In this document: piece by piece, positions 1 through 32,022 of the stretch
Layout: the number at the start of each line of letters is the position of its first letter
Numbering within the stretch: the stretch's first letter is position 1
NCBI GenBank assembly: GCA_022545545.1
Contig: JACZQV010000012.1
Coordinates: forward strand, 1-32,022
From: Pseudomonadota bacterium
GTDB taxonomy: Bacteria; Pseudomonadota; Alphaproteobacteria; SMXQ01
Direction of reading: 5' to 3'
Length of the DNA: 32,022 bases
Program-made: the position numbers and the translations under genes
Notes under the pieces: generated by a model
Database searches by the model: none
Seen by the model: only the letters and a program-made list of their open reading frames with translations
Told to the model about the DNA's origin: nothing

Positions 1-2
1 CG

Positions 3-1040
3 ACCGAGGAGGTCGCGTTCATCGTCGGGCGCTGGACCGGGATCCCGGTCCAGCGCATTCGACAGACCGAGTCCGAGCGTCTCGTGCGGATGGAGGACGC
101 GCTCCACGAGCGCATCGTCGGTCAGCAGGACGCCATCGAGGCGGTCAGCCGCGCGATTCTCCGGAGCAGGGCAGGCCTCAAGGACCCCCGGCGCCCGATT
201 GGATCGTTCATCTTCTCCGGGCCCACCGGCGTCGGCAAGACCGAGGTGGCGCGTCAGCTCGCCCGCGTCATGGCGATCGAGCTCACCCGCTTCGACATGT
301 CGGAATATATGGAGCGCCACACGATATCGCGGCTCATCGGCGCGCCGCCGGGCTATGTCGGCTTCGATCAGGGCGGCCTGTTGACCGACGCCATCGACCA
401 GCACCCCCATTCGGTGCTGCTGCTCGACGAGATCGAGAAGGCGCACCCGGACCTGATCTCCATCCTCCTGCAGGTGATGGATTACGGCAAGCTCACGGAT
501 CACAACGGCAAGATCGTCGATTTCCGCAACGTCATCCTGATCATGACCACCAACGCCGGCGCCGCCGATCTCGCCAAGCCGGCCATCGGCTTCGAGCGCA
601 CGGACCGCGTCGGCGAGGATGACGAAGCCATCAAGAGGATGTTCTCGCCGGAATTCCGCAACCGCCTCGACGCCACCATCCAGTTCCGGGCGCTGTCGCC
701 CGAGGTCGTCTCCCGGGTGGTCGACAAGTTCGTCATCGAGGTCGAGGAGCAGTTGGCCGACCGCAACGTCGCCATCGAGCTCACCAAGGAGGTCCGCCAG
801 TGGCTGGCCAGGAAGGGCTTCGACAAGGTGTTCGGCGCCCGCCCCCTCGGCCGGGTCATCCAGGAGCACGTCAAGCGCCCGCTCGCCGACGAGTTGCTGT
901 TCGGCCGCCTCGCCAAGGGTGGCGTCGTCAAGGTCACGGTCAAGGACGGGGCGCTCGATTTCGAGCTCAAGGAAGCGCCCAAGAAAGCGCCCAAGAGCGC
1001 CAAGCCGAAGCGTCCCAAGGAACCCGCCCTGGTCGAGTGA
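3..1040 (+). CDS. ATP-dependent Clp protease ATP-binding subunit, ClpA-like (5' truncated by window edge)
   Basis: Reading frame is open from the window edge (TEEVAFIVGRWTGIPVQRI...) into the 84..1040 ORF. Walker A GPTGVGKTE, Walker B VLLLDEIEKAHPD, ClpA-type RFDMSEYMERHTISRLIGAPPGYVGFDQGGLLTDA and MTTNAG; IGF tripeptide (AIGFER) consistent with a ClpP-docking loop. Confidence 0.9.
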   Translation, partial: TEEVAFIVGRWTGIPVQRIRQTESERLVRMEDALHERIVGQQDAIEAVSRAILRSRAGLKDPRRPIGSFIFSGPTGVGKTEVARQLARVMAIELTRFDMSEYMERHTISRLIGAPPGYVGFDQGGLLTDAIDQHPHSVLLLDEIEKAHPDLISILLQVMDYGKLTDHNGKIVDFRNVILIMTTNAGAADLAKPAIGFERTDRVGEDDEAIKRMFSPEFRNRLDATIQFRALSPEVVSRVVDKFVIEVEEQLADRNVAIELTKEVRQWLARKGFDKVFGARPLGRVIQEHVKRPLADELLFGRLAKGGVVKVTVKDGALDFELKEAPKKAPKSAKPKRPKEPALVE

Positions 1041-1141
1041 GGCGTTGACGGCTCCTTTGAAGGTCTTGTCCAGACGCGCCCCCTGATCCTTGCCGACGAT
1101 GCCGGGGAATACCGACGGCCGATTAAGCGGGAGGCGGAAAG

Positions 1142-1549
1142 TTGTTATCCCTGGTAACTCTCCAGGTCGATTTCATCAGGGCGATGGCCGCCAATCTGGC
1201 GGCCCCGTGGCGGGCATGGGTGGGCGCGCTTCTCGCCGCCAATTTGGTGGCGCCGCTGTTCTTCCTCGAAACCATCGAAGCACGGCTGGTCCTGGCGGCG
1301 CTCTTCATCGGCGCCGCGATCCAGATGATCATCTTCAAACGCAGGGGCTGGGTCCGGTTGCTGGGCCTCGGTCATATCCTGTGGCTGGCGATGGTGCCGT
1401 GGCTCGTCATGCGGCTCGACTGGGCGGCGCTCGACACACCGTTCTCGCAGTGGATGGCGGCGGTGATCGCGCTCAACGCCGCGTCGCTCGTCATCGATAT
1501 CGTAGACGTATTCCGATACTTCGCGGGGGAGCGCACAAGCGCCTCGTGA
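1142..1549 (+). CDS. Small integral membrane protein, hypothetical
   Basis: 135 aa with about four hydrophobic segments; TTG start preceded by GGGAGG; no family recognised. Confidence 0.65.
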   Translation: MLSLVTLQVDFIRAMAANLAAPWRAWVGALLAANLVAPLFFLETIEARLVLAALFIGAAIQMIIFKRRGWVRLLGLGHILWLAMVPWLVMRLDWAALDTPFSQWMAAVIALNAASLVIDIVDVFRYFAGERTSAS

Positions 1550-1631
1550 AACGGCGGCCAGCCGGTGTTACGCGGCGCGGCGCGAACGGTTGGTCTTTTA
1601 AAGCGGTCCCTTCTGGGGGTTTCCGCCCGCC

Positions 1632-2828
1632 TCACATCTCCTCTTCCGGCTGGCCTCCCTTCGGCCCCGGGCCCTCCTGGCGGAAGGGGCCGTGGCGCGT
1701 CAGCACGTGGCGCTCGAAATCGACCTCGCGGCGCTCCTCGTCGAGGAATCGTCCGACCACCGCGCGGAAGTGCGCGTCCCTTATCCAGTGGGCGGAATAG
1801 GTCGGCTGGGGAAGATAGCCGCGCTGGACCTTGTGCCTGCCGCCGGCGCCGGCCTCGACGCGCGCCAGCCCGGCCTCTATCGCGAAGTCCATGGCGCGGT
1901 AATAGCAAAGCTCGAAATGGAGGAACTTGTGGTCCTCCAGACACCCCCAGTTGCGGCCGTAAAGCGCATCGGCGCCGCGCAGATTCAGGGCGCCCGCGAT
2001 CTCCCTTCCGTCGCGCGCCGCCATGATCAGCACCACCTTATCGCCAAGCGTCTCGCCGAGCCGGGCGAAGAAGGCGCGGCTCAAATACGGATGCCCCCAT
2101 TTGCGGCTCACCGTGTCGATGTAAAACGCATGGAAGGCGTCCCAGTGACGGGGCTTGATGTCGGCGCCGGTCAGGGTCTCGATGGTGATGCCGGTGCCGA
2201 GCGCCCCGCGCCGTTCCTTGCGGATGGCCTTGCGCTTGCGCGACGCCAGCGTCGCCAGGAAATCATCGAAGGTCCCATAGCCCGGGTTCAGCCAGTGGAA
2301 CTGCTGGCCCTGGCGCAACAAGAAGCCCCGCTGGCCCAACAATTCCCACTGCTCTTGGGTCGGGAAGGTGACGTGGAGCGAGGAGACACCGAGACGCGAT
2401 GACACCTCCACCATGCCGGCGATCAGCGCGTTCGCCACCCCTGGCTCGGGCGCCGGGCCGCGAAGCAGCAGGCGCGGGCCGGTGACAGGGGTGAAGGGGA
2501 TGGATGCCTGGAGCTTGGGGTAATACTTGCCGCCGGCCCGCTCATAGGCCTCGGCCCAGCCCCAGTCGAAGACATATTCGCCGTAGGAGTGGGTCTTGAG
2601 ATACATCGGCGCGGCGCCGATGAGGCGGCCCGCTTCGTCCTCGATCGCCAGGTGGCGGGGCAGCCAGCCGGTAACCCTCGATGCGCAGCCGGTCTCCTCC
2701 AGCGCGCTCAGGAAGGCGTGGGAAACGAAGGGGTTGTCCGGCCCGGCGCAGGCGTCCCACTCGGCGGCGGCGATCTCATCGACGCCTGAAAGCACCTTGA
2801 CGGTGACCGGTTCGCTGCCGTCGGGCAT
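1632..2828 (-). CDS. GNAT-type N-acetyltransferase, COG3146/peptidogalycan biosynthesis-like family
   Basis: 398 aa ORF; N-terminal NPFVSHAFLSALEETGC...GWLPRHLAIED and central FHWLNPGYGTFDDFLATLASRKRKAIRKERR typical of the COG3146 family. Confidence 0.85.
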   Translation of the reverse strand: MPDGSEPVTVKVLSGVDEIAAAEWDACAGPDNPFVSHAFLSALEETGCASRVTGWLPRHLAIEDEAGRLIGAAPMYLKTHSYGEYVFDWGWAEAYERAGGKYYPKLQASIPFTPVTGPRLLLRGPAPEPGVANALIAGMVEVSSRLGVSSLHVTFPTQEQWELLGQRGFLLRQGQQFHWLNPGYGTFDDFLATLASRKRKAIRKERRGALGTGITIETLTGADIKPRHWDAFHAFYIDTVSRKWGHPYLSRAFFARLGETLGDKVVLIMAARDGREIAGALNLRGADALYGRNWGCLEDHKFLHFELCYYRAMDFAIEAGLARVEAGAGGRHKVQRGYLPQPTYSAHWIRDAHFRAVVGRFLDEERREVDFERHVLTRHGPFRQEGPGPKGGQPEEEM

Positions 2829-2834
2829 GGTCTT

Positions 2835-3097
2835 ATACCAAAGGTCCTTGATAATGACCCCTAGAGATCGGGCAGGCGATCCGCCGGGTAGGAGGGGAGC
2901 CGCCGGCGATGCGGCGCATCGTCAAGGTTTTCCGACGCCCGCCGGCGGTTCGCATGCCCGACCGGAACGGCGGTTTCCCAAGGCTTTCGGACGGCGTCGC
3001 GCATGGCTTCCGATGTTTCACATCGCCGCGCCACGCGCTCCTAGCCGAAAACCTTGGGAAACCGTCTCTAGGGGTCATTATCAAGGACCTTTGGTAT
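2835..3097. repeat. Complex palindromic element: perfect 33-bp inverted repeat enclosing two adjacent imperfect hairpins (MITE-like or structured RNA)
   Basis: ATACCAAAGGTCCTTGATAATGACCCCTAGAGA at 2835-2867 is the exact reverse complement of 3065-3097. Inside: hairpin 1 arms 2868-2887/2942-2961 (18 of 20 match) and hairpin 2 arms 2971-2990/3045-3064 (19 of 20 match). Confidence 0.85.
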
Positions 3098-3825
3098 CAG
3101 CCCCGGCCGCCGGGCGGGCCCTGGCGCCGGCCAAAAGGCGTCGGAATGTTGGCCAGGATGGCGCCGAGGCGCCCGCCCACCTTGCCGATCGTCATGACGT
3201 CCGCGATCCGCCGGTCGAGGAAGGCGAAGGTCTTCTCGTAACCTTCGGAGTCGTCGTTCAGCCAGTAGAGCACGGTGGTGCCGAAGACGCCGGCCAGCGT
3301 CGCCCGCTTGGTATAGAAATTGAAGTCCGTCGCCGTATCGCCGGCGGCGTGCCACATGGCGTCCACCGTGCGATAGAGGCATTTGAGCGCCACCGGCGCG
3401 TTGGTGGGCAGCGCCAGGTACGACAACAGATGGCGCAGCGCCTCGCGGTGCTGGGCGTTCTGCTCGAGGCGGACGCGGACGGCCAGCGTTATGCGGTCAC
3501 GCACCTTAAGCTCGCCGACCTTGCGCTTTTCCAACTCCGCCATCATGCGCCTGTCGGCGAGGGTGCTGAAATGCACCGCCACTTCCGCCATGCCGCCGGG
3601 GAAGGCAAGGGGGGCGGCGGACGGATCAAACCCCGCATCCGCGAGGCCCGCCGTCAGCGCCTTGGTGGTCCAGCCGTCGAACGGGACATGGGGAAGCATG
3701 GCCTCGACGATCCTGTCGGCATCGAGCGCTGCCGGCTTCTCGCGGCCTTTTGCCTTGCCCTTGCCGGCGGTCTTGCCCTTGCCCGGCGCCTTCTTCGCCG
3801 TCTTGGCCTGGGGTTTCTTCGCCAT
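3097..3825 (-). CDS. COQ9 family protein (ubiquinone biosynthesis)
   Basis: Start set at MAKKPQAK (ATG 3825) rather than the longer ORF; LPHVPFDGWTTKAL, NQ/EHREALRHLLSYLALP and DFNFYTKRATLAGVFGTTVLYWLND are COQ9-like; adjacent to rpsU as in many alphaproteobacteria. Confidence 0.88.
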   Translation of the reverse strand: MAKKPQAKTAKKAPGKGKTAGKGKAKGREKPAALDADRIVEAMLPHVPFDGWTTKALTAGLADAGFDPSAAPLAFPGGMAEVAVHFSTLADRRMMAELEKRKVGELKVRDRITLAVRVRLEQNAQHREALRHLLSYLALPTNAPVALKCLYRTVDAMWHAAGDTATDFNFYTKRATLAGVFGTTVLYWLNDDSEGYEKTFAFLDRRIADVMTIGKVGGRLGAILANIPTPFGRRQGPPGGRG

Positions 3826-3830
3826 GTCGA

Positions 3831-4502
3831 TCAACCCCTCTTGGCCGCGACCTTGGCGGTCTCCGGGCCGGTCTCCGGGCCGGTCTCGGGCGCCTCGTCC
3901 TCGCCCGGCGGTTCCTCGGCCTCGATCACCAGCCGGTAACGATCCAGCTCCTCCTCGAAGCCCAAGAGCGAGAGGTCGGGCATGCGCATCGGATAGAGGA
4001 TGCCGTCGAGGTGGTCGCATTCATGCTGCACGACACGGGCGTGAAAGCCCGATGCGGCGCGCTCGACCCGGGCGCCTTCGCCGTCGATCCCGCGGTAGCG
4101 TATGGTGGTGAAACGCGGCACCAGCCCGCGCAGGCCCGGCACCGACAGGCATCCCTCCCAGTCCATCGCCATTTCCTCGCCCTCGGGCTCGATGACGGGA
4201 TTGATCAGGACCTCGGGCGGCGCGGGCGGCGGTTCCGGCGGCGGGCGGGTGGCCTCTTCCGCCCCTTCGTCGGCGCCCTCGTCGGCGCCCTCGGGTGGCC
4301 CCTCGGGCGGGATATGAAAGATGATGACGCGAAGCGGCTGATGGACCTGGGGCGCCGCCAGACCGGCGCCGCCGGCGTCCGCCAGGGTCGCCATCATGTC
4401 GGCGATCAGTCGCTGGATCTCGGGCGCGCCCGGATCGGCGATCTCCGCCGCTTTGCCTCTTAAAACCGGGTGCCCCATGCGGGCGATCTTGAGAATGGCC
4501 AT
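3831..4502 (-). CDS. def: Peptide deformylase with low-complexity insertion
   Basis: Three PDF motifs: GAGLAAPQ, EGCLSVPG, QHECDHLDG; atypical Pro/Glu/Ala-rich segment between motifs 1 and 2. Confidence 0.92.
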   Translation of the reverse strand: MAILKIARMGHPVLRGKAAEIADPGAPEIQRLIADMMATLADAGGAGLAAPQVHQPLRVIIFHIPPEGPPEGADEGADEGAEEATRPPPEPPPAPPEVLINPVIEPEGEEMAMDWEGCLSVPGLRGLVPRFTTIRYRGIDGEGARVERAASGFHARVVQHECDHLDGILYPMRMPDLSLLGFEEELDRYRLVIEAEEPPGEDEAPETGPETGPETAKVAAKRG

Positions 4503-4641
4503 GTTCCTAATATGAGGGCCGGGGCCTCGGGGGTAAAGCCGAAACCGGGCCGTTAATGAGACCTAAACTTCTTTCGTTTTAACTGTCGAGAGCCTTCACA
4601 AGCCCGCAAACGTGTGATAGAACGCCGGTCCCTGCGGATTC

Positions 4642-4663
4642 CGGGGCCCCGTTTTGGGCCCCG
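4642..4663 (+). promoter_or_regulatory. Strong GC hairpin in presumptive rpsU leader
   Basis: CGGGGCCC-CGTTTT-GGGCCCCG, 8-bp perfect stem upstream of rpsU. Confidence 0.45.
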
Positions 4664-4708
4664 CGTGTGGAGGAGAACCCTATCGACGGAAAGGAGCGAA
4701 GCGGAAAA

Positions 4709-4912
4709 TTGCAGGTACACGTTAAAGACAACAACATCGATCAGGCCCTGCGCGTATTGAAGAAGAAGATGCAGCGCGAGGGCGTATACAGAGAAATGAA
4801 GATGCGCCGATCCTACGAAAAACCCTCGGAGCGCCGCGCCCGCGAGAAGGCGGAGGCCGTGCGCCGCCACCGCAAGCTCATGCGCAAGCGGATGGAGCGG
4901 GAGGGCTACTAG
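4709..4912 (+). CDS. rpsU: 30S ribosomal protein S21
   Basis: [57 protein letters not shown]; likely TTG start at 4709 preceded by AAGGAG (4691-4696). Confidence 0.93.
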
Positions 4913-4964
4913 GGAAGGTGCCACCGGGTGGGATGCGCCCGGCCAAGCGAGAACGGGTCAGCCA

Positions 4965-4996
4965 AGCCGCCTCCGCATCGCCGGAAGCGGCTTTTT
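4965..4996 (+). terminator. Rho-independent terminator after rpsU
   Basis: AGCCGC...GCGGCT stem (4965-4970/4987-4992) followed by a T run. Confidence 0.65.
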
Positions 4997-5082
4997 CACG
5001 GGCTTTTGGCGATCACATCGCCGAAGCCCCGACATCCCAAGCGCCGGGAAGCCCAAATCCCTTCCCTCTGGCCGGATAGCGC

Positions 5083-6477
5083 TCAGCCCAGCGCCTTGAC
5101 GATGCCGTCGCACATCACCTTGGCGTCGGAGAACAGCATCATGGTGTTGTCGCGGTAGAACAGCTCGTTATCGACCCCGGCATAGCCCGTCGCCAACGAG
5201 CGCTTGACGAACAAAACCGTCTGGGCGTTCTCCACGTCCAGCACCGGCATGCCGTAGATCGGGCTCGCCGGGTCGGTCTTGGCCACCGGGTTGGTGACGT
5301 CATTGGCGCCGATGACGAAGGCGACGTCCGATGCCGCGAAGTCCCGGTTGATGTTGTCCAACTCGAAGACCTCGTCATAGGGCACGTTGGCTTCCGCCAG
5401 CAAAACGTTCATGTGCCCCGGCATGCGCCCGGCCACCGGGTGGATGGCGTAGCGCACATCGACCCCTTCTTTTTTGAGCAGATCGGCAATTTCCCGGAGC
5501 GCGTGCTGGGCCTGGGCCACCGCCATGCCATAGCCCGGCACGATGATGACGGAGCCGGCGTTCTTGAGGATGAAGGCGGCGTCATCGGCGCTGCCGGCCT
5601 TGACCGGCTTCTCGGCCGCCGCCGCCGCCACCTGGGCGTCGCCCCCTTCGGTGCCGAAGCCGCCGAGGATGACGTTGAAGATCGACCGGTTCATGCCCTT
5701 GCACATGATGTAGGAGAGGATGGCGCCCGACGAGCCGACGAGGGCGCCGACGATGATCAGGAGATCGTTCCCAAGGGTGAAGCCGATGCCACACGCCGCC
5801 CACCCGGAATAGGAGTTCAGCATCGAGATCACCACCGGCATGTCGGCGCCGCCGATGGGAACGATGAGCAGGAAGCCGAGCGCGAAGGCGAGACCCGCCA
5901 GCGCCCAGAAGGCGGTATAGGATTCGCTCATGGCGAAAGTGACGGTCAGCGCCACGAGGCCGATGGCGATCAGGGCGTTCAGCGGGTGCTGGCCGGGAAA
6001 GACCAGGGGAGAACCGCCGACCAGGCCCTGCAGCTTGGCGAACGCCACCACCGAACCGGTGAAGGTGATGGCGCCGATCGCCGTGCCGATGCTCATCTCG
6101 ATGAGCGAGACCGCCTTGATGTGGCCGACGGTGCCGATGCCGTAGGCGTCGGGCGCGTACAAGGCCGCCGCCGCCACCAGCACCGCCGCCATGCCGACCA
6201 GGCTGTGGAAGGCGGCGACCAGTTGCGGCAGCGCCGTCATCTGGATGCGCAGCGCGATGAAGGTGCCGACGGCGCCGCCGATGACGACGCCGGCGAAGAT
6301 GGTGCCGTAACTCAGCACATCGGGCAGAAGCAGGGTGGTGCCGATGGCGATCACCATGCCGATGACGCCGGATAGGTTGCCGGCCCGCGACGATTCCGGC
6401 GACGCCAAGCCCTTGAGCGCCAGGATGAAGCAGACGGAGGCGGCGAGATAGGCGAACGCCGCGAGGTTGTCGGTCAC
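5083..6477 (-). CDS. pntB: NAD(P) transhydrogenase subunit beta
   Basis: 464 aa; [60 protein letters not shown] is the dIII NADP-binding domain signature; GTG start overlaps the upstream stop. Confidence 0.97.
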
Positions 6478-6827
6478 TGCCCTGCCTCCCGCGGTTCCTT
6501 TTTCTTGAACATCTGCAGCATGCGATGGGTGACGATGAAGCCGCCGAAGATGTTGACCGAGGCCAGCACCACGGCCACCAGGCCCATGACCTTCGAGAAG
6601 TTCAACTCGGCCGGCCCGGCGGCGATCAGGGCGCCGACGATGATCACCGAGGACACCGCGTTGGTCACCGACATCAGCGGCGAATGCAGCGCCGGGGAGA
6701 CCCGCCAGACCACGTGATAGCCGACGAACACCGCCAGCACGAAGACGGTGAAGCCGAGGACGAAGGGATCGAGACCGCCGGCGGCGGCGCCCATCCCGGC
6801 GTCCTTAACGGCAGTTGCAGGTTCCAT
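6474..6827 (-). CDS. pntAB: NAD(P) transhydrogenase subunit alpha part 2 (membrane)
   Basis: [39 protein letters not shown], ...[23 protein letters not shown]; start set at MEPATAV (6827). Confidence 0.95.
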
Positions 6828-7987
6828 CACCCATCCCCTTCCTCGGCTGGCGCCCCATGGACGACCTTGCCGTCGCGGGTCAGGAGCGCGCCCTTGATGA
6901 TCTCGTCCTCCCAGTCGATGTTGAGCGTCTTGGTCTCCTCGTCGATCAGCGGGGTGACGAAGTTCAAGAGATTGCGGGCATAAAGGGCGCTCGAATCGAC
7001 GGCGATGCGGCTCGGCACATTGGCGTGGCCGACGATCGTGACGCCATGTTTCTTCACCACCTTGCCCAACTCGCTGCCCTCGCAGTTGCCGCCGGCCTCG
7101 ACCGCGAGATCGACGATGACCGAGCCCGGTTTCATGCCCTTCACCATCTCCTCCGTGATCAGCACCGGCGCCGGCTTGCCCGGGATCAGCGCGGTGCAAA
7201 TGGCGATGTCCTGTTTCTCGAGGATCCCCCGGATCACCTTGGCCTGGCGGCGCTGGTACTCTTCGCCCATCTCGCGGGCATAGCCCGCCGCCGTCTCGCC
7301 TTCCTCCCCCTCCTCGGGCGGGACTTCGATGAAGGTGGCGCCGAGGCTCTCGACCTGCTCCTTGACGGCGGCGCGCACGTCGAAGGCGGAGACGATGGCG
7401 CCCAGACGCTTGGCGGTGGCGATGGCCTGCAGCCCGGCGACGCCGGCGCCGAAGACGACGACGCGGGCCGGCGCCACGGTGCCGGCGGCGGTCATCATCA
7501 TCGGAAAGGCGCGGCCGAATTCGAAGGCGGCGTCGATCACGGCGCGATAGCCGGCGAGGTTGCTTTGCGACGACAGCGCGTCCATCGACTGGGCGCGGGT
7601 GATGCGCGGCAGGAGCTCCATGGCGAAGGCGGTGACGCCGTGGCGGGCGTAGGCGTCGGCGTCGGCGCGGTTGGCGAGGGGCGCCAGCAGCCCGATCAAC
7701 AGGCAGCCCTGTTTCATCAGGGAAAGCTCATCGGGCTCCTCGGCGTCGCCGAACAAGGGGCGCTGGACCTTGAGAACGATATCGGCGTCGCCGAGCGCGG
7801 CGGCTTCGTCATCGGCGATGGCGGCGCCGGCCCCGGCGAACACCGCGTCGGCGATCGAGACGCCGTCGCCGGCGCCGGTCTCGATGACGACCTCGAGGCC
7901 AAGCGCGGCGAACTTCTTCACCGTATCGGGCGACGCCGCGACCCGGGCCTCGCCGGGGCGCCGTTCCTTCGGTATGGCGATCTTCAT
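6827..7987 (-). CDS. pntAA: NAD(P) transhydrogenase subunit alpha part 1
   Basis: [26 protein letters not shown]..., [40 protein letters not shown]-type dI motifs. Confidence 0.97.
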
Positions 7988-8042
7988 GTCGGGTTAATCC
8001 TGGTGACGGTCTATTGCATTTGCTGACGCGGAGCGAGACTGT

Positions 8043-8096
8043 TCGAGAGGCGAGTCTTGGTCGAGAGGCGAGTCTTGGTCGAGAGGCGGGTCTTGG
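8043..8096. repeat. Three tandem copies of an 18-bp unit TCGAGAGGCG(A/G)GTCTTGG
   Basis: Copies at 8043-8060, 8061-8078 and 8079-8096; one A/G substitution in the third; upstream of pntAA. Confidence 0.95.
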
Positions 8097-8281
8097 CGGC
8101 AGGATGCCGCCTTCGGGCCGGTTTGCCAAGTGCCCGGTGGGTGCATTGCAGCGAATATCGGTGAATTTTCCATGAACGGCCGGATACCCGTCCTGATGCT
8201 GGTAATCTGCGTCCTCGCCCTGACGCCACTCCTTTCGCCGGCGGGCGCGTCGGCGGCCATCCCGCCGACGGCCTTACGGCT

Positions 8282-9700
8282 TCACCGGGCCTCGGGCACG
8301 CCGGTCCGCTTGAGCGCCGCCTTCTGGCGGCGGGCGAGTTTGCCGGCGTCGAAATCCTCGATCAGGCCGTGGAACAGTTGGTGCCAGTTGATCTCGGCCT
8401 TGAGGCGGGTGAACACCGAGCCGAGCCCGATGGCGGCGCGGTCCATGAGGACGAATTCGCGCGGCGGGGTGACGCCGCCAAGCCGCCTGAGTTCCCGGTG
8501 GACCTTCTCCGCCACCGTCGCCCCGTAAACGCTGCCCTCGGTGTCCTGGATGCGCCGCACCTTGTCGTCCATCAGCGGCGCGTAGACGAACTTGGCCCAG
8601 AGGTTGAGCACGTCGATGACCTCGCGGGTGAGGTTCTCGAAGCCCCAGGTCTCGTAGGCATGGACCGCGAGATCCTCCTCGCCCCGCGCCAGCGCCCAGT
8701 AGAGGTCGATGACGCCGGCGACGAACTTCGGCTCGAACACCCGGATGCAGCCGAAGTCGAGCAGGTTGAGGGTGTGATCGGGCCTCGCCGTATAATTGCC
8801 GAGATGGGGATCGCCGTGGATGATGCCGTAACCATAGAAGGGCACGTACCACGCCAGGAACATGTTATGCGCCAACTGGTTGCGGCTTTCGATATGGGCG
8901 TCGGCGAAGGCCAGCAGCGGCTCGCCCTCGAGCCAGGTCATGCTCAAAAGCCTGCCGGTCGAAAGTGAGTCGACCGGCACCGGCACGTGCACGCCGTCCT
9001 CGCCTTCGAGCATCGACGTATAAAGACGCATGTGCAGCGCTTCGCGCCCGTAGTCCAGTTCCTCATGCAGGCGTTCGACGATCTCGGCGTGGATTTCGCC
9101 CGTGGAGATGGTGGGGTCGATGCGCTCGTATATGGCGAAGGCGAGCCTGAGTTGCCTGAGATCGGCATCGACCACCGATTTCATGTCCGGGTATTGCAGT
9201 TTGCAGGCAAGCCTCGTGCCGTCGTGCGCCAGCGCTTTGTGCACCTGGCCGAGCGACGCCGCCCGCGCCGCGACGTGTTCGAATTCGGCGAAGCGTTGCC
9301 GCCAATCGGGCCCCAGTTCCGCCGCCATGCGCCGCTTGACGAACAGCCAGCCCATGGACGGCGCGTCGGCCTGCAAATGCCCGAGTTCCGAGGCGTATTC
9401 CGACGGCAGGGCGTCGGGCACGGTGGAGAGGAGCTGCGCCACCTTCATCAGCGGCCCCTTGATGCCGCCGAGCGCGGCGCGCAACTCCGCCGCGTGGCGG
9501 GGCCGGTCGAGCTTGAGGCCGAGATAGCGCGCCCCGGCAAGGCGCACGGCGAGCCCGCCGACCGTGGTCGAGACCTGGGCGTAGCGGCGGAGGCGCCGGG
9601 TTAGCCGCGAATCCTCCCCTCCGCCCGCCTTGGCGGTTCCCTTAGGTTCGGCCGCGACCTCCGATTTAGAAGTTTGGGCCGATTTAGGCGCTTGGGCCAT
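8282..9700 (-). CDS. AarF/ABC1/UbiB kinase-like family protein
   Basis: GIKGPLMKVAQLLSTVPDALPSEYASEL (KxGQ-like motif), ARAASLGQVHKA, GIIHGDPHLGNY, LLDFGCIR. Confidence 0.93.
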   Translation of the reverse strand: MAQAPKSAQTSKSEVAAEPKGTAKAGGGEDSRLTRRLRRYAQVSTTVGGLAVRLAGARYLGLKLDRPRHAAELRAALGGIKGPLMKVAQLLSTVPDALPSEYASELGHLQADAPSMGWLFVKRRMAAELGPDWRQRFAEFEHVAARAASLGQVHKALAHDGTRLACKLQYPDMKSVVDADLRQLRLAFAIYERIDPTISTGEIHAEIVERLHEELDYGREALHMRLYTSMLEGEDGVHVPVPVDSLSTGRLLSMTWLEGEPLLAFADAHIESRNQLAHNMFLAWYVPFYGYGIIHGDPHLGNYTARPDHTLNLLDFGCIRVFEPKFVAGVIDLYWALARGEEDLAVHAYETWGFENLTREVIDVLNLWAKFVYAPLMDDKVRRIQDTEGSVYGATVAEKVHRELRRLGGVTPPREFVLMDRAAIGLGSVFTRLKAEINWHQLFHGLIEDFDAGKLARRQKAALKRTGVPEAR

Positions 9701-9708
9701 GGCATCGC

Positions 9709-11556
9709 TCAGTCAAGCTCTTCAAGCTCCTCGATTAGGGAGGAAATCATCCCCAGCCCGCGGTCCCAGAAGGCGGGGTCCGTGGCGTCGAGGCCGAAGG
9801 GCGCCAAAAGCTCCCGGTGCCGCTTGGTTCCCCCGGCCTTGAGCATATCGAGATACTTGTCCTTGAACGTCCCTTTCAGATCCGCGGCTCCCTCCCATTC
9901 CCGATAGGTGGCGTAGAGCGAGTTCACCAGGCAATCCCCGAAGGCGTAGGCGTAGACGTAAAAGGGCGAATGGATGAAATGGGGGATGTAGATCCAATAG
10001 AACCGGTAATCCCCTTCGAGGTCGATCGCCGGACCGAGGCTTTCGCGCTGCACCTCGAGCCAGATCTCGCAAAGCCGCTCGGCCGGCACCTCGCCCTTTT
10101 TGCGCTCGCCATGAACCTTGAGTTCGAAATCGTAGAAGGCGGTCTGGCGCACCACCGTGTTCAACATGTCCTCGATCTTCCCCGCCAGCATGACGCGCCG
10201 GCGGGGAACGTCGGTCTCATCGGCGAGCAGCGCCCTAAACGTCAGCATCTCGCCGAATACGGATGCGGTCTCGGCCAAGGTCAGCGGCGTGTCCGCCAAC
10301 AAATGTCCCCTGGGCGCGGCGAGAACCTGGTGGACGCCGTGGCCGAGTTCATGCGCGAGCGTCATGACGTCGCGCGTCTTGCCCTGGTAGTTGAGCAGGA
10401 TATAGGGATGCGCGCTCGGCACCGTGGGATGGGAAAAGGCGCCCGGGTCCTTGCCCGGGCGGACCCCGGCGTCGATCCAGCGGCGATCGAAGAATTTCCG
10501 CGCCGTCGCTTCCATCTCGGGCGCGAAGGCCCCATACGCGCCGAGCACCTTATCGCGCGCCTCGTCCCACGGGGTCTGCCTGTCGTCGTCCTCGGGCAGG
10601 GGCGCGTTGCGGTCCCAATACCGGAGCCGCTCGACGCCGAACCAGCGGGCCTTGAGCGCGTAGTAGCGGTGCGAAAGCTTCGGGTAGGCGCCCTTGACCG
10701 CCGAGATCAAGGCGTCCACCACCTCGTCCTCGACGAGATTGGAAAGGTTGCGCGCCGAGGTCGGGCGGGGAAATTTGCGCCAACGGTCCTCGATCTCCTT
10801 GTCCTTGGCCAGGGTGTTGGTGATCAGGGCGAAGACCGGCGCGTTTTCGCCCAGCACCTTGCCGAGCGAGAGCGCCGCCGCTTCGCGCACCTTGGCGTCG
10901 CTGTCGGAAAGCAGATGCAGGACCTCGGCGCTGGTGAGATCCTTGCCGTCGACCGGGAAGCGCAGCCGCGCCATGGTCTCGTCGAACAGCCGCACCCACG
11001 CCGACCGGCCCGACACCGCCTTCTCGCGCAAGATCTTCTCGAGATCCTCGTCCAACTGGTGGGGACGGAGGACCCTGACGTCCCGGATCCACGGCGCGTA
11101 ACGGTTCAACCTCTCCGCCTTCAGCTTGTCCGCGATCTCCCCGTCTTCGATAAGGTTGATCTCGAGGGTAAAGAACACGAGATCGGTGGAGATCTCGGTG
11201 ACCCGCTCCTGGAGGGTCTGGTAGAACCCGGCGACCTCGGGGTCCGAGATGTTGCCGGCATATATCAGTTGGGCGTAGCTCATCAGGCGCGAGAGCGTCT
11301 CGTCGATGTCCTCGTATTCGGCGACGGCTTCGCCCAGCGCATCGCCGTCGAGGCCCGCGACCTTGCCGTGGTAGCGGTGCTTGAACGCCTTGGTCCGATC
11401 TTGCGCCGAGGTGAGGTCGCGTTTCAGCGCCGCCGATTCCGTTCCGGGGTAGAGGTCGCTGAGGTCCCATTCCGGCAGAGGGGGACCGGCGGCATCGCCG
11501 CGCGCGGGTGCGGCGCCGGAGGCTTCGGCTTGTCGGGCAAATTCCGGGTCGGTCAT
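9709..11556 (-). CDS. M3 family oligoendopeptidase (PepF-like)
   Basis: 615 aa; zinc motif HELGHGVHQ; NYQGKTRDVMTLAHELGHG and TLAETASVFGEML typical of M3B. Confidence 0.93.
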   Translation of the reverse strand: MTDPEFARQAEASGAAPARGDAAGPPLPEWDLSDLYPGTESAALKRDLTSAQDRTKAFKHRYHGKVAGLDGDALGEAVAEYEDIDETLSRLMSYAQLIYAGNISDPEVAGFYQTLQERVTEISTDLVFFTLEINLIEDGEIADKLKAERLNRYAPWIRDVRVLRPHQLDEDLEKILREKAVSGRSAWVRLFDETMARLRFPVDGKDLTSAEVLHLLSDSDAKVREAAALSLGKVLGENAPVFALITNTLAKDKEIEDRWRKFPRPTSARNLSNLVEDEVVDALISAVKGAYPKLSHRYYALKARWFGVERLRYWDRNAPLPEDDDRQTPWDEARDKVLGAYGAFAPEMEATARKFFDRRWIDAGVRPGKDPGAFSHPTVPSAHPYILLNYQGKTRDVMTLAHELGHGVHQVLAAPRGHLLADTPLTLAETASVFGEMLTFRALLADETDVPRRRVMLAGKIEDMLNTVVRQTAFYDFELKVHGERKKGEVPAERLCEIWLEVQRESLGPAIDLEGDYRFYWIYIPHFIHSPFYVYAYAFGDCLVNSLYATYREWEGAADLKGTFKDKYLDMLKAGGTKRHRELLAPFGLDATDPAFWDRGLGMISSLIEELEELD

Positions 11557-11685
11557 GGGTTACTCCTACGGTCCACAGGCGGTATATGTGTCTTAAACGA
11601 ACGATGGAAAACACCCAGGGAACGAATAGCTGTCCTCGGGGGGCAAGATTAGGACGTTTCGGGCCTGAGTGAAACGGCGGCAACC

Positions 11686-13476
11686 ATGATAAAATCCGAC
11701 ACCTGGCCGACCCTGACGGCGATGTTTTTCGACCAGGCCGAACGGCTTGGCGAGCGTGCGTTCCTGTGGGCCAAGGAGGATGGCCGCTACCGGGCGCTGA
11801 GCTGGGCCGAGACGGCCGAAAGGGTGCGGGCTCTCGCCCAGGGTTTGCGCTCCCTTGGCCTCGAGCCCGGCGACCGGGTGGTCCTGGTATCGGAGAACCG
11901 TCCCGAATGGCTGATCGCCGATGTCGGCATCATGGCCGCGGGCGGCATCACGGTGCCGTCCTACACCACCAACACGGCTGACGATCATCTCCACGTGCTC
12001 GAGGACAGCGGCGCCCGGGCGGCGATCGTGTCGACGGCGGCGCTGGCGAAGCGGCTGCTGCCGGCGGTGGCGCGGGCGGCGAAGGTGGAATGGGTGATTA
12101 CCATCGAAACCCCAACCATCGGCCAGGCAAGCGGCGCCAGCCTCCATGGCTGGGACGAGGTGATGGAGTTGGGACGGGGCCAGATCGACGAAGGCAACGA
12201 AGGCACCACTGATGTGAAGCGCTCCGACACCGCCTGCCTGATCTACACCTCGGGCACCGGCGGTAAGCCCAAGGGGGTGATGCTCAGCCACGGGGCGATC
12301 CTCGGCAACGCCGCCGGCGCCGAGCACGTCTTCAGGGACTTGGGATTCAAGGACGCGGTGTTCCTGTCCTTCCTGCCGCTGTCCCATGCCTACGAGCACA
12401 CGGCGGGGCAATTCTTTCCCATGGCGATCGGCGCCGAGATCTACTACGCCGAAGGCGCCGATACCCTGGCGGCGAACATGGCGGAGGCCCGCCCGACCCT
12501 CATGACCGCGGTGCCGCGCCTTTACGAGACCCTGCATCTGCGCATCCTTCGCGCCGTCGCGCGCTCGGGCGGGCTCCAGAAAAAGCTGTTCGCGAGGACG
12601 CTGGCGCTGGGAACGCGGAAGTACGAGACCCCGGGCGCGCTCTCGATCGTCGAGCGCATGACCGACCGGGCGCTCGAGGTCTTGGTGCGGCGCAAGGTGC
12701 GCCGGCGCTTCGGCGGCAGGTTGAAGGCCATGATCTCCGGCGGGGCGGCGCTCAATTACGACGTCGCGCTGTTCTTCACCGCCCTTGGCGTCAGGATCCT
12801 GCAAGGCTACGGCCAGACCGAGGCCGCCCCGGTGGTCAGTTGCAACCCGCCCGGTAAGGTGAAGCTGGCGACGGTCGGACCGCCGCTCGACGGCGTCGAG
12901 GTCAGGATCGCGGACGACGGCGAGATCCTGGTCAGGGGCGAGCTCGTCATGCAGGGCTACTGGAACAATGAGAAGGCCACCTTTGAGGCCTTGCGCGAGG
13001 GTTGGCTGCACACGGGTGATATCGGCGCCATCGATGAAGATGGCTATCTCGAGATCACCGACCGCAAGCGAGACATCATCGTCAATTCCGGCGGCGACAA
13101 CGTCTCGCCCCAGCGTGTCGAGGGCATCCTCACCGTGGCGCCGGAGATCGCCCAGGCCATGGTCTATGGCGACGCCAGGCCCTATCTCGTGGCGCTGGTC
13201 GTGCCCGACGAGGAGACCCGGAAGCGCTGGGCCAAGGATGCGGGAAAGCCGGCCGATCTTGGTGTCCTTGCCGATGATGCGGCGTTTGCCGCCTTCCTCG
13301 GCGAGGTGGTGGAGCGGGTCAACGCGACGCTGTCGCCGGTCGAACGGGTGCGCCGGTTCCATATCGCTCCTGAGCCCTTCACCATCGCCAGCGGAGAACT
13401 GACGCCGACGCTCAAGCTGCGCCGCCACGTGATCGGCGAAAAATACGGGGCCGCGCTGGAGGCGCTTTACCGGTAG
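11686..13476 (+). CDS. AMP-dependent synthetase / long-chain fatty acid-CoA ligase
   Basis: YTSGTGGKPKGVMLSHGAI, GYGQTEAAPVVS, GWLHTGDIGAIDEDGYLEITDRKRDIIVNSGGDNVSPQRVE. Confidence 0.95.
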   Translation: MIKSDTWPTLTAMFFDQAERLGERAFLWAKEDGRYRALSWAETAERVRALAQGLRSLGLEPGDRVVLVSENRPEWLIADVGIMAAGGITVPSYTTNTADDHLHVLEDSGARAAIVSTAALAKRLLPAVARAAKVEWVITIETPTIGQASGASLHGWDEVMELGRGQIDEGNEGTTDVKRSDTACLIYTSGTGGKPKGVMLSHGAILGNAAGAEHVFRDLGFKDAVFLSFLPLSHAYEHTAGQFFPMAIGAEIYYAEGADTLAANMAEARPTLMTAVPRLYETLHLRILRAVARSGGLQKKLFARTLALGTRKYETPGALSIVERMTDRALEVLVRRKVRRRFGGRLKAMISGGAALNYDVALFFTALGVRILQGYGQTEAAPVVSCNPPGKVKLATVGPPLDGVEVRIADDGEILVRGELVMQGYWNNEKATFEALREGWLHTGDIGAIDEDGYLEITDRKRDIIVNSGGDNVSPQRVEGILTVAPEIAQAMVYGDARPYLVALVVPDEETRKRWAKDAGKPADLGVLADDAAFAAFLGEVVERVNATLSPVERVRRFHIAPEPFTIASGELTPTLKLRRHVIGEKYGAALEALYR

Positions 13477-13523
13477 CGGCGTCCTCGGATCCGCGGCGGC
13501 TCATCCGGTCCCGGCGATGTGTG

Positions 13524-13611
13524 AAGGGGTCAAGTCTTGACAATTATCATTTAAACAGGGAATGCGGCAGAGAGTCGGCTTAAATTGATAATTGTCAAGA
13601 CTTGACCCCTT
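13524..13611. repeat. Inverted-repeat element with 26-bp perfect arms (REP/REPIN- or MITE-like)
   Basis: AAGGGGTCAAGTCTTGACAATTATCA (13524-13549) is the exact reverse complement of 13586-13611; 36-bp centre; lies between convergent genes. Confidence 0.88.
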
Positions 13612-13635
13612 TTACGCCGCCCCAACGGGGCCGGG

Positions 13636-14619
13636 TCACGAGACGCCGTGATAATCCTTGTACCAGTCGACGAATTTGGGGATGCCGGCATCGATGGTGG
13701 TCGAGGGATTGAAGCCGATATCCTTTTGGATCGCGGTGATGTCGGCGTAGGTCTCCTTGACCTCGCCCGGCTGCATGGGCACGAGCTCGGTCTTCGCCTG
13801 GCGCCCCGCCGCTTTCTCGATCACCTCGATGAAGCGGAGCAGCGGCTCGGAGCGGTGATTGCCGATGTTGTAGAGCCTGTGCGGCGGGTCATCGCCATCG
13901 CCGGTGGGCGCTTGATCGAGGCAGGCGATCACGCCCCGGGTTATGTCGTCGATATAGGTGAAATCGCGTTTCATGTCGCCGCGATTGAACACCCGGATGG
14001 TCTCGCCGTCGAGGATCGCCCGGGTGAAGAGATAGGCCGCCATGTCGGGCCGGCCCCAGGGGCCGTAGACGGTGAAGAACCGCAATCCCGTCGCCGCCAG
14101 CCCATAGAGCCGGCTGTAGGTGAAACTCATCAATTCGCCGCACCGCTTGGTGGCGGCATAGAACGAGACCGGTCTATCCACCCGGTCCTCGACGGCGAAG
14201 GGCAGCTTGACGTTGCCGCCATAGACCGATGAGGTCGAGGCGTAGACGAGGTGGCTGAGCCTGTCCAAGCGCCGGCACAGCTCGAGGACGTTGAGATGCC
14301 CCGACACATTGGCCTCGACATAGGCGTGGGGATTGACCAGCGAATAGCGCACTCCCGCCTGGGCGGCGAGATGGAGGACCCGCTCGATCCCCTTGTTGGC
14401 ATTGGCGAATCCCTCCATGGCGCCGCGATCGGCGATGTCGAGGCGGTGGAAGGTGAAATTCCTGAAACGCTCGAGCAGCGCGAGGCGCGCCTTCTTCAGC
14501 TCGACGTCGTAATAGGCGTTGAGGTTGTCGATGCCGATGACCGCGTCGCCGCGCTCGAGGAGGGCCTTGGCGGCGTGAAAGCCGATGAAACCGGCCGCGC
14601 CTGTGACGAGAAAGCTCAT
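13636..14619 (-). CDS. NAD-dependent epimerase, UDP-glucuronate 4-epimerase-like
   Basis: MSFLVTGAAGFIGFHAAKALLERGDAVIGIDNLNAYYDVELKKARL, LAAQAGVRYSLVNPHAYVEANV, FFTVYGPWGRPDMAAYLFTRAILDG. Confidence 0.93.
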   Translation of the reverse strand: MSFLVTGAAGFIGFHAAKALLERGDAVIGIDNLNAYYDVELKKARLALLERFRNFTFHRLDIADRGAMEGFANANKGIERVLHLAAQAGVRYSLVNPHAYVEANVSGHLNVLELCRRLDRLSHLVYASTSSVYGGNVKLPFAVEDRVDRPVSFYAATKRCGELMSFTYSRLYGLAATGLRFFTVYGPWGRPDMAAYLFTRAILDGETIRVFNRGDMKRDFTYIDDITRGVIACLDQAPTGDGDDPPHRLYNIGNHRSEPLLRFIEVIEKAAGRQAKTELVPMQPGEVKETYADITAIQKDIGFNPSTTIDAGIPKFVDWYKDYHGVS

Positions 14620-14896
14620 ATTTTACAACCAGTCATCCTTAGATAACGCACCCATCGAATTGATTCCTATCACCCAAGAACCGCTCTCGGTCCGCCAAGA
14701 GATTGCCCAATGGCCCCAAGGGCGGTAATCCTATCAGACTGGATTCCAAACTCGGAGACAAACTCTTGGTGCGCGCCGCTCGCCTGCGTAACGATCACGC
14801 CGTCCCTGTTTCCGGCCCTGTCGCCGGACGCATGTCCCGCGCCGTCACCCGGCCACCCGGGTGGTTGGTTGGCCGGGCGCATGCCCGGCGGGCACC

Positions 14897-16144
14897 ATGA
14901 AGAAACCCTCGGGCTTCGACGGCATCGTCGAAATCCTCAAAAACCCCAGCTACAGAAACTATACCATCGGCAGCTCGTTCTCGCTGGTCGGCACCTGGGT
15001 CCACCGGGTGGCGGCCGGCTGGCTGACATGGCAACTGACCGAGTCCGGGGCGTGGCTCGGCATCATCGCCTTCGCCGATCTGTTCACCATGGTGCTGCTC
15101 TCGCCCTTCGCCGGGGCCATCGCCGACAGGGTGGACCGGCTGTGGCTTTTCAAGCTGTTCCAGTTGCTGAGCCTGTTCCAGGCGGTGGCGATCGCCATCC
15201 TCGTTTTCACCGGCCTTATCACCATAGAGCTTCTGCTCGGCCTCACCATATATCTCGGCGTCTGTCACGCCTTTCATACCGCCGCCAGGCACGCGCTGGT
15301 GCCGACCCTCGTGCCGCACGAGGGGATCGGCGCGGCGATCGGCCTCAGCTCCTTCATCTTCAATCTCGCGCGCTTCATCGGCCCCGCCGTCGCCGGCATC
15401 ATCATCGTCACCGCCGGCGTCGGCCCGGCCTTCGCTTTCAACGCGCTGAGCTTCACCATCTTCCTCGTCGTGCTGATGCGCGTCGAGGTGGTCCGCCGGG
15501 ACGCCATCGACAAGACGGGCGGCGGCATCTGGAGCAATATCGCCGATGGCTACCGCTATACCGTGGCCCATCCCGCCATCGGTCCCTTGTTGCTGCTGCT
15601 GATCGTGTCGTCGTTCGCGGCGCGCTCCATCGTCGATCTTCTTCCCGGGTTCGCCGAGGACGTGTTCGCCCGCGGCGCCGCCGGCCTTGCGTGGCTGACA
15701 TCGGCGATGGGGCTCGGCGCCACCTTGGCGGGCCTGTGGCTCGCCCGGCGCCAGAGCCTCGTCGGCTTGACCGGGGTGGTGCTGGCCCAAGTGGTGGTGA
15801 TTGCCGCGGCGTTGATCGCCTTCGTCGCCACCGACATCTTCTGGGTCGCCATCCCCGCCCTGATGCTGTCGGGCTTCGCCATGATCATCAACGGGGTGGG
15901 GTCGCAGGTGCTGATCCAATCCACCGTCGCCGGCGCCATGCGCGGGCGGGTGATGTCGCTTTTCACCCTCATCCTGCAGGGCAGCCCGGCGTTCGGCACC
16001 CTCATCATCGGCGTGGTGTCGGAAAGCATCGGCCTGCGCATCCCGGTCGCCGTCGCCGCGGTTCTGTGTCTGGCAGCCTGGTTGTGGATGGTGCCGAGGG
16101 CGGCGGCCGTATCGCGGGCGTTCGAAGGCGAAAGACCGGGATGA
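14897..16144 (+). CDS. MFS transporter (first of tandem pair)
   Basis: MKKPSGFDGIVEILKNPSYRNYTIGSSFSLVGTWVHRVAAGWLTWQLT...; twelve-TM-like hydrophobic profile; start set at ATG 14897. Confidence 0.9.
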   Translation: MKKPSGFDGIVEILKNPSYRNYTIGSSFSLVGTWVHRVAAGWLTWQLTESGAWLGIIAFADLFTMVLLSPFAGAIADRVDRLWLFKLFQLLSLFQAVAIAILVFTGLITIELLLGLTIYLGVCHAFHTAARHALVPTLVPHEGIGAAIGLSSFIFNLARFIGPAVAGIIIVTAGVGPAFAFNALSFTIFLVVLMRVEVVRRDAIDKTGGGIWSNIADGYRYTVAHPAIGPLLLLLIVSSFAARSIVDLLPGFAEDVFARGAAGLAWLTSAMGLGATLAGLWLARRQSLVGLTGVVLAQVVVIAAALIAFVATDIFWVAIPALMLSGFAMIINGVGSQVLIQSTVAGAMRGRVMSLFTLILQGSPAFGTLIIGVVSESIGLRIPVAVAAVLCLAAWLWMVPRAAAVSRAFEGERPG

Positions 16145-17409
16145 CCCAGTCACCCCGTGGCGAAGCCCCGGGCTTCGGTCTCGGCGGCGTCAGGCGCGCC
16201 CTTCGCCACCGCAATCACTTCCTGTTCTCGGCCGGCATGGCGCCGTCGCTGATTACCCTATGGATGCAGCGCCTCGCCGTCGGCTGGCTGACATGGGAGC
16301 TCACCCACTCTCCCGCCTGGCTCGGCATCATCGCCTTCGCCGATCTGTTTCCCGCCGTCGTGCTCAGCCCCCTTGCCGGGGCGCTTATCGACCGCGTCGA
16401 CCCGATGCGGCCGATGATCCTGTCCCAGGCCGTCTTCCTGGTTCAGGCGCTTATCCTCGCGGTGCTGAGTTTCGCCGGCCTCCTCACCATCGAAAGCCTG
16501 CTGGCGCTGGCGATCGTGCTCGGGCTCACACATCCCTTCAATACGGCGTCGCGCCATACCATCCTGCCTTCCCTGGTCCCCCGCGAGGACCTCTCGGCGG
16601 CGATCGCCATCAACTCGTCGCTCTACAACGTCGCCCGCTTCATCGGCCCGGCGGCGGCCGGCGCCGTCATCGTCACCGGCGGCGTCACCTGGGCCTTCGC
16701 CTGCAACGTGCTCGGTTATCTGGTGTTCCTCCTCGCTCTCTTTCGTATGGACGTCGCCCCGCCGGAGCGGCGACCGAGGAGCGAGACCACCCTGTTCGGT
16801 GAGGTCGCCGAAGGGTGGCGCTACACCGTCGCCCATCCCGGTATCCGCCCGGTGCTGGTGCTGCTCGTCATCACCGCCGTGGTCTCCCGCCCGGTGGTCG
16901 ATCTCCTGCCCGGATTCGCCGGCGACGTGTTTCACCGGGGCGCCGGGGGCCTCGCCTGGCTTACCGCCGCCATGGGTCTGGGCGCCATGCTGGGCGCCCT
17001 GTGGCTGGCCTTGAGGGGCGTGCTCGCCGGTTTGACCACGATCACGGTCTCGGCGGTCCTGGTTCTCGCCCTCGCCTTGGGGGCGTTCACCGCGATGGAT
17101 CATTTCTTCCTCGCGCTTCCGTTCCTCGCCATCTCCGGCTTCGCCATGGTGGTCAACGGCATCGGCTCCCAGACGCTCATTCAGTCGTCGGTGGCGCCCG
17201 CCATGCGCGGCCGGGTGATGTCGCTCTACACCCTGATCTACCGGGGCATGCCGGCGCTGGGCGCCGTCGTCATGGGGTGGCTGGCGGAAGGGTTGGGGTT
17301 GCCCGCGACGCTTGGCGGCGGCGCCGTGCTGTGCCTCATCGCCTGGGGCTGGGCCGCCCGGCGCCGGCGGGGAATGGCCGTGGCGCTGGAGGAAAAAGGC
17401 GCCGACTGA
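16141..17409 (+). CDS. MFS transporter (second of tandem pair)
   Basis: MTQSPRGEAPGFGLGGVRRALRHRNHFLFSAGMAPSLITLWMQRLAVGWLTWELT...; ATGA overlap with the upstream gene; paralogous throughout. The 14710..17409 ORF is an over-extension. Confidence 0.9.
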   Translation: MTQSPRGEAPGFGLGGVRRALRHRNHFLFSAGMAPSLITLWMQRLAVGWLTWELTHSPAWLGIIAFADLFPAVVLSPLAGALIDRVDPMRPMILSQAVFLVQALILAVLSFAGLLTIESLLALAIVLGLTHPFNTASRHTILPSLVPREDLSAAIAINSSLYNVARFIGPAAAGAVIVTGGVTWAFACNVLGYLVFLLALFRMDVAPPERRPRSETTLFGEVAEGWRYTVAHPGIRPVLVLLVITAVVSRPVVDLLPGFAGDVFHRGAGGLAWLTAAMGLGAMLGALWLALRGVLAGLTTITVSAVLVLALALGAFTAMDHFFLALPFLAISGFAMVVNGIGSQTLIQSSVAPAMRGRVMSLYTLIYRGMPALGAVVMGWLAEGLGLPATLGGGAVLCLIAWGWAARRRRGMAVALEEKGAD

Positions 17410-17416
17410 CGGGGCG

Positions 17417-17437
17417 CCGATCGGTTGGGCCGATCGG
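17417..17437. terminator. Palindromic hairpin between convergent genes
   Basis: CCGATCGG-TTGGG-CCGATCGG between the MFS stop (17409) and the DUF1244 stop (17450); no clear T tract. Confidence 0.35.
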
Positions 17438-17449
17438 TCCGATTGTGCT

Positions 17450-17755
17450 CTATTCGTGGCCCGCCCGCGCGCTCGCTATCTTGTGCTTGGCCATCTGCTC
17501 CGGGGTGGCTTCGGTCTGGTACTTGGCCTTCCAATCGTCATAAGGCATGCCGTAGACGATTTCCCTGGCCTCGTCATAGGACATGTCGATGCCCTTGTCC
17601 TTGGCCGCCGCCGCGTACCATTTCGACAGGCAGTTGCGGCAAAAGCCGGAGAGGTTCATGAGGTCGATGTTCTGCACGTCGACGCGTTTGCGAAAATGCT
17701 GAACCAGCTGGCGGAAGGCCGCCGCCTCCAGTTCCGTTCGGGTGTTATCGTCCAT
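17450..17755 (-). CDS. DUF1244 domain-containing protein
   Basis: MDDNTRTELEAAAFRQLVQHFRKRVDVQNIDLMNLSGFCRNCLSKWYAAAAKDKGIDMSYDEAREIVYGMPYDDWKAKYQTEATPEQM; start set at ATG 17755. Confidence 0.9.
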   Translation of the reverse strand: MDDNTRTELEAAAFRQLVQHFRKRVDVQNIDLMNLSGFCRNCLSKWYAAAAKDKGIDMSYDEAREIVYGMPYDDWKAKYQTEATPEQMAKHKIASARAGHE

Positions 17756-17842
17756 GCCTGTCTCCTCCCATCTTCTTCGTTCCATCGGCCCAGCGCCGGG
17801 GTCGGTGCCTCGTGCCACCCCTCGGCGGGCGCGACGCCCGGA

Positions 17843-18979
17843 TTATATATCCTTTGTCGTTTCCTCGACCAGCAGATCGACGACGGCCTTGAGCGCCTCC
17901 TCCTCGTTGCCCCCGGCCGCCAGCATATCGTCGTAGACCTTGACCTGGCGGTGGGCGCTGGTGCCTTCGGCGATGATGGTCCGCGCGCGGCTGATCTCGC
18001 TCTCGCATTTCAGGGCCTCGGCGTCCTCGGCCACCAGCTCCAACAGCTCCTCCATCAGTTCCGGATAGGGGACGATTTCTCCCTTGCCGAAATCGACCAG
18101 CCCGTCGTCGACGCCGTAGCGCTGGGCCCGCCAGCGGTTCTCGTTGATCAGCATGCGCGGGTAGGTGCGCCAGCGCTGGTTGGTGATCCTGAGCCGGTAA
18201 AGCATGCGCAGTATGCATTGATAGAGCGCGGCGACGCACGCGGCGTCGTCGAGGTAGGTACAGACGTCGGTCAAGCGCATCTCCAGGGTCGGGAAACGGG
18301 CGGAGGGGCGAACGTCCCACCACAGCTTGGTGGCGTCCTCGATCAGCCCGGCTTCCACCATGACGGCGACGAGGCGCAAATATTCCTTGTAGCTGGCGAA
18401 TCTCTCGGGCAGCCCGGTACGGGGCAACTCGTCGAACACGCAGATGCGGTACGACATCAGCCCGGTATTGTCGCCGCGCCAGAACGGCGATGAGGTGCTG
18501 AGCGCCAGCAGGTGGGGGAGGAAGTAGCTCACCTGGTTCATCAGGTCGATGCGAAGCTCGTCATCCTCGATGCCGACATGGACGTGCATGCCGCCGATCA
18601 GCAGCCGCCGGGCCACTCCCTGGAGGTCGTCGGCGAGGATATTGTAGCGGTCCTTGTCGGTGTGGCGCTGTTCGCCCCAATGGGCGAAGGGGTGGGTCGA
18701 GGCGGCGATCGGCGCGAAGCCGTACTTCTCGGCGATCTCGGCCACGGTGGCGCGCAAGTACGACAGATCGGCGCGGGCCTCGGCCACCGTCTCGCAGACC
18801 CGCGTCGCCACCTCGATCTGGGATCGCAGGAACTCGGCGCAGACCTGGCCGCGAAGCAGGGCCTGGCAGTCGGTCATCATGGATTCGGGAGGCTCGGTGG
18901 CGAGATCCCGGGTCTCGCGGTCGACCAGCAGATACTCTTCCTCGATGCCGACGGTGAATTTCGGCTCGGTCGCTGCCAT
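17843..18979 (-). CDS. Carboxylate-amine ligase, YbdK/glutamate-cysteine ligase family 2
   Basis: FTVGIEEEYLLVDRETRDL, GGMHVHVGIEDDELRIDLMNQV, NRWRAQRYGVDDGLVDFGKGE; start set at MAATEPKF (18979). Confidence 0.92.
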   Translation of the reverse strand: MAATEPKFTVGIEEEYLLVDRETRDLATEPPESMMTDCQALLRGQVCAEFLRSQIEVATRVCETVAEARADLSYLRATVAEIAEKYGFAPIAASTHPFAHWGEQRHTDKDRYNILADDLQGVARRLLIGGMHVHVGIEDDELRIDLMNQVSYFLPHLLALSTSSPFWRGDNTGLMSYRICVFDELPRTGLPERFASYKEYLRLVAVMVEAGLIEDATKLWWDVRPSARFPTLEMRLTDVCTYLDDAACVAALYQCILRMLYRLRITNQRWRTYPRMLINENRWRAQRYGVDDGLVDFGKGEIVPYPELMEELLELVAEDAEALKCESEISRARTIIAEGTSAHRQVKVYDDMLAAGGNEEEALKAVVDLLVEETTKDI

Positions 18980-18990
18980 TCGCCTTTCCC

Positions 18991-19815
18991 TCAGTAATGC
19001 TCCACCCGGTAGAGGCCGGGATCGTCGAGGATGCCGCCAAGCGCGTCGGCGAGGAGGCTGGCATTGCGTTCGGCGCCGGCGTCGGTCTCCACCAGGTCCT
19101 GGCGAATCTCGATCAGCGCATGGGGCAGGCCGCGGCTCTCGGCATGGGATTCGATGGAAATGCCGTGGTCGTTCCCTCCCGAATAGGGCTGGTTGTCGCC
19201 GACGCAGATTCCGGCGTTGGCGCCGAGCCGTTCCATCAGGGGCACGGCGATGCGCGGATCGCGGCGCCACAATATGCCGAAGTGCCAGGGCCGGTCGTAG
19301 CGGTTGAGCGACGTGGTGAAGCTATGGAGCGAGATGATCGCCGGGGCGACGCCCCGCTCCATCAATTCGCCGCTGAGCCGGTCGATGGTCTGGTGATAGG
19401 GACGATAGATGTTCTCGATCCGCTGCGCCTTGTCCTCATTCGTGATGTTCCGGTTGCCGGGAACGATGGCGCCGTCGCTGATGACCGAGATCAGGGTGGG
19501 GTCGTCGAGACGGCGGTTGACGTCGATCACCAGCCTCGAATAGCCCGCCAGCACCAGCGGCGCATCGAGCATCGCACTCAGCGCCCGGCCGACCTTGGCG
19601 ATGCCGATGTCGTAGCAGATGTGCCGGCCAAGCTCGGCCGGATCGAGGCCGAGGGTGCCAAGCGCGGCCGGCATGGCGGCGCTGGCATGATCGCAGGTGA
19701 GGATGACCTTGGCCGCGCCGCCTTCATTGACGACCTCGACAGGGGGCGGGTCGGCCTCGCCGATCAGCGAATCCGGGGCCTGGACCGGCTCGCTCGCCTG
19801 GGGGTTTTCGAACAT
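18991..19815 (-). CDS. N-formylglutamate amidohydrolase family protein
   Basis: VILTCDHASAAMPAALGTLGL, DIGIAKVGRALSAMLDAPLVLAGYSRLVIDVNR, ISLHSFTTSLN, VGDNQPYSG, RGLPHALIEIRQDLV. Confidence 0.92.
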   Translation of the reverse strand: MFENPQASEPVQAPDSLIGEADPPPVEVVNEGGAAKVILTCDHASAAMPAALGTLGLDPAELGRHICYDIGIAKVGRALSAMLDAPLVLAGYSRLVIDVNRRLDDPTLISVISDGAIVPGNRNITNEDKAQRIENIYRPYHQTIDRLSGELMERGVAPAIISLHSFTTSLNRYDRPWHFGILWRRDPRIAVPLMERLGANAGICVGDNQPYSGGNDHGISIESHAESRGLPHALIEIRQDLVETDAGAERNASLLADALGGILDDPGLYRVEHY

Positions 19816-20022
19816 GGCGGCACTATAACCTAAATTTCAAAGCTTTTAAGGGTTCCAGGTTTCTCAGTATTCGAAAAGTGTTTACCGTTTCCAAACAAGG
19901 CGCCGTCGGGTAAATGGCCTGGACTGGGGAAATCCTTGCATTCCGGGATCGCCCACGGCGCGGAAGGCCCGGCGACAGCCCGCCGTTCCCCTCGATCCCG
20001 CCTTCCCCTATAAAACCTATCC

Positions 20023-20949
20023 ATGAGCAATTCCGACGCGGGCGGGGTCCCGGAAAATGGCCCGGAAAATGGGCGGACGGCAAGGGTTGCCTTCATCGCC
20101 CTGCTTTCGGGCGCCATCGGCATCGCCTTCGCCCCCATCTTCGTGCGCCTGAGCGAGCTCGGCCCGAGCGCCACGGCTTTTCACCGTCTATTGCTCGCGG
20201 CGCCGTTCCTGTGGCTGTGGATGGGCCTCGATCGCCGCCGCGCCGCGGGCACGGGGCGCAAGCCCGCCACGGCCCGGGATTTCGGCTGGCTCGCCCTGGT
20301 CGGCCTGCTGTTCGCCGCCGATCTCGGCCTCTGGCACTGGTCGATCCGGCTTACCTCCGTCGCCAATGCGACGCTGCTGGCCAACGCCGCGCCGATCTTC
20401 GTGACCCTCGCCGGCTGGCTCGTCTTAGGCCAACGCTTCACGCCGGTGTTCCTCGCCGGCATGGCGGTGGCGCTCTTGGGCGCGGTGTTGCTGATGGGAT
20501 CGAGCGTCACCCTCGGCCTCGATCATTTGCTGGGCGACGGCCTGGGCCTGGCGACGGCGGTGTTCTACGCCGGCTACATGCTGGCGGTCAAAAAGGTGCG
20601 GGCCGATTTCTCGACCGCCACCGTCATGGCCTGGAGCGCCGCCGCCGGCGCCATCGCCCTTCTGCCCTTGGCGCTGGTTTCGGGCGAGAGCATCATCGCG
20701 ACGACGGCCACGGGCTGGGGGGTGCTGCTGGCGCTGGCGCTCCTCTCCCATGTCGGCGGCCAGAGCCTCATCGCCTACGCGCTGGCCCATCTGCCCGCCG
20801 CCTTCTCGTCCGTCAGCCTTCTGCTCCAGCCCGTCGCCGCGGCCCTCTTGGCGTGGCTGATCCTGAGCGAAGCCCTCGGCCTGCTGCAAGGATTGGGCGG
20901 CGCCGTCGTCCTCGCCGGCATCGCCATCGCCAGGCGCGGCAGCGGGTGA
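20023..20949 (+). CDS. EamA/DMT-family transporter
   Basis: Ten-TM hydrophobic profile with two EamA-like halves: FAPIFVRLSELGPSATAFHRLLLAAPFL, ANAAPIFVTLAGWLVLGQRF, LLQPVAAALLAWLILSEALG. Confidence 0.9.
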   Translation: MSNSDAGGVPENGPENGRTARVAFIALLSGAIGIAFAPIFVRLSELGPSATAFHRLLLAAPFLWLWMGLDRRRAAGTGRKPATARDFGWLALVGLLFAADLGLWHWSIRLTSVANATLLANAAPIFVTLAGWLVLGQRFTPVFLAGMAVALLGAVLLMGSSVTLGLDHLLGDGLGLATAVFYAGYMLAVKKVRADFSTATVMAWSAAAGAIALLPLALVSGESIIATTATGWGVLLALALLSHVGGQSLIAYALAHLPAAFSSVSLLLQPVAAALLAWLILSEALGLLQGLGGAVVLAGIAIARRGSG

Positions 20950-20979
20950 AGACGCGCCGGGGCCTCAGATCGCCTTGCC

Positions 20980-22281
20980 CTAGCCCCCGGCGGCGTCGAT
21001 GAGGGCCTCGGGCTTGGGCCCGCCGGTCGCCCAGTCGAGGAGCTCCACCGTGTGCACCACCGGGATGGCGGTGCCGCCGCCGATCTGGATCTGGCAGCCG
21101 ACGTTGCCGGTGGCGATGACCTCGGGCGACACCGATTCGATGTTCTGCACCTTGCGCGCCAGGAGCTGTCTGGCGATGTCGGGCTGCAGCAAATTGTAGG
21201 TGCCCGCCGAGCCGCAACACAGATGCCCCTCGGGCACCGTGCCGACCTCGAAGCCGGCCGCTTCGAGCAGCGCGATGGGCGCCTTCTCCACGCCTTGGCC
21301 GTGGCGGAGCGAACAGGCGGACTGGTAGGCCACCTTGAGGCCCGGCAGGTGCATCGGCGGGGCGAGACCGATTTCGGCGACGAACTCGCCGATGTCCCTG
21401 GCCAGCGCCGACACCGCCTCGGCCCTGGCGGCCCAGCTTGGGTCCTCGCGCAGGATGAAGCCGTAATCCTTGACCATGGTGCCGCAGCCCGACGCGTTGA
21501 TGATGATGGCGTCGAGGCCTTCACCCTCCGCCTCCGCCGTCCACGCCCCGATGTTGGCCTTGATCGCGCCAAGCGCGTCCTTCTCCCGGCCGAGGTGATG
21601 GCCGATGGCGCCGCAACACCCGGCCCCCTTGACGATCAGCACCTCGCATCCGTGGCGCCGCAAGAGCCGGATGGTGGCTTCGTTGATCGCCGGCGCCAGG
21701 GTGCGTTGGACGCAGCCCGCCAGCAGGGCGACGCGCTTCTTCCGCTCGCCCTCGGCGGGGTAGGACCCGGGCCCGCCCGGCCCGGACGGTTTCGGGATCT
21801 TCGCCGGGACCAGTTCGAGAACGCCGCCGAGCGGTCCCGACACCAGCCCTGCCAGCGGACGGAAGAGGCGCGCGAGATGAAGGAGGGGGCGGAACAGCCA
21901 GGGCGTCGGCAGCACCAGGGCAAGGGCCAGGCGCAACGCCCGGTCGGGCCACGGCCGGCGGTAGGTCTCTTCGATATAGCGGCGCCCGTGATCGACCAGA
22001 TGCTGGTAATGGACCGCCGACGGGCAGGTCGTCATGCAGGCGAGGCAGGACAGGCATCTGTCGATGTGCTTCACGACCTCGGCGGTGGCTGGCTTCTCCT
22101 TCTCCAGCATCTCCTTGATCAAATAGATACGCCCGCGCGGGCTGTCGAGCTCATCGCCGAGCAGCACGTAGGTCGGGCAGGTGGCGGTGCAAAAGCCGCA
22201 ATGGACGCAGGCCCGCAGGATCTTCTCCGACTCCCTGACGTCGGCATCGGCAAGCTGGGCGAGGGTGAAGTTGGTCTGCAT
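20980..22281 (-). CDS. glcF: Glycolate oxidase iron-sulfur subunit
   Basis: CVHCGFCTATCPTYVLLGDELDSPRGRIYLIKEML, CLSCLACMTTCPSAVHY, CCG motifs; adjacent to glcE and glcD. Confidence 0.96.
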   Translation of the reverse strand: MQTNFTLAQLADADVRESEKILRACVHCGFCTATCPTYVLLGDELDSPRGRIYLIKEMLEKEKPATAEVVKHIDRCLSCLACMTTCPSAVHYQHLVDHGRRYIEETYRRPWPDRALRLALALVLPTPWLFRPLLHLARLFRPLAGLVSGPLGGVLELVPAKIPKPSGPGGPGSYPAEGERKKRVALLAGCVQRTLAPAINEATIRLLRRHGCEVLIVKGAGCCGAIGHHLGREKDALGAIKANIGAWTAEAEGEGLDAIIINASGCGTMVKDYGFILREDPSWAARAEAVSALARDIGEFVAEIGLAPPMHLPGLKVAYQSACSLRHGQGVEKAPIALLEAAGFEVGTVPEGHLCCGSAGTYNLLQPDIARQLLARKVQNIESVSPEVIATGNVGCQIQIGGGTAIPVVHTVELLDWATGGPKPEALIDAAGG

Positions 22282-22293
22282 GCGCGCCCTCCC

Positions 22294-23553
22294 TCAGACG
22301 CCCGCGTACATGCGCCCGGCATTGAGGATGCCCTTGGGATCGAAGTTCTCCTTCACCCGCCGGGTCAGGCCGGCGAGGGCGTCCGGCTGGGGCTGGAACA
22401 CCGGAACGGTCCGGCGCGTCTCGGCGTCGGCCTTAATGAGCGTGCCGTGGCCGCCGGCATCCCCGATGGCGGCGCGCACGATGGCGGCGCGCGCGCTGGC
22501 CGCCATGTCTTCTAGCGCCCCAATCGCCAGCCAGATCAAGCCGCCGCCCCAATCATAGAAGGCCAGCGTCCGGAGGTTCTTGGAGATCCGCTCGGTGATG
22601 GCGGCGGCCTCGGACGGCGGCGCGGAGATCCGCCACACCTCGGCCGCCGGGCCCAGGTGTGGCGGGGAAACCAGCGGATGCACGTCGCGAATTTCCCGCC
22701 ACAGGGCGCGCGTATCGGCGTGCGCCAACTCGCCTGCCGTGCCGAGACCGGCGAGGCCCTTACCAAGGCCCTCGGCGCGGGCGGCGACCGAGGGCGCCGG
22801 CCCCTCGAGCCTCATGACGGTGGCGGCATTGGCGCCGGCGATCCGCGCCACCCAGGATCGCTGGGCGAGGGGCTTTGGCAGATGGGCCGCGGCGGTGACC
22901 TCCCAGGGCCCGGTAAGCGCCGTGGTCATGGCGGCGAGCGCCGCCCGATCGTCGAGGCCCGGGATCACGACGGTGCGGCTGTCCTCGGGCGCCGGCAGGA
23001 CCTTGAAGGTCACCTCGGTCAGCACCGCAAGGGTCCCGAAAGAGCCCGTCAGCAGCTTGGACATGTCGTAGCCGGTGACGTTCTTCACCACCCGGCCGCC
23101 GGACTTGAAGGCTTCGCCCCGTCCGCTGACGGCCTTGACGCCGAGGATATGATCGCGCGCGGCGCCGGCGGCGATCCGCCTCGGCCCTGAAAGGTTGCAG
23201 GCGAAGATGCCGCCGATGGTGGCCCCGCCGGCCTCCTCTCCACCTTCCGCGCCCTCCAGCAGGGGGCCGTAATCGGCGGGCTCGAACGCCAACTGCTGGC
23301 CGTTCTTATCGAGGCTCGCCTCGATTTCGGCAAGCGGCGTGCCGGGCCTGGCGGTCATCACCAGCTCGTTGGGCTCGTACATGGTGATGCCGGCGAGGCG
23401 CGAGAGGCTGAGGGTCCGCTCGGCCTCGGCGGGCCGGCCATAGGTCCTCTTGGTGCCGGCGCCGAGGACCTCGAGCGGCGTCTCCTCGGCGAGCGCCTCG
23501 GCCACCGCGTCGAGGACCTCTTCCGGGGTGCCGGGCGTTATCTCGTTTTCCAT
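22294..23553 (-). CDS. glcE: Glycolate oxidase FAD-binding subunit
   Basis: LEVLGAGTKRTYGRPAEAERTLSLSRLAGITMYEPNELVMTARPGTPLAEIEA, GRGEAFKSGGRVVKNVTGYDMSKLLTGSFGTLAVLTEVTFKVLP. Confidence 0.96.
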   Translation of the reverse strand: MENEITPGTPEEVLDAVAEALAEETPLEVLGAGTKRTYGRPAEAERTLSLSRLAGITMYEPNELVMTARPGTPLAEIEASLDKNGQQLAFEPADYGPLLEGAEGGEEAGGATIGGIFACNLSGPRRIAAGAARDHILGVKAVSGRGEAFKSGGRVVKNVTGYDMSKLLTGSFGTLAVLTEVTFKVLPAPEDSRTVVIPGLDDRAALAAMTTALTGPWEVTAAAHLPKPLAQRSWVARIAGANAATVMRLEGPAPSVAARAEGLGKGLAGLGTAGELAHADTRALWREIRDVHPLVSPPHLGPAAEVWRISAPPSEAAAITERISKNLRTLAFYDWGGGLIWLAIGALEDMAASARAAIVRAAIGDAGGHGTLIKADAETRRTVPVFQPQPDALAGLTRRVKENFDPKGILNAGRMYAGV

Positions 23554-23571
23554 CGGGCCGAACCCTGCCGG

Positions 23572-25059
23572 TCAGAACCGGGGCAGGTCGGGGTGGCGCA
23601 TCCGCCCGCGATGGATGTGCACGCGGCCGAGTTCGGCGCAACGATGCAGCGTCGGAAACACCTTGCCGGGATTGAGCAGTGATTTTGGATCGAAGGCGCA
23701 TTTCAGGCGCTGCTGGTGCTTGAGGTCGTCCTCGTTGAACATCTCGCCCATGAGGTCCCGCTTCTCGACCCCGACACCGTGCTCGCCGGTCAGCACGCCG
23801 CCGACCTTGACGCACAGCCTGAGGATCTCGGCGCCGAACTCCTCCGCCTTCTCGAGCTCGCCGGGTACGTTGGCGTCGTAGAGGATGAGGGGGTGGAGAT
23901 TGCCGTCGCCGGCGTGGAACACGTTGGCGACGCGAAGGCCGAAGCGCTTCGACAGCTCGGTGACGCCGGTCAGGACCTCGGGCAGCCGGCCCCGGGGTAT
24001 GGTGCCGTCCATGCAGTAGTAGTCGGGGGAGATCCGCCCGATCGCCGGGAACGCGGCCTTGCGCCCGGCCCAAAACGATAGCCGCTCGTCCTCATTGGCG
24101 CTGACCCGCACCGAGTCGGCGCCGTTGTCCTCGGCGATCCGCTGCACCCGCCCGATCAGGTGATCGACCTCGGCCTCGACGCCGTCGAGTTCGACGATCA
24201 GCAGCGCCTCGGCGTCGCGCGGATAGCCGGCATGGACGAAGTCCTCGGCGGCGTGGATCGCCGGTCTGTCCATCATCTCCATGCCGCCCGGGATGATGCC
24301 GGCGGCGATGATGTCGGCGACGCATTTGGCCGCCGCTTCGATGGTCGCGAAGCCGAGGAGAAAGGCGCGCGCGGTCTCGGGCTTCCTGAGGATTCTGACG
24401 GTCACCTCGGTGATGACGCCGAGCAGCCCCTCCGAGCCGGTGAGCACGCCCATGAGGTCATAGCCGTCGGCGCCGACATGCTTGCCGCCGAGCCGGATCA
24501 CCTGGCCGTCGATCAGCACGACTTGAAGCCCCAGCACGTTGTTGGCGGTCAGCCCGTATTTCAGGCAGTGCACGCCGCCAGAGTTCTCGGCCACGTTGCC
24601 GCCGATGGTGCAGGCGATCTGGCTCGAGGGGTCCGGCGCATAGTAGAATCCCTTGTCCTCGACCGCTTCGGTGATGGCGAGGTTGGTCACCCCCGTCTGG
24701 GCGACGACGCAGCGGTTGTCATAGTCGATATCGAGGATGCGGTTGAACTTGCCGAGACCGAGCGTCACCGCGTCGGCGAGCGGCAAGGCCCCGCCCGAGA
24801 GCGAGGTGCCGGCGCCGCGGGGCACCACCTTGATACCGTTGGCGAGGCAATAGGCGAGCACCTTCGAGACCTGCTCGACGGTGGCCGGCAGGACGACGAT
24901 CAGGGGCAGTTCGCGATAAGCGGTGAGCCCGTCGCATTCATAGGCCCTGAGCTCGTCCGCTTCGTCGATCACGCCTTCGCCCGGCACGATATCGCGCAAC
25001 GCTCCGACGATCTGCTTTCGCCGGGCGATGACCTCGGCGTCGGGCTTGGGCATCTTCAT
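23572..25059 (-). CDS. glcD: Glycolate oxidase subunit GlcD (FAD-linked oxidase)
   Basis: VVPRGAGTSLSGGALPLADAVTLGLGKFNRILDIDYDNRCVVAQTGVTNLAI, IGGNVAENSGGVHCLKYGLTANNVLG, HAGDGNLHPLILYD, GEHGVGVEKRDLM. Confidence 0.96.
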   Translation of the reverse strand: MKMPKPDAEVIARRKQIVGALRDIVPGEGVIDEADELRAYECDGLTAYRELPLIVVLPATVEQVSKVLAYCLANGIKVVPRGAGTSLSGGALPLADAVTLGLGKFNRILDIDYDNRCVVAQTGVTNLAITEAVEDKGFYYAPDPSSQIACTIGGNVAENSGGVHCLKYGLTANNVLGLQVVLIDGQVIRLGGKHVGADGYDLMGVLTGSEGLLGVITEVTVRILRKPETARAFLLGFATIEAAAKCVADIIAAGIIPGGMEMMDRPAIHAAEDFVHAGYPRDAEALLIVELDGVEAEVDHLIGRVQRIAEDNGADSVRVSANEDERLSFWAGRKAAFPAIGRISPDYYCMDGTIPRGRLPEVLTGVTELSKRFGLRVANVFHAGDGNLHPLILYDANVPGELEKAEEFGAEILRLCVKVGGVLTGEHGVGVEKRDLMGEMFNEDDLKHQQRLKCAFDPKSLLNPGKVFPTLHRCAELGRVHIHRGRMRHPDLPRF

Positions 25060-25099
25060 CGCGTAACTCTCCCTTCGGCGCCAAAACGCCCTTGACTCA

Positions 25100-25165
25100 A
25101 TTTAGGCGTTTTTCGCCGCCCTCACTATAGCGATTTAGGCGTCTTTCGCCGCCCTCACTATAGCC
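25100..25165. repeat. Tandem duplication of a 33-bp unit in the glcD/pyk divergent intergenic region
   Basis: ATTTAGGCGT(T/C)TTTCGCCGCCCTCACTATAGC(G/C) at 25100-25132 and 25133-25165. Confidence 0.95.
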
Positions 25166-25186
25166 GGCCTCGCCGGTCGGTTTCAA
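25157..25186 (-). promoter_or_regulatory. Candidate sigma70-type promoter for glcDEF
   Basis: Minus strand TTGAAA (25186-25181), 18-nt spacer, TATAGT (25162-25157), about 100 bp upstream of the glcD ATG. Confidence 0.5.
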
Positions 25187-25247
25187 ATGTCCGCGCTTGT
25201 CAAAGCAACTATTGGCACCCGTCATTGACAAGGAGTAGTGTCCGCCT

Positions 25248-26666
25248 ATGCGCCGCCACAGAAACGCCAAGATCGTCGTCACCTTGGGACCGGCGACCTC
25301 GAGCCCGCAAACCATCGAGGAGCTGTTTCAAAACGGCGCCGATGTCTTTCGCCTCAACTTCAGCCACGGCGACCACGAGACCCACGCCAAGGCCATCGAG
25401 GCCATCCGGGCGCTGGAAAAGAAATGCGACCGTCCGATCGGCCTGTTGATGGACCTTCAGGGGCCGAAATTGCGCCTCGGCGAGATCAGGAACGGCACGG
25501 TCCGCCTCGAGAAGGGGGCAAGGTACCGCCTCGATCTGTCGCCCGAGCCCGGCGACGCGCGCCGCGCGCCGTTGCCCCATCCGGAAGTGTTCGCCGCGAT
25601 CAAGCCGAAACAGGAGCTGCTGATCGATGACGGCAAGGTGCGGCTCGAGGTCGAGGAGTGCGGCGAGGATTTCGCCGACACCAAGGTCATAACCGGCGGT
25701 GAGATCTCGGACCACAAGGGGGTGAACGTTCCGGACGTCGTGTTGGCGGTCGCGGCGCTGACGGAAAAGGACCGCGGGGACCTCGAATTCGCCCTCGACA
25801 ACGGGGCGGACTGGGTGGGGTTGTCCTTCATCCAGCAGCCGGACGACGTCGCCGCCGTCCGCGACCTTGTCGACGGCAGAATTGCTATCTTGGCCAAGCT
25901 GGAGAAACCGATGGCGATGGCCCGTCTCGACGACATCATCGAGCTGTCGGATGCCGTCATGGTGGCGCGCGGCGATCTCGGCGTCGAGATGGCGCCCGAG
26001 GAGGTGCCGAGCCTGCAGAAGCGAATCATCCGGGCCTGCCGCCTGGCCGGCAAGCCGGTGATCGTGGCGACCCAGATGCTCGATTCCATGGTCCATGCGC
26101 CCAGGCCGACCCGGGCCGAAGCATCGGATGTCGCCACCGCCGTTTATGACGGGGCGGACGCGGTGATGCTGTCGGAGGAAACCGCGACAGGGGACTATCC
26201 CGTCGAATCGGTGGCGATGATGGAGCGGATCATCAAACGGGTGGAAGCCGACCCCCTTTACCGCACGATCATGGACGCCGACCACCCCGGGCCCCAAGCC
26301 ACCACGTCGGACGCCATTACCGCCGCCGCGCGTCAGGCGGCCGAGACGGTCTCGGCGGTGGCCATCGTGACCTTCACCACTTCAGGCTCGACCACGCTCC
26401 GCGCTTCGCGGGAACGCCCCGGAGTGCCGATCCTGGGCCTGACCGGCAACATAGCGACGGCCAGGCGTCTGGTGCTGGGCTGGGGGGTCCATTCGGTCCA
26501 CACCGCCGACGTCGAGAGTTTCTCCGATATGGTGGAAAAGGGCGTCCACATCGCGTTTCGCGAGGAATTCGCCGAGACCGGAGGCCGTCTGGTGATCACC
26601 GCCGGTGTACCCTTCGGTATTTCGGGAACGACCAATATCCTCCGGATCGCCGAAGTCAAGGCGTGA
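25248..26666 (+). CDS. pyk: Pyruvate kinase
   Basis: TKIV-like NAKIVVTLGPATSSPQTIEELFQNGADVFRLNFSHG, MDLQGPKLRLG, AKLEKPMAMARLDDIIELSDAVMVARGDLGVEM, KPVIVATQMLDSMVHAPRPTRAEASDVATAVYDGADAVMLSEETA. Confidence 0.97.
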   Translation: MRRHRNAKIVVTLGPATSSPQTIEELFQNGADVFRLNFSHGDHETHAKAIEAIRALEKKCDRPIGLLMDLQGPKLRLGEIRNGTVRLEKGARYRLDLSPEPGDARRAPLPHPEVFAAIKPKQELLIDDGKVRLEVEECGEDFADTKVITGGEISDHKGVNVPDVVLAVAALTEKDRGDLEFALDNGADWVGLSFIQQPDDVAAVRDLVDGRIAILAKLEKPMAMARLDDIIELSDAVMVARGDLGVEMAPEEVPSLQKRIIRACRLAGKPVIVATQMLDSMVHAPRPTRAEASDVATAVYDGADAVMLSEETATGDYPVESVAMMERIIKRVEADPLYRTIMDADHPGPQATTSDAITAAARQAAETVSAVAIVTFTTSGSTTLRASRERPGVPILGLTGNIATARRLVLGWGVHSVHTADVESFSDMVEKGVHIAFREEFAETGGRLVITAGVPFGISGTTNILRIAEVKA

Positions 26667-26800
26667 GGCGGGCTCCTCGACGCGCATCCCCGGGACGGGC
26701 GCCCGCGGGCGGTTCACCGAGGTCCTTTGATGGGCCAGGCCCACATGCATGGCGCCGGCTCCTATAGGACCAGTCGACGAATCGGATCGCTGAACGGAAG

Positions 26801-26822
26801 CGGCCCCGGGAAGCCGGGGCCG
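26801..26822. terminator. GC-rich hairpin immediately downstream of rpmJ stop
   Basis: CGGCCCCGG-GAAG-CCGGGGCCG, 9-bp perfect stem, 2 nt after the rpmJ stop codon; weak U tract. Confidence 0.45.
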
Positions 26823-26824
26823 GA

Positions 26825-26950
26825 TCAACCTTGGCGCGCCTTGAGGCGGGGATTGCGCTTGTTGATGACGTAAATGCGGCCGCGCCGGCGCACGATCCGG
26901 CACGACTTGTCCCGGCGTTTGGCTGATTTCAGGGAATGCAAAACTTTCAT
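26825..26950 (-). CDS. rpmJ: 50S ribosomal protein L36 (not in the supplied ORF track)
   Basis: Minus strand translates to [41 protein letters not shown], a canonical L36 sequence of the [15 protein letters not shown] type. Confidence 0.93.
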
Positions 26951-27082
26951 GTCACGGGGCCCTTGAAAACGCGCTGTGGCTCGCCCGCCGTGGCGAGGCC
27001 GGGAAAATAGGGGGCCGGGCGCGATCTGTCAATGCCTGGGCGGGCAGAAGTGCGCCGAGGGCGCCAAAGGAGGCCCGGGCGA

Positions 27083-28342
27083 TTACTTCTTGGGTTTGAG
27101 GGCATAGATCCGGTACATGCGGATATTGCCACTGTCGAGCGCGGCGACACGGCGGGCCCAATGCTCGGCCTCGTCGACCAGGCTCGGTACCAGTTCATCG
27201 GGGATGCTGCCGGGTTCGTGGGTGTCGATGAACTTCTGCCAACCTTCGAAAATTCTCCGCCGCGCGGCCTTTGTGATGTCCTCGACGACGCGGATATCGA
27301 AGGTGAGGCGTTTGAGATAGGCTTCTGTCCGATCCGGGGACCAGAGGTGGGGCTGAACCGGTTCGTGTTCTATCCAATCCTTGACCGCTTGGGACTCGGC
27401 GCCGCGCTCGCGCACCATGTAGTCGGTGAAGACGAACTGACCTTCGTTCTTCAGCGCCGTGAAGACCATCTTGAACAGGTGCTCCTTGTCGGCGACGGTG
27501 AAGAGAGCCTCCTTGGAGAAGACCCGGTCGAAGAAATTGGGCCGTAGTTCGATGGTCTCGAAGTCGGTGTGATTGACCGGCGCTTTCTTTGACATGCCGG
27601 CATTGACGGAACGCTCCATGCCGGCGGCGGCGAGGGCATCGGAGCCCTCCATGCCCGTCAGCCAGGCCTTGGAGTCCTCCGCGATGGCGCGGGCAGGCCC
27701 GCCGAGTCCGGCGCCGAGATCGAGCACGTTCATCGACGAGTTCATACCGAACGGCCGGACCAACTTGAGGACCTGCTCGCTACCGCCAGGGCCGATGAAG
27801 CCGGGGCCCCAAATGGTTTCCACGATCTTGATGCGCTCCGCCGGCCAGTTCTTGTCGGTTATTTCGGGGGCGGCTTCTTCCGCCTTGAACTCGAGGCTCG
27901 CGACCCCCGGGAGGGTTTTCTTCGCCAGGGTTTCCTTGAGGCTTTCGTCGTCGGAGCCGGGTTCAGCCGCTACGTCCTCGGAGTTTTTCCCTTGCCACCA
28001 CGCCAGGAAGCGGACGCGGAAGGAGAAATTGGTTTCACCGGACTCGTCAGATTCGTCGGCTTCTTCGGCCTCCCGGATCGTTTGCGCCAGTTCCTCGGCG
28101 TCATACCCATCCCACCAGGCCTTGAGGCGGATGGAGTAGGGGAGCTTTCCCTCCTCTTCCCCCTCGGACTCGTCCCCCTCGGCGTCCTCCCGGTCGGGGT
28201 CATCGCCCTCGCCGTCTTCGTCTCCCTCAGGAGTCTCGATCAGCGTTCGAGGGTCTTCCCCCGCCCACCAGGCCTTGAAGCGGACGCCAAAAGGAATCTC
28301 GGGGCCATCCTCTTCGGAGGAGGAGGGCCCAAAGGGAATCAT
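27083..28342 (-). CDS. SAM-dependent methyltransferase with three N-terminal AWW-containing repeats and acidic linkers
   Basis: C-terminal class I MTase: MNVLDLGAGLGGPARAIAE, GMEGSDALAAAGMER, FDRVFSKEALFTVADKEHLFKMVFTALKNEGQFVFTDYMV. N-terminal repeats IPFGVRFKAWWAGED / LPYSIRLKAWWDGYD / FSFRVRFLAWWQGKN. The ORF track starts at TTG 28432; ATG 28342 (MIPFGPSSSEEDG) is preferred. Confidence 0.85.
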   Translation of the reverse strand: MIPFGPSSSEEDGPEIPFGVRFKAWWAGEDPRTLIETPEGDEDGEGDDPDREDAEGDESEGEEEGKLPYSIRLKAWWDGYDAEELAQTIREAEEADESDESGETNFSFRVRFLAWWQGKNSEDVAAEPGSDDESLKETLAKKTLPGVASLEFKAEEAAPEITDKNWPAERIKIVETIWGPGFIGPGGSEQVLKLVRPFGMNSSMNVLDLGAGLGGPARAIAEDSKAWLTGMEGSDALAAAGMERSVNAGMSKKAPVNHTDFETIELRPNFFDRVFSKEALFTVADKEHLFKMVFTALKNEGQFVFTDYMVRERGAESQAVKDWIEHEPVQPHLWSPDRTEAYLKRLTFDIRVVEDITKAARRRIFEGWQKFIDTHEPGSIPDELVPSLVDEAEHWARRVAALDSGNIRMYRIYALKPKK

Positions 28343-28424
28343 GCGCCGAAATGTGGCCGCGATTTGCAATAGCCTGGCGTCGATCGTTTCAGAATCACTT
28401 AAGTTAAACTTTACGCTGCAATGC

Positions 28425-28450
28425 TTAATCAACGCTTAATCAACGCTTAA
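28425..28450 (-). promoter_or_regulatory. Candidate tandem CtrA-type binding site upstream of the AWW-repeat methyltransferase
   Basis: TTAA-N7-TTAA-N7-TTAA at 28425-28428, 28436-28439 and 28447-28450; both spacers are TCAACGC. Confidence 0.5.
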
Positions 28451-28686
28451 CCAATTGGCCTTGGTAATCAACATTCGACAAACAATAAATTAACCTTCCA
28501 ATACTTGCAGCGCTATTTCCCGCATATGAATCGTGGGGTGGACCGGTAAGTTCACCGTCGGTTCGGCGTCCGACCGTAGTCGTCTCCGAATGACCCGATC
28601 GCTTTCACGGCCGGCCAAGGCGCGCCGGCGCGGAATCGCCAGCGGCGGCGGCCAAGCGGTCCGTCTCCCGAGAACCAAGCCGGTTC

Positions 28687-30930
28687 CTATTCGATGACGT
28701 AGATCGGGCTCGACCAGACCTGGTGCCCGTCCTCCTGGGTCAGGCAGACATAAAGGGCGTCATCGGCGCCGGATTTGAGCGCGATCCGGCGTTCCACATC
28801 GAGCCTCATGGCCCCGTTATCGTCGGGCAGGCGAAAGACGCGGACCCGGCGGCCGATGCCGCCGGCCTCGAATTTGCTGTCCTCGAGGCCGATGTCGGAG
28901 ATCTCCAGTTGGCATTGGACCAGGGCCGTCTCTATGCTGAGCGAACCGGCGTCTCGGTCGGCGAGCCACAGATCGAAGCCGACGAAACCGCCGGTCGTCA
29001 GCGCCTTCCAGGAGAGCGTCGTGTCGTCCGGTTGATCCACCGTCTTCTCGAGATTGTAGAAGTTGATCGGCTGGAGCCGCTCGATACGGTTGCCACTGAG
29101 TTTGGCGCCGCCGTCCCAGATGGTCTGGCGTCCGCGGCCCCGGTATTCGGAGCCCTCGAAGATCACCCGGATGCGATTGCCGAGATCGGCCTCCCCGTAA
29201 GGGCGCACGGTTTCCAGGGTCTCGACGCCGTTGCGGATCTCCATGCGCTCTATCGGCGCCGATGTCACCGCCTCGACGGCGAACGTGACCTCGCCATCGG
29301 CGCATCTGACGATGTCGCCCATCATCGCTGCGGACACCTTTCGGCTTCCGCCGGCGCCGAGCGCGGGGTCCTCATCGAACCGCTCGGCGCCATCATCGAA
29401 GCGGGCGCGGACATCCAGGATCATGCGGCATCCCGTCGTCGCGTAATGGTGGCGTTTGCGCAACGACTCGATGAGCCCCTCGCGGCTCAACTCCCTCGCC
29501 AGCATGCAGGTCAGGCCGCCATAGGCGCCGAACAGGGTGGCGCCGGGGTAACTCGCGCCGGGGCGTCCCTTGTGGCCGTCGCTGTTGGCGACGATGCCGA
29601 CGCGATAGCCCTGCTCGAAGGCGTCATGGACGATCCATTCGAAGGTGCCCCAGGCCGAATGGACCTCGACCGCGCGCTCGAGGCGGACATCATGGGCCAT
29701 GACAATATCGGCGTAGCGCCCGCCGACATGGGCGAAGACGACGCAGTCCTCATTGGCGAGGGATTCGAACAGCTCCCTCGCCGAATTGGCGTCGGTCCCG
29801 ATGTCGGAAAGATCGTCGACGAGGGCGTGGGAGGAGCGGCGGATTTGCCGTCCCTCTTCCATGAACAAGACGTTGCGGTCGCCGCCGAGCCCGGTGTTGC
29901 CCGACCATTCGTAGCCGGGAAAGACGACGAACCGGCCGTCCTCGTTGAACTCTTCGCTGAGCTCGTTGAGGTGGTTCCAGAAGCCGGTGGTGATCTGGAA
30001 ATCGTTGCCCTGGTGACAGCAGGCGTCGAGGTACGCCCTGTCGCGGGCGAAGGCGAAGTAATCGCGCGCCGAGTTGGTGCCGATGGTCTCCTCCGACTGG
30101 CCGTGCAGATCGCCCCAGAAGGGGAGGAGCCGGGGCTGGGCTTCGATGCGCAAGGGATTGGACCGGCAGAGCAGCTTGCCGTCCGCATCGACCATCTCGA
30201 CGCGCACGTCCCCGGGTGTGGAGGCACCGAGACCTTCGATGGTGCGGGAGAATTCGCCGGGGCTGAAGGTGACGCTTTCGGGCAGGCCGGTGAGGGGCCC
30301 ATCGGCCCGGAGCCTGAACGTGCCCTCGCACCTGTCGCTCGGATTGCCCCACTTGTCCTCGCCCTTGAGCCTGAGTTCGAAGGGCTCGCCGGCCGGCTTG
30401 AGCGTCGGCAGCACCGCCTTCCAGACGGCGGGCGGTCCCGGCACGATGGCGATCACCGGTGATCCCGGCAACTCGACGTAATTGTAGGTGGCGATGGCGT
30501 CGACCAGCACCCGGAACTCGAAGGTGTCCTCGCAGAAGGTCTGCAGGCGGATGCCGGGCGATCCCCGGCGCATGTCGCCGTAGCGGACGACGATCCTGTC
30601 TCCCTCCCGGAGGAACCCTTGTACCACCTTGATATACAGGGTCTTATCCCACGGGCGGATGTTGTGCTTGATGTCGTAGCGGACGTCGAGCACGGCCTGG
30701 TTCGAGGCCTCGACGGTGACGTAGTTGGGCGCCTCGGGGTCGTCGAACTGGGTCCTGCCCATGTCGCTGGCGAAGCGATGGACGATCTTGATGCTGCCGG
30801 TGTCATCGATGCCGAAAAGCCCGGCCGTGTAGGTGAGGGTGAAGGAGGCGAAGGATCCGGCCTCGAAGGCGCCTTGCGGCTCGATGACGGCGGTCCCCAT
30901 CTGTTCCGGAAGGTAGGTCGAATGCGGCAT
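28687..30930 (-). CDS. DUF3604/PHP-superfamily domain protein
   Basis: LLPFWGDLHGQSEETIGTNSARDYFAFARDRAYLDACCHQGNDFQIT, FVVFPGYEWSGNTGLGGDRNVLF, FAHVGGRYAD, VEVHSAWGTFEW, GIVANSDGHKGRPG, RHHYATTGCRMILDV. Confidence 0.85.
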   Translation of the reverse strand: MPHSTYLPEQMGTAVIEPQGAFEAGSFASFTLTYTAGLFGIDDTGSIKIVHRFASDMGRTQFDDPEAPNYVTVEASNQAVLDVRYDIKHNIRPWDKTLYIKVVQGFLREGDRIVVRYGDMRRGSPGIRLQTFCEDTFEFRVLVDAIATYNYVELPGSPVIAIVPGPPAVWKAVLPTLKPAGEPFELRLKGEDKWGNPSDRCEGTFRLRADGPLTGLPESVTFSPGEFSRTIEGLGASTPGDVRVEMVDADGKLLCRSNPLRIEAQPRLLPFWGDLHGQSEETIGTNSARDYFAFARDRAYLDACCHQGNDFQITTGFWNHLNELSEEFNEDGRFVVFPGYEWSGNTGLGGDRNVLFMEEGRQIRRSSHALVDDLSDIGTDANSARELFESLANEDCVVFAHVGGRYADIVMAHDVRLERAVEVHSAWGTFEWIVHDAFEQGYRVGIVANSDGHKGRPGASYPGATLFGAYGGLTCMLARELSREGLIESLRKRHHYATTGCRMILDVRARFDDGAERFDEDPALGAGGSRKVSAAMMGDIVRCADGEVTFAVEAVTSAPIERMEIRNGVETLETVRPYGEADLGNRIRVIFEGSEYRGRGRQTIWDGGAKLSGNRIERLQPINFYNLEKTVDQPDDTTLSWKALTTGGFVGFDLWLADRDAGSLSIETALVQCQLEISDIGLEDSKFEAGGIGRRVRVFRLPDDNGAMRLDVERRIALKSGADDALYVCLTQEDGHQVWSSPIYVIE

Positions 30931-31026
30931 GGACGTTCCTATCGGTCGTGGTTCCTATCGGTCAAAGCGCCGGCGGGGTCAGGGGCAGGCCCCTGGGGAT
31001 GCGCAGGCTTAATGGGTGTGCGGTCC

Positions 31027-31815
31027 TCAGTCGAAGGCGCCCATGATGGTCTGGTCGAAGTCGACCAGCGCCCCGGTCATGATCCCGGAAGCGGCGCCGA
31101 GCAGGAAGAGGCAAAGCGCGGCAACGTCCCTGGTCTGGACCAGCCGGCCGAAGGGCAGGTCGGCCCCGGCCTTGACGAGCCAGTCCTCAGGTCTTCCTTC
31201 GGCGCGCTGGACCCGGTGCTCGGCCGGCGTGTCGGTCCAGCCGAGATTGACGCCGTTGACGCGGATGCGGTCGTAGCGCACCGCATGGGCGACGTTCTTG
31301 GTAAGGATCGCGAGCGCCCCCTTGGAAGCGGAATAGGGCATCAGCTTCGGCTGCCCGCCGTAACTCGACATGGTGATGATGTTGACGATGGCCCCGGCGG
31401 TGCCTTCGCGCTTCATCAGCTTGATGGCGTCCTGCATGAGGATGAAAGGCGCCCGGGTGTTGATCGCGAACATGCGGTCCCAGAACTCGACGGTGGTGTC
31501 CTCGATGGTGCCCCGGTCCGTACACCCGGCGGCGTTGAGGAGCCCGTCGATGCGCCCGAAGCGCTGATCTGTGGCGGTAATGACCTTGCGGCAGTCCTCG
31601 GGGATCTCGAGATCGGCCTCGACGAACTCGGCCTCGGCGCCCTTACCCTCGAGCGCCGCCTTGACCCGGGCGCCGTTCTTGTTATTGCGCCCGCAGATCA
31701 CGATGCCCGCGGCACCCGCATCGGCGAGCGCGGACGCCACCGTCTCGCCGACACCCTGGGTGCCGCCGGTGACGGTGAAGATGCCGCCCGCGATCCCGTC
31801 GTTCGATTCGCCCAT
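31027..31815 (-). CDS. SDR family oxidoreductase
   Basis: [85 protein letters not shown]. Confidence 0.93.
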
Positions 31816-32022
31816 CCCGGTGCCTCCTGCTCGCCTCCCCGGCCCGGCGCGCGCCCGCGGACGGCGCCGGCCTGCCTTCGCCGTAGCGACCTGCCCTCCG
31901 TATGACTTCGGGAGGTGGGAGCGACGGCTTCGCGCAGGCAGGCGACCCTGGTAAAGCCCGACCGATACCGGATACTGTAGCGAAGTGCCAATCGGCGAAC
32001 CACCGCAAAAACGGGATTGCGA

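Follow-up and report, generated by a model that had tools for sequence, protein, structure and literature searches.

The 263-bp palindrome at positions 2835 to 3097 of the window, by which we mean the whole 32,022-nucleotide stretch of alphaproteobacterial DNA that was analysed, raises the question of whether it is a mobile unit or a folded RNA, and of what preserves its extensive pairing. The initial annotation had proposed both possibilities. Many copies, empty sites, target duplications and the existence of IS630-family elements with similar ends support the first of them. Sequence comparison gives good support to the conclusion that it belongs to a non-autonomous transposon family (MITE) present in many copies.

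The element is bounded by outer arms at 2835-2867 (plus strand) and 3065-3097 (minus strand), which are complementary at 33 of 33 positions, in agreement with the perfect inverted repeats described earlier. The left arm, ATACCAAAGGTCCTTGATAATGACCCCTAGAGA, represents the terminal inverted repeat of what we call family A. Flush with this outer stem, again as described, lie two hairpins of 94 nt each, hairpin 1 at 2868-2961 (plus strand) and hairpin 2 at 2971-3064 (minus strand). Hairpin 2 is an inverted, diverged copy of hairpin 1, and a single model of a 95-nt unit (R1) matches both on opposite strands, with 87.4 bits for hairpin 1 and 96 bits, on the minus strand, for hairpin 2. Both hairpins contain two internal-loop motifs that are conserved in our alignments. 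The first, YAGGMG, is TAGGAG on the 5′ side of hairpin 1 (2889-2894, plus strand; alignments A1 and A2) and recurs in hairpin 2 at 3038-3043 (minus strand; CTCCTA on the plus strand). The second, RACGMC, is GACGCC on the 3′ side of hairpin 1 (2934-2939, plus strand) and recurs in hairpin 2 at 2993-2998 (minus strand; GGCGTC on the plus strand). A 9-nt linker between the hairpins (2962-2970, plus strand) is present as originally noted, but it is not an unpaired spacer: it folds as a mini-hairpin, CCG-GAA-CGG, that is 100% paired in the alignment of copies. Since the pairs of this mini-hairpin vary together among other copies (CCCGAAGGG, CCGAAACGG, CCCTTCGGG and CCCTGCGGG), the structure is a four-way junction rather than the three-way junction first proposed. 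The predicted folding energy of the 263-bp element is -178.8 kcal/mol (z = -16.8), which none of 200 shuffled sequences equals, and the opposite strand folds at -181.3 (z = -15.6). Within the ends, the conserved TGATAATGA (2849-2857, mirrored in the right arm) creates three stops in a single inward reading frame and is followed by a TAG in another, so that translation entering the element would in most frames end after some 30 bp. Elsewhere in the window, the model of the hairpin unit has a weak match at positions 20651-20727 (15.3 bits, E 0.25), which is probably due to chance.

The element has what characterizes a MITE, namely 33-bp terminal inverted repeats and many dispersed copies, both in its own genome and in others. 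The assembly of its own genome (2.75 Mb in 196 contigs, broken at repeats) contains upwards of twelve copies, some complete and some partial, that share the same ends, the full copies being 97-98% identical, and a 25-bp end sequence occurs there without mismatch at 16 places. Because many contigs end inside copies, the true copy number is probably higher. In public genomes, a degenerate pattern of the ends matched at least 115 stretches, nearly all in metagenome-assembled genomes of Rhodospirillales/Kiloniellales-type Alphaproteobacteria; the isolates among them are Rhizobium giardinii H152 and a Pelagibius. Relatives with a length of exactly 263 bp are spread over genomes of Rhodospirillales type. 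Neither the window copy nor its ends matched anything in the plasmid, phage and viral collections searched, although the R. giardinii copy, used as query, does match relatives on rhizobial plasmids. The initial annotation recognized no named family, and our search of the open-access literature likewise found none.

The TA dinucleotides at the element's ends had suggested a TA target duplication. The flanks of family A instead fit a 3-bp duplication, reading TNA-(TACC..GGTA)-TNA, with the outer T in 69 of 75 left flanks and the outer A in 63 of 75 right flanks. The same N occurs on both sides in 47 of the 75 copies (shuffle mean 26.6, maximum 39), and the complete TNA is identical on both sides in 36 (shuffle mean 18.6, maximum 28). 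On these flank statistics, TA was rejected as the target of family A in favour of TNA. We also found empty sites by searching for joined flanks in a sister genome; for a 101-bp copy on C48, which has a matching TNA, the length of the empty site is that predicted by a 3-bp duplication. The two TNAs of the window copy are unequal (TTA at 2833-2835; TCA at 3097-3099, minus strand), as are those of the C22 copy. In both cases, the sister genome carries the two flanks on separate contigs, and the inequality may therefore reflect recombination or rearrangement at the element. Flanks split in this way are seen for several copies (L001, L002, L029, L088 and L105), so copies may mark rearrangement breakpoints. 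The neighbours of some copies are not the same in sister species, so the family may also shape genome order.

The right TNA of the window copy is at the same time the TGA stop codon of a COQ9-like gene (PF08511; 3097-4020, minus strand), which thus ends on the element. The downstream gene, encoding a FemAB-like protein (PF04339; 1632-2828, minus strand), starts at an ATG situated 6 bp outside the element. The end of the same COQ9 gene bears instead, in the sister genome, an end of another family, family C, introduced below. This arrangement is not an isolated case. Among the 244 element ends that have enough flank, the TNA is the in-frame stop of the adjoining coding frame in 44 (27 TAA and 17 TGA), whereas no other offset within 30 nt has more than 2 stops. 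An independent annotation, WP_018064007.1 of Martelella mediterranea, has its TAA at the element's TNA, with a TAA on the opposite side also. TAA and TGA are both TNA, a motif that is uncommon elsewhere in GC-rich DNA, and the combination of TNA targeting with selection against gene disruption may therefore suffice to explain this spike. Since a duplicated TNA would restore the stop codon, the 3′ end of a gene would be a safe landing site. The accumulation of a mobile element at gene 3′ ends, with the genes left unbroken, would then be simple to explain. Solitary element ends also occur at gene starts (L202:285 and nearby; L177:3816), and at L202 a flagellin-like gene appears to start with the ATG of TGATAATGACC.

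The position at gene ends could also point to a role in RNA, which has been proposed for REPs and some MITEs at 3′ untranslated regions. According to this explanation, the structure stabilizes or terminates the upstream transcript and is retained because the host then bears a lower cost. With about one fifth of the ends abutting a stop codon, many copies are probably transcribed, and the fold is very stable on either strand. The pattern of substitutions is less accommodating. As the initial annotation had stated, changes in the stems preserve pairing: 44 of 107 pairs are altered on both sides. In an alignment of 27 ungapped 263-bp copies, 95.7% of 2,888 cells are paired, two-sided cells number 205 versus 62 in shuffles, and the covariation score is 0.241 versus 0.04-0.06 for slid controls. 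Yet across the element as a whole, G.U cells are in balance with A.C cells (65 versus 59), so no RNA strand is favoured; when each hairpin is read in its own sense, G.U outnumbers A.C by 58 to 26. An Rfam scan of the window gave no match at the gathering score, and recent changes in resident copies have mostly broken pairs. The suggestion of a folded RNA, though possible, is thus unsupported, and we regard a role of this kind as rather unlikely.

Covariation in an inverted repeat can have another source. Every stem here is an inverted repeat, and two-sided changes are seen even between copies that are 97-98% identical, as would be expected if paired changes came from templated (quasi-palindrome) repair or template switching between the arms and not from selection on the fold. 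But in four close pairs of copies from the same genome, a comparison with small numbers and related, non-independent copies, 23 changes are one-sided and disrupting and only 4 are compensated. Templated repair would moreover leave unexplained the conserved unpaired loops, the fixed 94-9-94 lengths and the recurrence of one architecture behind unrelated ends, and we therefore consider it unlikely. Between lineages, in contrast to these close pairs, stem changes do compensate. This fits a selective filter that would act when new copies arise, as opposed to upkeep of copies already resident.

The recurring architecture is best seen by setting aside the ends. The core, consisting of two inverted hairpins of about 95 nt with YAGGMG/RACGMC loops around the mini-hairpin, is common to at least 10 inverted-repeat end classes across Alphaproteobacteria. 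In the element's own genome and the sister genome, it is found in other families whose ends are unrelated: family B (ends beginning GTACTTACTTTC), family C (GAGCRCTATCCG), family D (GGAGCCTRTCCGAG), family E (GAGCGGTTCTTGGTAG) and family F (GCCCGGATTTCTCACC). Families B to F are flanked by TA, often within CTAG. The dimensions also recur: the stems measure 26-34 bp, the hairpins are about 94-108 nt long, and the mini-hairpin, in elements where it could be resolved, has 9 nt. Among the 150 best candidates scored, the hairpin-unit model recovers at least 121 units in the element's own genome (G000) and at least 136 in a second genome (G001). The model also matches 16 of 142 alphaproteobacterial species, taken as one species per family, and the matched species show still other ends on elements of 260-274 bp. 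A tree of the cores rejects family-A cores as a single clade (p-AU 4.8e-7, which is only indicative because paired columns violate the model's assumption of independence). Family-A ends fall on separate core lineages, and the grouping by ends does not agree with the lineages of the cores.

A MITE is usually viewed as what deletion has left of a single transposon, whose ends define it. In the present case, it is the interior of the MITE that is conserved and the ends that can be exchanged, which makes the role of the interior testable. None of the transposase-bearing elements tested contained the core. This absence from transposase-bearing relatives, combined with the conservation of the core behind interchangeable ends, suggests a module that does not depend on a particular transposase. 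We tentatively propose, as an idea with somewhat less than an even chance of being right, that the branched core is a propagation module passed among at least 10 end classes in Alphaproteobacteria, and that it raises mobility, or tolerance by the host, with any IS630-type transposase that happens to be available.

The paired hairpins also invite comparison with REP, BIME and REPIN sequences tagged GTAG or CGTC, which likewise have paired inverted hairpins, GTAG- and GACG-like unpaired motifs and a frequent location at gene 3′ ends (PMC3733652). On this view, the hairpins would be REPs of the GTAG/CGTC type that form a REPIN, owe their mobility to a RAYT (Y1) transposase and became trapped within transposon ends. 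The loops GTAGGAG and GACG do resemble the tags GTAG and CGTC, long palindromes that enclose REP dimers have been reported (PMC3733652), and G000 has one Y1 transposase gene. Against this, the present element has long nested stems within transposon ends, the tag-like motifs are embedded in a long stem and vary in sequence (YAGGMG), and the flanks carry target duplications of transposon type. At the loci sampled, units were not seen outside transposon ends, and were either enclosed by terminal inverted repeats or situated where a contig ends. Four Y1 transposase loci carry no hairpin unit, and a RAYT was rejected as the mover on this lack of association between units and Y1 loci. The likeness of the loops to REP tags is a lead, but the tests made argue against REP membership, and a REPIN origin seems highly improbable.

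A better candidate for the mover comes from elements whose ends resemble those of family A. The original suggestion of an IS630/Tc1-mariner-like element is supported in this respect by IS630-family elements with similar ATACCA ends, which are present in related genomes. One of these, at locus L236, was reached through near-matches of the end pattern; it is 1,174 bp long, has ATACCA ends and TGA/TGA flanks, and contains a frameshifted gene for an IS630-family transposase (NF033545, E = 2.4e-43). An IS630-type gene between ATACCA ends is also present at L253 and at L255, where the flanks are TTA/TTA. All three elements are about 1.17 kb long, two of the three have identical TNA flanks, and all three lack the hairpin unit. 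Four further loci (L254, L256, L258 and L263) have an IS630-type gene with one visible ATACCA end. The similarity between the ends of the MITE and those of the IS630-family elements covers only the first 25 bp or so and is imperfect. In the 196 contigs of G000 we found a truncated IS630 gene and no intact IS630 transposase with these ends, and the first 8-kb loci yielded no transposon bearing the same ends. Based on these sequence similarities, family A is probably moved by an IS630-type transposase.

This assignment agrees in part with known systems. RUP of Streptococcus pneumoniae and Nezha of cyanobacteria are MITEs attributed to IS630-type elements. Like other MITEs of this group, they resemble the present element in being short, non-coding and intergenic, with terminal inverted repeats, and in being presumed to move in trans (PMC3733652). 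The present element differs from them in its four-way-junction core, common to many end classes, and in that family A fits TNA and not TA. As far as Tenzen and Ohtsubo 1991 is cited in PMC2170065, CTAG with TA is the reported target of IS630. IS630 and ISY100 (Tc1/mariner family) are thus comparable through the ATACCA-bounded transposases and through families B to F, which lie at CTAG with TA, but the present element has no transposase gene and family A fits a 3-bp TNA duplication. Such a duplication is shared with another group. The IS1031 group of IS5 duplicates TNA, but the transposases whose ends match the present element belong to the IS630 family and not to IS5.

The account that we favour, and hold to be rather likely overall from the comparisons above, is that of a MITE moved in trans by an IS630-family transposase, with insertion at TNA and a core kept for propagation. 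An IS630-family (Tc1/mariner-type) transposase would recognize the ATACCA ends and act in trans, and insertion at TNA would produce the 3-bp duplication. Landing at the 3′ end of a gene would then be tolerated, the duplicated TNA restoring the stop codon. The core would be kept since it helps propagation under any transposase. It would most likely do so as DNA, and might for instance bring the two ends close to each other or offer the YAGGMG/RACGMC loops as a binding site to a host factor.

The sizes of the copies qualify the part played by the core. Among 78 end-to-end copies, 31 are exactly 263 bp long, and the others are stem-only (98-104 bp), have one hairpin (about 140-185 bp) or contain nested hairpins. 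Stem-only elements, which altogether span 33-104 bp and include one of 101 bp with a matching TNA and an empty site, indicate that the core is not strictly required, or that it can be lost later. At five loci (L039, L040, L041, L082 and L084), further palindromes (e.g. one beginning CCCGGGGGTCGCGGGGGCGCCCCCCGCATTTATAG) are nested inside a hairpin, as a second layer of insertion. Finally, some palindromes of 33-37 bp consist of just two element ends (L195:3849-3881, L134:5084-5116 and L227:273-309), some of them with matching TNA.

Follow-up and report, generated by a model that had tools for sequence, protein, structure and literature searches.

The window, by which we mean the whole 32,022-nucleotide stretch that was analysed, carries a methyltransferase gene on the reverse strand (27083..28369) that encodes 428 residues from a TTG start at 28369, with an alternative ATG start at 28342 that would give a protein of 419 residues. 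Beside it lie pyk (25248-26663, forward strand), which was named from Pfam, and a glcDEF-like glycolate oxidase set (20983-25059, reverse strand); the glcDEF name, like the pheST and lepA names used below for other loci, was assigned by eye from the translations. The next gene upstream (28687-30930, reverse strand; 747 aa) matched DUF3604 and, weakly, the CehA-McbA metallohydrolases. A DUF3604 gene was likewise noted ahead of the methyltransferase in the sister species, and not in the family's other genera that were read.

The N-terminal region contains three copies of an AWW repeat, and the three 20-mers that a first-pass annotation had placed at residues 45-64, 96-115 and 135-154 of a 449-aa reading frame were recovered by translation. 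Repeat 1, EIPFGVRFKAWWAGEDPRTL (28241..28300, reverse strand), carries the predicted helix H27-35, repeat 2, KLPYSIRLKAWWDGYDAEEL (28088..28147, reverse strand), the predicted helix H78-87, and repeat 3, NFSFRVRFLAWWQGKNSEDV (27971..28030, reverse strand), the predicted helix H117-125. The second is the nearest of the three to the family consensus, from which repeats 1 and 3 have drifted away. The acidic linker quoted in that annotation was found at 28148..28228 on the reverse strand (EGDEDGEGDDPDREDAEGDESEGEEEG), in a segment of mostly low model confidence that is probably disordered. The description of the repeats as basic was correct for their 12-residue cores, which have a net charge of +1 to +2, and incorrect for the 20-mers as quoted, which are approximately neutral. 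We found that the DNA pattern R-[FLIMV]-x-A-W-W-x-G matched three times in the 2.75-Mb genome, each time in this gene, with no match in the reversed control, and the three repeats are therefore not a product of chance. The copies differ in sequence from one another, all three are retained in the sister species (85% identical), and the R-[FL]-x-AWW-x-G core of each is intact there.

The start of the 449-aa reading frame, TTG 28432, was rejected. This codon falls within a CtrA box, the codons from TTG 28432 to 28369 differed from the sister species by one synonymous and seven nonsynonymous changes and thus without synonymous excess, and TTG 28369 marks the place where relatives begin. Codons just after 28369 gave a dS of 0.77 and a dN of 0.14, and the N-termini of relatives, MDISASLKRIFP or MNVASALMKVLPFG, align with LQIAATFRRMIPFG of the window protein. 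Because of this alignment and the pattern of codon substitution, TTG 28369 was considered the best start.

Distribution and conservation of the AWW motif

In a class-wide profile search, 116 of the 385 alphaproteobacterial genomes contained the family. Conservation among these SAM-methyltransferases was highest in the core motif R-[LF]-x-A-W-W-E-G-Y-D, which in its longer form reads [LF]-x-x-R-[LF]-x-A-W-W-E-G-Y-D and forms an N-terminal tag. All of the 44 members in the first set matched a simple motif expression except L043, which still has YAWWEGYD. The motif was readable in 46 of the 78 loci of the remaining matches, which were fetched later; the other loci of this batch were mostly divergent members with a degenerate motif (e.g. 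LKLWWEGYE) or none, together with a few fragments. Alignment of 47 single-copy members gave five invariant positions, three of which (W, W and G) belong to the motif, which lies outside the catalytic domain; the W-W conservation is slightly inflated by the choice of members through a WW-containing expression (2 of 63 were omitted).

The association between motif and family was near-exclusive. A stringent DNA pattern, R-[FLIMV]-x-A-W-W-[DE]-G-x-D, matched 36 times in 30 of the 385 alphaproteobacterial genomes; all 36 matches coincided by coordinates with family members, and the reversed control gave none. When 399 Pseudomonadota genomes were searched with the pattern, the seven matches were all alphaproteobacterial, with none in the 264 non-alphaproteobacterial genomes, and the five new matches, once read, proved to be AWW methyltransferases, one of them divergent. 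The suggestion that AWW repeats might be carried on different catalytic domains was thus not borne out: all 36 matches in the 385 genomes belong to one family, and a module shared among enzymes is ruled out. The view that the repeat is not a known domain was upheld: neither the N-terminal region nor the motif matched a Pfam model at E values up to 10. No solved structure matched the AWW peptide alone, and the literature search gave no mention of the motif string. An existing Pfam or InterPro assignment, or the absence of the repeats from all orthologs, had been named as grounds for abandoning the first-pass proposal, and neither was encountered; a local low-complexity expansion is ruled out by a motif that is family-wide and single-copy in other genera. 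Three matches were recorded in a search of plasmids, the best being a Tistrella megaplasmid (38.5% identity).

One copy of the motif was typical of most members, including those in other genera of the taxonomic family to which the window gene belongs. Three copies were found only in the genus of the window gene (L001, L002), and two copies in two or three other lineages (L033; L089 and L090; and, in a degenerate form, L035). Four changes in copy number are needed on the tree, and at least three are unavoidable given its well supported branches, so that the multiplication of copies probably arose more than once. The linkers were markedly acidic in L001, L002 and L033 and less so in other members, and their length ranged from 21 to 73 residues. 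A divergent relative (L127:1-3030) was also noted that retains AWWDGVD beside a strongly drifted methyltransferase region, which suggests that the tag can be constrained more strongly than the enzyme. In a Parvibaculum MAG (L046:5719-7142), the AWW methyltransferase is apparently broken between two frames, owing either to a frameshift or to an error of assembly.

Catalytic domain and its nearest known relatives

As the first-pass annotation had proposed, a methyltransferase domain follows the repeats (27086..27850, reverse strand; Methyltransf_11, E 5e-10). Its score of 40.2 bits against a cut-off of 21.2 identifies a class I SAM-dependent methyltransferase, in which the glycine-rich SAM motif reads LDLGAGLGG; G107, G108 and E125 were nearly invariant in the alignment of 47 members. 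AlphaFold gave high confidence for this domain (pLDDT >90 across most of residues 175-428 of the window protein) and predicted the AWW segments as short helices flanked by low-confidence linkers; a moderate confidence (~82) was recorded for the helix of the motif.

The fold resembles that of the phosphoethanolamine N-methyltransferases (PMT). The PMT enzymes of Plasmodium, plants and nematodes were the nearest solved structures to the family domain by sequence (profile E 6e-39) and the top fold match in a search made for a relative (TM ~0.7 by query length), and the GG region, motif I and the TDY element are common to both. The proposal of a small-molecule type of methyltransferase is supported, the nearest solved relatives being phosphobase methyltransferases. 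However, Tyr19 and His132, which we take to be the PMT catalytic pair (PDB titles name Y19F and H132A mutants), are not kept in the AWW family. Of 47 members, 46 have Trp where PMT has Tyr19; at the position of His132, Thr (22) and Ala (6) predominate, and His is outside the six commonest residues. The Arg/Tyr substrate region of PMT is also not conserved, and the AWW tag is outside the PMT-matching part. Membership in PMT was therefore rejected for a family that is related to it by fold and sequence. Because of the replacement of the catalytic Tyr by Trp and of the His mostly by Thr or Ala, the substrate probably differs from that of PMT. For the same reason, the phospholipid substrate suggested earlier is unsupported.

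None of the curated NCBIfam cut-offs was reached by the window protein. The top scores were those of NF045667 (DVU_1556 family methyltransferase; 53 bits against a cut-off of 155) and NF041675 (sarcosine/dimethylglycine N-methyltransferase; 41 bits against 550), with which the class I fold is held in common. The AWW proteins are a widespread and undescribed methyltransferase family of flagellated alphaproteobacteria, and no curated name fits them.

CtrA boxes, flagellated hosts and genomic context

The CtrA site has been published as TTAA-N7-TTAA (PMC9437464, PMC7200025), and flagellar genes are under CtrA control in every order studied (PMC8116508). Upstream of the window gene, box 1, TTAAGCGTTGATTAA (28436..28450, reverse strand), is an exact TTAA-N7-TTAA and is overlapped by box 2, TTAAGCGTTGATTAA (28425..28439, reverse strand); the sister species has one full box conserved. 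In the first batch, 14 of 61 members had TTAA-N7-TTAA in the 300 bp preceding the motif, compared to 0 to 2 for other spacers of 2 to 15 bp, an average of 0.27 for shuffles, and 2 of 457 for neighbouring genes. A separately fetched second batch had the box in 12 of 46 (other spacers, 0 to 2), and it was found in none of 25 family members lacking the canonical AWW motif. The pooled frequency of 26/107 AWW genes exceeded that of the neighbours (2/457; p 3e-18) and of the members lacking the canonical motif (0/25; p 0.004), p-values that overstate independence, as the members are related to one another. The exact box is absent from approximately three quarters of AWW members. At the level of sequence, a full upstream box that is both enriched and conserved, the mark by which CtrA regulation was judged, is present. 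The AWW genes share the full box at consensus spacing with the flagellar and chemotaxis genes of the CtrA regulon; unlike these, they usually lie outside flagellar clusters. The gene was not found as a named CtrA regulon member in the literature searched.

Flagellin was present in 110 of the 116 family-bearing genomes and in 121 of the 269 genomes without the family. The difference was retained with one genome per family (37/39 compared to 47/99; p 5e-8) and among genomes of at least 3 Mb, one per family (26/27 compared to 19/27; p 0.02). The link is weaker in large genomes, and as a whole it is only partly corrected for phylogeny. This enrichment is consistent with the published CtrA control of flagellar genes. 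Six family-bearing genomes had no flagellin, including G003 (98% complete), from the same taxonomic family as the window genome. In a co-occurrence search with FlhF, for polar flagellation, other SRP-type GTPases appeared to cross-match.

The genomic context of the AWW gene was variable and mostly away from flagellar clusters, adjoining pyk-glcDEF or pheST-lepA. Across the class, approximately 17 of 39 loci had the glcDEF-like neighbourhood, and pheST-lepA adjoins the gene in relatives of Kordiimonas. Receiver, Hpt, receiver-EAL or chemoreceptor genes were close to it at several loci; the chemoreceptor neighbours may be due to chance, because such genomes hold many of these genes. Since the neighbours vary, context supports a signalling link weakly.

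Possible roles of the AWW peptide

The reading that we tentatively favour, at a little short of an even chance, is that of a CtrA-controlled, motility-linked methyltransferase that is docked through its AWW peptide, to which further copies on acidic tethers would add avidity. A class I SAM methyltransferase would carry a short conserved helical peptide at its N-terminus, on a flexible linker, and its gene would be turned on by CtrA along with the motility programme. Through the peptide, the enzyme would attach to a partner that this programme also produces or assembles; the flagellum, the chemosensory array and the flagellated pole are the most plausible sites, and the catalytic domain would methylate a target held at such a site. 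In the window genus, the tripled peptide on acidic tethers would confer higher avidity or bridge several partner subunits. The analysis itself establishes the family, the motif and its near-exclusive association with it, the copy numbers, and the enrichment of CtrA boxes and flagellated hosts; actual CtrA control, docking, the identity of the partner, catalysis, the substrate and the role of avidity go beyond this as inference.

A somewhat unlikely alternative is an intramolecular one, in which the AWW helix lies against the methyltransferase domain of its own chain and serves as a lid or gate for substrate entry, the extra copies being either spare or a means of domain exchange between subunits. 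The restriction of AWW to one enzyme family, in nearly all of its core members, would fit such a role, as would a helix predicted with moderate confidence despite low-confidence flanks; with Trp in place of the PMT catalytic Tyr, the active site may also be completed differently. However, the linker varies widely in length, several lineages retain two or three copies for which a lid has no need, and in more diverged members the catalytic domain persists without a readable AWW.

The extra repeats of the window genus could also have arisen by neutral tandem expansion and add nothing to function, which we consider quite unlikely. One copy suffices for most relatives and two of the three repeats have drifted from the consensus, but the cores of all three are kept in the sister species, the copies differ among themselves, and multiplication arose, as far as the tree indicates, more than once.

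The first-pass annotation had offered membrane-interface binding or partner docking, and of these docking fits the invariant W, W and G, and membrane binding gained no specific evidence. Lipid-binding helices usually conserve composition and not residue identity. That the helices attach to the membrane interface and so bring the enzyme to lipids is improbable here, even with an aromatic, basic core, a short predicted helix and a fold related to phosphobase methyltransferases, because the W-W-x-G residues are invariant by identity, the linkers of the three-copy proteins and L033 are strongly acidic, and the PMT catalytic residues are not retained. A protein partner, rather than a membrane, is favoured by the acidic linkers and the invariant W-W-x-G.

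A bolder form of the docking proposal, which we regard as rather unlikely, is that an unnoticed CtrA-controlled motility methyltransferase is recruited by AWW to the machinery of the flagellum, the chemosensory system or the pole, a component of which it methylates, as a second methylation system beside CheR, with copy number tuning recruitment. An odd repeat has in this way become a testable lead, a widespread family whose most conserved residues are outside the enzyme domain, and identification of the AWW partner would reveal whether a further methylation step takes part in alphaproteobacterial motility or polar development. Several genomes hold two family members (L077 and L074 in G061; L104 and L141 in G220; L051 and L096 in G282; L164 and L171 in G137), so paralogues with different targets may exist.
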